Source of the DNA: Vulcanisaeta moutnovskia 768-28
GTDB lineage: Archaea > Thermoproteota > Thermoprotei > Thermoproteales > Thermocladiaceae
Length of the DNA stretch: 64,000 bases
NCBI RefSeq assembly: GCF_000190315.1
Contig: NC_015151.1
Location: forward strand, 1 to 64,000
Reading direction: 5' to 3'
The notes below the pieces were generated by a model that ran no database searches, was not told where the DNA came from, and was given only the letters and a program-made list of their open reading frames with translations. Shown in pieces: positions 1-64,000 of this stretch (position 1 is the stretch's first letter; every line of letters starts with the position of its first letter). The translations under genes were made by a program, and so were the position numbers.

Positions 1-29
1 GCCGCTCTACCTGGCTGAGCTACGGGCCC
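1..29 (-). tRNA. tRNA, 5' end only (runs off the window)
   Basis: Read on the minus strand, bases 29 to 23 give a 5' acceptor strand GGGCCCG, followed by TA at positions 8-9 and a D arm with GCTC...GAGC. The anticodon lies outside the window, so identity cannot be read. A GGGCCCG acceptor is found in archaeal tRNA-Lys among others, so Lys is only a guess. Confidence 0.75.
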
Positions 30-137
30 TCATCTACGACTATTTTTCTCTGATTTAAAAGCATTTTTCTAAGGTCTTCGTAGTATTGCATATTTTTAAT
101 GCTGTGCTTAAATGATTAAACTGAGAATTATAGCTTG

Positions 138-1205
138 ATGAGACCCGTCTTAATACTCATATTGATTGGTATTGCGGCCTTATCCATGAACTCATACGCG
201 CAGGATTGGTATGTCGCTATAAATTCGAGTCAAGTCTCGGTTGTTGTTTCGCCGACGAACTCAACCTACATCCTCAATGTGATTGGTGAGGCAAGGTGTT
301 GCGTGTATGTCGAGGTTTATGAATTAACCTATCAACCTCTTATTAATGAGCTGGCAAGCTTGGCTCAGAGGGGTGTTGAGGTTTACGTGGTTTTGTCAGG
401 CAATGTATATGGCAGGATACCCGAGGAGGAATACTCAGCCGTTAATGAGTTAATTAATTCTGGTGCCCACGTTTCGTTTAATTACGGCTATGACTATGTA
501 CATAGTAAGGTCTTCGTTGTTGATAATGATACCGTGATAATAGGCTCAATAAACCCAACATACTACGGCTTTGAGAGGGACCTGGGTATTGACCTCGTGA
601 TTGGGAACTCAAGCATGGCCCAGGTCTTTGCAGGAATAATACTCACTGACTACCATAATGAATCAACCACGCAGATAAACTACCCAGGCATTGTGGTATC
701 ACCCATAAACTCAGGGGAATACCTAAAGGACCTACTCAGCCAGCCGGGAACTCTCTACATGGCTATGGAGGAGCTCTACCCATCCTCAGGCATGTACAGC
801 CTAATCCTGACACACAGTGATAGGCTTGTACTCGTTGGACAGCACACTGAGAACGAGGAAGCAGTCAATGAGTTGGGCGCGGTGATGGTTAGTGACTTAA
901 CGGCAAAGGCAATAGTCGTTGGCAACTACGTGTACGTGGGCAGTGTAAACCTCGATTATAACTCATTAAATAGCAATAGGGAACTCGGAATAATAATCGA
1001 GAATCCACAGATAGCCCAGGAAATAATCACAATAATACAGCAATGGTATAACGAAAACAATACGCAAAACCAACAATCAACGCCACAAACAAACTACACA
1101 ACATCAACACAAACCCTACTCCTACTAATACTAATCATACTAATTATATACATGCTAAGATACACATTAAGACCAAGAAGACGAAGAAAAATACCAAGGC
1201 TATAA
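138..1205 (+). CDS. Secreted, membrane-anchored phospholipase D-like protein
   Basis: The protein starts with a signal peptide (about residues 1-22) and ends with a membrane helix followed by an Arg/Lys-rich tail, so it should sit on the outer face of the membrane, held by its C-terminus. A clear HKD motif (HSKVFVVD, His122/Lys124/Asp129) followed by GSINP marks it as PLD superfamily. A second copy near residue 255 reads TAKAIVVG then GSVNLD, so the His and Asp of that HKD motif are missing while the surrounding fold is kept. PLD enzymes use two HKD motifs, so activity would need dimerisation or be absent. The start is ATG 138 rather than TTG 135, because a TATA-like TTAAATGATT lies about 26 bp upstream (leaderless). 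Substrate unknown; nuclease and phospholipase are both possible. Confidence 0.8.
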   Translation: MRPVLILILIGIAALSMNSYAQDWYVAINSSQVSVVVSPTNSTYILNVIGEARCCVYVEVYELTYQPLINELASLAQRGVEVYVVLSGNVYGRIPEEEYSAVNELINSGAHVSFNYGYDYVHSKVFVVDNDTVIIGSINPTYYGFERDLGIDLVIGNSSMAQVFAGIILTDYHNESTTQINYPGIVVSPINSGEYLKDLLSQPGTLYMAMEELYPSSGMYSLILTHSDRLVLVGQHTENEEAVNELGAVMVSDLTAKAIVVGNYVYVGSVNLDYNSLNSNRELGIIIENPQIAQEIITIIQQWYNENNTQNQQSTPQTNYTTSTQTLLLLILIILIIYMLRYTLRPRRRRKIPRL

Positions 1206-1264
1206 CCCCGAACAAAACGACCATAGAAAAACACTTTTAAACCGGAGAATGTGAAGACCATACA

Positions 1265-1360
1265 GCGGGGGTAGCTTAGCCCGGCTAGAGCGCCCTGGGG
1301 CGAAAGCCCCGCGTATGGCTCATAACCGGGAGGTCCCGGGTTCAAATCCCGGCCCCCGCA
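1265..1360 (+). tRNA. tRNA-Met (CAT) with a 21-nt intron in the anticodon stem
   Basis: The acceptor stem GCGGGGG (1265-1271) pairs with CCCCCGC (1353-1359), the discriminator is A1360 and an encoded CCA follows at 1361-1363. The T arm is CCGGG-TTCAAAT-CCCGG. The 3' anticodon strand is CCGGG after loop CTCATAA (anticodon CAT). A perfect CCCGG partner is obtained only if 1296-1316 is removed between CCC (1293-1295) and GG (1317-1318). The removed piece contains a GGGGC-GAAA-GCCCC hairpin, as expected for a bulge-helix-bulge intron. The G1-C72 pair argues against initiator tRNA; elongator Met is most likely, tRNA-Ile2 with a modified CAT is the alternative. Confidence 0.9.
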
Positions 1361-1512
1361 CCAGTTTGATTAATAACTTGCTTGTTTGTTGGTTGTAATG
1401 TAGTATTTTACCTACCTTCTTCTTAGTTACTGTTCCTAAAGGGAGTTTCTTGTTGGTGACTTTGATATTGAATTTGAGGTTGAATTGTAATGCTTGGGAC
1501 CTTATATCAACA

Positions 1513-2310
1513 CTATGTTGCCTTTGTTATTGTCTGTATTATTTCCTTTGTTTGTTCTATACTTTTCTGTATTCCCTGCCATGTTTCGAGCGGGACTCTT
1601 ATTTTTTCATCCTTCCACTTATTGAGTACTTCATCTACGTACTTTTCAGCCCTCCTTAGGCAGTCTGGGCATAGGTAGTACTTGCCGAGTGGTATTACGT
1701 CGACTATCTCCCTATTCCTGTGGTTATTCATGTGGCACTCGAGCTCTATCCTCCTAACGCCATCCTCAAGCTCCTTGATAATATTCAACTCACTTAATTT
1801 TGAATGCACGGTCTCAACGAAGTCACTAATGTACCTTAACTCTGAGTAGTCCTCGGGTATGAATACGTTGGCTATATTAGCGATGCTCCTGACATCATCC
1901 TCAATAAACCAATCAACTACACTGAGCAGAAATGCCGCATTCATCATGCTATCTAACCTATTTATTAATTCCTCATTAATCCTAACTCTAGCTGCGGTGC
2001 TACCATCAGGGTTTAAAAACTCAATGTAGGGTTCCTTACCAGTCATAATCCTATAATCGCCCCAATCACTACTCTTACCACTCAATGACTCCTCGATACT
2101 TGACCACCAAACCCTATACTCACGCTGACCAACCCTAAACGAGATAACAAAGCCGTCAGTAAACATTGGTCTAGCCAGAATATCAACATTACCAACAATG
2201 TAATCCCTGGGAACTTTAATGGAAAGCCTATTCCTAAGTGAATCCCTAAGAATCCTTAACTCCTTAATAATCCCAACAACATCCCCAAGACTAACCTCGG
2301 TATAACTCAT
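1513..2310 (-). CDS. Uncharacterised protein with a C-terminal Cys/His cluster
   Basis: A 265-residue soluble protein I do not recognise. No signal peptide or membrane helix is visible. The C-terminal third contains ECHMNNH followed about 20 residues later by CPDC, a spacing that could bind one zinc ion; the rest is acidic and helical. The ATG at 2310 lies about 30 bp downstream of a TTTAAATATA box on the same strand, supporting a leaderless start. It stands alone between tRNA-Met and an intergenic gap. I assign no function. Confidence 0.7.
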   Translation of the reverse strand: MSYTEVSLGDVVGIIKELRILRDSLRNRLSIKVPRDYIVGNVDILARPMFTDGFVISFRVGQREYRVWWSSIEESLSGKSSDWGDYRIMTGKEPYIEFLNPDGSTAARVRINEELINRLDSMMNAAFLLSVVDWFIEDDVRSIANIANVFIPEDYSELRYISDFVETVHSKLSELNIIKELEDGVRRIELECHMNNHRNREIVDVIPLGKYYLCPDCLRRAEKYVDEVLNKWKDEKIRVPLETWQGIQKSIEQTKEIIQTITKAT

Positions 2311-2470
2311 ACGGTGATAAAGTGCTGAGGATATATTTAAATCTTCTTAGTATGCTCTAGATAAAAACTTTGTAGATCTCAATATAATAATGCATTAGTT
2401 CCCTTATAGAATGTAAAATGATATAGCAATAATTAGCTAGGATTCCTTGCCTAATGAGTGGAGAAAAAGG

Positions 2471-2519
2471 AAAAGTTTGATTAGGTTTTAGCCCACGATA
2501 GTGGGCCTGCCTAACTTTT
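2471..2519. other. Extended hairpin in a 360-bp gene-free gap
   Basis: Within the gap 2311-2671 the sequence GCCCAC-GATA-GTGGGC (2491-2506) forms a perfect 6-bp stem with a GATA loop. Outside it, TTAGG (2481-2485) pairs with CCTAA (2510-2514), and AAAAGTT (2471-2477) pairs with AACTTTT (2513-2519) in an overlapping register. A T run follows on the plus strand. It could be a small structured RNA or a terminator; the rest of the gap shows only AT-rich promoter sequence. Confidence 0.4.
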
Positions 2520-2671
2520 TGCTATTGATTCTACTTTTTGCCTTTATTTAAAGATTTCTCTTGTGTTTTATCTGGAATAGCCCTATCCTTGGTCAGGGTG
2601 TATTATTTGCTAAATGTCAATTGAGTTCATTGAATCGACATTGTTAAATAGGTTTAGTCTTGATAAGCGCT

Positions 2672-3154
2672 GTGGACATAAAGGGATGCATTGAGAACGG
2701 ACTTAGATGTTCGAGATATTTGGGACTTTTTGATTGTTTAATTGTTCATTTTTGGTTTCATGAGTTTGAGTTGACTGTTGAGTTCATTGTGGATAATAAT
2801 GGATCACTCACTTCGTTAATAGTGGAGGGGCCGATATTTTATGGACCTGGTGATTATGCCCAGGTAAGGATTGAGGTTTATACTAGGTATTCACCATTAT
2901 ATGGCGATGCCGTGAGTGAACATACTAACTCTATACTTATTCGTGTAATGTGTAGCGGTAATAGGAGGGAAATGCTTATGCATTATGGTAATGAGGATTT
3001 CGTAAATAATCCATGCAAATACGCCGGTGAAGTAAAGAGAGCAGCAGATAAGCCTGGTGATGATATAACTCTAAGGTTAATTACTGAGATAATGAACAGG
3101 ATGGGTATAATGAATTTCCTGGAACAATTAAATGAAATACTAACATGTCAGTAA
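2672..3154 (+). CDS. Uncharacterised small protein
   Basis: About 160 residues, soluble, beta-rich N-terminal half (VEFIVDNNGSLTSLIVEGP) and a helical C-terminus; five cysteines but no recognisable metal motif. No family recognised. GTG 2672 is preferred over TTG 2660 because a TTAAATA box at 2644-2650 lies 26 bp upstream, the usual leaderless spacing here. It is convergent with the aminotransferase gene downstream, with no partner on its own strand. Confidence 0.6.
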   Translation: MDIKGCIENGLRCSRYLGLFDCLIVHFWFHEFELTVEFIVDNNGSLTSLIVEGPIFYGPGDYAQVRIEVYTRYSPLYGDAVSEHTNSILIRVMCSGNRREMLMHYGNEDFVNNPCKYAGEVKRAADKPGDDITLRLITEIMNRMGIMNFLEQLNEILTCQ

Positions 3155-3184
3155 TTATATCATCATTGTGACCCCTAGAACGTA

Positions 3185-4408
3185 TTATCCTGTTACCTCT
3201 TCCACAGCTTTCCTAATTCTCTCCACTCCCTCCTTAATTAATTTCTCATCCAACGCGAAGCTAAGCCTTACGTATTCCCTACCCATACTAGTCTCTGAGA
3301 ATGCTGTTCCTGGCAGAACAACTACGCCGTAATTCTCTAATAACCAATCAGCGAATTTCTCAACATCCATGCCCAACTTATCAAGTATTTTCTTGATCCT
3401 TGGATACATATAGAAGGCACCAGTGCTTCTCCAAACCTCTATACCTGGTATCTTCCTTAACTCCTCATACATAACGTCCCTTCTCCTCCGGAATAACTCG
3501 ACCATTGCTCCAGAACTCCTCCAGGATGCTTCATCCCTTAGAGCTTCAACACCAGCCTTCTGGGCAATGCTCGGTGGGCAACTATATGTGTTTGCTGCTA
3601 ACTTCTTTATCGGATCAATAACCTCCTTACTAGCCACTAGATAACCTAGTCTCCAGCCAGTCATTGAGAATGTCTTACTAAAGCCATTTGTGTAAAGTAC
3701 GTAACTTCTCCAATCAGGTTCAAGCTCTAAGATCCCCTTAAACATGCTTTGACCATAGACAAAGTTGTCGTATATCTCATCGACAATAACCAGTAATTTA
3801 TAGTCCTTGGCGATCTCAAGGAGTTTCGAAATCTCCTCAGGCCTGAATATGGCACCTGTTGGATTATGCGGGTTATTTATCACAATGGCCTTAGTCCTTG
3901 GAGTTACTGAATTCTCTATGGTCTCCAGGTCAAGCCTAAACCCACTCTCTGGGTCAAATTTCATGGCGACATAAATAGGCTTACCACCGAAGAACTTAGT
4001 GAGTTCTGGATAGGCTGGGTATGTTGGGTCTGGTATTATTACCTCATCGCCCGGTCTTATATAAGCCGCTATAGCCAGGAAAATAGCTGTCTTAGTTCCG
4101 GTGGTTACAACAATCTCATCGGGCCTGACAACTGCGTGGTACCTATAGTTAAGGTAGTCTGCGATGGCTTCCCTAAGCTCCCTAATTCCCTCAGTCTCTG
4201 TATACCCAGTGAACCTTTCATCAAGAGCCTTTTTAGCCGCGTTTACTATATTATCAAATGTTGGTAAGTCAGGTTGGCCAATACCAAACGATATAACCTT
4301 GACACCCTTCCTCTCAGCCACTTCATGCGCCTTGGCTAAATACGTGAAGGCCTTCTCACCCTGTAATTCCCTAACTATATCCTTTAAGTAATCATTTACT
4401 GGATTCAT
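3185..4408 (-). CDS. PLP-dependent aminotransferase, class I/II (AspC-like)
   Basis: A 407-residue fold-type I aminotransferase, near the usual family length. The PLP lysine is Lys245 in NGFSKTFSMTGWRLGY; NNPHNPTG (about 178-185) and DEIYDNFVYG (210-219) supply the Asn, Asp and Tyr that hold the cofactor, and an Arg in YVRLSFA near the C-terminus should bind the substrate carboxylate. This is the crenarchaeal aspartate/aromatic aminotransferase type that moves amino groups between amino acids and 2-oxoacids in the cytoplasm; the amino-acid preference cannot be read. Single-gene unit. Confidence 0.93.
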   Translation of the reverse strand: MNPVNDYLKDIVRELQGEKAFTYLAKAHEVAERKGVKVISFGIGQPDLPTFDNIVNAAKKALDERFTGYTETEGIRELREAIADYLNYRYHAVVRPDEIVVTTGTKTAIFLAIAAYIRPGDEVIIPDPTYPAYPELTKFFGGKPIYVAMKFDPESGFRLDLETIENSVTPRTKAIVINNPHNPTGAIFRPEEISKLLEIAKDYKLLVIVDEIYDNFVYGQSMFKGILELEPDWRSYVLYTNGFSKTFSMTGWRLGYLVASKEVIDPIKKLAANTYSCPPSIAQKAGVEALRDEASWRSSGAMVELFRRRRDVMYEELRKIPGIEVWRSTGAFYMYPRIKKILDKLGMDVEKFADWLLENYGVVVLPGTAFSETSMGREYVRLSFALDEKLIKEGVERIRKAVEEVTG

Positions 4409-4533
4409 CAGTATACGTTGTAATCACTTCTTAATAACTATTTTTCAACAAATAATCTACATCGCACTAATTATCACTATATAATTTGTGGATTTTAAAG
4501 GATAATACTAAGAATAAGTTCGATACTGTTCAA

Positions 4534-4902
4534 TCACTCTAAAGGCTTTAATGACATGTCGTCCTCATAGGAAATCACACAGATAAACTCAGCCTCATCA
4601 TTACCAATATTCTCAATTGCATGAGGTTCATAGGGTCTTGTAAAGAGGAAATCGCCAGGGCCTAATTCATAAATCCCTTCATTAGTTTTAACCCTAAGCC
4701 TACCCCTCAGTATAACGACGGCCTCAGTATACTTATGATTATGCAGGGGCATGATCCCATTAGCTTTAACTATGAACCTCCTAACTGCGTATTTAGATCC
4801 ATGCTCCTTAGTTATTAACCACTGCACATAGAAGCCCCTTGTACCCTTAAGCAGTTTTGAGGCGTCCTCAAGAGGTACGTTATTCATATTACCAACAATC
4901 AC
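4534..4902 (-). CDS. Small single-domain cupin
   Basis: A 122-residue conserved-barrel protein. Cupin motif 1 gives His54, His56 and Glu60 (PLHNHKYTEAVVILRG) and motif 2 gives His94 (PYEPHAIENIG), a complete 3-His/1-Glu metal site; GPGDF lies between them. The catalysed reaction cannot be inferred. A close paralogue lies at 49285-49659, with matching GSKYAVRR and ISYEDDMS stretches, so the two came from a duplication. Transcribed alone. Confidence 0.85.
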   Translation of the reverse strand: MIVGNMNNVPLEDASKLLKGTRGFYVQWLITKEHGSKYAVRRFIVKANGIMPLHNHKYTEAVVILRGRLRVKTNEGIYELGPGDFLFTRPYEPHAIENIGNDEAEFICVISYEDDMSLKPLE

Positions 4903-5133
4903 AGATAAGATTTAGCAATAAAGTAATTAAGTAGTACTGTCACATTGGCACTCTCCGTATAAATGCATAGTATTTACTGTATTCTTGAACATTGTTTGTA
5001 TACATATATCCATCGGAATTTTCGTTTGAGACGCTCCTCCTTATATTGTTCCTGTTAAACTTTATTCTAATCATACGAATATCGTATATTGGAGTTCTTT
5101 AAAAACCTTTCTACGAAAATAACACGTGCTCAT

Positions 5134-6489
5134 TTATTCCCGTTTTATAAATTTAAACCTCTCGTAAATTAGTACTATTTTATTACCCTCTATGAGGAAT
5201 TCAGCAGGTACTTTGGCACCATTTATTAATGCATAAAACCTGGCGTAATCCTTCCTTACCTCATCAGGCACCAATATTGTAGTCTCTTCTGTATACTTTG
5301 TTGAACTTCTCATTACTAGGTAATCTCCCTGTCTTTGTGTTGAGATTCTCACAGTACTTCCATAAGTTTCATAAACACCCTCAATCTTTTTAGTGATACT
5401 TTCTACCATGAATGGCCTTAATTCACTTGGGTCATGACCGAGTAACTTACTTAGTACATGGATGCCGATCATTGATAGAGAATAGCCCTGGGCATTAGCC
5501 ATTATGATAATCCCAATTCTATCGTTTGGTAAGTATGCTATATCCGCAGTATAGACACCAACATCACCGCTATGCTCAACAAACTTTCTTCCATGGAAAT
5601 TCTGGCTTATTATTAATCCGTAGCCATACTTCTCGTCACCAATTATTTTCCAGGGCACATCAATGTAGCCACTCTCGGCTGTTTCAATTGATTTCTTACT
5701 CAATATCCTAACACCATTGAGCTCACCCCTATTTATGAACATCGACACGTACCTAGCCATATCAATAACATTACTCAGTAATCCACCATCAGCCGTTATA
5801 CCAAACGGGAACCTACTTGGTATGTGTCTACCCTCCTTATCGATTATGTATGGGATTGCAACCTCGGGATCCTTGAGAACCTCCTCAGCCGTGAAGTACG
5901 TCCTAGTCATACCCAGTGGCTTTAATATCTTCTCCTTAACGAAGTCCTCGTAAGGCAAACCGCTAACTCTCTTGATTATTAGGCCTAAAATTACATAACC
6001 CTCATTAAGGTAGAAGAACCTCTCGCCAGGCTTCGCAACAGCCCAATCAGCCGCATTCCTCATGAATGCCAGTACATCCTCGGGTGTAGCCAGTGGCAAC
6101 CAATTACTGTCAAGGCCAAGCGCACCATTTATGTAGGCCTCGGCATAGCCAAGTGCGGGTAATCCGCTGCTGTGGGTTAGTAGGTGGTGTATTTTGACTA
6201 TGCCCATTGGGTTCAACTTAATTGGCACGTACTTATCAACAGGATCCTCGAGGCTTAACTTACCCTCCTCAACAAGCTTGAGTATTGCCAGTGCTGTGAA
6301 GGATTTCGTTATCGAACCGATACCGTAAATTGTTCGTGGAGTTGCAGGTAAGCCTTTCTCAATATCCCTAAAGCCAAAGCCCCTTGCATATATTAACTCA
6401 TCATCCTTAATAATGCCAATGCTCAGACTTGGCAACCTCGACTCCCTAATTTTACCAAGTATAAACTCCTCAATCTCCCCGAAATCCAT
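5134..6489 (-). CDS. Serine beta-lactamase-fold hydrolase (class C/esterase-peptidase type)
   Basis: A 451-residue protein of the beta-lactamase/penicillin-binding-protein-like family. The three active-site elements are present: SITK with nucleophile Ser59 and Lys62, YLN with Tyr160, and HSG at 306-308. The last roughly 100 residues form a beta-rich tail like that of archaeal Pab87-type D-aminopeptidases and related esterases. Archaea lack murein, so a peptidase or esterase role is more likely than antibiotic resistance. No signal peptide, so cytoplasmic. It starts a possible co-directional run with the two genes upstream on the same strand (6522-8198), with 20-35 bp gaps. Confidence 0.88.
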   Translation of the reverse strand: MDFGEIEEFILGKIRESRLPSLSIGIIKDDELIYARGFGFRDIEKGLPATPRTIYGIGSITKSFTALAILKLVEEGKLSLEDPVDKYVPIKLNPMGIVKIHHLLTHSSGLPALGYAEAYINGALGLDSNWLPLATPEDVLAFMRNAADWAVAKPGERFFYLNEGYVILGLIIKRVSGLPYEDFVKEKILKPLGMTRTYFTAEEVLKDPEVAIPYIIDKEGRHIPSRFPFGITADGGLLSNVIDMARYVSMFINRGELNGVRILSKKSIETAESGYIDVPWKIIGDEKYGYGLIISQNFHGRKFVEHSGDVGVYTADIAYLPNDRIGIIIMANAQGYSLSMIGIHVLSKLLGHDPSELRPFMVESITKKIEGVYETYGSTVRISTQRQGDYLVMRSSTKYTEETTILVPDEVRKDYARFYALINGAKVPAEFLIEGNKIVLIYERFKFIKRE

Positions 6490-6521
6490 TAATAAGTCAG
6501 TAATCCCGAACTTAATTAACT

Positions 6522-7535
6522 CTATTGTGGTATTAACTCTCTGATATCACACATGATTTCCCTTATAATTCCGTATTTATAGTCATTACCTGTCTTAACA
6601 ATGCCTATTGATTCCAGGTACTTAACGAGAGCTGCCGTCTCTGTTAATGCCATGTACTTATTCATTGGGTCGAGATCCACGTACTTCTTATCATCCATCC
6701 ACTTGAGCATATTCGTTATCTCGAATATTGTTAATTCATTATTCCTCAATGTATTTACCACCTCGCAAAGCCTTGAGACTCTATGCATGATAAGTTCATT
6801 TATTCTATCATTAACGTTGCATATTTCACCCTCATGCCCTGGATATAGACACTTAAGATCCACTTTTCTAATCCTAATTAATGAGTTCAGGTAATCACGA
6901 AGTGGATTTCCTGGGTTTATTGGGGTTAAGCCTACATGAGTCGTTATTGTTGGCAATATTAAGTCACCCGTAAATGCGAGCTTATATTCATCAAGTATTA
7001 TTGATATGTGACCAGGTGAATGCCCCGGCGTTAGTAGTACATGCATCCTCTCAATATATTCCTCCTCATTGTTAATGAGAACATCTGGATTTAATGCACT
7101 TAATCTCCTTCTACTTGACAGGCCACTAGTTACATTTCTGTAGAGCTCCATTTCGGCATTGGGAACTCCGTATTGCCCTAATAGCTCCAGGAATTCCTTG
7201 ATGAATAAATCCCTATCAAGCATCTTCAGAACTTGCTCATAATCCCTCCTATGCATGACTATGCTCAGGCTAAGCCTGTTGCGTAGTTCATTGGCTAAAC
7301 CAGTATGGTCAATATGCATGTGCGTAATAAATAACGTGCTTAACCTGCAATTTGATATTTTGCTTAGCTCGTTAATCAGTGGGTTAAGAAGTTCGGCGTT
7401 AGGGTATCCAGCATCAATCATTACGCATTCATTATCTCTCTTCACTATATATGAGAATACGTAGCCGGGTTCCATGGGCATGAATATCCTTAATTGATAA
7501 ATAAGACCACTAACCTTCTCGCTAAGCTCTATCAC
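6522..7535 (-). CDS. Metallo-beta-lactamase-fold hydrolase with a C-terminal helical domain
   Basis: The zinc motif is THMHIDH (His72, His74, Asp76, His77), followed by the metal ligands in GHSPGHIS and GDLI and by YPGHEG. About 90 residues C-terminal to the barrel look like a winged-helix domain, as in the LACTB2/glyoxalase-II-like group that includes nucleases and thioesterases. The exact substrate cannot be told. It lies 24 bp from the FkbM-type methyltransferase and 32 bp from the serine hydrolase, so the three may be co-transcribed. Confidence 0.85.
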   Translation of the reverse strand: MIELSEKVSGLIYQLRIFMPMEPGYVFSYIVKRDNECVMIDAGYPNAELLNPLINELSKISNCRLSTLFITHMHIDHTGLANELRNRLSLSIVMHRRDYEQVLKMLDRDLFIKEFLELLGQYGVPNAEMELYRNVTSGLSSRRRLSALNPDVLINNEEEYIERMHVLLTPGHSPGHISIILDEYKLAFTGDLILPTITTHVGLTPINPGNPLRDYLNSLIRIRKVDLKCLYPGHEGEICNVNDRINELIMHRVSRLCEVVNTLRNNELTIFEITNMLKWMDDKKYVDLDPMNKYMALTETAALVKYLESIGIVKTGNDYKYGIIREIMCDIRELIPQ

Positions 7536-7559
7536 TGCCCTATGAAGGATTAATTGATT

Positions 7560-8198
7560 TTAAGTTATTCGCCGACAGTAAACATAACCGTAATCCTCAT
7601 GAGCACGCCCAGTGAAGATACACTTGAAATCCTTACTTAATACATTAAGCAATTCCTTAACGGGTATACCCGTAATCCACCTGCGATACTCAAAGATCAA
7701 CTCCCTGAATAACCTAACGTGTTCATAATCATTGAGTATGACGCCATACTCACAACCCTCACAATTCATCTTTAGAACATCAGTATGCACCCTAGTCTCA
7801 TTAATAACCTCACCCAGTGCAATCAATCTGGCCCTGACCCCATTAATGCATATACCATCATTAGTTACAGGCCCGAAGTACGTAGCCATTATACTTCCTA
7901 GGTCCAGATCCATGGAAGCGCAGGTGGTTCCAGAGAGACTGCTAAGTGCTGCGTTGATGGGTATTACCTCATTGGTTAATCCATTCAATTCTACATTTCT
8001 AATAAGCTCCCTGAAAGCATTAGGATGTGGCTCAATAGCCACAACCCTGCCTGCACCTCTCATTATGAAGTAAATCGTTGTATCACCAATGAATGCTCCG
8101 ACATCAATTACATCCTTGTCCCTAAAATCAACCACTCCATACCTATCATCATACATCGAGAGGTAATCGGTGAAATAACTCATTACCACCTTAATCAC
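7560..8198 (-). CDS. FkbM-family SAM-dependent methyltransferase
   Basis: A 212-residue Rossmann-fold methyltransferase. VIDVGAFIGDTTIYFIMRGA is the SAM-binding motif I, AIEPHPNAFRELIRN is the acidic loop that binds the ribose, and LKMNCEGCEYGV is the post-II motif typical of FkbM proteins. FkbM enzymes usually O-methylate sugars or polyketides; the acceptor here is unknown. It is the first gene of the minus-strand trio that continues into two hydrolases. Confidence 0.83.
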   Translation of the reverse strand: MIKVVMSYFTDYLSMYDDRYGVVDFRDKDVIDVGAFIGDTTIYFIMRGAGRVVAIEPHPNAFRELIRNVELNGLTNEVIPINAALSSLSGTTCASMDLDLGSIMATYFGPVTNDGICINGVRARLIALGEVINETRVHTDVLKMNCEGCEYGVILNDYEHVRLFRELIFEYRRWITGIPVKELLNVLSKDFKCIFTGRAHEDYGYVYCRRIT

Positions 8199-8313
8199 GC
8201 AATAAGAGATAATTTGGCATTTTCTGCCCAGTCCACTTTAATTAATTCGTAATAAATCGCCGCAGATTTTTGCCATATAATACTTACTTCTCCCATTTTC
8301 TCTTCTCTGTCTA

Positions 8314-9648
8314 ATGACATCGATAATAGAAAGGCTCGGTATAGAGCACATACCAAGCTCAATGAGACATGGCAGGATCATGTACCAATTCACGCTATGG
8401 TTTGCGAGCAACCTAACCGTGGCTGACTACGCCCTTGGGCCAATACTATACATGCTTGGCCTACCAATACCCTGGCTAGTACTTGCCCTAGTGCTCGGTA
8501 ACGTGCTTGGCAGCCTATTGGTTGGGCTATTGGCAGCCATGGGACCAACCTATGGCTATCCGCAGATAATGATTTCAAGGGCTGCCTATGGCAGGATCGG
8601 TAACCTACCCTTTGCGGTTGCGAATTGGATTAGTACGCTTGGTTGGTTCTCCGTGAATGCAATAATTGGTGGTTACATAATAAATTACATAGACCCAGCA
8701 ATACCACTCTATGTGGCGATCCTCATAACTGTGCTAACCCAATTCATAATTGCGCTCTTTGGCTACGATATAATACACAGGTCCGAGTACATACTATCTA
8801 TAATACTAGGCATAATGTTTGCAGTCTCCCTAGCACTAGCACTATCAAAGCCGTACCTATTAAGCACATACGTTAGAAGCACGTCGTTTAACCCATTTGA
8901 CTTCGCAATAGCACTAGCGACGGTCTTCAGCTACATAATGTCGTGGGGTCCATACGCCAGTGATTATTCACGTTACCTTCCTGAAAACACCAGCAGGCTA
9001 AAGATAATAGCCTACGCGGCCTTGGGTGGTATATTGGCCAGCCTATGGAGTGAGGTCGTGGGCTTCGCCGTCAGTGCAGCGACTGGGAATACGAGTGGAC
9101 TACCAACTGTGCTTGTTCAGTTCATGGGTAATTACGGGATTGTCTACGCCATAATAGCCGTTATAGCCTTATTCCTAGGCGCGCTGGCCGCTAACGTCCT
9201 TAATATATACACAAACTCCCTATCCGCCCTGGCGATATACAATAGGGCAAGGAGGTGGCAGGCCCTGATCGCTGGTGCAATAGTTGGCACGATAATGGCG
9301 GTACTCGGTGGGTTAAACTTCGTTGGTTACTACGAGGGCTTCCTACTATTCCTGGACTACTGGATAACGCCCTGGATAGGCATATTACTGGTCATGTTCT
9401 ACGTAAATAAAATCAGGGATTGGAGGCTCGTGGAGAATGGGCCAAAGGCCATATGGAAGGCACTACTAGCCTACATAATTGGCCTATTAATCTCGGTACC
9501 ATTCATGAACCTAAACGCCGTAACGGGAGGCTTAATACCCTTCACAGGCCCAGTAGCCAACGCCCTAGGCGGCGCCGACATAAGCTACTTCATATCATTC
9601 ATTGCGACATCAATAATTTATTTATTATTTATGTCAGGAAAACAATAA
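8314..9648 (+). CDS. NCS1-family nucleobase:cation symporter
   Basis: A 444-residue inner-membrane transporter with about 12 predicted helices. The N-terminal block (RHGRIMYQFTLWFASNLTV...ALGPILY) and GPTYGYPQIMISRAAYG are signature stretches of NCS1 purine/cytosine/allantoin permeases such as CodB. It imports a nucleobase or related ring compound with a cation; which one cannot be read. No catabolic partner such as cytosine deaminase is adjacent. Confidence 0.9.
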   Translation: MTSIIERLGIEHIPSSMRHGRIMYQFTLWFASNLTVADYALGPILYMLGLPIPWLVLALVLGNVLGSLLVGLLAAMGPTYGYPQIMISRAAYGRIGNLPFAVANWISTLGWFSVNAIIGGYIINYIDPAIPLYVAILITVLTQFIIALFGYDIIHRSEYILSIILGIMFAVSLALALSKPYLLSTYVRSTSFNPFDFAIALATVFSYIMSWGPYASDYSRYLPENTSRLKIIAYAALGGILASLWSEVVGFAVSAATGNTSGLPTVLVQFMGNYGIVYAIIAVIALFLGALAANVLNIYTNSLSALAIYNRARRWQALIAGAIVGTIMAVLGGLNFVGYYEGFLLFLDYWITPWIGILLVMFYVNKIRDWRLVENGPKAIWKALLAYIIGLLISVPFMNLNAVTGGLIPFTGPVANALGGADISYFISFIATSIIYLLFMSGKQ

Positions 9649-9708
9649 CATGAGATAAGCACTAAGGACTATTATTGAAATTATTACATCGTAAAAGTTA
9701 CCCATTAT

Positions 9709-11130
9709 TTAACAGTATGGGCATATCGTTATTTTTATTTTCCTTATCCTGGGATTTATGGCGTATGAAACCACTATTGTAAGCGCTATGGATGCCACTA
9801 GTATGGTGAGATACCAAATACTTACTATTGAGTAGTAGAAGGTTATTGCGAGTATCGCCATGCCAATGGCTATGGCTATCCTACCACTCCATCTAGTAAG
9901 CTTCAGGGCTCCTGCAGCTACGAGTATTAGGCTTAGTACGTAGTACAGGGAGTCGATGGCGTAGGCGTCCTCCATGGCATTATAGGTTAGTTCTAAGGGC
10001 TTAATATAACCACTAATGTAGGCTGCCATGTAGGCGAGTACTATGGTTAGTACTGCCACGACTGTGCTTAAGTAGAGTGCCTTGTGTGGGCTCTTGTACC
10101 TTGGATGTGTCTCAGCGAGCCATGTGGGTAGTAATCCGTCTCTCGCCATCCCATAGAGCATCCTAGCAGTTGCATTCAGTGTGGCTAGGTAGCACCCAAA
10201 TACACTGATCATTACACTTATTGCGAACAATAATAGGCCAGCTGTACCTAGGTAGTGTCTTATTAGGGTATAGACTGGGTTAGGTCCCATGCCCTCGGCT
10301 AGACTTACGAAGTTATTAATGGCGTTTTGCGTATAGCCTATGTTGAGTAGTATTGCGTAGGTGACTAGTATGTAGAGTATTCCCATGAATACCGTAGCCC
10401 ATAGCGTGCTCGTAGGAACACTCTTCCTTGGATCCCTAACCTCCTCAGAAATTTGTGTACTCACCTCAAATCCCATGAAGTACGTTATTGCAAAGATTAA
10501 GCCGCCAGATAATGCCGTTAATATACCGGAGGGTGTCACTGCAAATGTACCTTGAACAGTAAATGGGAATAAGGATATCCTGCTTGTATTTGCTATAAAT
10601 GAGAGTATTACGAATATCAATAAAACAGCTATTTCTATACTTGTTAGTGTCATTTCAGTCCTAACACTAGGCCTTACTCCAAGCACTGCAGGTATTAAGG
10701 CAAGTACAATGGGTATTGGTAGTAGGATTAGTGGGTTTATTACGTGGCCCGTTACTGCGTATATGCCCTCCGTACCGAGGTAGGCGAAGGCTATGGCCAC
10801 TGAACCAACACCAACAATGCTATAGAACACTGCGTAGACTATGCCGTTTACGAAACCTGTCCTGGCATTTATTGTGTTTGTTACATAGGCGTAGAAACTG
10901 GCTGCGTGTGGGTATTTGCGGGCTAGTACGAATATTGAGTAGACGACGGCCAGCACACCCAATAACGTGAGTAGCATAGCCAATGGTGCCGCGGCATACG
11001 CACTACCCATTATTAGGGCTGCACCACCAGCTATACTATAGGCTGGCGCCTGACCGGCCAGTGAATTATATAGTGAGCCAAGGAAACCTGTGGCATTCCT
11101 CATCAACTCACTACTTCCCTGTCTTGCCAT
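9709..11130 (-). CDS. APC-superfamily amino acid permease
   Basis: A polytopic membrane protein with about 12 helices, starting RNATGFLGSLYNSLAGQAPAY after a short cytoplasmic lead. The second half has EEVRDPRKSVPTSTLWA and the third ATARMLYGMARDGLLP, both characteristic of APC permeases. The ATG at 11130 (MARQGSS) is preferred: the open frame extends 28 codons further, but that extension covers an AT-rich promoter-like stretch (TTTTTATATTTAG). Substrate is probably an amino acid or polyamine. A second APC permease is at 54631. Confidence 0.88.
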   Translation of the reverse strand: MARQGSSELMRNATGFLGSLYNSLAGQAPAYSIAGGAALIMGSAYAAAPLAMLLTLLGVLAVVYSIFVLARKYPHAASFYAYVTNTINARTGFVNGIVYAVFYSIVGVGSVAIAFAYLGTEGIYAVTGHVINPLILLPIPIVLALIPAVLGVRPSVRTEMTLTSIEIAVLLIFVILSFIANTSRISLFPFTVQGTFAVTPSGILTALSGGLIFAITYFMGFEVSTQISEEVRDPRKSVPTSTLWATVFMGILYILVTYAILLNIGYTQNAINNFVSLAEGMGPNPVYTLIRHYLGTAGLLLFAISVMISVFGCYLATLNATARMLYGMARDGLLPTWLAETHPRYKSPHKALYLSTVVAVLTIVLAYMAAYISGYIKPLELTYNAMEDAYAIDSLYYVLSLILVAAGALKLTRWSGRIAIAIGMAILAITFYYSIVSIWYLTILVASIALTIVVSYAINPRIRKIKITICPYC

Positions 11131-11420
11131 AAATAAACACGTCAGTACAATGTTCTTTTTATATTTAGTTAAATGTTTAATAACGTTGATTAACATGAAA
11201 AACAAAATAGTCAAAATAGTTAAGTTGATGCTATAAGGAATATCGCAATAAGCATGGCTTATGACGAGTTAATCAATTTAATTAGGTGTAATGAGGAGTA
11301 TGAGATATAGAACCATCCTTAAAATCCTCAGTGAGGAACCATAGATCCAATCTACCTCGCCACACGAATACTTTAAGGGAATGACATAAATAGGACGGAA
11401 CTTAATCCATGTATTGAGAG

Positions 11421-12554
11421 ATGAGGATTAAGGACATGTACGTAATAGGAGTCGCATCAGCCTCCTTCTTCATGAGCTACTTCTCCAGACTTGCCTGGAG
11501 TATCGTCTCGTCATATTCAACATTAAAGCCCACAATCATTGAGGATAGCATAGTCTTCTCACTATTCTTCATAGGCTACGTGACCGTCCAGATACCCGCC
11601 GGCATTATCTCAGATAGGATAAACCCAAAGTACGTCATTATAACATCATTAATCGGCCTAGCGGTATCATCCTTCGTGTCCGGTATTGCCAATGCCATGT
11701 GGGTTGAGTACGTGGCTAGTCTCCTTATGGGATTGAATGCTGGGTGGATTTACCCAGCAACTGTGAAGTTACTGACCATCAACTTCAGCGGTCCAGAATT
11801 GCCAATAGCCATGGGTTACTATAGTATTGCCTGGCCGTTGTCAATCGTGCTCGCCGGTGTTATCCTACCTGAAACCTGCATAGTCCTTGGTTGGAGGTGG
11901 AGTTACTACATTGTTGCCCTCGTCTCGATAATCATAGCCTTACTTTACATGCCCATTAATATTAAGGGCTATGGCGGTAATGCACGTAATGTATTAAACC
12001 TTAAGTTATTAAGGAATAGCAATGTCATTATTATTAGTCTTTCTGGTTTTCTATTCTTCATATCATACTGGACAATAACGCTATACGCCTACAAATACTT
12101 CCTATCGATAGGGCTTAACGACTACGTTGCTGGCTTCACCTACTCACTTCTTGCGTTATTGGGCATTCCATCAACATTAATCGCTGGTTACATAATTAGG
12201 GACTTGGGTGTTAGGAACACACTATCATTATTTGAGACATTATATGGTGTATTAACAATACTTCTTGCCGTGATCACGAGGGAGTTGCCATTAATGGTGT
12301 TGGCAGCCTTCATGGGCTTTATCAGGTTTGTAATAACACCGGCGAACTCAACCGCCGTGTCTAAGATTGGTGGTGAGATGGCCGGTAGTGTGACTGGCAT
12401 TGCGAACCTCTTCTGGCAGTTGAGCGGCACCGTTGCGCCAGCAGTGGCATCGTTTATATTGACTAGGCTTAATTACCAATTCCTGTGGGTAATTATGGGC
12501 ATTATGATAATAATATCGGCGTTAATTTATCAACTAACATTAAAGGTTAAGTAA
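11421..12554 (+). CDS. MFS transporter
   Basis: A 377-residue major facilitator protein with about 11-12 helices. The first loop carries the MFS signature variant GIISDRINPKYV after helix 2, and SLLMGLNAGWIYPATVKL is the typical helix 4 region. Its closest style is the anion/organic-acid sub-branch (ACS, NarK-like), but no substrate can be assigned. It is somewhat shorter than the 400-450 typical of the family. The 290 bp upstream holds only short broken reading frames. Confidence 0.83.
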   Translation: MRIKDMYVIGVASASFFMSYFSRLAWSIVSSYSTLKPTIIEDSIVFSLFFIGYVTVQIPAGIISDRINPKYVIITSLIGLAVSSFVSGIANAMWVEYVASLLMGLNAGWIYPATVKLLTINFSGPELPIAMGYYSIAWPLSIVLAGVILPETCIVLGWRWSYYIVALVSIIIALLYMPINIKGYGGNARNVLNLKLLRNSNVIIISLSGFLFFISYWTITLYAYKYFLSIGLNDYVAGFTYSLLALLGIPSTLIAGYIIRDLGVRNTLSLFETLYGVLTILLAVITRELPLMVLAAFMGFIRFVITPANSTAVSKIGGEMAGSVTGIANLFWQLSGTVAPAVASFILTRLNYQFLWVIMGIMIIISALIYQLTLKVK

Positions 12555-12616
12555 ATATGTTAAGTAATTAAGGCGATAATAAGCAATAAATACATATTAA
12601 TCTAATTAAAAATACT

Positions 12617-15013
12617 ATGATGCAATTAATTGCTGCGAAAAGGCGCTTGATTATTGGTGACGCATTGGGACTTATATTAATTATTGTATTTATGACCTCC
12701 TTATCAATCGCCACATTAAGCGCTGCCGAAACCAATTACGTAATTAAAATACCATCAATGAGCGTATTTAATGTCACCAATTTATCAAGTAATACATCAT
12801 TTTCGTACACGTACATCAACACGACAGGCGGCATAGCATACTTACCACCAATTGAGTATTACTACTATAATTTCAGTGCAACGGCTGGATCATACATAGA
12901 CTACAGTGTTTGGAGTACATCACCAATAATGCTGTACATACTCACTAACCAGCAACTCATGAAGTACACTAATGGAAGCAGCATTGAACATTTATACTCG
13001 GTGACCGGTAGTAACGTAACTGGTTATTACCATGTTAATAAAACAGGAACTTATTACGTGGTCATAATTAATAATGGAACAAAACCCACACTAGTCGTCT
13101 ATGCTATATCACTAACGAGGAAGCCAATACTCAATCAATGGGGATTCCCAATAGGTATCGCTGATTATGGTATTGCCATTATTAATGGCACATACTTTGC
13201 GTATGAGTATGAAACCAATGAATTCATTGGTAAGGCGAGTATTTACAATGTATTTACCCAGGAACCAAGTTCATGTCCAACGGGCTACGTCGAACTCGGC
13301 AATAATTGGTTCAGTATTCAACTGAATACTGTTCTTGTAGTAAATACACTCAGTGGCTACACTCAATACTACTGGCTCCAGAATATATTGCTTTTTGATT
13401 CATTGAACTACACGACCCAGGTGGGTGATAATGTGTGGAATAGTACATCAATTAACGCCTCACTAAGTAGTAACCTAATTAGTGGCAATGGAGTAGTTAG
13501 TCCCGTAAATACCACGGTAAGTAATGTAACGGCCTATGCATACTACATAGAACTAACACAGCAGGCGAATCTGCCATTCACGATATATTTAATAACGAGG
13601 ACTGGATTAACGAGTAATGACTACCCATGGATCGCCTTTGGCTACTCATACAATGGCAGGTCAATTACCTGGTTTGACAATGTTACAATAAGGGTGAAGT
13701 CCTCATCAACGTACATGGAAGTATCACCAATAAGTAATGGTGGTGGATTAATGAATGATGCAGAGCTAGTAATTGTAGGCCCGTGGAACAGCGAGTGCAC
13801 AGCGGCTAGGTCACTAAATATTACATTGTCCCTATACTTCACGTGGCCCTACCCAAGCGATTATTACTTATCGCCGGTACCCTCAATGTGGGATTTCGGC
13901 ACGGACACCGCCGAGATAATATATGATGCCCACGTGTCACCGCTTAATTATGGATCCGTCTACGTTATTCAAGGCCCTGAGAAGTTGTACTTCCTTAACA
14001 CGTACTTCATACCATTAATAATTAATAATCCCGTGAATGAGACAAGGACATTGGATGTATATACCGTGAACTCGACGACTACGTTAAACGAACCATCAAT
14101 AATCACCGTAGTACCTAACGAGACTAGGTACATATTCATGAATTACGTAATCAATAACTCATACATAGTCACTACGAATGCATTGAACTTAACACTCCAG
14201 GGACCAACAAGCATTTATGTTAATTACACATTACAGTACATGCTCACGATTAACGACCCGAGTGGACTACTTAACGGAGAAAGTGGGTGGCATAATTATG
14301 GCTCTGTCGTGACGCTCAATGAACCAGAAATATACTACCTCGATAATGGAACACGGCTAGTATTCAATGCTTACTACATATACCTCACAGGAACCAGTCT
14401 CTACCATATGGTGATGAACAACGTCACCAATTTACTAGTTAATGGGCCATATACAGTCATTGTTAATTGGACGAAGCAGTATCAGGTTAATGTGAATAGT
14501 CCCGTGCCTGTGATAGTCTCCTTATCGGGATTGCAAAATATAAGCGGTTATTCGGTAGTTACGTGGGTTAATAGGAGCTCTACATTAATTATTCTCGTAC
14601 CTAAGTACTACGTGTTAGGTAATGGTACATGCTTAGTTTATCTAGGCAACAATGAGAGCATTGTTGTTTATTTACCGTTTAATATATCCCTAGGTAACTT
14701 TGTACGTCAGTACCTCGTTACAATATATAGTAAATACCCCGTTAGTGTTAACGGCACTTACACAACAAATATAACCAAGTGGTTCTATAGCGGTGAGACG
14801 CTCATGATTAGGCCTGGCACGGTATTTAGCGATGGAGTATTTCTAAGCGAGCTCGGGCTCGTAATCACAGTCAATAAACCAACGAACATAACCGTGACTT
14901 GGCACATTAATTATTTCCTCACAGTAATTATGTATACGGTAATAATAACCGCAATTAGTGTAATAGTAATACTTATCATTAGGAGAAGACGCAGTGAGCA
15001 TAAAACATTTTAA
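12617..15013 (+). CDS. Thermopsin-family (A5) extracellular protease, cell-surface anchored
   Basis: A 798-residue secreted acid protease candidate. A hydrophobic N-terminal segment (about residues 10-35) should be the signal sequence and a second helix near 765-788 followed by RRRR anchors the C-terminus. Residues about 175-450 match thermopsin: PIGIADYGIAIINGT, YYWLQNILLF, DNVWNSTS, NDAELVIVGP and FGTDTAE, in the order known from the Sulfolobus enzyme. After the core come repeated beta units (each with a V-x-V-N-W/Y-x-x-QY pattern) typical of thermopsin tails. Many N-x-S/T sites suggest heavy N-glycosylation. Thermopsin itself is about 340 residues, so this is a long surface form that would degrade proteins outside the cell at low pH. 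Confidence 0.9.
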   Translation: MMQLIAAKRRLIIGDALGLILIIVFMTSLSIATLSAAETNYVIKIPSMSVFNVTNLSSNTSFSYTYINTTGGIAYLPPIEYYYYNFSATAGSYIDYSVWSTSPIMLYILTNQQLMKYTNGSSIEHLYSVTGSNVTGYYHVNKTGTYYVVIINNGTKPTLVVYAISLTRKPILNQWGFPIGIADYGIAIINGTYFAYEYETNEFIGKASIYNVFTQEPSSCPTGYVELGNNWFSIQLNTVLVVNTLSGYTQYYWLQNILLFDSLNYTTQVGDNVWNSTSINASLSSNLISGNGVVSPVNTTVSNVTAYAYYIELTQQANLPFTIYLITRTGLTSNDYPWIAFGYSYNGRSITWFDNVTIRVKSSSTYMEVSPISNGGGLMNDAELVIVGPWNSECTAARSLNITLSLYFTWPYPSDYYLSPVPSMWDFGTDTAEIIYDAHVSPLNYGSVYVIQGPEKLYFLNTYFIPLIINNPVNETRTLDVYTVNSTTTLNEPSIITVVPNETRYIFMNYVINNSYIVTTNALNLTLQGPTSIYVNYTLQYMLTINDPSGLLNGESGWHNYGSVVTLNEPEIYYLDNGTRLVFNAYYIYLTGTSLYHMVMNNVTNLLVNGPYTVIVNWTKQYQVNVNSPVPVIVSLSGLQNISGYSVVTWVNRSSTLIILVPKYYVLGNGTCLVYLGNNESIVVYLPFNISLGNFVRQYLVTIYSKYPVSVNGTYTTNITKWFYSGETLMIRPGTVFSDGVFLSELGLVITVNKPTNITVTWHINYFLTVIMYTVIITAISVIVILIIRRRRSEHKTF

Positions 15014-15093
15014 GGAAATAACCCTTATAGGGCTTATGGAATATTTCGAGAAGCCCTTTTGTCTGAGTTGAAGGGGTTGCTATGACTTTCTAT

Positions 15094-15450
15094 TTACAAT
15101 GCCAGGTGACCTACGTATTTCAATTTACCACTTACTGGGTCAACATCTAAACCCAGCGTTTCAAGCGCCGTGACACCAAGGACCTCCGCATCGCTAGACT
15201 CACCAAATACAACCTCAACATCACCCTCATAGTCCTCATACTTAATTGTGATTAAACCAACACTCCTCATAACCATCCTACCATCTATAGTCTTGAATTG
15301 CCTGACCCTCCTTGGTTTAATGTCGATTGACACCAAGGTATCCTTATTAATCCAGGTAAAGACACTGCCAGTATCCACTATCAGTTCCACATCTCGACTT
15401 ACACCAGTCTCCGGATTTTTTATTAGTATTTTAACCTTCGTGATGCCCAT
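15094..15450 (-). CDS. Retropepsin-like aspartic protease domain protein
   Basis: A 118-residue single-domain protein. VELIVDTGSVFTWI holds the catalytic D26-T27-G28, and a later ALETLGLDVDP matches the conserved GxxxLexlGl segment of retroviral-type aspartic proteases. Such small archaeal proteins are expected to dimerise to form one active site. Cytoplasmic, substrate unknown. It is next to the thermopsin gene but on the opposite strand, so co-regulation is not implied. Confidence 0.82.
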   Translation of the reverse strand: MGITKVKILIKNPETGVSRDVELIVDTGSVFTWINKDTLVSIDIKPRRVRQFKTIDGRMVMRSVGLITIKYEDYEGDVEVVFGESSDAEVLGVTALETLGLDVDPVSGKLKYVGHLAL

Positions 15451-15503
15451 TATTCTCTCTAGAAATAATGTATAGACTTAAATGACTTTTTATTAATTCT
15501 CAA

Positions 15504-16583
15504 TCAGTCCTTAATCCTAATAAGCCACTTATGAACAGGTTCATTAACATCCCTAACATTATTTGGGTTCGCATAAACGTCTAAGTGCCCATAACCATCA
15601 AGTATTATCACATCACTCATTAACCTCTTTACTAAGTCCATGTCAGCCACCTTCATACCAAATAACCCACTTATAATGGCGAGTATTGGTACCTTAACCT
15701 CCACGTATTTAGTTCTGAATTGATCCATTGGCTCTATAAATAACCTAACAGGCCAGTACGGGTCCAGCGTCGCCAATACGGCAAATATGGCTTGGGGAGG
15801 TGAGGTTGGGTATGAATATGGGTCTGCAAGTCCCTGATTATAGGCTATATTCATTAAATAATCGCCTAAGGTCTTGAAGCCAGGCTCTGGACTTGGTATT
15901 GCTGGATTGTATAGTGCCTTAAGCCACACCGTGTTCACCATATTCCCTGGATACTTACCCCCAGTTAGTATTGATGGTACCGCATATAGCTTACTTGCCC
16001 TGATATCATCAACACTACGCACAGGCAATGTCTGAATAACAGAGGCCCTTATTGGCGCACCATCTAGTAGTACTATCGCCTTAACATCCTCCGGGTGAAT
16101 AGTAACGTAATTCATTGACGCAATTCCACCAAAGCTCTCCCCAATCAATATGACCCTATCCCTACCGCTAACCTCCATAACCTTGTTGACAGTCTCCTTA
16201 ATATCGCCCAGCCACGTCTCCCAGCCCCAGTCAAGCATGAATGAGAGATCCTTAACGTCAGGAAGTACGAAGTGCGTCCTATAATCAATTGTATAGACCA
16301 GGTGACCTCGCCTTACTAGGTATATAGGTATCATGGAGTCCGGTATTGCTGGTTCTATCGGTTGTATTCCATGCCATGAAACGTGAATCAACTGCTCCCC
16401 ATGTGATGCCATACCAGGCAGTATCAGCACTGGGTATGGGTAGGTCACGTCCCTACCCTTAACCTCCCTCAGAGCTATATAATTGAAGCAACCACCGGGT
16501 GGGCGCTCCGTAACCCAAACTCTTTCAGTGAGATCAGGGAATTCCTTAATGCTTCCCTCCCAGGTTAGTTTCCAGTCTGGCAT
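15504..16583 (-). CDS. Alpha/beta hydrolase
   Basis: A 359-residue hydrolase with the nucleophile elbow GESFGG (Ser150), preceded by the oxyanion loop PVLILPGMASHG, and a likely catalytic His in GYGHLDVYA near the C-terminus. Its length and the lid region resemble PHA-synthase-like or lipase-type hydrolases, but the reaction cannot be told. It is divergent from the FAD-linked oxidase gene across a short AT-rich promoter region. Confidence 0.83.
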   Translation of the reverse strand: MPDWKLTWEGSIKEFPDLTERVWVTERPPGGCFNYIALREVKGRDVTYPYPVLILPGMASHGEQLIHVSWHGIQPIEPAIPDSMIPIYLVRRGHLVYTIDYRTHFVLPDVKDLSFMLDWGWETWLGDIKETVNKVMEVSGRDRVILIGESFGGIASMNYVTIHPEDVKAIVLLDGAPIRASVIQTLPVRSVDDIRASKLYAVPSILTGGKYPGNMVNTVWLKALYNPAIPSPEPGFKTLGDYLMNIAYNQGLADPYSYPTSPPQAIFAVLATLDPYWPVRLFIEPMDQFRTKYVEVKVPILAIISGLFGMKVADMDLVKRLMSDVIILDGYGHLDVYANPNNVRDVNEPVHKWLIRIKD

Positions 16584-16685
16584 ACTTAGTAATGCCTTGA
16601 TTTTTGATTTATTGTTTGTGCTTATATGGAAAATATATTTTATATAGTGCTATAGCATTAATATTATTTTTATCACACATTAATC

Positions 16686-17663
16686 GTGGAATTAGTAAAA
16701 TTCCTTAAAGACATTGAGGAGCTGCTTGGGAAAGACAACGTCATTAGTGAAGGCCACGGATTATCGATGTTCAGGAGGGATTGGTGGTCAATACTCATGC
16801 TTAGGGAAGCCCTTGGGCATAGCCTTGATTCACCACCAGCCGTTATTAGGCCTGGTAGTATTAATGATGTAATTAATGTTGTTAAACTTGCCAATAAGTA
16901 TGGCATATGTCTTGTTCCATATGGTGGTGGGTCTAGCGTTGTTGGTGGTGCCTATCACAATGGTTGCGTTGTTATCGATATGAGTAGGTTAAATAAAATC
17001 CTAGACTTTAGTGAGGAGGACCTAACAATAACCGTTGAAGCTGGTGCTAAGATGATTGATGTGGAGAAGTGGCTTAATGAGAGAGGTTATACCCTGGATT
17101 ACCACCCGCAATCGTTTCAATTGCTCACAGTTGGTGGTGCTATTGGGCATGGGAGCACCGGCTCACATAGTGCTAGTAATATTGAGGAGCTGGTCCTATC
17201 AATGGACATACTCCTACCAAATGGTGACCTAGTGAGTATTGGTCCTGGCACTTATGTAAGGGTTTCATGGCCCGACATGAGATGCTTATTCATTGGCTCC
17301 GAGGGCGCACTGGGCATCGTGATAGGAGCCACATTGAGAATTAAACCGCTGGCTAATTACTATGTTGATAGGGCGTTCGTATTTAACAATATTGTCAGTG
17401 CCATTAAATTCGCTAGGGACATGGCCATTAGGCTTCCTGGTCCTTATAGAGTCGTTATTCATGATAAGGATAGTAGTAAGTTAATGATTGGTGAGGATAT
17501 GTTTGTCGCATTAATCAGGATTAGGAGGCATGATGAGGAGCTTGTTAATGCTGAGGCGAGTATTGTAAGTAAATTGGCAAGGCACCATGGTGGTTCTGAG
17601 GTTAGTCAGGACCTGGTCAAGAGATGGAGAATCGTCTTGCTAAAGACTATGAATCGCAATTAA
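16686..17663 (+). CDS. FAD-linked oxidase (GlcD/AGPS-like), N-terminal part, frameshifted
   Basis: This part holds the PCMH/VAO-type FAD-binding domain: PAVIRPGSINDVINVVKLA, VPYGGGSSVVGG and GGAIGHGSTGSHS are its FAD-contacting motifs. Family members (D-lactate/glycolate dehydrogenase, alkyl-DHAP-synthase-like enzymes) have 450-500 residues; this frame stops at 325 with an unrelated tail after VKRW. The rest continues in the -1 frame (17624-18058): re-reading or inserting one G after TGG near 17626 joins VKRW to ENRLAKDYES. So this is either a gene with a 1-nt deletion, a sequence error, or a recoded gene. It oxidises a 2-hydroxy acid or similar substrate if intact. Confidence 0.85.
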   Translation: MELVKFLKDIEELLGKDNVISEGHGLSMFRRDWWSILMLREALGHSLDSPPAVIRPGSINDVINVVKLANKYGICLVPYGGGSSVVGGAYHNGCVVIDMSRLNKILDFSEEDLTITVEAGAKMIDVEKWLNERGYTLDYHPQSFQLLTVGGAIGHGSTGSHSASNIEELVLSMDILLPNGDLVSIGPGTYVRVSWPDMRCLFIGSEGALGIVIGATLRIKPLANYYVDRAFVFNNIVSAIKFARDMAIRLPGPYRVVIHDKDSSKLMIGEDMFVALIRIRRHDEELVNAEASIVSKLARHHGGSEVSQDLVKRWRIVLLKTMNRN

Positions 17664-18058
17664 TGCAGTTGGTGAATCAAGGCCTTTGGGTTGAAACAAT
17701 AGATACCGCAACCACCTGGAGTAGGTTGCCAGGTCTTTACGCTGGTATTAAAGGCGAGCTTAAGGAAGTCGATGGTGTGATCTACGTATTACCAAGAATA
17801 ACCCATATATATCTAAACGGCGCTTCACTCTATAGTGTGGTAGTTCTTAGGCAGGATGAGAATACTTACTGGAGAATTTGGCACAAGACATTTGAAATCA
17901 CAAGCAAGGTAGGCGCAACCATAACGCATCATCACGGTACTGGACTGCTAAAGAGGGACTATGTTAAATTGGAAATGAACCAGCAATGGGAATTATTAAG
18001 GAAGATAAAGGATGTACTTGATGTAAATATGATAATGAATCCAGGGAAAATACTATAA
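17624..18058 (+). CDS. FAD-linked oxidase, C-terminal part (second piece of the frameshifted gene)
   Basis: This frame carries the cap/C-terminal FAD-oxidase domain: ETIDTATTWSRLPGLY and the histidine run ITHHHGTGLLKRDY, then MNPGKIL, the usual last motif of GlcD/AGPS-type enzymes. It has no plausible independent start: the ATG at 17624 lies inside the upstream frame and the first residues ENRLAKDYES align as a continuation of the upstream protein. It should be read with 16686-17663 as one gene of about 455 codons. Confidence 0.8.
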   Translation: MENRLAKDYESQLMQLVNQGLWVETIDTATTWSRLPGLYAGIKGELKEVDGVIYVLPRITHIYLNGASLYSVVVLRQDENTYWRIWHKTFEITSKVGATITHHHGTGLLKRDYVKLEMNQQWELLRKIKDVLDVNMIMNPGKIL

Positions 18059-18066
18059 TAGAGTGT

Positions 18067-18543
18067 TTATAATGGGTTACCCTTTACCATGGGTTGCGAT
18101 TTCATTAACGCCAGTAATACAGCCGCTCCAAGCATTGTGAGTATTACCATTACGATTGCGGTATTGACGCTCCCGTAGTAAATCTGGGTTGGTGTATAGT
18201 TTGTAAAAGGCCCTATGTACTTAAATCCATATGGTGATGCTTCTATGTATGCGGCATTTGAGACCATATTCAAGAGTAATTCCGCAATTCCCGTGTTACC
18301 AGTTATCATTAATAACACTATGGTCAATACGCCAACATTAAGTATCAAGCCTATGAACAACATGAACATACCCAGTACCATAGCAACTGCCTTTTTACCC
18401 TTGGGACCTCCCCTCACATATGTATGTGTCCCCTTCTCCTTTATCCTCCAGGATCGAATCCAAGTTCTCAAATGACGAAACATGTATAGGGAAATAAATA
18501 GCAGTATAATACCTGTAACAAATAGTAATATGAAGCTAAGCAT
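18067..18543 (-). CDS. Uncharacterised membrane protein (three helices)
   Basis: A 158-residue protein with hydrophobic segments near residues 3-22, 53-80 and 128-148, and a basic loop after the first helix (RHLRTWIRSWRIKEKG). No family recognised. Its ATG overlaps the TAA of the upstream gene (18543-18896) by one base, so the two are translationally coupled and probably form one membrane unit. Confidence 0.65.
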   Translation of the reverse strand: MLSFILLFVTGIILLFISLYMFRHLRTWIRSWRIKEKGTHTYVRGGPKGKKAVAMVLGMFMLFIGLILNVGVLTIVLLMITGNTGIAELLLNMVSNAAYIEASPYGFKYIGPFTNYTPTQIYYGSVNTAIVMVILTMLGAAVLLALMKSQPMVKGNPL

Positions 18544-18896
18544 TATTGTTTACCCATTATTCTAGCTATGTCATATACGACTGGTGGTTTCCAATAAAGA
18601 TTACTACGTTCCCTAAGTATTCCAACTAACCATATTATAAGAAACGCTAAACCAACCAAGATTCCAAGGATCCTTATGAGCAATAAAACCGGAGGTATAA
18701 AAATAAGTGCGAAGGTCAATATGTCCAGTATCACATCCACAACTATTATCACAAGCCCAAAGGCTATACTCAGGTAGGACCAATGCTTAACATATCCAGA
18801 GTTCGGTCTCATTATAATGCCAATTATCCCACCAACAAGCGGTATGATCCAGGCTATTAAGCCCCATGTGCGTTCATCCTCACTTATCTGAGACAT
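18543..18896 (-). CDS. Small membrane protein resembling the DUF4870/TMEM family
   Basis: Starting at ATG 18896 the protein reads SEDERTWGLIAWIIPLVGGI, then YVKHWSYLSIAFGLVIIV and two more hydrophobic stretches. The pattern, with an early Trp-rich helix, a K-H-W-S-Y-type loop and about 115 residues, is like DUF4870-type proteins of unknown function. The open frame could start six codons earlier, but M-S-Q-I is favoured by the family pattern. Overlaps the downstream membrane gene by one base. Confidence 0.65.
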   Translation of the reverse strand: MSQISEDERTWGLIAWIIPLVGGIIGIIMRPNSGYVKHWSYLSIAFGLVIIVVDVILDILTFALIFIPPVLLLIRILGILVGLAFLIIWLVGILRERSNLYWKPPVVYDIARIMGKQ

Positions 18897-19181
18897 ACAG
18901 GTTCCAAGGAACAAAATATTTATAAATTTTTCTATCTCTCGTATTTTATAATTATTTTTAACAATAAGATATACTATAACGTATTAATAATACTAATTTC
19001 ACATTGTTTTGTATGTTTTTCCTCCAGATTTTAAGTAATGATTATATTATTTTAGACAAAAATTATTTTTCTGTAATATAATTTATAATTATATATAGGT
19101 ATAGCTTAAGTATACTATGAGCATTAATCTGCTGGATAATTAGTTATCTTAATGAATGAAATAGTTATAATTGATTAAGGG

Positions 19182-19964
19182 ATGATGTTAATCATGGGCA
19201 ATGTAATTACTGAAAGGAGGGGACATGTATTTATTGTTATGATTAGTAGGCCGGAGAGGAGGAATGCTATTGATGCTAATACCGCTGAGGATTTGTTTAG
19301 GGCTTGGAGGTACTTTGATGGAGATCCTGATCTATATGTGGGTATAATCACTGGTGCTGGTGGTTATTTTTCGGCTGGGGCTGATTTGTACGACATTGAT
19401 AGGCTCATTAATAGGGTTACTGACCCTAATGGTCCTCTTGGCTTTACTAGGCTTAGGCTTTCCAAGCCTGTGATAGCCGCGGTAAGTGGTTATTGTGTAG
19501 CCGGTGGTTTGGAGATAGCGCTTTGGGCTGATATTAGGGTTGCTGATAGGACTGCTAAGTTCGGCTTTCTGGAAAGGAGATTTGGTGTTCCACTCGTTGA
19601 TGGTGGTACGCAGAGACTGGTTAGGATTGTTGGGCTTGGTAGGGCCCTTGACTTAATATTGACGGGACGATTAATAAGTGCTGAGGAGGCGTATCAGTGG
19701 GGTTTAGTTAATTACCTGGTTGATGAGGGTAAGGCTCTTGATAAGGCCATTGAAATTGCAGAATTAATCAGTAGGTACCCACAGGAGACCCTTAGGAATG
19801 ATAGGCTCGCGATATACGAGGGCTTAGATAAGCCATTGAGTGAAGGCCTAATCATTGAGATGAATTATGGATTGAAATCAATAAGGGCTGGGGAGATATA
19901 CGAGGGTGTGAGGAGGTTTAAGGAGGGTGCGGGTAGGCATGGTGATTACATTAATACTAGGTAA
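19182..19964 (+). CDS. Enoyl-CoA hydratase/isomerase family protein (crotonase fold)
   Basis: A 260-residue crotonase. GAGGYFSAGADL and SGYCVAGGLEIAL form the two oxyanion-hole turns that bind the acyl-CoA thioester, and LERRFGVPLVDGGTQRL is the active-site helix in which the first catalytic Glu is kept but the second Glu position is a loop residue (VDGG). It therefore may act as hydratase, isomerase or hydrolase. An alternative start is ATG 19194 (MGNVITERRG), better placed relative to the TATA-like AGTTATAATT at about 19162-19171. The gene stands 4 kb before the acyl-CoA island at 24-32.6 kb and may serve the same pathway (inference). Confidence 0.88.
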   Translation: MMLIMGNVITERRGHVFIVMISRPERRNAIDANTAEDLFRAWRYFDGDPDLYVGIITGAGGYFSAGADLYDIDRLINRVTDPNGPLGFTRLRLSKPVIAAVSGYCVAGGLEIALWADIRVADRTAKFGFLERRFGVPLVDGGTQRLVRIVGLGRALDLILTGRLISAEEAYQWGLVNYLVDEGKALDKAIEIAELISRYPQETLRNDRLAIYEGLDKPLSEGLIIEMNYGLKSIRAGEIYEGVRRFKEGAGRHGDYINTR

Positions 19965-20012
19965 TTTGATTTAGTAAGATTTATCAGTTAGTAATTAATT
20001 AACTTAGTAATT

Positions 20013-20249
20013 ATGAGGGTAAAGGTCACTAGGAATTTTCAGGTAACAATACCCACCGAAATAAGGGAAAGACTTGGGATAAGGGTTGGTGATTACGTAG
20101 ACATTACCTATGACGAGAAGGAGGGAGTCATTATCATAAGGCCTTATCGTAAAAAATGGACAACCTATACGCTAGGTAAGAAGTTAACGCCTGAAGATAT
20201 TGAGCAGATAATTAATGAGGTGAGGTATGAAAACGCAAATAATCATTGA
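20013..20249 (+). CDS. vapB: VapB-type antitoxin (AbrB/SpoVT DNA-binding fold)
   Basis: A 78-residue protein with an N-terminal swapped-hairpin AbrB domain: VTRNFQVTIPTEIRERLGIRVGDYVDI is the family signature. The C-terminal half (LTPEDIEQIINEV) would wrap the toxin. It overlaps the PIN-domain gene by 23 bp, the standard antitoxin-toxin arrangement, and should repress its own promoter. Confidence 0.9.
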   Translation: MRVKVTRNFQVTIPTEIRERLGIRVGDYVDITYDEKEGVIIIRPYRKKWTTYTLGKKLTPEDIEQIINEVRYENANNH

Positions 20250-20625
20250 TACAAATGTTTTGGTATATGCAACGTTTAAAGATAGTGAGTATCATGATGA
20301 ATCATATAGCATAATACAAAAGGGTGATGCCGTAATACCTTATGTTGTTCTTCATGAATATATATGGGTATTAATGAAACTAATGAAGGATGTGAAGATT
20401 GTTAAATCGAAACTGAATGAATTAAGTGACTTCATAATAATTCATGAGGATTTAGATACGATATATTCCGGTTTAGCTCTGATGGAGGAGGATGGAGCTC
20501 CAATTTCAATGTTAAATGATTACATAATATTGTCAGTGGCATTAAGGAGGGGTGCTTACTTAGCCACTTACGACCAAAGACTGAGGAAAGCGGCTAGTAA
20601 ACATGAAGTGACGGTAATACCGTAA
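20227..20625 (+). CDS. vapC: VapC-type PIN-domain toxin
   Basis: A 132-residue PIN-domain RNase. All four acidic positions are visible: IIDTNVL (Asp8), HEYIW (Glu44), NDYII and TYDQRL. VapC toxins cut tRNA or rRNA when freed from the antitoxin. The gene overlaps vapB by 23 bp. Complete, in contrast to the second vapC of the window at 45.1 kb. Confidence 0.9.
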   Translation: MKTQIIIDTNVLVYATFKDSEYHDESYSIIQKGDAVIPYVVLHEYIWVLMKLMKDVKIVKSKLNELSDFIIIHEDLDTIYSGLALMEEDGAPISMLNDYIILSVALRRGAYLATYDQRLRKAASKHEVTVIP

Positions 20626-20673
20626 GTTTTTAAACAGCTTTACCATTCAGTAATACCGTACCTTACTTTCAGA

Positions 20674-21057
20674 TTAACGCTTTATTAATTTACGTATATA
20701 GTGGCCCACCAATCCTCCTAAGCCTGCGAGGGCGAGTGCTATTAATAACGTTATTACTAGGAGTATTATTGAGCCAACGATACTGTATGGTAATCCGATT
20801 ATTGCGGCTGTTACTTCGCCATCATAGATCGCGTATGGGTTTGCAAGAATACTAATCAGGACACCGAGAAGTCCAGGCACCCCTGCGCACGTAAATGCAG
20901 ACAGTGCCTTATTAGCATTTAAGGAATAACCAATTATTAGACCTAGTACTGCCATTAATAGCCAGTAACCTTCATATACCAATGCAAATGAGATCACCAG
21001 ATTCACTATGAATAAGACCCAGAAGCGGGTTGTATAACTCATGGTCATGTCTATCAC
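20674..21057 (-). CDS. Small membrane protein coupled to the penicillin-acylase gene
   Basis: A 127-residue protein with three to four hydrophobic helices rich in Leu/Ile/Gly and a basic C-terminus (HYIRKLIKR). No family recognised. Its ATG overlaps the stop of the upstream Ntn-hydrolase gene by 4 bp (ATGA), so the two are co-translated; it may help place or protect the acylase in the membrane (inference). Confidence 0.65.
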   Translation of the reverse strand: MIDMTMSYTTRFWVLFIVNLVISFALVYEGYWLLMAVLGLIIGYSLNANKALSAFTCAGVPGLLGVLISILANPYAIYDGEVTAAIIGLPYSIVGSIILLVITLLIALALAGLGGLVGHYIRKLIKR

Positions 21058-23657
21058 CCTGGTAATGTGGCGTTTGGTAGATATAGGTAATAGAAGTACT
21101 GGGGTAGGCCTGGTGGTATTAATGTGTAGTATTGTCCATTGAGCCAGTATGCGGTTGTGTCGTTGTATAACGGACTTAGTGGATTCTCTGAAATACCGCC
21201 TGGGTAAACACCAATACCACCGAGTGGGGTGGCCATGTTGACTATCTGACGCCAGCTCGGTCCCTCATTCGATATCAATCCATAGGCCGCGTTTATTGTA
21301 TTGCAATCACCAGGTGCTGGGAATGGGCCGACCGATAGTTGATTAACGCCAAAGAAGCTTGTTAATTCCCTATAATGCACCCTACCCCAATACCACGTTG
21401 ACGGGGTTGGCCCTAACTTACTCATTAATTCACTTATTGTTTGATTGAAGGCCAGTAACATGACTATTGTTGCGTTCCTACTTTGTCCCGTGATTGGGTC
21501 GTTAAACCACACTATGTCTGGATAATTATTAGTCCAGTTTGCCAGGTCTAGTATTAATGGTCCGTGGAATATTGCGTCCGGTCCTAGGAATATGGAGAAT
21601 TCGCCGAGACCATCAGCGGGTGTTATGTTGTAGTATTGGAACCAGGGCATGAAGGTATCGTTTAGGTAATTCCATAGCCAGAAGTAATATATCGTGGCCG
21701 CTGCAGAGTTTGGTGTGAAATCGCCGTTCCAATCCTTAAGTAATTCGTAGGCCTGTACCTCAATCGGCGTTAGTCGGTCTAAATGCGTGGATAAGGCGTT
21801 AAGTAGTGGTGGTAAGAATAAATTCGTGGAGTAATCATGAACGTTAAGTTGTATCGCCTCCATCGATGCGTAAGTTATGTTACTCTCCTCCTCAAACTTG
21901 GAGAGCAATGTATAAATCTCGTCAGCTCTAAATCCACTTTCAAAGATCCAACCCACGTAATATGGGTAGTTAGGCGATACAAGTATCTCATTGGCTGATA
22001 ATGCAAAGCGTGATGGTGGGTTTAGGACATATGGTTGATATTGTGTCGGTATAAAACCAACCCAGTCGTAAGATCCATTACCGAGCATTACAGCCCTTGG
22101 ATTACCACCGTTAACTACTGGGTATAGTCCCCAGGCAAATATACCAATGTTTCCATACCTATCGGCGTACGCAAAGTTCTGTATTCCAACCTTAAAGTAC
22201 GATAAGCCCTCAAGAAACTCAGTGAGGTTTTGTGCAATGTCGAAGTATAGGAATGTAGCTCCTTCATCTGTTGGATACATTCCAGTCCAATTCATCACTA
22301 TAACAACACCACTATAATTGGCAATGACAACGCCATTACGGGCTAGGTACACATTATATGGTACATACCCAACACCCTTAACGTAGATCTTCTCCTGAAC
22401 AACCTCAAAGGGCATCCAAGAACCATCATAGTAATACTCACCTGGGTGATTAGGGCTTGTAACCTCAACGTAATAATAAACTACCTGGGGCTCCGCATCG
22501 GTCGCGCCCCATGCTATAAATGGATTATGACCAAGTATCACACCTGGAACACCTGGGAAATCTACACCAATCACATTCATGCCAGGTCCAACCAGTTGAA
22601 AGCCGATCCAAATAGATGGGACAGTCGTTGTTAGGTGGGGGTCATTTGCCAAGAATGCCTGTCCGCTCGGTGATAATGCGACCCAGTTATTACTACCTTC
22701 ATCGCTCAAGCCAATTACGAAGTGCTCAAATGGGTTTATGCCAGGTAATAACTTACTAGCTATAGAGTCCCTAAATGCAGTATCGCTCTCCTCATAAAAT
22801 GCTATTGCCTTATCAATCGCCTCAATAAATTCCTGCTTAGTTATGCCGGGTGGCAATGGGTTTGGGGAATAGAAACTTAGGCCCTTAATATTTCCCGTGG
22901 TATTGTAAATACCTAGGTTCCATTCCTCGGGATACACGGGGTATTGAATTGATGAGGGGTACGCCGGGTAGAATGCATAAATAACCTGCTTTGGCATTTT
23001 GAGAAGTGCCACAGTAAATGGCAATTGATCAGCAGATCCGCTCAATGACCACGTGAGTAATTGCTGTATGGCAAAGGTATCTTCCATAGTCCATGGTAGA
23101 GGTCTAAAACCAAGAACCTTAAATATAATGGGCATCCTTTGTGATGTCAATGATTCAATGTATGCATTAACGCCAAGGGTATAGTAGTAAAGGGCCTCAT
23201 AGGTAAAGCTCGATTTGTTCAATGAATCAACAATTTCCTGAGTAACCTGGGGTGTTAATAATGTCCTAAAGAATTCATCACTGGGTAGTACCGATGGACC
23301 TACTACTGATGATAAATTACCCATGGTCATCATCGCCATAAAGTACATTTGAGCAAGTCTATACTCAGCTGTTAAGTAACCCTCCTCATAAAACACAGCC
23401 CAGGTCTCATTAGAGGCAATCCTAATGAAACCATCAGGAGTTACACATACAACAATGGCTGCGGAACTATCATTAATCGTTAAAACACTACTATGACAAC
23501 CAACACCAGGAGGAGGAACACTATTCCAAACACCAGTACCTGGATTAAGAACCTGCCCTAGGGGAGCCAGAATGCTAATAGGAACACTCAGTAATATTGC
23601 CACAAGGAGCAAACAAATCACAGCTAAACCTAGCTTTATATAAAGCAATATACTCAT
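21054..23657 (-). CDS. Penicillin acylase-type Ntn hydrolase, exported
   Basis: An approximately 867-residue member of peptidase family S45. After a hydrophobic export/anchor helix (residues about 3-25) comes the alpha-chain region, then GSNNWVALSP, where Ser322 should become the N-terminal nucleophile of the beta chain after self-cleavage; AFLANDPHL follows as in the family. These enzymes cut amides: beta-lactam side chains, N-acyl homoserine lactones or other acylated amines. Start set at 23657 (MSILLYIK) since the upstream 31 codons are AT-rich promoter-like sequence. The natural substrate is unknown. Confidence 0.9.
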   Translation of the reverse strand: MSILLYIKLGLAVICLLLVAILLSVPISILAPLGQVLNPGTGVWNSVPPPGVGCHSSVLTINDSSAAIVVCVTPDGFIRIASNETWAVFYEEGYLTAEYRLAQMYFMAMMTMGNLSSVVGPSVLPSDEFFRTLLTPQVTQEIVDSLNKSSFTYEALYYYTLGVNAYIESLTSQRMPIIFKVLGFRPLPWTMEDTFAIQQLLTWSLSGSADQLPFTVALLKMPKQVIYAFYPAYPSSIQYPVYPEEWNLGIYNTTGNIKGLSFYSPNPLPPGITKQEFIEAIDKAIAFYEESDTAFRDSIASKLLPGINPFEHFVIGLSDEGSNNWVALSPSGQAFLANDPHLTTTVPSIWIGFQLVGPGMNVIGVDFPGVPGVILGHNPFIAWGATDAEPQVVYYYVEVTSPNHPGEYYYDGSWMPFEVVQEKIYVKGVGYVPYNVYLARNGVVIANYSGVVIVMNWTGMYPTDEGATFLYFDIAQNLTEFLEGLSYFKVGIQNFAYADRYGNIGIFAWGLYPVVNGGNPRAVMLGNGSYDWVGFIPTQYQPYVLNPPSRFALSANEILVSPNYPYYVGWIFESGFRADEIYTLLSKFEEESNITYASMEAIQLNVHDYSTNLFLPPLLNALSTHLDRLTPIEVQAYELLKDWNGDFTPNSAAATIYYFWLWNYLNDTFMPWFQYYNITPADGLGEFSIFLGPDAIFHGPLILDLANWTNNYPDIVWFNDPITGQSRNATIVMLLAFNQTISELMSKLGPTPSTWYWGRVHYRELTSFFGVNQLSVGPFPAPGDCNTINAAYGLISNEGPSWRQIVNMATPLGGIGVYPGGISENPLSPLYNDTTAYWLNGQYYTLIPPGLPQYFYYLYLPNATLPG

Positions 23658-23901
23658 ACAATATCTGATAATTAATTTAGGATTTATAAAAATAATATGT
23701 TTATAAAATATATAGAATATAATCATGAATAAAAAGGTTATCTTTAACAATTAGGTATTTTTAATAATCGACATAATAATTTTTATTCAAAAAATCTTAA
23801 TTATTAAGAAATAGAATTAATGCAATTAATTAATTACCGTAAATTTGAAGGATTTAATTTTAATAATACATATTAATAAGTACTGCTTTTAATAATATCG
23901 A

Positions 23902-23923
23902 CAATGTTCTTTTATAAACATTG
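23902..23923. promoter_or_regulatory. Inverted repeat, candidate operator of the acyl-CoA island
   Basis: CAATGTT (23902-23908) and AACATTG (23917-23923) are perfect 7-bp arms around an 8-bp AT-rich centre. It lies just upstream of the TATA-like TATCTTTAAATATT that precedes the MFS gene at 23969. The island contains a TetR regulator, whose family binds palindromes of this size; the link is inference. The remaining intergenic DNA (23658-23968) is AT-rich without other clear features. Confidence 0.4.
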
Positions 23924-23968
23924 ATTTGATATCTTTAAATATTCTTATTTTTATGTTAAACTTGACAG

Positions 23969-25351
23969 GTGGGTCAAGTGTCAGATAGAGAGCTCAAGCT
24001 TGGTGAGCTTCGAGCAAGAATAGATAGACTCCCAGTAAGACCTTACCCTGTTTCCTGGATGGTCATTATCGGTCTTGGTTACTTCTTTGCATTCTACGAT
24101 ATACTTACGTTATCATTTGCTATAGTTTCTCCCATGATTCAGCAATTGAAAATGACTAGGTTAGAGATCAGTGAGGCTGTCTCTGTTTCATTATTTGGAT
24201 ACATAATTGGTGCTTATTTTGTTGCCACAGTAAGTGATTATTGGGGGCGTAGGTGGGGATTAATAACTAACGCCATATTAATTGCCATTGGTTCTTTGGG
24301 TAGCGCATTATCAACAAACGCCATCGTCTTAATAGCAAGTAGATTAATAGCTGGTATGGGTATTGGTGCTGAAATAGCTATTATAAATACATACATATCA
24401 GAAATAACGCCAGCACCCATTAGGGGTAAAATGGTACAATTTACGTACTTAGCAGGAGCTTTAGGTTTTGCCGTAACACCATTCATAGCCTTTGCATTGA
24501 TACCAATATCGCCAATAGGCTGGAGGTGGTTATTTGGATTAGGTGCACTTGTTGCAGCGGCAATAGTTCCTTTACGATACCTAATGCCAGAAAGCCCCAG
24601 ATGGCTTACAATAAAGGGTAAGTTTGATGAGGCTGAGAGGGTCGTTAGAACACTGGAAAGCTTTGCTGAAAAGAAGGTAAGGCCATTACCGCCAGTTCCA
24701 CCACCACTTCCTGAGAAACTATTATCGAAGTTCCCAACGGCAGAATTATTCAATAGGAAATACGGCCCAAGACTTTTAATGGCCGTTTTATTCTGGTTCT
24801 TCGATTACATGCTTGCATATGGTGTAATTGGTTTTGCACCATACATATTCGTGGCCGCTGGCTTCACATTCACAACAGCGACCTGGTACATAGCACTGGG
24901 TAGCATTGGTTATATAGTTGGTGCGTTGTCCATGGCGCCTATAGCCGATAAGTGGGAGAGAAAGTACCTTGTGGCTTCAGCTTTTAGCATCGCCACACTC
25001 GCAGTATTCTTATATGCCGTAGCCGTTGGTATTCGTTCACCAATAATATTAACTATAGGCGCATTCCTGGGCGCCTTTGCGACGGCATTTGCTGTGCCCG
25101 CCTATACATATACTGCTGAATTATTCCCAACAAGGGCAAGGGCTAGTGGTTTCGCTATAGCCGACGGTGTTGGGCATCTTGGTGGTGCCGTGGTTCCATT
25201 CATAATATACCTCGTCTTTAATCCATTAAATCCGCTTAGTACTGGTGTATGGACTTTCGTGCTACTTGGCATATTTGAGATAATTGCCACATTAATAGTG
25301 CTTACAGGCCCAAGAACAACTAAATTAAGGCTTGAGCAGGTTTCGGATTAA
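23969..25351 (+). CDS. MFS transporter, metabolite:H+ symporter type
   Basis: A 460-residue, 12-helix transporter. VATVSDYWGRRWGLI is the MFS loop 2-3 signature, RLIAGMGIGAEIAIINTYISE the helix 4 region and PESPRWLTIKGKFDEAERVV the central loop, all as in the sugar/aromatic-acid:H+ symporter group. Given its operon, it probably imports the organic acid that the downstream ligases activate (inference). GTG start at 23969, about 30 bp below TTTAAATAT. It is followed at 13 bp by the hydrolase gene. Confidence 0.88.
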   Translation: MGQVSDRELKLGELRARIDRLPVRPYPVSWMVIIGLGYFFAFYDILTLSFAIVSPMIQQLKMTRLEISEAVSVSLFGYIIGAYFVATVSDYWGRRWGLITNAILIAIGSLGSALSTNAIVLIASRLIAGMGIGAEIAIINTYISEITPAPIRGKMVQFTYLAGALGFAVTPFIAFALIPISPIGWRWLFGLGALVAAAIVPLRYLMPESPRWLTIKGKFDEAERVVRTLESFAEKKVRPLPPVPPPLPEKLLSKFPTAELFNRKYGPRLLMAVLFWFFDYMLAYGVIGFAPYIFVAAGFTFTTATWYIALGSIGYIVGALSMAPIADKWERKYLVASAFSIATLAVFLYAVAVGIRSPIILTIGAFLGAFATAFAVPAYTYTAELFPTRARASGFAIADGVGHLGGAVVPFIIYLVFNPLNPLSTGVWTFVLLGIFEIIATLIVLTGPRTTKLRLEQVSD

Positions 25352-25364
25352 TGCGGTGATTAAT

Positions 25365-26213
25365 GTGAAGAGCGGTTATGTAGTCACTAGAGATGGTGTA
25401 TCGATATATTATGAAGTTGATGGTATGGGGGAACCCTTGGTCTTAGTTGAGGGTTTAGGGTATGCTAATTGGATGTGGATTAAGCAAAGGTCGCTTGCTA
25501 ATTATGTAAAATTAATAATTTATGATAATAGGGGTGCTGGTTTGTCCTCAAAGCCTGATAAACCATACACTATGGATGATTTTGCTAATGACCTTGAGGA
25601 CTTACTGAACTACCTCTCAATAGATAGGGCGTTTATATGGGGCGTCTCGATGGGCGGCATGATAGCAATGTACTTCACATATAGGAACCCAGGTAGGGTT
25701 AAGGGCTTAATCCTTGGTGGGACTAATTTTGGTGTTAAATCGTTACCGCCAAGTAAGGAAGCACTTGAAGTTTTGTTAAAACCTCCTAATCCTAATCTTG
25801 ATAGGAGGCAAATGCTTATTGAAAGGATGAGGGTTGCTTTCTCCAAGGATTTCTTTGAGAGACATAGGGATGAGGTTGAGCGTATTGTAGAGGTGAGGAT
25901 GATGTTCGAGGAGGATCCAAAGGCATATAACAATCAATTAGCCGCTGTACTGACATTTGACTTTAAGGATAGACTGCCCAATATAGTGGTTCCAACATTA
26001 ATAGTGACTGGTGATGAGGACTATGTAGTTAACCCTGAGAATTCCCGCATAATGAATCAATTAATGCCTAATAGTAAGCTTGTCATACTTAAGGGGGCTG
26101 GTCATTTGGCGATTATCGAGCGTGCTGATGATTATAATAGGTTAGTTCTTAATTTCATAAATGATGTTATCAATGGTACATTTAAGCCGTCGAAGGAAGC
26201 CATGGTGATTTAA
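25365..26213 (+). CDS. Alpha/beta hydrolase
   Basis: A hydrolase of about 280 residues with nucleophile elbow WGVSMGGM (Ser95 from this start), an oxyanion loop VLVEGLGYANW, a typical YDNRGAGLSSKP block, an acid Asp in TGDEDYVV and catalytic His in GAGHLAIIE. GTG 25365 is chosen because GGTGAT precedes it at ribosome-binding distance and the upstream frame runs back into the MFS gene; GTG 25356 is an alternative. Fits an esterase, lactonase or C-C hydrolase that supplies the acid for the next gene. Ends 1 bp before the ligase start. Confidence 0.87.
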   Translation: MKSGYVVTRDGVSIYYEVDGMGEPLVLVEGLGYANWMWIKQRSLANYVKLIIYDNRGAGLSSKPDKPYTMDDFANDLEDLLNYLSIDRAFIWGVSMGGMIAMYFTYRNPGRVKGLILGGTNFGVKSLPPSKEALEVLLKPPNPNLDRRQMLIERMRVAFSKDFFERHRDEVERIVEVRMMFEEDPKAYNNQLAAVLTFDFKDRLPNIVVPTLIVTGDEDYVVNPENSRIMNQLMPNSKLVILKGAGHLAIIERADDYNRLVLNFINDVINGTFKPSKEAMVI

Positions 26214-26214
26214 C

Positions 26215-27648
26215 ATGCTTGAGAGCCTACTTAGGCATAGAGCTAGAATTGAGGACTCAATCGCTATTAAGGTTGGTAATGACTCATATACGTATTCACA
26301 CCTTGAAGCTTTGTCTAATAGGATTGCGTATGCATTAAGTAATCTAGGTGTTAGATTTGGCGACAGGGTTATTACGCTTATAAGGTCGCCAATACATCAC
26401 GTAACAACATTCTTTGCATTAAGGAAAATAGGAGCCACATTGGTACCTGTAAATCCTAGGCTTGGCATTGATTTTCTAAATTTCGTAATTAACGATGTTA
26501 GGCCATCCCTTATAATCGATGACTATTACGGAAAGGGTATAAGTATGGATAAGGTTATTGAAGATGCAAACCATGGATATAGTTATGAATATAGGATGAA
26601 TCTTGATGAAATAGCCATGATTCTATATACAGGAGGCACTACGGGTCCTCCTAAGGGCGCTATGGTTCATGAAGGATCCATTCTTTGGAACGCAATAATA
26701 ACGGTAATATCATGGGGGCTTACAAAGAATGACTGCACCATAGTATCATTACCTCTTTACCACACTGGTGGATGGAACGTATTATTAATGCCATTATTAT
26801 TAGTCGGTGGTAAGGTCGTGCTCCCTGAAACCGATAAGTTTGACCCAGACTGGACAATACAAACATTGGTTAGGGAAGGCTGCACCGTGTATATGGGTGT
26901 ACCAACAATGCTTGATTCAATAAGTAAGTCGCCATTATTTGAAAGCATGGATTTATCGCATGTTCTCTTCATTAATGGCGGTGGGCCGTTATTACCCAAT
27001 GTTGCACAGCGTTTTATCAATAAAGGATACAGGATCTTTCAGGGGTATGGATTAACCGAGGCTGGTCCCAATAATTTCTATATCGCGCCAGAACGTTACA
27101 GAGATAAGGTGATGTCTGTCGGTAAACCCCTACTGTTCATTGAGATGAAATTATCAGAGGAGGGTGAGTTATTAATAAAGGGACCACATGTTTTTAAGGG
27201 ATATTGGAATAGACCTGGTGAAAGGCCATTTACGGAGGACGGCTATTTAAGGACGGGTGACTTATTCGTTATTGATAGGGATGGGGACTTTTCATTCTTA
27301 GATAGAAAGAAGGATATGATAAAGACAGGTGGTGAGAATGTTTACTCAACTGAGGTTGAGGTAGCTCTTAAGCAATTGCCATACATAGATGACGCAGCTG
27401 TCTTCGGAGTTCCTGATGAGCATTGGGGCGAGGCTGTCGTTGCTGTTGTCGTTAAGAAGCCAGGTTTTAAGGTAACCGAGGATGACGTGAAGAAGGATCT
27501 TAAGAAGGTGTTGGCTTCGTTTAAGGTGCCCAAGCGTATAATATTCGTTAAGGAGATACCTAAGACCCAGATTGGTAAGATTTCAAAAAGAGAGTTGCGT
27601 GAGAGGTATATAAAGGATGGTTTTAAGGACGTACTAGATGAGGGTTGA
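26215..27648 (+). CDS. Acyl-CoA synthetase (AMP-forming ligase)
   Basis: A 477-residue ANL-superfamily ligase. YTGGTTGPPKGAM is the P-loop, QGYGLTEAGP the adenine-binding motif, RTGDLFVIDRDGDF the ribose-binding Asp and hinge, and KTQIGKISKREL carries the C-terminal catalytic Lys. It activates a carboxylic acid with ATP and joins it to CoA; chain type unknown. The gene is tightly packed between the hydrolase and the KAS III-like gene, indicating one operon. This copy is intact, unlike the one at 31020. Confidence 0.92.
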   Translation: MLESLLRHRARIEDSIAIKVGNDSYTYSHLEALSNRIAYALSNLGVRFGDRVITLIRSPIHHVTTFFALRKIGATLVPVNPRLGIDFLNFVINDVRPSLIIDDYYGKGISMDKVIEDANHGYSYEYRMNLDEIAMILYTGGTTGPPKGAMVHEGSILWNAIITVISWGLTKNDCTIVSLPLYHTGGWNVLLMPLLLVGGKVVLPETDKFDPDWTIQTLVREGCTVYMGVPTMLDSISKSPLFESMDLSHVLFINGGGPLLPNVAQRFINKGYRIFQGYGLTEAGPNNFYIAPERYRDKVMSVGKPLLFIEMKLSEEGELLIKGPHVFKGYWNRPGERPFTEDGYLRTGDLFVIDRDGDFSFLDRKKDMIKTGGENVYSTEVEVALKQLPYIDDAAVFGVPDEHWGEAVVAVVVKKPGFKVTEDDVKKDLKKVLASFKVPKRIIFVKEIPKTQIGKISKRELRERYIKDGFKDVLDEG

Positions 27649-27656
27649 GCATAGTT

Positions 27657-28646
27657 ATGAGAAACGCATATATTGTTGATTATGAATTATACATACCAAA
27701 CACATTCATTGATTATAAGACCCTGGCTATAGAAACGGGGTTACCTGATTGGGTGATTAAGGATAAGATGGGTATCGTTAGGAAACCAATTGAGAGATCA
27801 CTATCAGTTTCTGATATGGCTAAGCTGGTCGCTAAGAAATTAATGAGTAAATACAATGTGAAGGTTGATCTCGTGGCCTATGCAGGTTCTGATTTTAAAG
27901 ATAAATACGTCTGGGATGTTGCACCGGATGTAATTAATGAATTAGGTATAGAGGGGGCCTATGGCGTTGATTTATCAATGCAATGTGTCAGTAGTATTGT
28001 TGCACTTGATTTGTTAAAGTCGAAATTGCAGACTACGGGTAATGATTCACATGTATTAATGGTTATTGCCACGAAGCAGAGTATGATTGTTAATTATAAG
28101 GACAAGGCGTCTTCATTTATGTACGATTTTTCTGACGGGGCCGCAGCAGTTCTCTTAAGTAATGTTGATGGTAAGTACAGAATATTGGAGAGCTCTATAA
28201 TAACTGATGGAAGGTTCTCAAATGTCGTTTATCAAAGATTAGGCGAGAGGTTTTATAGCGTTAATGACGCAAATCAAGACTATTTACTTCAGGTAAATAG
28301 AACAGACGAATTCAATAAAATCTTTGAAAGCGTATCATTTAACAACTTCATTAATGTAATAAAGAGTGCGGTGGAAAGGAGTGGATTAGCATTAAGAGAT
28401 GTTGATTATTTAGCCATTCTACATATGAAACGTTCATTCCACGAGAAAATACTAAAGGAACTAGGTATACCTCCCGACAGGACAATATATCTAGAGAATT
28501 ATGGGCATATGCAGGCAGTTGATCCATTCCTCTCATTATGGTTAGCCGAGCAATATGGTAAGATACGTAAAGGTAGTATCATAGTCTTAGTGGCAGCAGG
28601 TACTGGTTGGACATGGGGCGCTACAGTGCTTCAACGTATTAAGTAA
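27657..28646 (+). CDS. KAS III-like beta-ketoacyl synthase / thiolase-fold enzyme
   Basis: A 330-residue thiolase-fold protein of the FabH/HMG-CoA-synthase-like type. The active-site Cys is in DLSMQCVSSIVALDL (Cys110 from ATG 27657), the first His is in LHMKRSFH, but the position of the family Asn (normally in YGNTS) reads YGHMQ, so the triad appears to be Cys-His-His. That substitution would change condensing specificity or favour decarboxylation or acyl transfer. ATG 27657 is used; the frame also has an in-frame TTG at 27645 overlapping the ligase. Archaea lack a bacterial-type fatty acid synthase, so the role is unresolved; the operon suggests CoA-thioester carbon-chain chemistry. Confidence 0.78.
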   Translation: MRNAYIVDYELYIPNTFIDYKTLAIETGLPDWVIKDKMGIVRKPIERSLSVSDMAKLVAKKLMSKYNVKVDLVAYAGSDFKDKYVWDVAPDVINELGIEGAYGVDLSMQCVSSIVALDLLKSKLQTTGNDSHVLMVIATKQSMIVNYKDKASSFMYDFSDGAAAVLLSNVDGKYRILESSIITDGRFSNVVYQRLGERFYSVNDANQDYLLQVNRTDEFNKIFESVSFNNFINVIKSAVERSGLALRDVDYLAILHMKRSFHEKILKELGIPPDRTIYLENYGHMQAVDPFLSLWLAEQYGKIRKGSIIVLVAAGTGWTWGATVLQRIK

Positions 28647-28694
28647 TTTCACTTTAAAAATTTAAACTACCTTTTTATTTACTATGGTAAAACC

Positions 28695-29291
28695 ATGAAG
28701 TATTCTCCAAAAACAAAGAAAGGCGAGGAGTCCTTAAATAAGATTCTAAATGCAGCAATTGCAGTAATTGCCGAGAAGGGATTTAACGACGCGTCGATTG
28801 ATGAAATAACATCAAGAGCTGGTGTATCACACGGTCTTTTTTACTTCTATTTTAATAATAAGGACGAATTACTAAACGAACTTGTTAAACGAATAAATAG
28901 GGATATGAGGCATTACCTAACGTTAAGTACTGCGGGACTCTCTGATAGAATATCAATAGAAAAACGAGGCTTTGAGGCATTCTTTGATTGGATGTATTAT
29001 AATCAATACCTCTACAAAATCTTAATAGAGGCTGAATCAAATAATATCGAACTTTATAAGTGGCACTACATGAAATTATCCGAGAGATACTCCAGGAAAT
29101 TATCAGAGGCTATGAATAGAGGTGAAATAGCGAGGTATGATCCGGAGGCTTTATCCTTCATATTAATGGGTATTGCTGATTTTATAGCTAAGCGATACAT
29201 TTTATGGGTGAATAATAAAATACCTAGGTATGTAATTGATGAAGTAAATAAAATACTTGAAAGAATATTAAATCCTAGATGCAATTGTTGA
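28695..29291 (+). CDS. TetR-family transcriptional regulator
   Basis: A 198-residue repressor. The N-terminal 60 residues are a TetR helix-turn-helix: ILNAAIAVIAEKGFNDASI then ITSRAGVSHGLFYFYFNNKD. The remaining all-helical domain should bind an effector, plausibly an acyl-CoA made by this island. TATA-like CTTTAAAAATTTAAAC lies upstream, so it has its own promoter. The 7-bp-arm palindrome at 23902 is a candidate site. Confidence 0.92.
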   Translation: MKYSPKTKKGEESLNKILNAAIAVIAEKGFNDASIDEITSRAGVSHGLFYFYFNNKDELLNELVKRINRDMRHYLTLSTAGLSDRISIEKRGFEAFFDWMYYNQYLYKILIEAESNNIELYKWHYMKLSERYSRKLSEAMNRGEIARYDPEALSFILMGIADFIAKRYILWVNNKIPRYVIDEVNKILERILNPRCNC

Positions 29292-29362
29292 GTGTATTTG
29301 TCTACCTATATAAAATATATTGTTATAACTCTTATAAAGCATAAATAAATAATAATTTGCAT

Positions 29363-31030
29363 ATGTCAAGAAATATTGGGGATAATATAGATGTGTATGG
29401 CTTTTTGTCTAATGTATATGGTATTAATATGTATGATGCTGATAAACCATTACAGAGAATCCTTCAGTATTTCACTGGTAAGATTCCTTCCCTTAGTGAA
29501 TTAGGTATCTTTGCTGGTCGTGATTTGCTCGAAATTACAGATTATGTGGACAAGATCTCAAAGCCTAAACATATTATGTGGGATGTAAATGGTAATAGAG
29601 TTGATAGGGTTTGGTTAAATCCTGCTGAGAGATATGCAATTGAGAAATTAGTACTTGATTTTGGAATAAATAAACCTCCTTATCATGGTGGTAGTTGGCA
29701 TGAGCATTATGCCATGGGCTACCTAATCTCGGACCCTGGTCTTTACTGCATAATCACCATAACTAACCAAACAGCATATGCTCTTCATAAGTATGGTAAC
29801 GAAGAACTGAAGAGGTACGTACCAAAACTTATTGGTGATGATAAACCAATCAATTTCGGTGCTACATGGTTTACAGAGATACAGGGAGGTAGTGATCTTG
29901 GTGCTAATACTACGGTAGCTAAGGTAGATGGAGGTAAGTGGCGATTATACGGCGATAAGTACTTTGCCAGTGGTGTCGGGTTAGCAGACATTGCTTTAAC
30001 CTCAGCAAGACCAGAGGGTGGTAAACCTGGCGCTAAGGGATTAGCTCTCTTTGCAGTACCTAGACTCGATTCGTCTGGCAACTTGAACTTCATGGTTAGA
30101 AGATTAAAAGATAAGAGCGGTACAAACTCCGTACCAACAGGCGAGGTCGAGTTCCACGGATCAGAGGCCTACTTAGTTGGTGATCAGAGTAATGGTATTT
30201 ACTATATAATGGAAGACTTAATGGTATCAAGACTTGCAAATGCCATTGGCGCCGTTGGTGTTGCCAGGAAGGCCTATCTTGAGGCTTATGAGTATGCAAG
30301 TAGGAGGAGGGCCTTTGGCAAGTTGTTAATTGAGCATCCACTCGTCATTAGGGATTTAATGGATATGGAGGTAGCCCTTGAGGGCGCCACGGCGCTTGTG
30401 TTTAAGGCTGTTGATGAATTTGATAGGTCATGGCATGATAAGCCGCCTTATGGTGATCGTTATCATTATGCCAGGTTATTAACGCATATAGCTAAGAATG
30501 TGACCGCCGATGCTGCAGCATACATAACTAGGTTGGCAATGGAACTTTATGGTGGTATTGGGTTCTTAAGTGAATACCCAATCGAGAGGTGGCATAGGGA
30601 GGCATTGATAACGCCAATTTGGGAGGGCACAAGCAATATACAGGCATTGGATATGCTTGAGGCAATGAATAAGAAGAATGCCCATATTACTATGTTGAGT
30701 GAGATGGAAAACACTGTGGCAAGCATCAAATCTTATCACGAAATAGCTGAGGCAGCCATGAATGCGATGAGAAACACAATGCAGGTAATTTCTTCATTAA
30801 GTTCATTAGAAATAGAATTTAGGGCTAAGGACATATTATCCACAGTAGGTCACGCCATATCCATTATTGTATTAACCGATATTGCAGAGAAGCTGGGTAT
30901 AGAGAGGTATGCCGTGATTGCTGAACTATATCTAGAGAGGCATCTGCAGGGTGGTTATAAGGTTGGTTCTTATGATCTAGGCAGGAAAATAATAGATATT
31001 GAGAACGAGGTGGTAACGTATGTCAGATAG
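29363..31030 (+). CDS. Acyl-CoA dehydrogenase
   Basis: A 555-residue flavoprotein, longer than the 380-residue classical enzymes and like the AidB/long-chain-type subgroup. TWFTEIQGGSDLGANTT contacts the flavin, ARKAYLEAYEYASRRRAFG is the conserved helix, and GGIGFLSEYPIERWHREA plus IWEGTSNIQALDML carries the Glu used as base. It would oxidise an acyl-CoA to the 2-enoyl-CoA, handing electrons to an electron-transfer flavoprotein not seen here. ATG 29363 is preferred to TTG 29357. Its 3' end overlaps the next ligase by 11 bp. Confidence 0.92.
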   Translation: MSRNIGDNIDVYGFLSNVYGINMYDADKPLQRILQYFTGKIPSLSELGIFAGRDLLEITDYVDKISKPKHIMWDVNGNRVDRVWLNPAERYAIEKLVLDFGINKPPYHGGSWHEHYAMGYLISDPGLYCIITITNQTAYALHKYGNEELKRYVPKLIGDDKPINFGATWFTEIQGGSDLGANTTVAKVDGGKWRLYGDKYFASGVGLADIALTSARPEGGKPGAKGLALFAVPRLDSSGNLNFMVRRLKDKSGTNSVPTGEVEFHGSEAYLVGDQSNGIYYIMEDLMVSRLANAIGAVGVARKAYLEAYEYASRRRAFGKLLIEHPLVIRDLMDMEVALEGATALVFKAVDEFDRSWHDKPPYGDRYHYARLLTHIAKNVTADAAAYITRLAMELYGGIGFLSEYPIERWHREALITPIWEGTSNIQALDMLEAMNKKNAHITMLSEMENTVASIKSYHEIAEAAMNAMRNTMQVISSLSSLEIEFRAKDILSTVGHAISIIVLTDIAEKLGIERYAVIAELYLERHLQGGYKVGSYDLGRKIIDIENEVVTYVR

Positions 31031-32552
31031 CGGGATTGGGTTTACGGTGCATTACGTTATAAGGAGAGCTTCATTACTATGTCCTGATACTGAGGTTGTG
31101 ACCGAAAATACTAGGCTTAAATATAGTGATGTTTATGGGCGCATCATATCATTAGCTAACTCATTACTATCTCTTGGTATTCATAAGGGTACTGTTATCG
31201 GTGTAGCTGATTGGAACACATTGCCCATGTTTGAGCTGCACTATGCAGCAGCCATGATAGGTGCTGTGATATATCCAGTAAATATAAGACTACCTCCTGA
31301 TCAAATAGCGTATACCATGAAAGTGGCCGAGATCGAGTGGTTATTTTATTCTAATGATTTTAGGGCGCTTGCTACTCTCGTCAATAAGGATAAGCTTGTA
31401 AGCCTAGGCCCAACATGTGATGCTAAGTATTGTTATGATGATTTAATTAATAATAAGGAAGTTAAGGAGCCCGAGATAGAGGTCTCAGGTAATGACTATT
31501 TCTCTATTCTTTTTACATCAGGAACAACAGGGCTTCCAAAGGCGGTTAAATACACACATGAAAAGTTTGTGCATGGCGCACTAGCAATAGCTTATCAACT
31601 TGGATTTTACAATACACCAGCTAATCTTCATCAGGGTGATATAATAATGCCGTTTATACCATTTTATCATATTCATTCATGGGGTAGCTTCATACATGCA
31701 CCGTATTTATGCAGTAAGTATGTGCTTATGGGTAGATTTACACCAGATAAGGCATTAATGTTGATAGAGAGGGAAAAGATTACGTGGATAAATGCCGTAC
31801 CAACAATGATGTACATGCTGATTGATGCGGCCGAGAAAATGAATAAGTTACATGTATTACGTGGGCTTAAGGCATTGGTTGGTGGCATGCCAATAGCAAG
31901 CGGATTAGCTAAGAGGATGCATGAGTTAGGCATAGCTTTTTCGTCAATTTATGGAGGAACAGACATGCTCGCCACATCAATATCAATAGTGTCTAAGGAT
32001 TTTAGTTCAGTCGATGAATTCCTTGATTATATTAGACTAACAACTCATCCTGTTCCATTCGTTGAAATTAGGATAGTTAACCCAGCGACAGGTAAGGATG
32101 TCGATAGGGGTCAAATAGGTGAGGTTTGGTTGAGAGCACCATGGTTGCCATACGAATACCATAAGGACCCTGAAAAGACCAGGGAGAGTTATGTAGGTGG
32201 TTGGTTTAGGACTGGTGATGTTGGTATAGTACTAAGTGATGGCGGCTTAAGAGTACTTGATAGGTTGAAGGATGTTATTAAGAGTGGTGGTGAATGGATA
32301 CCAACGAGTATTCTAGAGGCTATTATTTCCAACATACCTGGAGTTGATTTGGTCGCAGTTATAGGTAAGCCTCATGAGAAGTGGGGTGAGAGACCAGTAG
32401 CTGTAGTGAAGTTAAGGGAGGGATATAACATAACTAAGGTGCAAATATATGAAGCATTGAATAAGGAGGTTAATTCTGGCAGGATACCCAAGTGGTGGTT
32501 ACCTGACGATATAATCTTCGTTAAGGAGATACCGCTGACAAGTACAGGTTAG
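31020..32552 (+). CDS. Acyl-CoA synthetase (AMP-forming), truncated just before its catalytic lysine
   Basis: A 510-residue ANL ligase of the medium/long-chain type: TSGTTGLPKAVKYTHE (P-loop), YGGTDM (adenine site), RTGDVGIVLSDGGLRV (ribose/hinge). The family ends with a P-L-T-x-x-G-K-x-D-K-x-x-L-R segment whose Lys is needed to form the adenylate. Here the frame stops right after IPLTSTG. Immediately downstream (32549-32593) another frame reads LDKKELRRNIFGYG and then stops, the expected remaining tail, so about 4 nt including the Lys codon are missing. Either the gene is inactivated, it is a sequence error, or only thioesterification is retained. Confidence 0.87.
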   Translation: MSDSGIGFTVHYVIRRASLLCPDTEVVTENTRLKYSDVYGRIISLANSLLSLGIHKGTVIGVADWNTLPMFELHYAAAMIGAVIYPVNIRLPPDQIAYTMKVAEIEWLFYSNDFRALATLVNKDKLVSLGPTCDAKYCYDDLINNKEVKEPEIEVSGNDYFSILFTSGTTGLPKAVKYTHEKFVHGALAIAYQLGFYNTPANLHQGDIIMPFIPFYHIHSWGSFIHAPYLCSKYVLMGRFTPDKALMLIEREKITWINAVPTMMYMLIDAAEKMNKLHVLRGLKALVGGMPIASGLAKRMHELGIAFSSIYGGTDMLATSISIVSKDFSSVDEFLDYIRLTTHPVPFVEIRIVNPATGKDVDRGQIGEVWLRAPWLPYEYHKDPEKTRESYVGGWFRTGDVGIVLSDGGLRVLDRLKDVIKSGGEWIPTSILEAIISNIPGVDLVAVIGKPHEKWGERPVAVVKLREGYNITKVQIYEALNKEVNSGRIPKWWLPDDIIFVKEIPLTSTG

Positions 32553-32753
32553 ATAAGAAGGAATTAAGAAGAAACATATTTGGGTATGGCTGAATCGATA
32601 TTTATTAAATAATATATTACTTATTTCTTAATTATATTGATATTTGTTATAATTCATTTGAATATAAGCTCAGTACATTTATAAAGTATTCGTTTAGTGC
32701 AGGCAATGTATCCTTAGCAGGTCTTATATTTTGTTTAATCATTCGTTGCCTTG

Positions 32754-33197
32754 ATGAGTACTACCGTTGATAAAGTTCTTAGGAGAAAGGGAATAATAAT
32801 TGATGAAGATAAACCCTTAAAGATCGCTATTGAGTTGATGACGAAGGAAAATACTGATTATTTAGTCGTAACTGGCAAAAATGGAAAGATACTAGGTATA
32901 GTCACAGCTAACGATATATTAAGGACAATAGTTAAGACAGGGCGTTTGGATGTTAACGTTGGTCAATGCTGCTCATATAATAAGCTGGTTACGATAAGGT
33001 TAAATGACAGTATCTATAAGGCTGCTCTAATTATGAGCGAGTATGGTGTTAGACATTTACTTGTAGTTGATGATTCAGGTAAACCATATGGTGTCTTAAC
33101 ATCAAACGATGTAATTTGTGAAGATAGGTTAATATCAAGAATGGCTGAGTTAGCGGTACCAAAGCCTGTTGAGGAGTACGATGGCGGTGCTGATTAG
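32754..33197 (+). CDS. CBS-domain pair protein
   Basis: About 147 residues made of two CBS motifs: DYLVVTGKNGKILGIVTANDIL and RHLLVVDDSGKPYGVLTSNDV. Such stand-alone pairs bind AMP, ATP or SAM and act as energy sensors or regulators of partner enzymes. ATG 32754 is the start, directly after an in-frame TTG. It is separated from the ligase by about 160 bp of AT-rich DNA, so not obviously co-transcribed. Confidence 0.88.
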   Translation: MSTTVDKVLRRKGIIIDEDKPLKIAIELMTKENTDYLVVTGKNGKILGIVTANDILRTIVKTGRLDVNVGQCCSYNKLVTIRLNDSIYKAALIMSEYGVRHLLVVDDSGKPYGVLTSNDVICEDRLISRMAELAVPKPVEEYDGGAD

Positions 33198-33241
33198 TAC
33201 AATTAATAATCATCACCAAATAAGTACCTTTAAAATAGACA

Positions 33242-33832
33242 TTATATTGTTACCATTTTATAACCAAGCCTAAGTGCCTTAATGTTCTTAGCTATTATGT
33301 CCTCGACATTCACCCTCCTACCAATTAATGACTCCTTAAAATAATCAGCCACAATTTTCTCAGCCAGACTTAAGGTTAATTTATCATTGGGTATTGACTT
33401 ACTTTCGAAGAACCTTATCGCTGAGCCTAAGGCTATCATTGATGAGAACACATCACCGCCAAGCGCCTTAGCGTTTGCTACAATATCGAGCTCATGATGT
33501 CTTTTACTTTGGCATGTGCCTTGCCTATTTATGTACTTATCAACTATTAATGCACCATCCTCCCTTACGTACCTGCAGTACTTGTTATAGGCTTGCTGGC
33601 TTAGGATTAAGGCTAAGTCGAGGTATCTCGCCTTTGGGAAATCAATTTCCTCATCACTGATTATTACGTCTGATACCGCATCACCACCTCTTGTTTGAAA
33701 TCCGTAGGATGGGCTATAGACCACGTAAATGCTTGGTTCAGCCTCAATAACCATTAACGCTAATAATCTACCCGCCGTGATTACGCCTTGTCCGCCAAAC
33801 CCTGCAAACCTAATTTCATACCTCACCACCAT
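33242..33832 (-). CDS. korC: 2-oxoacid:ferredoxin oxidoreductase, gamma subunit
   Basis: The gamma subunit: RFAGFGGQGVITAGRLLA at the N-terminus and SPSYGFQTRGGDAVSDV are the family motifs. It is the last gene of a four-gene minus-strand operon (alpha, beta, delta, gamma) and overlaps the delta gene by 17 bp when started at ATG 33832 (MVVRYEIR). Together the subunits convert a 2-oxoacid plus CoA to acyl-CoA, reducing ferredoxin. Confidence 0.93.
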   Translation of the reverse strand: MVVRYEIRFAGFGGQGVITAGRLLALMVIEAEPSIYVVYSPSYGFQTRGGDAVSDVIISDEEIDFPKARYLDLALILSQQAYNKYCRYVREDGALIVDKYINRQGTCQSKRHHELDIVANAKALGGDVFSSMIALGSAIRFFESKSIPNDKLTLSLAEKIVADYFKESLIGRRVNVEDIIAKNIKALRLGYKMVTI

Positions 33833-34061
33833 CACCCCTAACAATTGTTATTGCAAAGTCCGGGCAGTACAATTCACAGATTTCGCATCCAATGCATTTA
33901 TCGAGATGCTTGGCCTGCGGTATGAATACGCCATAATCACCAACTATGTCTGAGACCTCAAAGACCTTTGTTGGGCACTTATCAACGCATATATAGCATC
34001 CCTTGCAGAGGTACTTATCAATGTCTATCCTAATCACAGAGACCTTGGTAACCCTCTTCAT
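33816..34061 (-). CDS. korD: 2-oxoacid:ferredoxin oxidoreductase, delta (ferredoxin-like) subunit
   Basis: An 81-residue protein with two 4Fe-4S motifs: CKGCYICVDKCP and CIGCEICELYCP. It passes electrons from the thiamine/Fe-S core to external ferredoxin. It overlaps the beta gene by 4 bp and the gamma gene by 17 bp, so translation of the operon is tightly coupled. Confidence 0.93.
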   Translation of the reverse strand: MKRVTKVSVIRIDIDKYLCKGCYICVDKCPTKVFEVSDIVGDYGVFIPQAKHLDKCIGCEICELYCPDFAITIVRGDGGEV

Positions 34062-34891
34062 GACTCGCCACCCTTACTAACCCTATTTATCATGCTCCAA
34101 ATTATCTCCTCATACGTAGGCTTCTCATAGTCCACGAACTTACCAATGGTTATTTTATCGCCATACATGGGTTCCTTACCTAATACCGTTATTTTCAGGT
34201 GGTAATCCATTATTTTCGAGGGCCTATCAATACCAATCACATACCTACCCTGATAAACGGGACATTGGGATAAGCACTCCAGTAGTCCGAAACCTCTATG
34301 AAGCAGTAACTCCTTGATTGACTCTATACATTGCCTAGACAGGGCTACGGTCCACCTAGCCACATACGTAGCGCCGAGGGCCATGGCTAATCTACAGGCA
34401 TCAATTGGTGGTTCTGGATTACCATACGGCGTAGTATGCGTTATCGCGTCCATGGGCGTTGTTGGTGCTACTTGTCCACCGGTCATCCCATAGAGCATGT
34501 TGTTGACTAAGATGACCTTAACACCAGCGTTCCTCCTAATAGTGTGAATGAAGTGATTACCACCGATAGATAGTAAATCGCCATCGCCAACAAAGGCTAC
34601 GACCTCTGCATCAGGCCTAACAAGTTTAATGCCAGTGGCCACGGCCAATGCCCTGCCATGCAGCGCACGCACAATATTATACTTAAGGGGTACAGGGATG
34701 TTCCCAGAGCAGCCTATGCCTGTGACTATGTATAGTTTAGAGTCATCAAACCTACCCTCATGTTTCAACTCATCAATAGCCCTAACGAAGTAACCAAGTA
34801 TTATGCCGTTGCCGCAGCCAGGGCAAAATATAGTCCTCCTCTTACCCTGTGCATATTCACTTCGGAGGTACTTCTGGATAAGGGGATTCAT
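34058..34891 (-). CDS. korB: 2-oxoacid:ferredoxin oxidoreductase, beta (thiamine diphosphate) subunit
   Basis: A 277-residue subunit with the thiamine diphosphate/magnesium motif GDGDLLSIGGNHF...NN and four N-terminal or internal cysteines (FCPGCGNG, GIGCSGN, and one near LSQCPVY) for a 4Fe-4S cluster. It is the catalytic core with the alpha subunit. The start overlaps the alpha stop by 4 bp (ATGA). Confidence 0.93.
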   Translation of the reverse strand: MNPLIQKYLRSEYAQGKRRTIFCPGCGNGIILGYFVRAIDELKHEGRFDDSKLYIVTGIGCSGNIPVPLKYNIVRALHGRALAVATGIKLVRPDAEVVAFVGDGDLLSIGGNHFIHTIRRNAGVKVILVNNMLYGMTGGQVAPTTPMDAITHTTPYGNPEPPIDACRLAMALGATYVARWTVALSRQCIESIKELLLHRGFGLLECLSQCPVYQGRYVIGIDRPSKIMDYHLKITVLGKEPMYGDKITIGKFVDYEKPTYEEIIWSMINRVSKGGES

Positions 34892-35955
34892 GGGAGGACA
34901 CCCTTAACTGCACTGTATATCTCCTCGGGTGTTGGTATTTCACCACCTAACTTCGGTATTGGCACCACATTTAGGCCAAGCAACCTGAATTCATTGGCCA
35001 TGTAGCCGGAATTCATTTCAGGGACAATAATGGTGTTGGCATTCCTTAATACACTCTTAATGGCATTTTCTGGAAATGGCCAGAGTGTTATAAGTCGTAG
35101 GAAACCAACCTTATGGCCGTCTTGCCGAAGCATCTTAACTGCGGCTAGTGCTGACCTTGCTGAGCATCCATAGGATGCTATGAAGATCTCGGGATTATCA
35201 CCGGCGTACTTAACCTCAATCCTAGATATTTTATCTACATTGTCTCTAATCTTCCCTATTAAACGCCATAGCGCCTTAGCGGAGAGTTCAGGATCATTAG
35301 CCACGTTATAGCCCCTCTCATCATGAAGCTGGCTCTCGAGTAAGAATCCCTCATCACCGTGGGTTGGCGGTGTAACGTGAGGTAGCACCGGGTATTCTTC
35401 GGGATCTGGAACATGGATCTTTTCCCACAGATGCACAGTAACTTCCTCCGTAAGTAATATCACAGGCGTGCGGTATTGCTCGGACAAGTTAATGGCATCT
35501 ATGGTTAGATAGAACAACTCCTGAACATTGCCTGGGCTCAGGACTATTATTTCGTAGGAACCATGAGAACCATACCTGGCCTGCATAACGTCTTGTTGGG
35601 ATGGCATTGTGGGCTGTCCTGTTGATGGACCACCCCTCTGAACATCAACTATTAGCAGGGGTACCTCAGTATTAATGGCATGACCAACACCCTCCTGCAT
35701 TAGGGAGAAACCTGGACCACTCGTAGCAACCATGGCCTTCCACCCAGCCACCGAGGCTCCAATTGCCATGTTTATTGCCGCCAACTCATCCTCTGTCTGT
35801 ACGAAAATGCCGCCAGCCCTAGGCAATAATTGAGCCATGTACTCAGCAATCTCCGTGGCAGGCGTTATTGGATAACCAGCATAGAACCTAATACCAGCAT
35901 AAATGGCGCCACGGACTAAGGCCTCACTACCCATCATTAATGAGTACCTACCCAT
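34888..35955 (-). CDS. korA: 2-oxoacid:ferredoxin oxidoreductase, alpha subunit (KorA type)
   Basis: A 355-residue pyrimidine-binding subunit: AGYPITPATEIAEYM, ATSGPGFSLMQEGVG and DVQRGGPSTGQPTMPSQQD are diagnostic for the 2-oxoglutarate (Kor) branch rather than pyruvate oxidoreductases. First gene of the operon korA-B-D-C, preceded by an AT-rich promoter. In Thermoproteales this enzyme serves the oxidative or reductive citric acid cycle and the autotrophic dicarboxylate/4-hydroxybutyrate cycle; which applies here is not visible. Confidence 0.92.
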   Translation of the reverse strand: MGRYSLMMGSEALVRGAIYAGIRFYAGYPITPATEIAEYMAQLLPRAGGIFVQTEDELAAINMAIGASVAGWKAMVATSGPGFSLMQEGVGHAINTEVPLLIVDVQRGGPSTGQPTMPSQQDVMQARYGSHGSYEIIVLSPGNVQELFYLTIDAINLSEQYRTPVILLTEEVTVHLWEKIHVPDPEEYPVLPHVTPPTHGDEGFLLESQLHDERGYNVANDPELSAKALWRLIGKIRDNVDKISRIEVKYAGDNPEIFIASYGCSARSALAAVKMLRQDGHKVGFLRLITLWPFPENAIKSVLRNANTIIVPEMNSGYMANEFRLLGLNVVPIPKLGGEIPTPEEIYSAVKGVLP

Positions 35956-36064
35956 TCAATGACACCCTTATTATGATTAAAAATAATATTAAAAATATTA
36001 TACTACAGTGATCATGAAGTATATGGTAATGCTTTTTAATAAGTATATGTAATTAAATTTCACA

Positions 36065-36955
36065 ATGCTTCTCGACATATATACGGACGTACTCGGGTAC
36101 CTTTTCTGGATTTTATTTTTCATAGCAATGCTATCGCCATGGCTCTCAATGAGATCACTACAACATGCACGACTAAGGCTTATCGCATTCATGGAACGTA
36201 AGTATGGATCCAGGGTAATAACCATGATTCATAGACAGGAAAAGATTGGACTACTTGGTGTTCCGATTTATCGCTACATAGACATTGAGGATTCAGAGGC
36301 CATCGTAAGGGCTATCAGGACAACACCACCTAACACACCCATTATGCTCATCTTACACACCCCAGGAGGCCTTGTGCTTGCCGCCTCACAGATAGCCAAG
36401 GCACTCAAGGCACACCCAGCAAAGAAGGTTGTGGTTGTACCACACTATGCCATGAGCGGCGGTACACTGATCGCACTGGCAGCTGATGAAATAGTAATGG
36501 ACCCAAATGCTGTACTTGGACCTCTTGATCCTCAGTTGGGCGGCCCTGGAGGAATTTACTTACCTGCACCGTCTATTCTAAAGGCGGTTGAGGTTAAGGG
36601 TAAGGACAAGGTTGATGATCAGACACTGATCCTCGCAGACATGGCCGAGAAGGCCATTAATCAAGTCAAGGAGTTAGTCATTGAGCTAATTAAGGATAAG
36701 GTTGGTGAGGAGAGGGCTGGGTATATTGCTGATAGGCTTGTGGGTGGTTATTATACTCATGATTATCCGATAACTGTGGAGCATCTTAAGGAGATGGGCC
36801 TTAAGGTATCAACAGAAGTACCCATGGAGGTCTATGACCTAATGACACTATACCCACAAGCCAGAACAAACAGACCCGGAATCGAATACCTACCATACCC
36901 CACAACACCAAGACCAACAACCAGAGAGGCAAGGAGCGAAATATTCCCTTCATGA
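36065..36955 (+). CDS. Membrane-anchored ClpP-fold serine protease (SDH/DUF114 family)
   Basis: A 296-residue protein with one N-terminal helix (about residues 8-28), then a ClpP/crotonase-type core: MLILHTPGGLVLAASQIAKAL, VPHYAMSGGTLIALAADEI with candidate nucleophile Ser131, and MDPNAVLGPLDPQLGG. This is the SppA-like 'serine dehydrogenase proteinase' family common in archaea, thought to cut membrane or signal peptides. ATG 36065 has a TTTTTAATAAGTATA box about 28 bp upstream. Divergent from the kor operon. Confidence 0.88.
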   Translation: MLLDIYTDVLGYLFWILFFIAMLSPWLSMRSLQHARLRLIAFMERKYGSRVITMIHRQEKIGLLGVPIYRYIDIEDSEAIVRAIRTTPPNTPIMLILHTPGGLVLAASQIAKALKAHPAKKVVVVPHYAMSGGTLIALAADEIVMDPNAVLGPLDPQLGGPGGIYLPAPSILKAVEVKGKDKVDDQTLILADMAEKAINQVKELVIELIKDKVGEERAGYIADRLVGGYYTHDYPITVEHLKEMGLKVSTEVPMEVYDLMTLYPQARTNRPGIEYLPYPTTPRPTTREARSEIFPS

Positions 36956-37015
36956 ACCACCAATGGAGAGAAAATAAAAAAAGGCTTTTTACTTAAAATC
37001 AAAGCCTTTATGCCA

Positions 37016-37552
37016 TTATGACCTTGGCCTTCTTATTGCCAATATTATTACTGCAATCAGTACTACGATCACTATAATTATTGCTATTAATAGCATGTCT
37101 TGATTACCTGAAACTTTGCTTGACTCCGGTATCGATAATGTTATGTTTAATTGATTAGTAAAGTTCTCACTTGTTAGGTAGAAGGTGTATGCCCTAAACA
37201 CCGCTGTCTTACCTATAGTTGCGTTAACCGTAATAGTGATCACATCCTCCTTACCAGGCAATGGAGGCGGTGGTTGCGGAATTAATGCAATCCCCTCATT
37301 GTTTGTTGTAGCCGTACCGTATGCATGAAGCATTTGTGTGGTATATGACTGAACAAACTCCATGTATGTTATAGTCGCATTACTTAATGGACCTACCCCC
37401 TGAACAACCACATTTACCTGCGTTGTGTTTTGTGATGCTACTATTACCATGGCCATTACAGCGATTATTGAGATTAGGGATATTACCACATACTTAATGT
37501 GTGTTTTGTTGATCACGGTTTCGAATGAGACAAAGGCAAGGTATATAAGCAT
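37016..37552 (-). CDS. Surface protein with N- and C-terminal membrane helices
   Basis: A 178-residue protein: an N-terminal helix (about 24-42), a roughly 100-residue outside domain with several N-x-S/T sites and a proline-rich patch (PQPPPPLPGKED), then a C-terminal helix ending in RRPRS. It resembles small crenarchaeal surface-anchored beta-domain proteins of unknown function. The first 20 residues are unusual for a signal sequence, so a start further in is possible. Confidence 0.6.
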   Translation of the reverse strand: MLIYLAFVSFETVINKTHIKYVVISLISIIAVMAMVIVASQNTTQVNVVVQGVGPLSNATITYMEFVQSYTTQMLHAYGTATTNNEGIALIPQPPPPLPGKEDVITITVNATIGKTAVFRAYTFYLTSENFTNQLNITLSIPESSKVSGNQDMLLIAIIIVIVVLIAVIILAIRRPRS

Positions 37553-37762
37553 TACGAAATCTAACAGGCATACCGTTCAGCAAGCACGTAATATTCATGC
37601 AAAAATCTAGGAAATATTCACAATGATAAAGCCAGGACCATGACTAGAGCAAGCCAATCAATGACCAAGAGATCTAAATAATCTATAGGCTGGGTACCAA
37701 GAATCAATAAATTCCATACGCAATACTTTAATCCAACAGGTAAATAGGGAGGTGTGTCATCA

Positions 37763-39022
37763 ATGTATGAATCGATCTCGAGGAAGGTTGATGAACTACG
37801 TAATGAAATAATCAACACACTAACCCACCTAATAAGCATACCAGCGGTAAACCCAAGCTACGGGGGAGAAGGAGAGTTGGAAAAGGCAAATGCACTACTC
37901 GAGATAATAAGGGGTTGGCCCTTCGACGAAGTAAAACGCATAGACGCACCAGACAGGAGGGCCAAGGGTGGCGTTAGACCAAACATACTAGCCATATACA
38001 GGGGCAAGGACGAGAGTGCAGGCAAGCTCTGGATAGTGACCCACCTAGACGTTGTACCACCCGGCGACCTAAGCGCATGGACTGTTACAAAACCCTTTGA
38101 GCCAAAGATCGTAGGCGATAAAATCTATGGCAGAGGTACAGAGGACAATGGACAATCACTGGTGGCATCACTATACGCGGTCAAGGCATTGATGGAACTC
38201 GGCATTAGGCCTAGGAGGACCGTGGTACTGGCCTTCGTAAGCGACGAGGAGGCGGGCTCGGACTACGGCATAAAATACCTAATGAGCAAACACCCAGAGC
38301 TCTTTGACAAGAAGGACCAAGCCCTAGTACCAGACGCCGGTAATTCGGATGGTAGTTTCATAGAGGTTGCCGAGAAATCAATACTATGGCTAAAGTTCAA
38401 GGTGTATGGTAAGCAGACCCACGGTAGTACGCCACACAAGGGGTTAAATGCACATGAGGTAGCCATAACCCTAGCCAACCTACTAAAGAACCTACTGATC
38501 ACAAAATACAGCATTAGGGACGCGCTATATGAACCGCCTGAGTCAACCTTCGAAATAACAATGGTAAGCGGGACAGCAACCTCACCGAACATCGTACCTG
38601 GATACCATGAATTCGTAATGGACAGTAGGGTACTACCACAATACAGCCTAGACGAAGTACTCAGGGACATAGGCAACGCAATAAACCTAGTCAAGGCCAT
38701 GTACCATAGGAAGATAGAGAACGAGGAGGTACCAAGGATAGAGGTAGAGACAATACAGAGGCTAGACGCACCAAAACCAACACCCACAGACGCAGAGATA
38801 GTAAAGGCACTGGTAAAGGTACTGAGGGAGACAAGAGGAATAGAACCAAAAATAGGAGGAATAGGAGGAGGAACATTCGCAGCATACTTCAGAATGCTCG
38901 AAATACCAGCCGTAGTATGGTCAACAATAGACGAAGTAGCACACCAACCAAACGAATACACAAAAATAACAAACCTAATAAACGACACAAAAACAATAGC
39001 CACACTAATAACCACAATATAA
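37763..39022 (+). CDS. M20-family metallopeptidase/deacylase
   Basis: About 419 residues of the ArgE/DapE/ACY1/CPG2 family: WIVTHLDVVPPGD gives the first metal His and catalytic Asp, GRGTEDNGQ the bridging Asp, SDEEAGSDYG the catalytic Glu pair, and DEVAHQPNE a late His ligand. It removes an amino acid or acyl group from small peptides or N-acyl compounds using zinc. ATG 37763 is preferred over GTG 37754, because GGAGGTG (37750-37756) looks like its ribosome-binding site and overlaps the GTG. The long antisense frame here is a codon-bias shadow. Confidence 0.9.
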   Translation: MYESISRKVDELRNEIINTLTHLISIPAVNPSYGGEGELEKANALLEIIRGWPFDEVKRIDAPDRRAKGGVRPNILAIYRGKDESAGKLWIVTHLDVVPPGDLSAWTVTKPFEPKIVGDKIYGRGTEDNGQSLVASLYAVKALMELGIRPRRTVVLAFVSDEEAGSDYGIKYLMSKHPELFDKKDQALVPDAGNSDGSFIEVAEKSILWLKFKVYGKQTHGSTPHKGLNAHEVAITLANLLKNLLITKYSIRDALYEPPESTFEITMVSGTATSPNIVPGYHEFVMDSRVLPQYSLDEVLRDIGNAINLVKAMYHRKIENEEVPRIEVETIQRLDAPKPTPTDAEIVKALVKVLRETRGIEPKIGGIGGGTFAAYFRMLEIPAVVWSTIDEVAHQPNEYTKITNLINDTKTIATLITTI

Positions 39023-39089
39023 TAGTATTGTCATTCGCATTCTATTTCTGCATGTTAAATTAATATAGTACTGCAAAGCTTGGATTTTA

Positions 39090-40847
39090 ATGGGATTAGA
39101 TAATTGGTTTATTTATAGACCGCCCTTTGATAAATTTGGCGATTTAAAGGAGATTATTCAATGGATTAAAACAAAGAAGGAGCCACCATATATTTGTGTA
39201 TTTCCTGGTAATGCCGAGCATTGGTTTTGGTCCCTTAAGTACTCTGTTAAGGGTGAGGTTGGTTATGCTCTTTGGGGTGATAGAGCTAGTGGGCCCGTAA
39301 GTATTAAAGGCCTTAGTGAGAATACTGGTTTTCCATTTAAGGGTCTCGTTGATAGGTACATTAATGCCTTATTTAGAATTGAGAAAAAGGACGGTAATGC
39401 TAGACTGTTATTGAGGAGGGATCTTAACGATGCAATGCCTATTATTGCTCTTTTTCACGTAATTGATGTTGGGGTTGTCGGGATTGGTTTGGTGACTGAC
39501 ATTACCCTTGATGCTTTTAGGAACTTTAGGCATTGGAGGGAGGACCAGGGTCATTGGATTATTAGGTGGAGGATGAGGGTTCTATGGCTTGACCCTGGCG
39601 TTAGGGCCCTTCTTATGGATCCTGGCTTTGGATGGAGAAATGAGGAGGAATTGATTAAGGTGCTAAAGGATAGAATTACTAATAGGATTGAAATTAATGT
39701 GCCAAGGCAGGGAAATACGTGTTTTACAAATGAGAGTTTGCGTAAAGAGGTTTGGCAGAAGATAAGTGATATATTTCATAATGATGATGAGGTTAAATCC
39801 ATGATTAAATTTTACGGGCATACGCAATTCCCTGCATTATCTAAGCAGGTTCTCGTCGGTATTTCTGAATTTAATATTAATGAAATCGTTAAGAGGATAT
39901 CTGAGGATTTTTACTATGATGAGAGTTTCATTCGTAGGTTCATTAGTGCTGTGCAGTTTGGCAATGTTCTTCTTGTTGGTCCTCCTGGCGTTGGTAAGAC
40001 TAGCCTTGCAATTACTGCAGCAAGATTATTGGGTGGTGATAATGGCTATATGGTTAGAGTTGCAAATGCTCTTTGGTTTAGGAGAGATGTGATTGGTGGT
40101 GAAACTCTTGAGGAGGGCTCTATTAAATGGAGGGCTGGTATGTTAGTTCAGGCTTATAATAATGTTGCCGAAAGAATTAAAAATGGTGATAATCGTCCTT
40201 ACTTTGTAGTTATTGACGAATTTAATAGGGCAGATGTAGATAAGGCCTTTGGTGATTTCTTTGCAATATTTAGATCGCCAAATCCTGAAGATTGGGAAAT
40301 ACCGGTGGATTTAATACGTGAAATTGAAAGTTATAATGAGCATATTGATAATCAAGCTAAATTATTTATTAAGAATTATAGTAACTTTAAAGATGAACCG
40401 TTAAAGTTAATTAGAGTTATTGGTACTATGAATGTTATTGATATTAGGAACCTATTCATGGTTGGTGAGGCTACATTAAGGAGATTCGTAATAATAGAAC
40501 TTAAGTGCCCTACAGATACATATGACGTTGAAATGTTCCTTAAAGAATTAACTACCTTAGATAATCCAATTAAGGACCTAATTAAGGAGTTTATAGGTAG
40601 ATTACGTAAGGATCTTAGTAATAAGCAACTCTGTATATCTCCAGGTAGTGTTAAGAATGCTATACGGTTATTGTCTAATACGTTAGATAAAAAATTGCTC
40701 GATGCTAACGATAAGGCTAAAGTTCTGAATTATTTTGCAGATTACCTTAAGTCATCATTAGGTATAATTGTTGGTACCTCAGCCAAAAAACTCGAGGATA
40801 CTATTAATAGAGTCAAGAGTGAGCTTATAAGTCCTAGTGAGATGTAA
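39090..40847 (+). CDS. McrB-like AAA+ NTPase with EVE/PUA-like N-terminal region
   Basis: A 585-residue protein. Residues about 30-170 read PPYICVFPGNAEHWFW...LWG, then VGIGLVTDI and GHWIIRWRMRVLWL, a layout like EVE/YTH/PUA-like readers of modified bases. The AAA+ core has Walker A GPPGVGKT (297-304), Walker B VVIDEFNRAD (Asp376/Glu377), and GTMNVID (Asn448) followed by EATLRRF: the sequence set of McrB, whose hallmark is MNTAD and DEINRG. McrB proteins form hexamers that move on modified DNA using GTP. Leaderless ATG 39090 follows AAATTAATAT by 28 bp. A nuclease gene begins 5 bp after the stop. The N-domain assignment is inference; the McrB core is firm. Confidence 0.85.
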   Translation: MGLDNWFIYRPPFDKFGDLKEIIQWIKTKKEPPYICVFPGNAEHWFWSLKYSVKGEVGYALWGDRASGPVSIKGLSENTGFPFKGLVDRYINALFRIEKKDGNARLLLRRDLNDAMPIIALFHVIDVGVVGIGLVTDITLDAFRNFRHWREDQGHWIIRWRMRVLWLDPGVRALLMDPGFGWRNEEELIKVLKDRITNRIEINVPRQGNTCFTNESLRKEVWQKISDIFHNDDEVKSMIKFYGHTQFPALSKQVLVGISEFNINEIVKRISEDFYYDESFIRRFISAVQFGNVLLVGPPGVGKTSLAITAARLLGGDNGYMVRVANALWFRRDVIGGETLEEGSIKWRAGMLVQAYNNVAERIKNGDNRPYFVVIDEFNRADVDKAFGDFFAIFRSPNPEDWEIPVDLIREIESYNEHIDNQAKLFIKNYSNFKDEPLKLIRVIGTMNVIDIRNLFMVGEATLRRFVIIELKCPTDTYDVEMFLKELTTLDNPIKDLIKEFIGRLRKDLSNKQLCISPGSVKNAIRLLSNTLDKKLLDANDKAKVLNYFADYLKSSLGIIVGTSAKKLEDTINRVKSELISPSEM

Positions 40848-40852
40848 TTACT

Positions 40853-42154
40853 ATGAGTAGTAGGTACTTAAGAAGGCTGAGAAATTTATCTGTCCTCGTT
40901 GGAAGATATTACGTTAGGCATTACGGTTTACGTAAATCATCAAGAATACTTCGTGTTCTCCTTGGTCATTTACCTGAAGATGCGCATGTACCTATCGATA
41001 ATTTGACTAGGAATTACTTATTCGTGACTATGGGTATGATAATTACTAAAGATCTAATTAGAGCAATTAATGATGCAATACATGATTACATTAGATATAG
41101 GGAGTTTAAAGTTGTTTTTGATAATCAGACATGGGGTGCCCTTGATGTAACACGTACAGTAATAACATATCCCAGCGGACTTTATGCATTTATGACATAC
41201 CTACCAACAAGTAAATCACCAGAATACTTATTACTTAGGGAAATAGCCTCTCGAGCATTAATAAACACAAGACATATAATTAATTGGGTTGAAGATATAA
41301 TACGTAATAGCGATCAAGAGAATAAAGTTATTCATGAATTAAGATATGAGACTAATAACTTAAAGAAGATGGTTGCAAGGCTAAAGCGAAAAATAAATAA
41401 GCTACCAGCATCGACCATTAAGTATGCTCATCGAGATATAATAACCGAGATTGAAAGATTGGCACCTTATGCACCTGCATGGTTATTAGATGCCTATGAC
41501 GCATACTTATTAAGTCGTTTCTTAGGCAGGAAAGTTTATGTTACAACCAGGCGCAAAGTTGGTACTCATGATTTAATAATGCTCGGTTGGAGACTTTATG
41601 AAATATTCATATATATGCTTATACTAGAAATATTTGAAAGCGTGGGTTATAAAATCGAATCGAAAAAGTCGAGAATATTGAGGTTATCTAAAAATGAGAA
41701 GATAATCAATATAGTATTTAATAGACCATTAAGTAATTCTATAATTATGTCTGCAGATTCTAGTAAAGATTTAGCTAAAAGAGTAAGAGGTAGACCTGAT
41801 GTCTCAATTGTAGGAAATGAACATACAATAGTAATTGAATGCAAATTCTCAGAAACACCTACATATATAACCGCTGGTAGGTATAAGGTCATGGCTTACA
41901 TGTACGAATATAATGCCGACCTAGGAATTTTGGTGCTTCCAGGGTTAAATATAAAGATCGTATATGATGAAGAGGATAAGGCAACGGCAAAACTTTGGAG
42001 TATAATTAAAAAATATGGTTATGCAAAAATCTCATTAAACAATAATAAAAATATATATTTAGTAAGGATTGACCCAGGAGAATTCGATGACATTCATAAT
42101 GTATTAAAAACAGCCAAAGAGAGATTATTTAGCATTCTTAACGATATAATTTAG
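40853..42154 (+). CDS. McrC-like PD-(D/E)xK nuclease, partner of the McrB-like ATPase
   Basis: A 433-residue basic protein. The C-terminal third holds a PD-(D/E)xK core: GRPDVSI (Asp316), VIECKFSE (Glu329, Lys331) and a following helix ITAGRYKVMAYMYEY. Before it, LGWRLYEIFIYMLILEIFE resembles the helix that precedes the nuclease in McrC/DUF2357-type proteins. The N-terminal half is alpha-helical and Arg-rich, consistent with an adaptor that docks on the ATPase. It begins 5 bp after the McrB-like stop. McrC cuts DNA when stimulated by McrB. The N-terminus is not recognisable as classical McrC. Confidence 0.8.
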   Translation: MSSRYLRRLRNLSVLVGRYYVRHYGLRKSSRILRVLLGHLPEDAHVPIDNLTRNYLFVTMGMIITKDLIRAINDAIHDYIRYREFKVVFDNQTWGALDVTRTVITYPSGLYAFMTYLPTSKSPEYLLLREIASRALINTRHIINWVEDIIRNSDQENKVIHELRYETNNLKKMVARLKRKINKLPASTIKYAHRDIITEIERLAPYAPAWLLDAYDAYLLSRFLGRKVYVTTRRKVGTHDLIMLGWRLYEIFIYMLILEIFESVGYKIESKKSRILRLSKNEKIINIVFNRPLSNSIIMSADSSKDLAKRVRGRPDVSIVGNEHTIVIECKFSETPTYITAGRYKVMAYMYEYNADLGILVLPGLNIKIVYDEEDKATAKLWSIIKKYGYAKISLNNNKNIYLVRIDPGEFDDIHNVLKTAKERLFSILNDII

Positions 42155-42321
42155 CCCTAAATTAATTTAGATAATAATGTTTAGAACTTAAGGGAAGTAA
42201 GTCAATATTTTAATTGAGCTACTATTAAAGGTTCTTGTCTAGAATGAAAGTGATAAGAATTTATTAAAGAAAGATTAATGAATAATGCATTAAGAAAAAT
42301 AAGGTAACTATTTAAGTATTT

Positions 42322-42585
42322 CTATTTTTCTTTCCATTTGTTTATTAGTTCGTTTATTTTCTTTGCCATTTCTATGTCGAGTTGCGTTATTCCTCCTTCG
42401 TCGTGCGTTGTTAGTCTTAGTGTTAGGTGTTTCCAGGTTATGATCATGTCTGGGTGGTGTTCCTCCGCCTCGGCTATTTGGGCTAGTTCGTTTATGAATC
42501 CTATGCAGTCCATGAATGTTTTGAATTCTATTTCTCTTGTTAGGTAGTTGTCTTCTAGTTTCCATCCTTCCGGTATTGATTTCAT
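42322..42585 (-). CDS. Pterin-4a-carbinolamine dehydratase
   Basis: An 87-residue protein with EEHHPDMIITWKHLTLRLTTHD followed by GGITQLDIEMA: the catalytic His pair and the conserved W, THD and GG(I/L)T elements of the PCD/DCoH family. It dehydrates 4a-hydroxytetrahydropterin; since no aromatic hydroxylase is nearby, a role in molybdopterin or another pterin pathway is possible. Full length for the family. Confidence 0.93.
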   Translation of the reverse strand: MKSIPEGWKLEDNYLTREIEFKTFMDCIGFINELAQIAEAEEHHPDMIITWKHLTLRLTTHDEGGITQLDIEMAKKINELINKWKEK

Positions 42586-42739
42586 TATTTTTCTTTGGTG
42601 AGTGTTGGCATTGTTGTTTTGTTTGTTTTCTCTATATAAATCGTTGTTTTTGTTTGATTTGTTTTAGTAGTGGGTTTTGTGGTGTTATTTATGGATGGTT
42701 ATTTTGTTCGTGGTTTCTTGTTGGTTGTTGTGATTGGTG

Positions 42740-43519
42740 TTAATCGCTATTGCAAGCGGATTCCTTGATTATTTTGTTAAATAGTTCGTAGTCTTTGATG
42801 GCCATTTCCATGAGTTCGCCGTTTAGGATTTTTCTTGATGTTTGCATTTCGTGAATTCTGTATTTTGTTAGGATGATTGGTTCATGAAGTACGATAAAGC
42901 ATTGGCTAAGTATGAGTATGAAGAGTATTGCGTCTGAGTATAGGTTAACGCTTTCAATTATGTCGAGTCTCTTAATTAATGGATCTCGTAGTGCTAATAG
43001 GCTTGATGTATTGTAGAATAGTTGCCAATAATCGGCATGTAGCCATTCATTGATGTCTAGGCGTATGTACTTATTGGTATTGTCCTTGGTGATGATTTTC
43101 TTATTAAGGATCACTGAGCAATAGTAGGTGGGTAGTTCGTTGCAGTGGATTTCGTTGCCATTGATGTCGATGAATTGAAATAGATTGTGGTAAAGACCTA
43201 GATCGGTGGTGTTTTTGAATACCTTCTCTATATGGCTAAGTTTGTTTTGTAGCCATTCATCATCGTCGTCGAGGAATGCGATAATGTCGCCGCTTGATTC
43301 CTTAATGCCTCTGGCCCACATGGGGCCTACCTTATTGCTTGTATGGTGAATTACAAAGCCGTATGGGTTGACTAGTTCCTTAATCTCGTTATTAGTGTAT
43401 GACGAGACGATAATTAGTTCGTCAGGCTTCCTGGATTGATTTATTACTGAGGAAATGGCTTGCTTTAGTAGTGGTGCTCTTGCTCTTGTGGTGCTGATGA
43501 TTATGGTCGTTATTTTCAC
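42740..43519 (-). CDS. Family 2 glycosyltransferase
   Basis: A 259-residue GT-A enzyme: TIIISTTRARAPLLKQAISSVINQS at the N-terminus, then GDIIAFLDDDDEW with the metal-binding Asp cluster. It would add a sugar from a nucleotide-sugar donor, likely in glycan or glycolipid synthesis. It lacks membrane helices. The 150 bp upstream are T/G-rich on the plus strand without a clear element. Confidence 0.87.
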   Translation of the reverse strand: MKITTIIISTTRARAPLLKQAISSVINQSRKPDELIIVSSYTNNEIKELVNPYGFVIHHTSNKVGPMWARGIKESSGDIIAFLDDDDEWLQNKLSHIEKVFKNTTDLGLYHNLFQFIDINGNEIHCNELPTYYCSVILNKKIITKDNTNKYIRLDINEWLHADYWQLFYNTSSLLALRDPLIKRLDIIESVNLYSDAILFILILSQCFIVLHEPIILTKYRIHEMQTSRKILNGELMEMAIKDYELFNKIIKESACNSD

Positions 43520-43603
43520 GCTAATTATTCCGTTTATACCTAATTTAATACTTCCAGTTATGTTGATAATCCATAAAAATATCCCTAACCTGGATTTTAG
43601 TAC

Positions 43604-45073
43604 GTGACATTGTCATTTCCCCAGGACTTTAGGTTTGGTTGGTCTCAGGCTGGTTTTCAGCATGAGATGGGTATTCCTGGAGATGAGGATCCTAATAGTG
43701 ATTGGTGGGTTTGGGTTCATGATAGGGATAATATAGCGTCAGGGCTCGTTAGTGGTGACTTGCCTGAGAACGGCCCTGGCTATTGGAGTCTATACAGGGT
43801 TTTCCACGATAATGCCGTTAGGATGGGTCTTGATATTGCGAGGATTAATGTTGAGTGGTCCAGGGTATTCCCAAAACCAATGCCCGAGCCGCCTAGTGGT
43901 AATGTTGAGGTTGTTGGTGATAATGTCATTAAGGTTGATGTTGATGAGCGTGACCTAAGGAGACTCGATGAGGCTGCCAATAAGGCTGCTGTTGAGCATT
44001 ATAGGGTGATGTTTAATGATTTGAAGAATAGGAATATTTTCTTCATACTCAACCTGTATCACTGGCCGTTGCCACTATGGATTCATGACCCGATTAGGGT
44101 TAGGCGTGGTGACCTTTCTGGGCCCACTGGTTGGCTTGATGTTAAAACTGTCATTAACTTCGCTAGGTTTGCTGCGTATGTGGCTTGGAGGTTTGATGAC
44201 TTGGTCGATATGTACTCCACAATGAATGAGCCCAATGTGGTTGCCTACGCCGGTTACGCCAATGTTAAGAGCGGTTTCCCACCGGGCTACCTAAACCCTG
44301 GCCTTGCCAGGAGGGCGTTGATTAACCTGATTCAGGCCCATGCCAGGGCTTATGATGCGATTAAGGCCATTAGTAGGAAACCGGTCGGCATTATCTACGC
44401 AAACAACGCCTATACACCACTGACAGAGAAGGATGCTGGGGCCGTCGAGTTGGCGGAGCAGGATGCCAGGTGGTCCTTCTTTGATGCTATAATTCATGGT
44501 AATTTATATGGTGAGGTTAGGGATGATCTCAGGGGTAGGCTTGATTGGATTGGTGTTAATTACTATTCAAGGCTTGTGGTTAGGCTAACCGGTGAGAATT
44601 CCTACTCCGTAGTTCCAGGCTATGGTCACGCCTGCGAAAGGAATTCTGTGAGTCCCGATAACAAGCCATGCAGCGACTTTGGCTGGGAATTCTATCCCGA
44701 GGGACTTTATGACGTTTTAATGAAGTACTGGAGGCGTTATCGCTTGCCTATGTATGTTACGGAGAATGGAATAGCCGATGCGGCCGATTACCTAAGGCCT
44801 TACTATCTCGTTAGTCACGTATACCAGGTACATAGGGCGTTGGGCGATGGTGCTGACGTTAGGGGTTACCTGCATTGGTCGTTAACGGATAATTACGAGT
44901 GGGCCTCAGGCTTTAGCATGAGGTTTGGCCTGCTCTACGTTGATTATTCCAGCAAGAAGCAGTACTGGAGACCATCGGCCTATATCTATAGGGAGATAGC
45001 GATGAATAAGGCGATTCCTGATGAGTTAATGCACTTGAATGCAGTACCACCCATAAGGCCGTTAAGGAGGTAA
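43604..45073 (+). CDS. lacS: Family 1 beta-glycosidase (LacS type)
   Basis: A 489-residue GH1 enzyme of the length of Sulfolobus LacS. It starts [20 protein letters not shown]; the acid/base is Glu209 in TMNEPN and the nucleophile Glu387 in YVTENG, close to the LacS positions 206 and 387. It hydrolyses beta-galactosides and beta-glucosides from oligosaccharides. No signal peptide. GTG 43604 follows a CATAAAAATATCC box at leaderless spacing. Confidence 0.95.
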
Positions 45074-45134
45074 CGCCTACAATAGCATTATCACATTTAT
45101 ACCTAACATTCTCGCAATCTCTCCCTGCTTAACA

Positions 45135-45479
45135 TTAAGCGTTAAAAGGGGGTAGCCCTTTACTCATTGCAAGCGCTATATGGAGCGAGTCGTAAATTGG
45201 TAATTTATTATCAATTGCTATCATGAACGCCCTATCAACATACTTCTCCTCAGGCTCTAAAACGACATTCTTACCAATTAAGGACATTAGTATATCACGA
45301 AGTTTAAACGCGTACTCCCTGCTAACAATCCCTTTGACCTGAGCCTTCCATATAGCGTTCATAACCTCCTTAACGATATGATCGATAGAGATGGAATTAG
45401 TGACGTACGTAATTAATGATTGCCAACCAGGTTCCTTAAGTATGAAGGCTGTTAGTGCCGATGTGTCAATTACTATCAC
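45135..45479 (-). CDS. vapC: VapC-type PIN-domain toxin, C-terminus frameshifted
   Basis: 114 residues in this frame, beginning VIDTSALTAFILKE (Asp) with later KEVMNA (Glu) and IYDSLHIAL (Asp). PIN toxins have about 130 residues and end with a fourth acidic loop; here the frame exits at GLPPFNA. If one base of the C5 tract (plus-strand G45148-45152) is removed, translation continues LPLLTLNVKQGEIARMLG to a stop at 45077, giving 133 residues, a normal VapC tail. So a one-base insertion in a homopolymer breaks the gene, or the sequence has an error there. In the restored frame the fourth acidic position would be Asn (TLN). Overlaps vapB by 14 bp. Confidence 0.85.
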   Translation of the reverse strand: MIVIDTSALTAFILKEPGWQSLITYVTNSISIDHIVKEVMNAIWKAQVKGIVSREYAFKLRDILMSLIGKNVVLEPEEKYVDRAFMIAIDNKLPIYDSLHIALAMSKGLPPFNA

Positions 45480-45699
45480 GGTCCTCCCTCACTGAGTTTG
45501 CTGAAAAGCCCTTAGGTGCACTTATTGGTATTTTCTCAAGCTCCTCAACGACACGCTTAATATTCTCCTCAGCCTCCAACTCCCTAATCCTCTCCTCAAC
45601 AAACCTCCCTAATTCCTCAGCCCAATTAACCCTATCCCTATACCTCTCCATCTTCTCCTTAACCTCCTTCCTAACCTTAAAGCTAACGACGCTAGACAT
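45466..45699 (-). CDS. vapB: VapB-type antitoxin (ribbon-helix-helix)
   Basis: A 77-residue protein beginning VVSFKVRKEVKEKMERYRD, a beta strand plus helix pattern of RHH/CopG-type VapB, with an acidic C-terminus for toxin binding. It overlaps the downstream PIN gene by 14 bp. It would bind its own promoter and neutralise the toxin if that is functional. Confidence 0.85.
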   Translation of the reverse strand: MSSVVSFKVRKEVKEKMERYRDRVNWAEELGRFVEERIRELEAEENIKRVVEELEKIPISAPKGFSANSVREDRDSN

Positions 45700-45852
45700 T
45701 GAGATCGCTTAGGTACGCCATTAACAAAACCTTTGGTATACCATTATGAAATACCTTCAATTACCTTAACACTACGATGAGAAACGCAGTGTCATAAAGT
45801 CAATTAAATACTTCGTGAGTTAGCTTTTTAATCATTATAGATATCGGTTTTC

Positions 45853-46065
45853 GTGCTCAGGAATATCGGCAGCGTTAGACTTAGTTCCGAGGCATGGAGA
45901 TACTTAGCTGTCCTCGCCTCAATATCTATAATTGCTATGTACGTTGAGATGGTTGTCACGCCATCCTTACCAACAATTGAAAAGCAATATGGCGTGACAA
46001 AGTCTGAGGTTCCATGGGCCCTCTCCTCAGAAACCCTTATTGACTTAACCCCACCCCTTAATTAG
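45853..46065 (+). pseudogene. MFS transporter fragment, cut off by the tnpB element
   Basis: The first about 60 residues match the start of a 14-helix DHA2-type exporter: YLAVLASISIIAMYVEMVV followed by TPSLPTIEKQYGVTKSEVPW. The frame then runs into TLIDLTPPLN and stops where the tnpB sequence begins. A promoter-like CTTTTTAATCATTATA and a GTG start are intact. No remaining part of the transporter is found beyond the element, so insertion was followed by loss of the 3' part. Confidence 0.75.
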
Positions 46066-47135
46066 GGCTGCTTGATCGCCCATAGGATCGGCACCAAGTC
46101 TCTATCTGCCTTAAATCCGCACTTTGAACAGATCATTATCCTTCCAGGTAGCTGGGTTAATTCACTGCCACATATTGGGCATGTTGTGCTTGGTAGGCGT
46201 TTGAACTCGTAGGGAATACCGTACCACCTCAGCTGGTTAGTCAGTAATTTTACGAACCTCCTTAAATAGAGCATGTACACTTTAGCTAATCCATTTAACG
46301 GCTTCTCCTCCATCAATTCACGCCTAGATTCCTCAATTATGTCGTCAATAATTACCTTAGCCCTAAGATTAAGGGCCTGCTTAACGAGTATGCTTACGGC
46401 CTTCTGAGCATAGTCCCTCAGGTAGGCGTATAGCCTACGCTTAGTAGCCTTGATTTCGCGCCAAAGCCTCCTACCGTATGGCGTTTTATGAAGGCCGAGC
46501 CTCCTCAAGGCGCCGTACTTTCGCTCAAGCTTGGTGACGTGGTTGTACAGTCTCTCAAGGTTCCTTGTCGAATCCTTAACAATTGCATAAACAATGCCGT
46601 TTTTCCAGGAATTCACGTCAATGACAAGCCTATAATTGCTCGGCGTGATTTGCTCGGCATCACGCTCGAAAGTTATGGCTATGAATAAATGCTCATCATC
46701 GACCCAGGCCCTGGCTAGTTTAGGCTTGCCACCCTCGCTAAGTCTATCACGAATATACTTAGCCTCACTTTCCGTGAGGCTGATAACAATGGCCCTCCTC
46801 TTAATAACCCACCTAAGCCTTAGGGCATTCCTGGTCAAGTCAATGAAGACGCCTTGACCCATATCACGCTCGTTATCGAGCCTAACGCCGACATTGAATA
46901 TTGCATGAACCCTAGCCAACCACCTCTTAACATTAACAAGCCTTAACTCACTCTTAAAGTAATTGAATTTATCCGCAAACCTCGAGTCTAGGCCTATCGG
47001 CCATACCTCAAACCCCCTTGCCCATAGGTTGCCCAATGCGTCAGCCCTGGTAAGGACTTTAACCAATGCCTCACGCTCCTCATTGGTGAATGTCCTTAAT
47101 GGCCTCTTGATTAGTAGTGTACGGTGTGCCAGCAT
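46062..47135 (-). CDS. tnpB: TnpB-like RNA-guided nuclease
   Basis: A 357-residue TnpB. RuvC motif I is LVIDVNSWKNG, motif II IIDDIIEES (Asp at the usual Glu position), the zinc finger is CPIC...CSKC, and motif III is KADRDLVPILWAI. In active TnpB motif II has Glu; the conservative Asp change leaves activity uncertain. The gene starts immediately after the stop of a small upstream gene (TGAATG), so the two are co-translated. Confidence 0.88.
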   Translation of the reverse strand: MLAHRTLLIKRPLRTFTNEEREALVKVLTRADALGNLWARGFEVWPIGLDSRFADKFNYFKSELRLVNVKRWLARVHAIFNVGVRLDNERDMGQGVFIDLTRNALRLRWVIKRRAIVISLTESEAKYIRDRLSEGGKPKLARAWVDDEHLFIAITFERDAEQITPSNYRLVIDVNSWKNGIVYAIVKDSTRNLERLYNHVTKLERKYGALRRLGLHKTPYGRRLWREIKATKRRLYAYLRDYAQKAVSILVKQALNLRAKVIIDDIIEESRRELMEEKPLNGLAKVYMLYLRRFVKLLTNQLRWYGIPYEFKRLPSTTCPICGSELTQLPGRIMICSKCGFKADRDLVPILWAIKQP

Positions 47136-47300
47136 TCAATCACCTATCCTGCACTCCTCTGGCGTGTAGATGACTATACACACCCTCCTCCCACTATACT
47201 TCTCCAACTCGGGCACGTTGCCCAGGTAAATCCCCATCCACCTGTACCTCCCCTCCTTCGAACTCCTAACCTCAACAGTCCCCCTCAAAACCAGAGGCAT
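47136..47300 (-). CDS. Small protein upstream of tnpB (DUF2080-like)
   Basis: About 54 residues from ATG 47300 (an ATG at 47309 is an alternative), basic, with MGIYLGNVPELEKYSGRRV, which resembles the GxIYLP...G..V pattern of the transposon-associated DUF2080 proteins found beside archaeal tnpB genes. The stop TGA touches the tnpB ATG. A TATA-like CTTTATAAAG lies about 25 bp upstream of ATG 47300, supporting a leaderless start. The family match is by eye only. Confidence 0.6.
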   Translation of the reverse strand: MPLVLRGTVEVRSSKEGRYRWMGIYLGNVPELEKYSGRRVCIVIYTPEECRIGD

Positions 47301-47345
47301 ATAACCCATTTAACAGACTGCTTTATAAAGTTTTCTACAGAGAAA

Positions 47346-47354
47346 GGTTTATAG
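47346..47354 (+). promoter_or_regulatory. TATA box of the GC-rich RNA at 47.38 kb
   Basis: GGTTTATAG sits in AT-rich DNA. The centre is about 26 bp upstream of 47377, where a GC-rich hairpin stem begins (47378). This spacing is the same as for the leaderless genes of this window, so transcription should start at the base of that stem on the plus strand. Confidence 0.5.
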
Positions 47355-47375
47355 ATTGTTGAAAAAGCCAAAACA

Positions 47376-47520
47376 GAGCCAGCCGGTTACCTGACCAGTG
47401 ATGGGCCGGCTGGCCCCCAGCCCCGTGGGAAACTGACCACTGATGCCCCCAAGGATGGGACAATGCCGACAGGAGCCGAGGAGTGAGGAGGGTCATTAGG
47501 ATGCAGGGAAACGGGGCATC
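47376..47520 (+). ncRNA. Putative structured RNA with two K-loop-like hairpins
   Basis: A roughly 145-nt GC-rich block in AT-rich surroundings. Hairpin 1: GCCAGCCGG (47378-47386) pairs perfectly with CCGGCTGGC (47406-47414), loop holding CTGA-CCA-GTGATGG. A long-range stem GCCCCGT (47420-47426)/ACGGGGC (47511-47517) encloses a second CTGA-CCA-CTGATG at 47433-47445; TGACC/GGTCA (47434-47438/47491-47495) can nest inside. GATGCCCC (47442-47449)/GGGGCATC (47513-47520) is a competing helix. The CTGA-NNN-NTGATG order is that of a D'/C' K-loop bound by L7Ae. It may be an H/ACA-like guide, RNase P-related RNA, or an unusual long leader of the gene at 47535. I do not recognise a family. Confidence 0.5.
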
Positions 47521-47534
47521 TCGTAGATTTGCTG

Positions 47535-47867
47535 ATGGACATTAAGGGGATTAGGGACAGGATTCTCAATAACATGGACTATTACCTGGGCAGGATTAGA
47601 GACGTGGTGCTTAGGCTTGACCCAAGTGCTGAGTTAATGCTCATTGGTAGCTACGTGTGCGGTGACTTCAGGTCGGATAGTGATGCTGATGTTCTGATAA
47701 TATCAGATGCCTATGGTGATGACCCTCATAAATACGTGGAATTAGTCATGAGCATTATTAGGGAGGTTGGTGAGGACGTGCTCATGGTACTCGAGTTCCA
47801 CGTGGTTAGTAGGAGGACGTATAATGAGTGGTACAGTGAATTTATAGACGTTTATAAGGTCATTTAA
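47535..47867 (+). CDS. Small nucleotidyltransferase-domain protein (MNT type)
   Basis: About 110 residues with the polymerase-beta-like motif GSYVCGDFRSDSDADVLII (G-S-x-D-x-D pattern), a minimal nucleotidyltransferase as in MNT/HEPN toxin-antitoxin pairs. No HEPN partner is adjacent; the next gene on the plus strand is far away. It starts at ATG 47535, 15 nt after the putative structured RNA, with no own promoter between, so the RNA could be its leader. Confidence 0.8.
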   Translation: MDIKGIRDRILNNMDYYLGRIRDVVLRLDPSAELMLIGSYVCGDFRSDSDADVLIISDAYGDDPHKYVELVMSIIREVGEDVLMVLEFHVVSRRTYNEWYSEFIDVYKVI

Positions 47868-48627
47868 TACCCAGGTAATCGCATGTATGAATTTCGAGCC
47901 CTAAATTATCCTTGAGTACGTTAATGAGTTCGTTGCCAGTACCGTGAGGGAGTACCAGGGAGAACACCCTATCTCCATACTTAATCCTGAACTTATCATA
48001 ATACAAATATACAAATGGGTCAGGGACATTCAACCCTGCAATACAAACAATGGCATCATTAAGTGGTATATCCAACTCCTCCCTCGATGCAGTCCTAATG
48101 TGGATATGGTCATTAAAGACGAGAATATCCCTAACCTCATTCCTCCTAGTCCTACTCGCCCTCCTAATATCCCTCACTCTACCCTTCATGATTAGAACAT
48201 ATGGTATGAATAGGATTAGGAACGCTATGAACAATCCAAGAACATCACTAGAGCCCTTAATAAACTCCCAAATAACTACCGATATCATGAATAAATTGAT
48301 AATTGAATAGGCAATAAACCAGGACTTTATTGACCTGACTGATGTAACGAAGGCATTTGGAAAGCCCCATAAAGCCCCACTATTCCTCACAAACTCCTCC
48401 CTCTTCACCTCTGCCCTATGCCCACGATAACTCCATGTTAAACTCCCAATCCCCGGAGCTAGGAATATCCATGAGTATTTATAAATTAACGTGTAATTCC
48501 TGTATAGGAAGCCAAGGAGCATGATTAGGAGCCCAATGAGGACCAAAAACAATCCCAGTGCGAAGAGCGTTCGTGGTCTCCCACCACCGGGGGCTGGTCC
48601 TATTACAATCGCGCTCATGTTCATCAT
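47860..48627 (-). CDS. Membrane protein with a C-terminal PH-like beta domain
   Basis: A 255-residue protein with four hydrophobic helices in the first 150 residues, then a beta-rich domain (ILVFNDHIHIRTASREELDIPL...) resembling bacterial PH-type domains. It directly follows the gene at 48630-49208, which has the same layout, and the two C-terminal domains look related (RTASREELDIPL and LTKNDKEVTIPI). Function unknown; probably one membrane unit. Overlaps the 3' end of the nucleotidyltransferase gene by 8 bp (convergent). Confidence 0.68.
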   Translation of the reverse strand: MMNMSAIVIGPAPGGGRPRTLFALGLFLVLIGLLIMLLGFLYRNYTLIYKYSWIFLAPGIGSLTWSYRGHRAEVKREEFVRNSGALWGFPNAFVTSVRSIKSWFIAYSIINLFMISVVIWEFIKGSSDVLGLFIAFLILFIPYVLIMKGRVRDIRRASRTRRNEVRDILVFNDHIHIRTASREELDIPLNDAIVCIAGLNVPDPFVYLYYDKFRIKYGDRVFSLVLPHGTGNELINVLKDNLGLEIHTCDYLGIK

Positions 48628-48629
48628 CC

Positions 48630-49208
48630 CTAGCAGGCTAGGCCAGGTCTCTCAATCCTGCCAAGCTTGCCCATGTCCTTCACAACCCTCCCACCGCACC
48701 AGTCAATCCTGGGCTTCCCAAAGTCCGTATTTAGGATTTGATTAAGCCTTCTACATTGCTCAGTATCAATGAGGAGTATGTAATCCTCACCATAATGATT
48801 AATCCTAATCCAAACCTTTCCTGGAAAATATAATGATCCCCACTGTGGAGAGTATGATCGCACCGGCGGTGCGTAATCAACTACGCATGGGTTGAATTCT
48901 CCAATTGGGATTGTCACTTCCTTATCATTCTTAGTCAAGAACCAGGCGTAATCCCTATATAGGGCAAAATCCTTTATGAACTTGCCCCTCCTCTTAATGT
49001 CCCTGTATAAGCTGTAGATTGCCAATATGAAAAACAATCCAAAGAAAAGTTGGAGTCCAATTGTTACTGAGAGTGATGCATTCATTTTTAATGGTAATAG
49101 GTAGCCAATGAGGAACCACATTGCAATGATAACTCCAAATGGAAGAATGTACCCAGTTATTTGGCTTTTTTCCTGGATTGGTCGAAGCCTTAGTATGGGC
49201 TCACTCAT
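48630..49208 (-). CDS. Membrane protein with PH-like domain, paralogue of the next gene
   Basis: About 192 residues from ATG 49208 (MSEPILRLRP): two helices (about 20-65), then a beta-rich domain with FLTKNDKEVTIPIGEFNPC and VWIRINHYGEDYILLID. The upstream 28 codons of the open frame are AT-rich and not coding-like. Ends 2 bp before the start of its paralogue, so they form an operon. No family name can be given. Confidence 0.65.
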   Translation of the reverse strand: MSEPILRLRPIQEKSQITGYILPFGVIIAMWFLIGYLLPLKMNASLSVTIGLQLFFGLFFILAIYSLYRDIKRRGKFIKDFALYRDYAWFLTKNDKEVTIPIGEFNPCVVDYAPPVRSYSPQWGSLYFPGKVWIRINHYGEDYILLIDTEQCRRLNQILNTDFGKPRIDWCGGRVVKDMGKLGRIERPGLAC

Positions 49209-49284
49209 TATTAAATTGAAAGTAAAACAGGTATTTAAACGTATCTGTTCAATTTCTAATAAAACAACCCATAGATCATATACA

Positions 49285-49659
49285 TTATTCAAGAACGTCT
49301 ATGCTCATATTATCCTCATACGATATTATGGTTATCAACTCCAAATCCTCATTACCAATATTCATTATTGAATGTGGCGTGTTCGGTTTTACGAATATGC
49401 ACATGCCAGGCTTAACATCAATTGTGTTATTTTCTACGGTCATTTTCCCAATCCCCTTTAATATTATGAACGTTTCTGCATAGGCATGCTTATGTAGTGG
49501 TGCCCTACCACCCGGCTTAACCACTTGTCTCCTTACTGCGTATTTTGAACCATCGTCCTTGCCCACAAGCCATTGGGTGCGCACGCCCACAGCGCCCTTA
49601 ATACTTAATGGTTCCTCACGTACCTTAGTTATGTCATTAATTACCTTGTAATTTGGCAT
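49285..49659 (-). CDS. Small single-domain cupin
   Basis: A 124-residue cupin with His56, His58, Glu62 (PLHKHAYAETFIILKG) and His96 (PNTPHSIMN), a full metal site. It is a paralogue of the cupin at 4534-4902, sharing GSKYAVRR, HAY/HKY-x-E and ISYEDxMS blocks. Single gene; reaction unknown. Confidence 0.85.
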   Translation of the reverse strand: MPNYKVINDITKVREEPLSIKGAVGVRTQWLVGKDDGSKYAVRRQVVKPGGRAPLHKHAYAETFIILKGIGKMTVENNTIDVKPGMCIFVKPNTPHSIMNIGNEDLELITIISYEDNMSIDVLE

Positions 49660-49714
49660 GAAAACCTTAATTCACGCATACTTATACGTATTTCGCGCGC
49701 ATAACCACATAATC

Positions 49715-50218
49715 TCATGATTTAACCTTTACCAACCTACTAGTCTCCTCCACAATTCTCTGAACATAAGGCAACCTGGCCATTATATCTTCAGCGTCGA
49801 ATTTCGCTTCATGAAAACCCCAGACATGTAACGCCCACGCCCTATCCCAAGCTTCCCCAAACCAATTGCCAAGCCTCTTCGATACTTCCAATACGGTTTT
49901 CTCGAGCTCCGTCACTGTCCACCTACCTTTCTCACTGACTCTTACAAGTATGTCCTTTAAATCGTAGTATTGAGCTAAGGCCTTCACACACTCCTCAGCA
50001 GCCTTGTACAATTTCTCACTCGCCTGTACTGGGTCCTTATTAACTAGTTCCTTACCCAAGTATTTATTTGCGAGATTTACCCTGGCTTCAATTACCACAT
50101 CTGGGTCCAGATTTGCTGTTCTCACTAATGCATCGAGAATCACGTCTTCAGGATCAAGATCTTTCTTCCTGAGTTCCTCGATGAGTACGCTTGGTATTAT
50201 GATCATCTCTTCACTCAT
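49715..50218 (-). CDS. PaREP1-family protein
   Basis: A 167-residue protein of the Pyrobaculum-repeat-1 family: an N-terminal capping segment, then EARVNLANKYL, DPVQASEKLYKAAEECVKALA and a C-terminal AWALHVWGFHEAKFDAEDI. PaREP1 proteins are multi-copy in Thermoproteales and Sulfolobales and fold as HEPN-like helical bundles; some pair with nucleotidyltransferases or toxins. The protein is complete. No partner on the same strand. Confidence 0.85.
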   Translation of the reverse strand: MSEEMIIIPSVLIEELRKKDLDPEDVILDALVRTANLDPDVVIEARVNLANKYLGKELVNKDPVQASEKLYKAAEECVKALAQYYDLKDILVRVSEKGRWTVTELEKTVLEVSKRLGNWFGEAWDRAWALHVWGFHEAKFDAEDIMARLPYVQRIVEETSRLVKVKS

Positions 50219-50313
50219 TCTACCTTATGACATGTTCAGGGAAAATATATACCTTCGCACTCATTATTAATCCATGAGAAATACTTAAAACTGGGTATGA
50301 TTATCAAGGTCCC

Positions 50314-50946
50314 GTGAATTTCGGGATCTTCTTCGCAGCATTTGGCATAAGTCTGCTGGAGCTTTCGGAGGCTGGTGCCGTCACGGCAATCTATCAGGGG
50401 ATTTACAGGGGGTTCAAGCCAGTGCTTTATGCAATAGCTGGGGTCCTCCTAGTCCTAGTACCAACATTTACAGTTGGTCGTTACATTATCTACCTACCCC
50501 TCGACTACGTGTTGGCCGTATCCGCAGCAATACTATTCTACTTCGGCTATAGATTGATAAGGAGCGCGCGTAGATACTTCAGGAGGGTTGGGAAGGGTAA
50601 GGGTAGTGAGGAGGAGCGTGGCGACTTGGCGGTGGTTTTCACGGTATCTGCAATAGAGGCCTTTGAGGCTGCCTTGGTGCTCATTGCCTTGATACCAAGG
50701 AGTTACTCGTCAGCCCTAATTGGTACGTTGTTAGCGGCCGCAATAGTGGTGGTGCTTACAGCGTTAATTAAGGATCAAATAGCTAGGATTAGGCTGCCGC
50801 ACCTCAAGTACGTACTCTCAGCCCTACTCTTTAGTCTAGGTACGTTGTGGGCCATGGAGGCCGCGGGACTCGACATAACGGACCTTGTGCTAATCCCTCT
50901 CTTCTTTGCGTATCTAGGTGTTAATTATCTAGCCATAAAGGTGTGA
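50314..50946 (+). CDS. Polytopic membrane protein with paired acidic motifs (COG4280-like)
   Basis: A 210-residue protein with six hydrophobic helices in two halves. The first half has LLELSEAG and the second AIEAFEAALV, an inverted-repeat layout in which each half brings an E-x-x-E-type motif, as in UPF0016/GDT1-like or LysE-like cation transporters. A basic loop (RRYFRRVGKGKGSEEERGD) joins the halves. A divalent-cation transporter is possible; family match is by eye. Confidence 0.7.
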   Translation: MNFGIFFAAFGISLLELSEAGAVTAIYQGIYRGFKPVLYAIAGVLLVLVPTFTVGRYIIYLPLDYVLAVSAAILFYFGYRLIRSARRYFRRVGKGKGSEEERGDLAVVFTVSAIEAFEAALVLIALIPRSYSSALIGTLLAAAIVVVLTALIKDQIARIRLPHLKYVLSALLFSLGTLWAMEAAGLDITDLVLIPLFFAYLGVNYLAIKV

Positions 50947-51072
50947 AACCGTGTAGTACATAGACACACTAGAATGCCTATTGTGCCTCCCCGAATCCAG
51001 GTACTCGGAATCAAGAAATCTAGGGATTAATGACAGGCATTTATACTCGACTTGGGGAGTACATAATGAGGA

Positions 51073-51303
51073 ATGCGAATAGAGGTAGAGCTGCTGTATT
51101 TGTTGAGTTCGCATAATTGGATAAGGCATGAATTGAATAGTGAGGCTAGCGCATATACGGCGCTATTTAATAAAGAGCTATGAAGCGAAATGAGGATGCA
51201 CGACGCATTGTTTCTGAAGGGCTTAGATGGCTTTGAGACGTACCTTGAGCTGGATCCTCCATTAAAAATGCCGTATTTCTATTTAGAGCCAAGTGCCCAT
51301 TAA
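51073..51303 (+). pseudogene. Broken coding-like stretch in a 470-bp gap
   Basis: Between 50947 and 51416 no full gene is present. Two adjacent short open frames look coding-like: 51073-51183 (MRIEVELLYLLSSHNWIRHE...) and 51190-51303 (MRMHDALFLKGLDGFETYLE...). They may be pieces of one decayed gene, but I recognise no family. The rest of the gap shows no RNA or repeat. Confidence 0.3.
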
Positions 51304-51416
51304 TAGCGCAGATCCTAAACGTAACTACCAACAGTCCTATAATTGCAACCCTAGTCTACGTCAGAGATAAAAATAGATGTGCCGTTAATTAAGCATTTGC
51401 AGCGCATGGACCTTCA

Positions 51417-51794
51417 TTAATCGATCTCCCTTGGTTCTAGGCCCTCCTCAAGTTTACCGTTTATAAACGCGTCCAGTGCATCCTCAATCGGTATTAGACC
51501 TCTTCTTGGTGGGTAATAATAAATCCTAATGTTTGCTTCCTTAAGGAATCTAAAGGCTCCAGGACCAACCTCCAGCGCTATTACGGCCTCTGCTCCCTTA
51601 CTAATTATTAAATCAGCAATTGCACGTCCACGACCACCGCCCTCAATACTCGGAGGAACTGGATTATTCACTACATCTACGATATTGAACTCCTTACCTT
51701 TAACCTCAATAAATGCGTATTTAGGTGCCTTACCAAAGTGTGGAGAAAGGTAATACTTACCGTTACTCTCCACAACAGGTATTACAATGATCAT
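51417..51794 (-). CDS. NifX/NifB-type iron-molybdenum cofactor-binding domain protein
   Basis: A 125-residue dinitrogenase iron-molybdenum cofactor family domain: MIIVIPVVESNGKYYLSPHFGKAPKYAFIEV, then SKGAEAVIALEVGPGAFRFL. Stand-alone archaeal members (MTH1175-like) occur without nitrogenase and may carry Fe-S or metal cofactors. No nif gene is nearby. Length is normal for the family. Confidence 0.9.
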   Translation of the reverse strand: MIIVIPVVESNGKYYLSPHFGKAPKYAFIEVKGKEFNIVDVVNNPVPPSIEGGGRGRAIADLIISKGAEAVIALEVGPGAFRFLKEANIRIYYYPPRRGLIPIEDALDAFINGKLEEGLEPREID

Positions 51795-51862
51795 AACATT
51801 ACCCCAATACTATGACCCATTTTAAGTTTTATGTAATACATTGGTCTGTTTTAATTACATTA

Positions 51863-52723
51863 CTATTCAGTACCAAGGTACTTATTGACTATCCTATCCA
51901 TTACCCTAATTACCTCATTTGTTAAGGCATCATCAGCACCATCGTTAGATCTTAGTATTATCTCGCCATTAGGTTCATCAATACTATAATTGGCTATATA
52001 CAGAGCGTTAGCAATCCACGTGGCATACTCAATCGCCCTATTTTCACCAAATACCTTTACAGCATCCTCATGAACCACTACTTCGAGTGGCTTAGCCCTT
52101 ACTGTGATTAATGGCTTACAACTACCCATTCTCTCAAGGCATAACTCAATATGCTTATTTTCGCTTAGGGACCTTAGTACTAGGTTTTGACCGCCAACAT
52201 TACCGTATGATTTAACCACATGGGCTGTTAAGGCTACTGAGGAGGCTTGCTGAGGAATGCTTAATGTTGCTTGCGACTTCTGCTGCGTCTCCTGAGCTGT
52301 TTGTGTAATTACTGGTTGCGTAATTATGCCAAGTGTCGATAACACCTCGTTAAATGCATTAATTACCATATTCATATTCTGACCAACCCACTCTGAGTAG
52401 TGCCTCGGCATCTTCTTTATTCTTAATTCAATATCTCCACGCTCAATGGCCTCGTAATCCTCAATACCCAATGCCCTGGCCAGCTTAGCCGCAGCTATCC
52501 TGGCGGTATCTACGCCAAAGAGCTCCATGAATTTCCTCGTCACCCTTATCATGGTATTGTAATGACGACAACCAGTACTTAACTCAATAAGTATTTCAGG
52601 AACTTTGCCCTGGCTAAGTATTGATAGGTTTATGAAACACGGCAGATTATCAAACCTAACCTCCTCAAGCACTAATTCGTTGTTATTAAACATTCCATAG
52701 CTTTTTAGGACTTCGTGACTCAT
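51863..52723 (-). CDS. Tandem-duplicated partner protein of the SPFH gene
   Basis: A 286-residue protein built of two related halves. VLKSYGMFNNNELVLEEV...FINLSI (N-half) and VVKSYGNVGGQNLVLRSL...IELCLE (C-half) align, followed in each by a R/H-x-K-E-L/V-F-G segment and an A-A-x-x-A-x-A-L helix, then an I-E-L-R-I / I-I-L-R-S strand. A Gln/Ser/Thr linker (about 135-165) joins them. No family recognised. It starts 9 bp after the SPFH gene and should act with it. Confidence 0.7.
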   Translation of the reverse strand: MSHEVLKSYGMFNNNELVLEEVRFDNLPCFINLSILSQGKVPEILIELSTGCRHYNTMIRVTRKFMELFGVDTARIAAAKLARALGIEDYEAIERGDIELRIKKMPRHYSEWVGQNMNMVINAFNEVLSTLGIITQPVITQTAQETQQKSQATLSIPQQASSVALTAHVVKSYGNVGGQNLVLRSLSENKHIELCLERMGSCKPLITVRAKPLEVVVHEDAVKVFGENRAIEYATWIANALYIANYSIDEPNGEIILRSNDGADDALTNEVIRVMDRIVNKYLGTE

Positions 52724-52732
52724 AACCCCTCA

Positions 52733-53647
52733 TTAACCTCCACTAATCTCAAAGCCGCTGGATTGCTCTGAACCACCTTGCTGGGACTGCCCTTTGGATT
52801 GTTGCTGTGTCTGAGTCGGCGGCACCATTAATTGCTGTAGGTTTGTTGGCATGCCTGCCGTTGGTAATATGTATATTGGGTAGTATGGTACGCCAAGCAT
52901 CATATTCGTGGCCGCCGGATCACTCCTCTGAGCCATTATCTCAGATAATCTAGCTCTAATTGCAGTATTTACATCGAGACCAAGGGCCATGAACTGAACA
53001 ACCCTCCTCATTGTTTCATCCTCCGGCTCAAGCCTAACTATCCTGCACGTTATTAAATGAACACCAACCTCATCAAGGAATGTTCTTAGACTAGCCGTTA
53101 CAGCATCCGTGACCTTATGCAGATTTGCGTAAACCTCATTGAGAGAGACGAGGTTTAGGACTTGACTAACTGATTGGTCAACGATTGGTGATACGTAGTT
53201 CTTGAAATCCTCAACTGTATACTTAAAACCACTGAATTGTACGGAGTTTATGAACTTGACGGGATCGGTAATCATGAAGTAATAAGCCACTTGATATCTC
53301 ATTGGTACGAGTTCCTTCGTCTGCGTAATTCCCTCGCTTCTTGCCTCGTGCCTTGCCGTACTTGCAAACAGTACCTCGACTTCCCACGGTATGTTACCAG
53401 CGTACTGGAATTTGGCAAAGAATTGTGATATTGGGTTAGCGGGCGTTTGAAGGTCATGGGCACCTGGATCAAAGACCCCCTGTATTTGCCCCTGTATCCT
53501 AACCACTGCCTTTTGGTTTGAGTAAACAATGAGCCTTGACCTAGTCCTAACATCGACCGAGTGATACTTCACTATCAAGTCATCAGGACCCATCTGATCT
53601 ATTCCCTTCTCATCTATCGTGGATATTACTTGAGCCCTTATCGACAT
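52733..53647 (-). CDS. SPFH-domain (virion-core/YdjI-like) protein
   Basis: A 304-residue SPFH/band-7-type protein without a membrane helix: IVYSNQKAVVRIQGQIQGVFDPGAHDL, VEVLFASTARHE, PMRYQVAYYFMITDPVKFI, then a helical part with ETMRRVVQFMALGLDV and a Pro/Gln/Ser-rich tail ending FEISGG. Such cytoplasmic SPFH proteins form scaffolds; some are linked to phage-core or stress operons. First gene of a two-gene operon with the duplicated protein. Confidence 0.82.
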   Translation of the reverse strand: MSIRAQVISTIDEKGIDQMGPDDLIVKYHSVDVRTRSRLIVYSNQKAVVRIQGQIQGVFDPGAHDLQTPANPISQFFAKFQYAGNIPWEVEVLFASTARHEARSEGITQTKELVPMRYQVAYYFMITDPVKFINSVQFSGFKYTVEDFKNYVSPIVDQSVSQVLNLVSLNEVYANLHKVTDAVTASLRTFLDEVGVHLITCRIVRLEPEDETMRRVVQFMALGLDVNTAIRARLSEIMAQRSDPAATNMMLGVPYYPIYILPTAGMPTNLQQLMVPPTQTQQQSKGQSQQGGSEQSSGFEISGG

Positions 53648-53702
53648 ATTAATACCAATATTGTTAGATTGATTTATAAGGTTTATTTATCAATTGAAAA
53701 TA

Positions 53703-54125
53703 ATGTCCACACGTGAGACCAGGTATAATGCAGTGGCTGGTGTTGGTTACGCATTCTTCGTATCGGTGGTCACCCTAGTACTCGAGGCCGTAGCCAACAT
53801 ATTTTACCCAACGCCGCTTGTCCTCAGCCCAATATGGGCATTAATTAGGGGTTACTTGCTATCCTTCATACTAATACTGATTCTTTATGGATTGCTCATA
53901 CTATTTACTAAGCCGTATAGGTCTGAGGAGATGATGAGTTATAACATATACTTTAGGCCTGCCCAGAGGACTGTTATTTATGTCATAATAGCTGTTGCGA
54001 TACTAGGTATATTATTTGATGTATATCCAGGGCCACTCTGGAGTAGGACTAAGATTGGCATATTCATCGCCGTTAACATACTCGCCGGTGTAATAGGTGG
54101 TTACTTGGCTGCTAGGTTTGGTTGA
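53703..54125 (+). CDS. Four-helix membrane protein
   Basis: About 140 residues from ATG 53703 (MSTRETRYN): hydrophobic segments near 10-35, 45-67, 85-105 and 115-137. No family recognised. Divergent from the SPFH operon over a short AT-rich region, suggesting shared regulation. The in-frame TTG at 53694 is a less likely start. Confidence 0.65.
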   Translation: MSTRETRYNAVAGVGYAFFVSVVTLVLEAVANIFYPTPLVLSPIWALIRGYLLSFILILILYGLLILFTKPYRSEEMMSYNIYFRPAQRTVIYVIIAVAILGILFDVYPGPLWSRTKIGIFIAVNILAGVIGGYLAARFG

Positions 54126-54189
54126 GGCAATTAATTATTTTCAATGAAGAGTAGGATTTATTAATGATTAATTATTTATTAGTAATTGA

Positions 54190-54543
54190 ATGATAATAAA
54201 CATTAGGCTTTATATGATTGAAGACAGAGATGATAAGTACCTGGAAATAATTAAGGAGGTGATTAAGGAAGCCACTAACGAATTAAGACTAGGTAAAAAT
54301 GCTATTAGGTTTGTTACCATTAAGATAAGTAGAGATTACCTGGACATAATAATCAGCATGCTATTGGGTGGTGAGGGACCCGCCGAATTTATGCCAATAA
54401 TTAATGAATTAAGGGAATATAACGTATTTGATTTACCTGCATTAATTATTAATGGTAGAAAGATAATCGAAGGAAGGAGACTAAGCCCTACTGAGGTAAG
54501 ACACATTATCCTAAGGAAGATCAGTGAGCTATTACATGAATAA
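54190..54543 (+). CDS. Thioredoxin-fold-like small protein without CxxC
   Basis: A 117-residue protein whose C-terminal half reads FDLPALIINGRKIIEGRRLSPTEV, the cis-Pro strand and last helix of a thioredoxin/glutaredoxin fold (LPALVINGK pattern). The N-terminal half lacks a CxxC motif and has no Cys, so it would not be a redox enzyme. Single gene with TATTTATTAG upstream. Function unknown. Confidence 0.6.
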   Translation: MIINIRLYMIEDRDDKYLEIIKEVIKEATNELRLGKNAIRFVTIKISRDYLDIIISMLLGGEGPAEFMPIINELREYNVFDLPALIINGRKIIEGRRLSPTEVRHIILRKISELLHE

Positions 54544-54630
54544 TTAATCTTGGTAAAAGTTCATAATTAATGATTCACTTAAATCAAGATAAATGATAAA
54601 ATTTAAAAGACAGCAAATATTTTGACAAAT

Positions 54631-56217
54631 ATGCTAAGCTCTGGGAATGAACAGAGCGGGCAAAGTGTTGGCTTACGTAAAGAGTTAAGTCTACTTGAGT
54701 TAACGATAATAGGTCTTGTTGGTGCTGTTGGTACTGGTATCCTGTTCTCTGCGCCCCAGATGATGGTTATGAGCGGACCAGCTGTAATTCTTGAGTGGAT
54801 ACTTGGTGGTATTTTCTACTTCATAATTAGTTTAACGTACATGGAAATGGGCACGTTATACCCAGAGGCTGGTGGCCCTGCCCGCTATGCCTACTACACA
54901 CATGGGCCTGTAACAAACCTGTTGAATGCCTGGGCTAGTATGGTTTGGTACCTATTCATACCACCGGCTGAGGCCATAGCAGTGGTTTACGGAATAAATT
55001 ATTTCACGCATAATCTATTAACGCCAAGTGGTATCCCTACATGGCTTGGCGCCGGTGTTGCTGCCTTGCTTATTCTTCTTATGGTACCGTTTAATTACTT
55101 TGGTGTTAAATTCTTCGGTCAATCAACGACAGGCATCGGTATAATAAAGTTAATACTATACCTGATAATTCCTGTTGGGCTCCTTGCTGCTGTGTTCATA
55201 CCACAGAACGTATCTAGCTTACCTGGTGGTTTTGTACCTTACGGATGGGCTGCAGTATTCTCTGCAATACCCCTCGGTATGTTTGCCTTCGGTGGTACTA
55301 GAGTTATACCCGATTATGCCGAAGAAATGAAGAATCCGCAGAGGGATATACCAATTGCCATCCTACTTGTGGTTATTGGACAAACATTGATATACGTGTT
55401 GTTTGCCGCTACGTACGTATTATCAATTAAGTGGAGTGCGTTTAATGTAAAGCCTGGTGATTGGGCTGACCTAACATCAATCACATCATCATATAATCCA
55501 GTAATGTACATAGCTGGTACATACGGTATTAACTGGTTATTGGCGATAGCTACAATAGTTGGTATTATTGGTCCCTTCGTGGTCGGCTATATCTATCTCG
55601 GTGGTGGAACAAGGGTCTTCTTCTCGATGTATAGGTCTAAATATGTTAGCCAAAGGGTTGGTGAGATCCATGAGAAGTACGCAATACCTTATTGGGCATT
55701 GATAATCTTTGGTATTGTAGGGTTAGTACTAGCTCTTCTCTCACCAATACCGACTGTCTATACAATAATTGAGGAGGCTGTTGTGGCTGGATACCTAGGC
55801 TTCTCGGTAGTGCCGGTGTCATTGGTGGTTTCGAGAAGGCAGGGATTAAGTGGAACATACAAGGTGCCTGCAGCGGCCGTTATTGGCGCACTCGCCTTCA
55901 TATTTGCTACTTGGATTGTTTATTGGAGTGGTTGGCCTGCAACACCATATGGTGTTTTGCTCGTGTTTGTTTTATCGATTATTTTCGCAGCCATTTATAA
56001 GGTTAGGGGTGCCTTTAGAAATTCCACTTGGTACATTGTTTATATGCTCGCCATGGTCCTAATGACGTACATCGGCCAAACAGCAGGAGGACCAGTGCCA
56101 ATACTTAAGTTCCCGTGGGACATGGTAACGGTCACCATACTAGCCATAGCCTTCTACACATGGGGAGTATTCTCAGGACTACCAAAACCATACGAAGCAC
56201 AACCAACGAAATCGTAA
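54631..56217 (+). CDS. APC-superfamily amino acid transporter
   Basis: A 528-residue, 12-helix transporter: LGLRKELSLLELTIIGLVGAVGTGILF-like start, then PARYAYYTHGP and FGGTRVIPDYAEEMKNPQRDIP, a motif typical of the amino acid/polyamine group. ATG 54631 is chosen, with ATTTAAAAGA (54601-54610) 26 bp upstream (leaderless); TTG 54622 is unlikely. Substrate unknown. Confidence 0.9.
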   Translation: MLSSGNEQSGQSVGLRKELSLLELTIIGLVGAVGTGILFSAPQMMVMSGPAVILEWILGGIFYFIISLTYMEMGTLYPEAGGPARYAYYTHGPVTNLLNAWASMVWYLFIPPAEAIAVVYGINYFTHNLLTPSGIPTWLGAGVAALLILLMVPFNYFGVKFFGQSTTGIGIIKLILYLIIPVGLLAAVFIPQNVSSLPGGFVPYGWAAVFSAIPLGMFAFGGTRVIPDYAEEMKNPQRDIPIAILLVVIGQTLIYVLFAATYVLSIKWSAFNVKPGDWADLTSITSSYNPVMYIAGTYGINWLLAIATIVGIIGPFVVGYIYLGGGTRVFFSMYRSKYVSQRVGEIHEKYAIPYWALIIFGIVGLVLALLSPIPTVYTIIEEAVVAGYLGFSVVPVSLVVSRRQGLSGTYKVPAAAVIGALAFIFATWIVYWSGWPATPYGVLLVFVLSIIFAAIYKVRGAFRNSTWYIVYMLAMVLMTYIGQTAGGPVPILKFPWDMVTVTILAIAFYTWGVFSGLPKPYEAQPTKS

Positions 56218-56270
56218 AAAGCCACCTGAGGGTATAGCATTTTAAAATAACCGTGAATTACTAATGCAGT

Positions 56271-56591
56271 ATGTCTGGTGCAACGCCAATTGGCAGTAAT
56301 TGGGTACTGTCTAGCTTGAATGTTGTTCCTGAGTTTAGGGTTGATGAGGGAAAGGTAATTGTTAGGTTAACAGGTTGTGTTGAGGAACCTATTGTTAAGA
56401 TGGTGTGTCACACTGTCAATATTGAGTTATCACTAAAGACAAAACCGGAGGATGTTAGGGAAATACTTAGGAAGGCTTATTACGAATTACTTGAGACCTT
56501 GGATACGAAGATTAAGGCAGCCAGAATTCTAACCCATTTGTATAGGGAGTTGCTTGGTTCATGTAAGGATGTTATTGGGATTGAATGCTAA
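56271..56591 (+). CDS. Uncharacterised small protein
   Basis: 106 residues, soluble, an N-terminal beta part (EFRVDEGKVIVRLTGCVEE) with four cysteines in the protein, then two helices (KPEDVREILRKAYYELLETL and AARILTHLYRELLG). No family recognised. ATG 56271 follows ATTTTAAAATAACC by about 26 bp (leaderless). Confidence 0.6.
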   Translation: MSGATPIGSNWVLSSLNVVPEFRVDEGKVIVRLTGCVEEPIVKMVCHTVNIELSLKTKPEDVREILRKAYYELLETLDTKIKAARILTHLYRELLGSCKDVIGIEC

Positions 56592-56647
56592 CCCATCCCT
56601 AGTTAGCTAGGCTAGTGTTTATAAAATTGAGCATAAATTAATAATTA

Positions 56648-57169
56648 ATGTCTTCAGACAATGCTAAACCGCCTATTTCTGAGTCGCCACTCAGCCCATT
56701 GGAGAGACTCCAATTACTAGTGCCGGGTTTCAGAGGCTATAAGGTTAAGGACTTGATTAGGCAGGACGATTTCCTCGTTAGGAAGACCGCAGCTTCAATG
56801 CTTGAGGAGGCTCTTGGCTTTATTGAAAGGATTGAGGAAGAGATAGCCCGTAATAACCCCTTTGATTCATTGATACAGCAATACGAGACCGTGCTCAGTG
56901 ACTTAAGGAGTTTAATTGCTGAGGTTTGGGGATCACCAACAGGCGATGCTGGAATGCATGATAGGTTTAAGGTATTTCCCGAGAACCTGGAGAAGCTTGT
57001 TGAGTATGATCTAAAGCTTGTCGATACGTCCAAGACAATACTCGACTTAGCTAAGGCTAGGGCTAACCCACAGGTTATTGATTCAATGATTAGGGATGTC
57101 AGGACATACGTCATTGAGAGACAGAAATTACTAATACCCGAGAAGCTTAGCGAGAAGGGTAATCATTAA
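56648..57169 (+). CDS. Coiled helical protein with an LVPGxRGYKxK motif
   Basis: A 173-residue, nearly all-helical soluble protein. LQLLVPGFRGYKVKDLIRQDD near residue 20 resembles a motif seen in bacterial proteins that sit beside SPFH/virion-core genes, followed by a Glu-rich helix pair. Function unknown. It follows the 56271 gene after 56 bp with its own TATA box (GTTTATAAAATTG). Confidence 0.6.
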   Translation: MSSDNAKPPISESPLSPLERLQLLVPGFRGYKVKDLIRQDDFLVRKTAASMLEEALGFIERIEEEIARNNPFDSLIQQYETVLSDLRSLIAEVWGSPTGDAGMHDRFKVFPENLEKLVEYDLKLVDTSKTILDLAKARANPQVIDSMIRDVRTYVIERQKLLIPEKLSEKGNH

Positions 57170-57171
57170 TT

Positions 57172-57945
57172 TCAAAGGTAATTACTCATTGATATCCTGC
57201 ATTCATTATCTAATTCATTAATTGATGCTTTACTCATTAATTTCCCAATAATTCTCTTCTTCAGATTATTAGCCATATTATGCGAGTGTAGTATTGGTAT
57301 TGGCATCTGTGAACCAACACATAGTCTCTTAACGAGATCAACGGCACTCCTCAGTGATAAACCATAACCAACACTAACATAGGTTGGCTTACTTGGCGCG
57401 CATTGTATTGCCCAACCAATAACCTCGTCAGTACTTATATCAAGTATCGGGCCCTCAACTCTATCCACCCTACCATACAATAACGACTTAGCGACACCAA
57501 TAGTTGGTATGTGCATACATACACCGAAGTGGCTAGCAATACCGAGTCTATACGGGTGTGCTCTGCCATGACCATCAATGAGGATTACCTGGGACTTAGT
57601 CCTTAACCTAAGGTATGCATTTACCACAGGCTTCAACTCCCTGAAGGAGAGTAGGGTTGGTACATAGGGAAAGTATATTGGACCAATCCAACAACTCCAC
57701 TCAATAATCAACGACTTACTTATGGAATACGTACTAGCTACTGAAACTCCAATTTCCGTACTTCCGCGGTTAATATATGCAACATCAATACCTGTTACTA
57801 AGTCAACACTATCAATACTGATTAAATCATCCTCAATAACCCTACCAGCCAACGCTGTCTGTATCTTTCTAGCAATCTCAAGATGAAATCCCTTAGGCAC
57901 CTTGGACCTCACGTAGCCTTCACTAGGTCCTCTCGATATTCTCAT
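57172..57945 (-). CDS. nfi: Endonuclease V
   Basis: A 257-residue endonuclease V: TGIDVAY with the first metal Asp, GPIYFPYVPTLLSFRELKP, VILIDGHGRAHPYRLGIASHFG with the second catalytic Asp, and IPTIGVAKSLLYG. It nicks DNA next to deaminated bases (hypoxanthine), important at high temperature. It overlaps the ThiI gene by 4 bp, downstream in the same operon; nucleic acid upkeep is the shared theme. Confidence 0.93.
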   Translation of the reverse strand: MRISRGPSEGYVRSKVPKGFHLEIARKIQTALAGRVIEDDLISIDSVDLVTGIDVAYINRGSTEIGVSVASTYSISKSLIIEWSCWIGPIYFPYVPTLLSFRELKPVVNAYLRLRTKSQVILIDGHGRAHPYRLGIASHFGVCMHIPTIGVAKSLLYGRVDRVEGPILDISTDEVIGWAIQCAPSKPTYVSVGYGLSLRSAVDLVKRLCVGSQMPIPILHSHNMANNLKKRIIGKLMSKASINELDNECRISMSNYL

Positions 57946-59393
57946 AGTAACCTCCTTAATCTGTTAATATCTATGGAGAATGCCTTGAAACCCAACCTCC
58001 TAAGCTCAAGTGCACCCCACCTACTGCTCAAACCCTTACTGCAGTATAGTACGTACAACCTGTCCCTACCCAGTGATTCTACCGTACTTACTAACTTATC
58101 AACACTGGCATTTATAGCACCTGGGTAATGCCACGTCTCGTACTCACTCCTGCTCCTTAGGTCAATGACCACGGCGTTCTCGGGCACGTGATTAATCTCC
58201 ACATCGCTAGTACTCATCATTAACTCATTAATGACCTTCTTAGCCGAACTAACTCTCAACACCACAGCACCACTCACCAGGTTATTAATGAGACCTTGAT
58301 CAAGCTTTCTCAACTCATTATTTAACTCATCGACTGTAACCTTTGTCCTGGGCTTCTCTGAGAATATGGCGCAGAACTCCTCAGTCCTCATGGACTCCTC
58401 ATAAGTCCCTATCCTCCTCGCGTAATTCATTATGTCATCCTTATCAAGTCCGATTAATGGCCTATATACAGGTAAGTCAATGCCATGCTCAATAGCCATT
58501 AGATTATGGAGAGTCTGTGATGATACCTGCCCCAGGGACTCACCGGTCACGAGACCTAGCGCACCTATCGACTTAGCAATCTTAGACGCAATCTCATAGA
58601 GTATCCTCTTAAACAATACACTCCATATGTGTGGATTTGCCTTAGCCCTAAACTCGCTAATTAATGACGAGCAATCAATTATGAAGAGCCTCGGATCATA
58701 ACCAATGGACCACCTACTAAATAATGCATGTGAAACCCTGAGAAAATTAATCACATCAATTGGATAGGCCAATGAGCAGAATAATGCGTTGACATAGGAA
58801 CCCCTCCTCATCATGAACCAGGCAGCCACGGGTGAATCAAAACCACCAGATATTAACGCCAGTAACTTACCCTCAGAGCCAAGCGGTAAACCACCAGGGC
58901 CATTAATCACCTCAGTGAAGAGGTATGCCTTGTCATTCCTAATTTCGATAAATAATTCAATATTCGGACTCTTAAGATCAACACCGGCACTAAACGGTTT
59001 CAAGGCAGCACCAATGGCCTTAGCCACATCCATTGAGTTGAAGTTATGTGAACCAACCCTATGAACCCTAACAGCAAATCTCCTACCCCTAATCAATTCG
59101 CTCCACTCCTTAACGGTGGCATTAACAATATCATTTAATTCCTTAAATTCATAAGCCTTAACTGGAGATAATGACCTAACACCAAAAACTCTACTAATTA
59201 CGTCAATACTATCCTTAATCTTATCATCGGGAACCTCAACAAACAACCTACCCTGAGACCTAGTGACCCTGGCATCAATACTAATACTCCTCAATCCACT
59301 AAGTATGTGATGCATGAGTAATCTCTCCATTAACGACCTAGTGCCGGACCTCTTAATCGCAACTTCACCATACCTAACCAGTATTAATGCCAT
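57942..59393 (-). CDS. thiI: ThiI-type tRNA 4-thiouridine synthase fused to rhodanese
   Basis: 483 residues: N-terminal ferredoxin-like and THUMP domains (about 1-170), PP-loop ATPase LLALISGGFDSPVAAW (about 180-350), and a C-terminal rhodanese domain with the active-site Cys in VLYCSKGLSSRWG. It activates U8 of tRNA by adenylation and adds sulfur carried by the rhodanese Cys. The gene starts at ATG 59393 and its 3' end overlaps endonuclease V by 4 bp. Confidence 0.92.
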   Translation of the reverse strand: MALILVRYGEVAIKRSGTRSLMERLLMHHILSGLRSISIDARVTRSQGRLFVEVPDDKIKDSIDVISRVFGVRSLSPVKAYEFKELNDIVNATVKEWSELIRGRRFAVRVHRVGSHNFNSMDVAKAIGAALKPFSAGVDLKSPNIELFIEIRNDKAYLFTEVINGPGGLPLGSEGKLLALISGGFDSPVAAWFMMRRGSYVNALFCSLAYPIDVINFLRVSHALFSRWSIGYDPRLFIIDCSSLISEFRAKANPHIWSVLFKRILYEIASKIAKSIGALGLVTGESLGQVSSQTLHNLMAIEHGIDLPVYRPLIGLDKDDIMNYARRIGTYEESMRTEEFCAIFSEKPRTKVTVDELNNELRKLDQGLINNLVSGAVVLRVSSAKKVINELMMSTSDVEINHVPENAVVIDLRSRSEYETWHYPGAINASVDKLVSTVESLGRDRLYVLYCSKGLSSRWGALELRRLGFKAFSIDINRLRRLL

Positions 59394-59555
59394 ACAACAA
59401 CTAACAATTATGAGTAGGCATTATGAAATAAAAATCTACCTCATCATTAATCAATGACCTCCAATACCTTAATCCTTCAATATAATTACTACTTACGTTG
59501 CAAATCATCAATAACATAAAACGGTTGATGAAAGACGATGGGCCTTTAGGGTAAG

Positions 59556-59612
59556 GGAATCAGCAAAGACCAATTTCATCAACCCTCAGTCCCGTGGAGG
59601 CACATCACTAAG
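59556..59612 (-). ncRNA. C/D box sRNA (2'-O-methylation guide)
   Basis: On the minus strand: box C GTGATGT (59608-59602), a 12-nt guide GCCTCCACGGGA, box D' CTGA (59589-59586), spacer GGG, box C' TTGATGA (59582-59576), a 12-nt guide AATTGGTCTTTG, box D CTGA (59563-59560). Order, box sequences and 12-nt spacers are those of archaeal dual-guide C/D sRNAs that direct fibrillarin with L7Ae and Nop5. By the box-plus-five rule both guides would mark a G in the target. A TTAA-centred promoter-like sequence lies about 26 bp upstream. Confidence 0.85.
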
Positions 59613-59711
59613 TAAGTTGTATGAAGGTGGTTCTTAAGTCTTCATGAAAAAGGAACTCTGATAATCATTACGAAAACCAAAAGGGCTAAATTCCTTAGGT
59701 AATGTATTTAC

Positions 59712-59787
59712 CCAGCCCCGCTGGCGTGGGCCGACCGAGTTGGGATTAACCCACCGATGAGGCTGTGCTCCTCCAACGCGGGGCACA
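59712..59787. ncRNA. GC-rich three-way-junction fold, strand uncertain
   Basis: GCCCCGC (59715-59721) pairs with GCGGGGC (59778-59784). Inside, GTGGG (59726-59730)/CCCAC (59750-59754) and GAGG (59759-59762)/CCTC (59770-59773) form two arms. It sits just 10 bp beyond the stop of the proteasome gene and the block is much more GC-rich than its surroundings. Its CCCAGCCCCG edge, CCACCGATG and closing CGGGGCA resemble parts of the RNA at 47.38 kb (CCCAGCCCCG, CCACTGATG, CGGGGCA). It could be an RNA gene or a 3' structure. No acceptor/T-loop pattern of a tRNA is present. Confidence 0.4.
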
Positions 59788-59794
59788 TTTGGTT

Positions 59795-60412
59795 TTATAA
59801 CCGTAACGGCTGTAGTGGTATTGTTTCCTCGGTTGAGCCATTACCCGTTATTGTCAGTATGTCAATGCCATCCCCAGAGACTGGGTCCCTGGATATACTT
59901 TGGTTTATTGCCTTAATGGCTAAATCCCTGGCCTCCTTAATACTCATTCCTGGCTTATAATTACTCTCGAGTATTGCGATTGCCAGTTTTGTCCCTGTGC
60001 CAACGGCTGCATAGTCATCCTCAATCAATGAACCAAGCGCATCCATTATGAAGAGGTGTGGCCCCTCATCATCGATACCACCAACGAGAACCTCCACGAA
60101 GTATGGTAATATCCTATTAGAGAATAGTACGTATGATAAGAGTTTAGCCGCAGATCTAATGCTGGGTCTTGTCTTTGTGTCTAGGGAATAGAGCGACATG
60201 TACGCCTTAGCTATCTTAGTGAGCACTTGCATATCAGCCAGTATTCCTATTGAGGCCATGCCAATATTGTCATTAACCTTAAACACCTTCTTACCAGACC
60301 TACTGAACATCGTGAATCCATAGGCAACCCTCTTCTCGGCAGCCAGCACAACGCCGTCACTTGCCTTAATCCCAACCGCAGTTCCCGTTATTAATTCCTC
60401 AATTGATGACAT
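59795..60412 (-). CDS. psmB: 20S proteasome beta subunit, beta1 type
   Basis: A 205-residue proteasome beta fold: ITGTAVGIKASDGVVLAAEKRVAYG at the start, then GKKVFKV, MASIGILADMQVLTKIA, VLVGGIDDEGPHLF and AAVGTGTKLAIAILE. Active archaeal beta subunits show T-T-T-V-G after the cleavage site; here the stretch is G-T-A-V-G, one residue short, as in the crenarchaeal beta1 subunits reported not to be processed. Catalysis probably depends on a second (beta2) gene outside the window. Start at ATG 60412 is set by the shared TATA box 27 bp away. Confidence 0.9.
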   Translation of the reverse strand: MSSIEELITGTAVGIKASDGVVLAAEKRVAYGFTMFSRSGKKVFKVNDNIGMASIGILADMQVLTKIAKAYMSLYSLDTKTRPSIRSAAKLLSYVLFSNRILPYFVEVLVGGIDDEGPHLFIMDALGSLIEDDYAAVGTGTKLAIAILESNYKPGMSIKEARDLAIKAINQSISRDPVSGDGIDILTITGNGSTEETIPLQPLRL

Positions 60413-60434
60413 CAAAACAATTATTGGGCGTTCC

Positions 60435-60444
60435 CTTTAAAAAG
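60435..60444. promoter_or_regulatory. Bidirectional TATA element for psmB and 60466
   Basis: CTTTAAAAAG is almost its own reverse complement. Its centre is about 27 bp from the psmB ATG (60412, leftward) and 26 bp from GTG 60466 (rightward), so one element can place leaderless starts in both directions. No room remains for a second separate promoter. Confidence 0.55.
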
Positions 60445-60465
60445 TTATACCTAGTGGCATTTACT

Positions 60466-60795
60466 GTGAGCACACTCGTTAGGGATGAGGATGACATTCA
60501 CGTGGAGTGCGATATGGACTATAGTAAGTACGTGATTAATGGGATTAACTACGTACCATGCATAATAAGGGTTAACGAACTTAGTAAAATCATGGATGTA
60601 CTAATGAATTATGTAAAGGGCGACCACGTACTTAACCAATTAATGATCAGGGTTGTTAATGATAATGAGTTAAGGATTGATATGCCGATCACGATAATGA
60701 ATAGCGGTAAGTCCCTTGGTGAGGTAATTAATGAATTAATATACTTAATAATTGGTATTAGGCATTGCCTACATTTCATTGAGGTAAAGCATTAA
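60466..60795 (+). CDS. Uncharacterised protein divergent from psmB
   Basis: About 110 residues, soluble, with MDYSKYVINGINYVPCIIRVN and a C-terminal helix ending HCLHFIEVKH. No family recognised. GTG 60466 (VSTLVRDEDD) is used; the open frame extends to 60403, into psmB, but that would overlap the neighbour and run through the shared TATA box. Being divergent from a proteasome gene through one TATA box, it may be co-regulated with it. Confidence 0.6.
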   Translation: MSTLVRDEDDIHVECDMDYSKYVINGINYVPCIIRVNELSKIMDVLMNYVKGDHVLNQLMIRVVNDNELRIDMPITIMNSGKSLGEVINELIYLIIGIRHCLHFIEVKH

Positions 60796-60827
60796 AGAAT
60801 TATCGTTATTACATTCATTAATTATTC

Positions 60828-63170
60828 ATGAAACGCGAATTAATAGTTAAGCCAGTAATTGGATTGATAACGTACATAGTCAGCATGTTTGAGTTGATCT
60901 ATGTTTGGCTACAATTATTTAATGGGGGTGGTTATTACTACGGGCTTGGGGAGTTGATCCTGAAGTCACTGGGATTATTGAGTATTGACGCTAAAGACCT
61001 TGGTCAAAGCCTATTACTTGGCCCATTAGTAATGAGTGGTTATTTACCGATCTTCATAGCACTCCTCATAGTAATCACAAACTCACTAATCGCAATTTAC
61101 ACGTATAGACTCAGTAGGGCCAGGGGTTTGGAAATGAGCTTCATCCTCCTTCTAGTCCTTGCATCAATAATTAATGCCTCACTCATCAATTTGATGACTA
61201 ATCTCTGGCTCCCGCAGGTGATATCAACGGCATTAGCCATAGCCATGTACTACCACATTGATAGGGATAATAGGCTTGTTAGCGTCACCCTCTCGGCATT
61301 GATGGCATTCCTAAGCCCAGTCACTAATTTGCTCAATGTGCTGGTCCCAATAACCCACTGGTTCATTAAGAGGGAGTTTAATGAATCAAGCCAGTACGTA
61401 GCGACCATAGGCCTGGCAGCATTCACCTACTACTGGATAGCCGGCGCCTACGCCATTACCCACCACGTGACTGCGCAGAGAATACTTAACCAACTCATTT
61501 ACCTACTCTCAACAACCTCCTTCATGCAATTAGCCACCCTGGGCACAGCCATACCAGCCCTAATAACCACCACACTCGGCGGCCTTGGCTATGCCGTGGT
61601 GGTCCCCGCAATACTCATAATAACGCTCATAGAGGCGCTTGGTAAGTTGCGTGAACATAAATTAGCCGTTTTAGCGTTATCCATGGCCCTAATAATCACG
61701 GTACTGACAACGCCAATATCACCAATGTGGCCTCCATACCAGGGAACCGGCCCCATAAACATCAACTGGGAACCACTGGGTAGGGGTTATGCCCATGTCT
61801 ATAGCCTCACTTCACTGGCACCCGCAGGCTACATAGAGAGCTCCGTGGTCCCAACGTACTCGCTAATCACCATAAATCCGGGGAGACAGGCCATGGGCTA
61901 TGTAATACCCGTTAAGCCAATGAACGGTACATACGCGATATGCGGTGATTACCAACTAATCCTTAAGAACTATACAGGTCTTCCAATAATAAATGATTTT
62001 GAGAAATCCATAACCCAATTAATGACCAACGCCACGAGTTATATAGAGGATGACTCATTGACCATACCAGGTGGTTTATACCAAAGCGCCATTGAGGTAA
62101 GCACCAATGAGTTAGCAATACCTCCCGGCATGTACGTGGTGACCACGGCAATAAGAGTAATACCCATAACGCCCTACGTGAACACATCAATACCCCAGGT
62201 TATGTCAACACCATTAACAAGCACGGTACTACCGATAAGCGCAGACTCCGTAATGACCTTCGACCTAAGGCTTAACTTCACGGGAACTATTAATAAGGTA
62301 GTTATCTATGGAGTATCGTACTCAGAACAACCAGCAACTCTTTCACTCACAATACTCAGGAATGGGCAGGTAATCGTAAGAACCTCCGATGAAGCCCCAT
62401 CAATAACGCAGGGAATGAAGCCATACCCAATCAGCTTTAACATAAACGCAAACATCACGCCGGGGACTTACGAACTAAGTATATACACGGACCAGCCACT
62501 CCTCATCTATGTTAGTACGGGCACGGGAATGAAAATAATAAGCAATAACTCAACACTTAATTATCCCGGTGAGATCCCCGCGTACTCCATAATATACACA
62601 ATCACCAAAGCCGTACCTGTGAAATTCACGTGGTTAAGGGTTTCATTAAGCGCCATTAATCAAGTAACCATGATGAACATAACAAGTGGTGGTACCTATG
62701 AGTTGAGGGACGTAATTACCGTAACTCATTGGGTCAACTCATCAATAAGTCTCTTAATAACCGTGAATGAGCCGGTACTACTCACGAACATAACCATAGG
62801 CCCAATATCAATAAAGCCCCTAGAGCCAACGCACTGTCCAGCACCAATGATCATTAGGGCGCTCGAGGATCCAGGCAGATCATTACTGATAAGCCTAGCC
62901 GCATTACCCATAGCAGCGGCGCTACCATTAATGCCAAGCCTAAGGCCTAGACGGAGGATGAGGAAGGCATTACTCATCCTTGGACTAGCCCTAATGCTCC
63001 TATTCTACGTAGTGTGGGCCCTGGGCTTCACAAACCTGGCACCACAACTATATAGCCCAGGCGTGTTGAGGATATTCGGTATACTTTTTATAATAGGACT
63101 AGTGATTGTGCTGGTGATGTCGTTTATGGTTAAGCGTTTCCCCGCTCACGATGCTTCTAGTGGATTTTAA
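60828..63170 (+). CDS. Large polytopic membrane protein with a surface domain
   Basis: A 780-residue protein: about 8 or 9 hydrophobic helices in residues 1-300, a 350-residue outer domain with many N-x-S/T sites and beta-rich composition (residues about 310-680), then two helices and a basic tail. The layout resembles archaeal glycan-handling or surface-assembly proteins such as oligosaccharyl-type transferases, but I see none of their catalytic motifs (for example no WWDYG). Function unknown. Its 3' end overlaps the convergent TnpB-like gene by 14 bp. Confidence 0.7.
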   Translation: MKRELIVKPVIGLITYIVSMFELIYVWLQLFNGGGYYYGLGELILKSLGLLSIDAKDLGQSLLLGPLVMSGYLPIFIALLIVITNSLIAIYTYRLSRARGLEMSFILLLVLASIINASLINLMTNLWLPQVISTALAIAMYYHIDRDNRLVSVTLSALMAFLSPVTNLLNVLVPITHWFIKREFNESSQYVATIGLAAFTYYWIAGAYAITHHVTAQRILNQLIYLLSTTSFMQLATLGTAIPALITTTLGGLGYAVVVPAILIITLIEALGKLREHKLAVLALSMALIITVLTTPISPMWPPYQGTGPININWEPLGRGYAHVYSLTSLAPAGYIESSVVPTYSLITINPGRQAMGYVIPVKPMNGTYAICGDYQLILKNYTGLPIINDFEKSITQLMTNATSYIEDDSLTIPGGLYQSAIEVSTNELAIPPGMYVVTTAIRVIPITPYVNTSIPQVMSTPLTSTVLPISADSVMTFDLRLNFTGTINKVVIYGVSYSEQPATLSLTILRNGQVIVRTSDEAPSITQGMKPYPISFNINANITPGTYELSIYTDQPLLIYVSTGTGMKIISNNSTLNYPGEIPAYSIIYTITKAVPVKFTWLRVSLSAINQVTMMNITSGGTYELRDVITVTHWVNSSISLLITVNEPVLLTNITIGPISIKPLEPTHCPAPMIIRALEDPGRSLLISLAALPIAAALPLMPSLRPRRRMRKALLILGLALMLLFYVVWALGFTNLAPQLYSPGVLRIFGILFIIGLVIVLVMSFMVKRFPAHDASSGF

Positions 63171-64000
63171 TTGCTTTTATCTCCGTGGGCGGGGTTGGTC
63201 CTTGGTTCGGCGTCATTAGCTTCAGCCGAACTTCATGGGGCCCTGTCGAGGCCAACGCCATTGGGCTCCCACCTGTGGATAGGTATTTCAGCCCGATGTT
63301 TATGGCTCCAATGACGTCCCTATCTAGGACTAACCCGTTGCCCAGTCTGGTAAGTCTAAGGGCGATTTTGACTACCCTTATTCTCCTGACCCCTCTCACC
63401 GCAGTGCGGATCACGGAGGGGTTGAAGGACTTGATGCGGTTGCCGGTGAATGGGTCTGTGCTTGAGGAGTAGGCCTCGGAAACCTCCACAACGTGGATGG
63501 GCTTCCCACCCAAGACCCTCACTAGCGTTGCAACGCTCCACTGGTGTATCCTATGCGTTAACCTCTTATTGCCACTCTCATTGATAAGCCTCCTCTTGCC
63601 CCTATGGACGTTCCCAACAACCACAACTGCGTTGTTCGCAAGAGCCAACTCCTCAATAATCCTCGCTGTCTTGTAGATAATATCCATCTTCCTCTCCCTC
63701 TCCCTCAACTTCCTGAGTGCCTTCCTCACTTCCCTATCCCTGGTCGACCTACCCTTCGTAATCCTCTTCCTCCTCTCAGAGTAGGCAATAACTATCCTAC
63801 CTAGGTTAGTTTCAATCCTGTAAACATCGCTGAGGCCGCCATCCTTGAATACCGCCAGCGTGACGTTGTTCTCATTAACATCAACAGCAATGACGTTGTT
63901 AGGGTTGTAGGTAACCTCGAAGTCCCTCTTGAAAGTAAGGTAGAGCAGCACCCTCTTCCCATCAAGCTTTATCTTGAGTTCATCAGTGAGCCTCCACCCA
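63157..64000 (-). CDS. TnpB-like protein, RuvC Glu and zinc-finger Cys missing (partial at window end)
   Basis: Open to the window edge, 5' end outside. RuvC motif I is NVIAVDVNENNVTLAVF; motif II, normally with Glu, reads VVVVGNVHRGKRR; motif III is VLDRDVIGAINIG. Where the zinc finger should be, the sequence is EVSEAYSSSTDPFTGNRIKSF, without any CxxC. So at least one catalytic acidic residue and the metal site are lost, while the frame stays open for over 280 codons. The C-terminal STGPHEVRLKLMTPNQG is typical of crenarchaeal TnpB tails, which overlap the guide RNA. Either a nuclease-dead exapted TnpB or a decaying relic kept in frame. Confidence 0.8.
   Translation of the reverse strand, partial: GWRLTDELKIKLDGKRVLLYLTFKRDFEVTYNPNNVIAVDVNENNVTLAVFKDGGLSDVYRIETNLGRIVIAYSERRKRITKGRSTRDREVRKALRKLRERERKMDIIYKTARIIEELALANNAVVVVGNVHRGKRRLINESGNKRLTHRIHQWSVATLVRVLGGKPIHVVEVSEAYSSSTDPFTGNRIKSFNPSVIRTAVRGVRRIRVVKIALRLTRLGNGLVLDRDVIGAINIGLKYLSTGGSPMALASTGPHEVRLKLMTPNQGPTPPTEIKAIKIH

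What the first reader, a model, noticed from the sequence alone, without database searches (positions are those of the whole stretch)
39090..42154. Divergent McrBC-like module: EVE/PUA-like-McrB NTPase with PD-(D/E)xK partner
Two genes 5 bp apart encode an AAA+ protein with McrB hallmarks (GPPGVGKT, DEFNRAD, MNVID, LRRF) and a nuclease with D316, E329, K331. The N-terminal region of the ATPase looks like an EVE/PUA-type base reader, while the nuclease's N-terminal half is unlike classical McrC. Known archaeal McrB homologues use YTH/EVE-like readers of modified bases, so this should be a type IV restriction system whose recognised modification is unknown. The NTD and partner architecture may be a new subtype.
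Basis: partly seen in the sequence, partly recalled or inferred. Interest (0 to 1): 0.75.

Follow-up and report, generated by a model that had tools for sequence, protein, structure and literature searches.

The report
Divergent McrBC system with YTH-like reader
Two neighbouring archaeal genes most likely form a motor-driven DNA-cutting defence (McrBC type) that finds chemically marked foreign DNA with a YTH-like reader domain; it is a new, database-invisible variant of a known kind, common in heat-loving archaea.

Summary
Window 39090-40847 encodes a 585-aa McrB-like AAA+ protein. Window 40853-42154, 5 bp downstream, encodes a 433-aa PD-(D/E)xK protein with D316/E329/K331. The genome is a Vulcanisaeta. 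Relatives of the nuclease occur in 41 of 398 Thermoproteota genomes, and the gene lay beside a McrB-like ATPase in nearly every locus examined.

Its AlphaFold2 model (pLDDT 91) matches E. coli McrC best in the PDB, over 406 columns, and a profile-profile alignment to known McrCs is far above shuffled controls. Pfam, NCBIfam and PADLOC miss it.

The ATPase N-terminus is predicted (pLDDT 87) to be a YTH/EVE/PUA-type barrel. The 41 best PDB matches are all YTH N6-methyladenine readers. Sequence profiles do not confirm this, so it rests on structure. Conserved tryptophans lie where YTH domains place their methyl-binding cage.

All 20 aligned ATPases lack the aromatic residue that stacks on guanine in E. 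coli and Thermococcus McrB, so GTP use is uncertain.

Best reading: a type IV, modification-dependent restriction system, new variant of McrBC, possibly reading N6-methyladenine. The modification, the nucleotide used and DNA cutting are untested.

The parts
39060..39067 (+). TATA-like box TTAATATA, 23-30 bases upstream of the ATG, which would fit a leaderless transcript of the two-gene operon
   Evidence: Read directly from the sequence; not tested against chance in this AT-rich stretch
39090..40847 (+). McrB-like AAA+ NTPase gene (585 aa) with N-terminal reader domain
39189..39590 (+). Predicted YTH/EVE-like barrel (aa 34-167); candidate cage tryptophans W62, W149, W156
   Evidence: AF2 pLDDT 87; Foldseek ranks 1-41 all YTH domains; conservation W62 30/30, W149 28/30, aa 156 W/F/Y in 30/30
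39978..40001 (+). Walker A GPPGVGKT (aa 297-304); the next residue is S305 where EcMcrB has F and TgMcrB W
40215..40235 (+). Walker B DEFNRAD (aa 376-382)
40428..40442 (+). McrB consensus loop MNxxD (MNVID, aa 447-451); followed by IR, one residue longer than the MNTADR of E. coli
40479..40487 (+). RRF (aa 464-466), position of the trans-acting arginine pair of TgMcrB (Arg425/Arg426)
   Evidence: function from PMC7680126
40853..42154 (+). Divergent McrC-like nuclease gene (433 aa)
40853..41527 (+). McrC-like finger domain (about aa 1-225): helical bundle with a short beta stalk
   Evidence: AF2, Foldseek to 6ut6_G, hhalign
41111..41194 (+). Stalk hairpin (strands 87-90 and 111-114) with a helix 99-108 at the tip; contains invariant G95
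41570..42067 (+). PD-(D/E)xK nuclease domain (about aa 240-405)
41798..41800 (+). Catalytic D316
   Evidence: 33/33
41837..41845 (+). Catalytic E329-C330-K331 (ExK)
   Evidence: E/D 33/33, K 33/33

Best explanation
The two genes encode a McrBC-type, modification-dependent (type IV) restriction complex. The McrB-like AAA+ proteins assemble into a ring whose N-terminal YTH/EVE-like domains bind a modified base flipped into an aromatic pocket. The McrC-like protein inserts its helical finger into the ring, stimulates NTP hydrolysis through the NxxD loop, and carries a PD-(D/E)xK nuclease that cuts DNA when the motor is blocked or meets another complex. Shown here: the gene pair, its motifs, its conservation, the McrC-like fold and the predicted YTH-like fold. 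Inferred: ring assembly, stimulation, base flipping and cleavage, by analogy with E. coli and Thermococcus gammatolerans McrBC. Most likely target: N6-methyladenine, as for the YTH domain of T. gammatolerans McrB (about 40%). The nucleotide may be GTP or ATP.
For: McrB motifs invariant across 20 relatives; the family profile hits E. coli McrB (E 9e-26) well ahead of any AAA+ protein outside McrB. The nuclease model's best PDB matches are two McrC chains, 6ut6_G (E 1e-6, prob 1.00, 406 columns) and 7vsr_M. hhalign to three Pfam-recognised McrCs: score 53.3 against a maximum of 24.5 in 60 column shuffles, 278 columns spanning both halves. The family HMM finds a Pfam-positive McrC at E 3e-5 and two intermediates at 5e-14 and 2e-10. 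Reader domain: AF2 pLDDT 87 with a beta-alpha-beta-alpha-beta barrel order; 41 best PDB matches all YTH. The N-terminal domain is exchanged between relatives while the motor and nuclease stay together, as expected of a specificity module. Low G+C (nuclease 32.6% against 41.5%), patchy presence in the genus and decayed copies in relatives fit a mobile defence gene. YTH binding of methyladenine DNA by TgMcrB: PMC7641849.
Against: No biochemistry. The guanine-stacking aromatic is missing in 20/20. The genome itself carries a C5-cytosine methyltransferase and an NPPF-type methyltransferase frame, so the host may bear both marks and the target must differ in context or kind. There is no defence island around the pair.
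Confidence: 0.75

Rival explanations
1. The same complex, but the reader recognises another modification (4mC, 5mC/5hmC or a hypermodified viral base) rather than N6-methyladenine.
For: EVE-type domains occur as readers in many restriction systems (PMC7641849). MJECL36 has a YTH-like fold and cage but showed no detectable m6A binding (PMC6112328). The host has an NPPF-type methyltransferase that could make 6mA.
Against: The best structural matches are uniformly m6A readers. The host also encodes a C5-cytosine methyltransferase, which argues against general 5mC targeting.
Confidence: 0.5
2. The complex targets modified RNA rather than DNA, as proposed for CoCoNuTs, with the YTH-like domain reading m6A in RNA.
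For: Eukaryotic YTH domains read RNA. Some McrBC relatives are predicted to target RNA (PMC11090510).
Against: No RNase domain, Hsp70 or OB-fold partner; NxxD rather than the NxD of CoCoNuTs. TgMcrB's YTH domain binds DNA rather than RNA (PMC8868631). The PD-(D/E)xK nuclease of McrC is a DNase.
Confidence: 0.08
3. A chromosomal housekeeping or repair NTPase-nuclease pair that is not a defence system.
For: Flanked by metabolic genes. Deleting McrBC pairs in Thermococcus kodakarensis slows growth, which hints at further roles (PMC13385129). The nuclease profile also hits 4ic1, a Cas4-like protein (E 1.7e-5; the Cas4 identity is from my own knowledge).
Against: Patchy, with decayed copies; exchangeable N-terminal domains; low G+C. 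One cysteine only, so no iron-sulfur cluster as in Cas4/AddB. The full-length fold is McrC.
Confidence: 0.1
4. A stand-alone PD-(D/E)xK nuclease that happens to lie beside an unrelated AAA+ gene.
For: No Pfam, NCBIfam or PADLOC family above cut-off for the nuclease.
Against: Nuclease relatives lie next to a McrB-like gene in nearly every locus examined, in both gene orders. McrC finger fold.
Confidence: 0.01

Closest known systems
Thermococcus gammatolerans McrBC (TgMcrB with YTH-like N-terminal domain; TgMcrC)
   Same: Two-gene system: YTH-like reader + NxxD AAA+ motor, and finger + PD-(D/E)xK partner. Family profile matches TgMcrB (E 1.9e-16).
   Different: No sequence match between the reader domains. 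TgMcrB has Trp after GKT, this family has S/T/E/L/Q. This McrC has no N-terminal scaffold barrel and a short stalk. One extra residue after NxxD.
E. coli K-12 McrBC
   Same: AAA+ domain aligns over about 240 residues. The full nuclease fold matches McrC. EcMcrC also lacks most of the N-terminal scaffold (PMC7680126).
   Different: E. coli McrB reads modified cytosine with a DUF3578 (ADAM) domain, not a YTH/EVE-like one. F instead of S after GKT. About 12% identity in McrC.
Pfam McrBC family PF10117 (canonical McrC)
   Same: Homologous by profile-profile alignment over both halves.
   Different: Below the Pfam cut-off. In Thermoproteota PF10117 is found above cut-off in 4 of 250 genomes, the new family in 41 of 398.
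YTH domain (YTHDF2, Mmi1, YTHDC1)
   Same: Predicted barrel fold; conserved Trp in strand 2 and Trp before the last strand.
   Different: No significant sequence similarity. Ligand unknown.
EVE-McrB fusions (Bell et al. 2020, PMC7641849)
   Same: PUA-superfamily reader fused to a McrB-like motor.
   Different: No PF01878 match in 30 relatives.
CoCoNuTs (PMC11090510)
   Same: McrB/McrC relatives.
   Different: CoCoNuTs have NxD, coiled coils and extra RNA-related parts; the motif differs here and no such domains were found.

Membership tests
McrB (AAA+ motor of McrBC) | AAA+ core closest to McrB, with DE[ILFV]NR Walker B and MNxxD loop replacing sensor I | tested here: met
   E 9.1e-26 to EcMcrB by family profile. 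E377, N379, R380, N448, D451 invariant in 20/20.
McrB (AAA+ motor of McrBC) | Double arginine RR(F) acting in trans | tested here: met
   R464, R465 invariant 20/20
McrB (AAA+ motor of McrBC) | Aromatic residue after GKT that stacks on guanine (EcMcrB F, TgMcrB W223); a trait of the two studied enzymes, not shown to define the family | tested here: not met
   S, T, E, L or Q in 20/20. This bears on GTP specificity, not on fold or family.
McrB (AAA+ motor of McrBC) | GTP-specific hydrolysis | not testable with these tools
   Needs an enzyme assay
McrC | N-terminal finger (DUF2357-like) domain: helical bundle, beta stalk, loop-helix-loop tip | tested here: met
   AF2 pLDDT 91; Foldseek 6ut6_G E 1e-6, prob 1.00, 406 columns; hhalign score 53.3 over 278 columns, shuffles at most 24.5. 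The finger half alone is not significant by sequence.
McrC | C-terminal PD-(D/E)xK nuclease | tested here: met
   D316, E/D329, K331 conserved; profile hit to 4ic1
McrC | Match to Pfam PF10117 above its cut-off (a detection rule, not a defining trait) | tested here: not met
   No match in P0002; best E 0.16, in 3 of 33 relatives
McrC | Encoded next to McrB | tested here: met
   5-bp gap here; McrB-like neighbour in nearly all loci examined
McrC | Basic residue (Tg R263, Ec K157) inserted at the motor's active site | not tested
   Position could not be mapped without coordinates of the model
YTH domain | YTH/PUA-type barrel | tested here: met
   Predicted only; Foldseek ranks 1-41 all YTH, E 5e-3 to 0.3, prob up to 0.99
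YTH domain | Sequence profile match | tested here: not met
   No Pfam YTH match in 30 relatives at E 1; hhalign score within shuffles. The YTH profile used held only two sequences.
YTH domain | Aromatic cage for the methyl group | tested here: inconclusive
   W62 30/30, W149 28/30, aromatic at 156 in 30/30 at topologically matching places; no superposition possible
EVE domain | Match to PF01878 | tested here: not met
   None of 30; with one EVE set hhalign beats 100 of 100 shuffles, but with probability of only about 10%
Type IV restriction | Cuts modified DNA; no own methyltransferase in the operon | tested here: inconclusive
   No methyltransferase in or beside the operon; cleavage not testable here
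CoCoNuT | NxD motif, coiled coils, RNA-related domains | tested here: not met
   NxxD in 20/20; no such domains found

The most novel reading that the evidence does not exclude
A distinct Thermoproteota subtype of McrBC whose motor has lost guanine specificity (uses ATP), with a compact McrC, and whose YTH-like domain restricts N6-methyladenine-marked DNA in a lineage whose own methylation is little studied.
Probability: 0.2. Interest if true: 0.6.

Novelty: new variant of a known kind. Interest (0 to 1): 0.42.

Why it matters
Standard annotation misses this McrC family, so type IV restriction in hot-spring archaea is undercounted: Pfam's McrC family was found in 4 of 250 Thermoproteota genomes, this one in 41 of 398. 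The system offers a heat-stable modified-base reader for test, and a natural case in which a McrB-like motor lacks the residue that holds guanine. It could also matter for transforming Sulfolobales and Thermoproteales, since McrBC pairs limit transformation in Thermococcus kodakarensis (PMC13385129).

Tried and rejected
Pfam, NCBIfam, PADLOC and PHROGs on the nuclease: nothing useful. CoCoNuT membership rejected (NxD motif absent). Cas4-type Fe-S nuclease rejected (single cysteine). Empty-site comparison: the flanking M20 peptidase has only distant relatives (about 30-50% identity) in other Vulcanisaeta, so no empty site could be defined. Flanking repeats: only chance-level matches. Adenine methyltransferase exclusion in the genus: too few genomes to judge. 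Plasmids and phages: no relative. PF04411 search was uninformative since no control rang.

Full report
WHAT IS THERE. The window lies in a complete 2,298,983-base genome; the closest named record found is Vulcanisaeta distributa JCM 11217. Two genes on the + strand, 39090-40847 and 40853-42154, are separated by 5 bp. The first has the AAA_5 domain (E 4e-13), and its best named relative is McrB (PRK11331, E 6.5e-12, far below that model's own cut-off; E. coli McrB 6hz4, E 1.1e-11). The second has no family in Pfam, NCBIfam, PADLOC or PHROGs.

CONSERVATION. Searching 398 Thermoproteota genomes with the nuclease gave matches in 41. In nearly all of the loci fetched, a McrB-like AAA+ gene lies immediately next to it, in either gene order. 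Exceptions are a contig end and the remnant in Vulcanisaeta sp. JCM 14467. In V. distributa JCM 11217 the ATPase frame is broken in several places while the nuclease frame is intact. This pattern, the low G+C of the operon (nuclease 32.6%, window 41.5%, 4th lowest of 314 windows) and the absence of any shared close neighbour with the other loci fit a horizontally moving gene pair. The surroundings are metabolic genes, not a defence island. The genome holds no second McrB.

THE MOTOR. All catalytic marks of McrB are invariant in 20 relatives: K303, T304, E377, N379, R380, N448, D451, R464, R465. Their roles in TgMcrB and EcMcrB are described in PMC7680126. Two differences stand out. The residue after GKT, an aromatic that stacks on guanine in EcMcrB (F) and TgMcrB (W223), is S/T/E/L/Q in all 20 relatives. 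The loop after NxxD is one residue longer than in E. coli (MNVIDIRN against MNTADRS). GTP specificity should therefore not be assumed.

THE NUCLEASE. The profile of 33 relatives hits a PD-(D/E)xK structure (4ic1, E 1.7e-5), which I know as a Cas4-like protein. D316, P315 and K331 are invariant, and position 329 is E in 30 and D in 3. AlphaFold2 gave pLDDT 90.9: a mostly helical N-terminal half with a short beta hairpin (87-90, 111-114) holding a helix at its tip (99-108), then the nuclease fold. That is the order of parts of the McrC finger domain (helical bundle, stalk, loop-helix-loop tip). Foldseek's two best PDB matches are E. coli McrC chains, 6ut6_G (E 1e-6, probability 1.00, 406 columns) and 7vsr_M. 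TM-scores are low (0.25-0.38), so the match is of parts in order, not of a rigid whole. Profile-profile alignment to three Pfam-recognised archaeal McrCs gives probability 88.6 and score 53.3 over 278 columns, against a maximum of 24.5 in 60 column-shuffled controls; the N-terminal half alone is not significant by sequence. The family HMM also finds one Pfam-positive McrC (E 3e-5) and two intermediates (E 5e-14, 2e-10). Pfam's McrC family is found above cut-off in 4 of 250 Thermoproteota genomes.

A 30-sequence alignment of the N-terminal domain gave a model of pLDDT 87.3 with strands and helices in the order beta-alpha-beta-alpha followed by strands, close to the EVE order described in PMC7641849. 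Foldseek ranks 1-41 in the PDB are all YTH domains (best E 5.3e-3, probability 0.99), followed by ASCH, MspJI and a DUF55/EVE protein. Sequence tests do not add support: no Pfam match among 30 relatives, no PDB sequence match, and hhalign probability at most about 10%. With one EVE set the real score exceeds all 100 shuffles, but only weakly. W62 (30/30), W149 (28/30) and an aromatic at 156 (30/30) sit in strand 2 and in the loop before, or at the start of, the last long strand, the places where YTHDC1 keeps W377 and W428. A YTH-like fold with an aromatic cage need not bind m6A: MJECL36 does not detectably.

MODULARITY. A tree of the AAA+ domains places 30 rows in a well-supported clade (100/99), apart from canonical McrBs. 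Within it, the same-order f2 relatives, one copy in the same family (L035) and the second copy in G173 carry other N-terminal domains. Many of those still show the pattern ENW...SL...ILWAF...YWP...KFFI, so they look like differently specialised readers of the same general sort. This is by eye, not tested by folding. Exchange of the N-terminal module on a constant motor-nuclease chassis is what a specificity domain is expected to show.

HOST MARKS. The genome carries an intact C5-cytosine methyltransferase frame (about 330 aa, C1:2273369-2274292) and a 524-aa frame with an NPPF motif and weak N6_Mtase/Eco57I matches (C1:1839175-1839747). General restriction of 5mC is therefore unlikely, but 6mA restriction would also need to spare the host's own sites.

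VERDICT. A McrBC-type modification-dependent restriction system, new variant: YTH-like reader, motor without the guanine-stacking aromatic, compact and Pfam-invisible McrC, widespread in Thermoproteota. Function, nucleotide and target mark are inferred.

Noticed in passing
L041:4230-5129, L051:5698-6618 and matching genes in L045, L046, L063: A GP88-family gene (PF17338, E 5e-25 and 3e-27 for the two tested) lies next to and divergent from the McrBC pair in same-order (f2) loci (5 loci); it may be an associated part or shared synteny.
   Followed up: partly
L102:1351-1989, L103:1318-1992, L171:4437-5012: Stand-alone proteins of 192-225 aa made of the reader domain alone, without an AAA+ domain, in three genomes.
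   Followed up: partly
L034:6123-7858: In V. distributa JCM 11217 the ATPase frame is broken into pieces while the nuclease frame is intact; Vulcanisaeta sp. JCM 14467 (L064) keeps only a remnant.
   Followed up: partly
L056:13685-15733: Second copy in G173: a 683-aa McrB-like protein with an unlike, much longer N-terminal region beside its own nuclease gene.
   Followed up: no
L060:8522-14799: G155 has a tandem array of two McrB-like genes and two partner genes, one of which weakly matches PDDEXK_7.
   Followed up: no
L168:5078-7670 and L169:4999-7862: A further McrBC type in same-order (f2) genomes, intermediate by sequence between canonical McrC and this family.
   Followed up: partly
window 46062-47135 and 63157-63951: Two frames that look like TnpB/IS605-type transposon proteins (read by eye; not searched).
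   Followed up: no
window 45135-45479: A PIN-domain-like toxin frame 3 kb downstream of the operon (by eye; a relative lies in L050).
   Followed up: no
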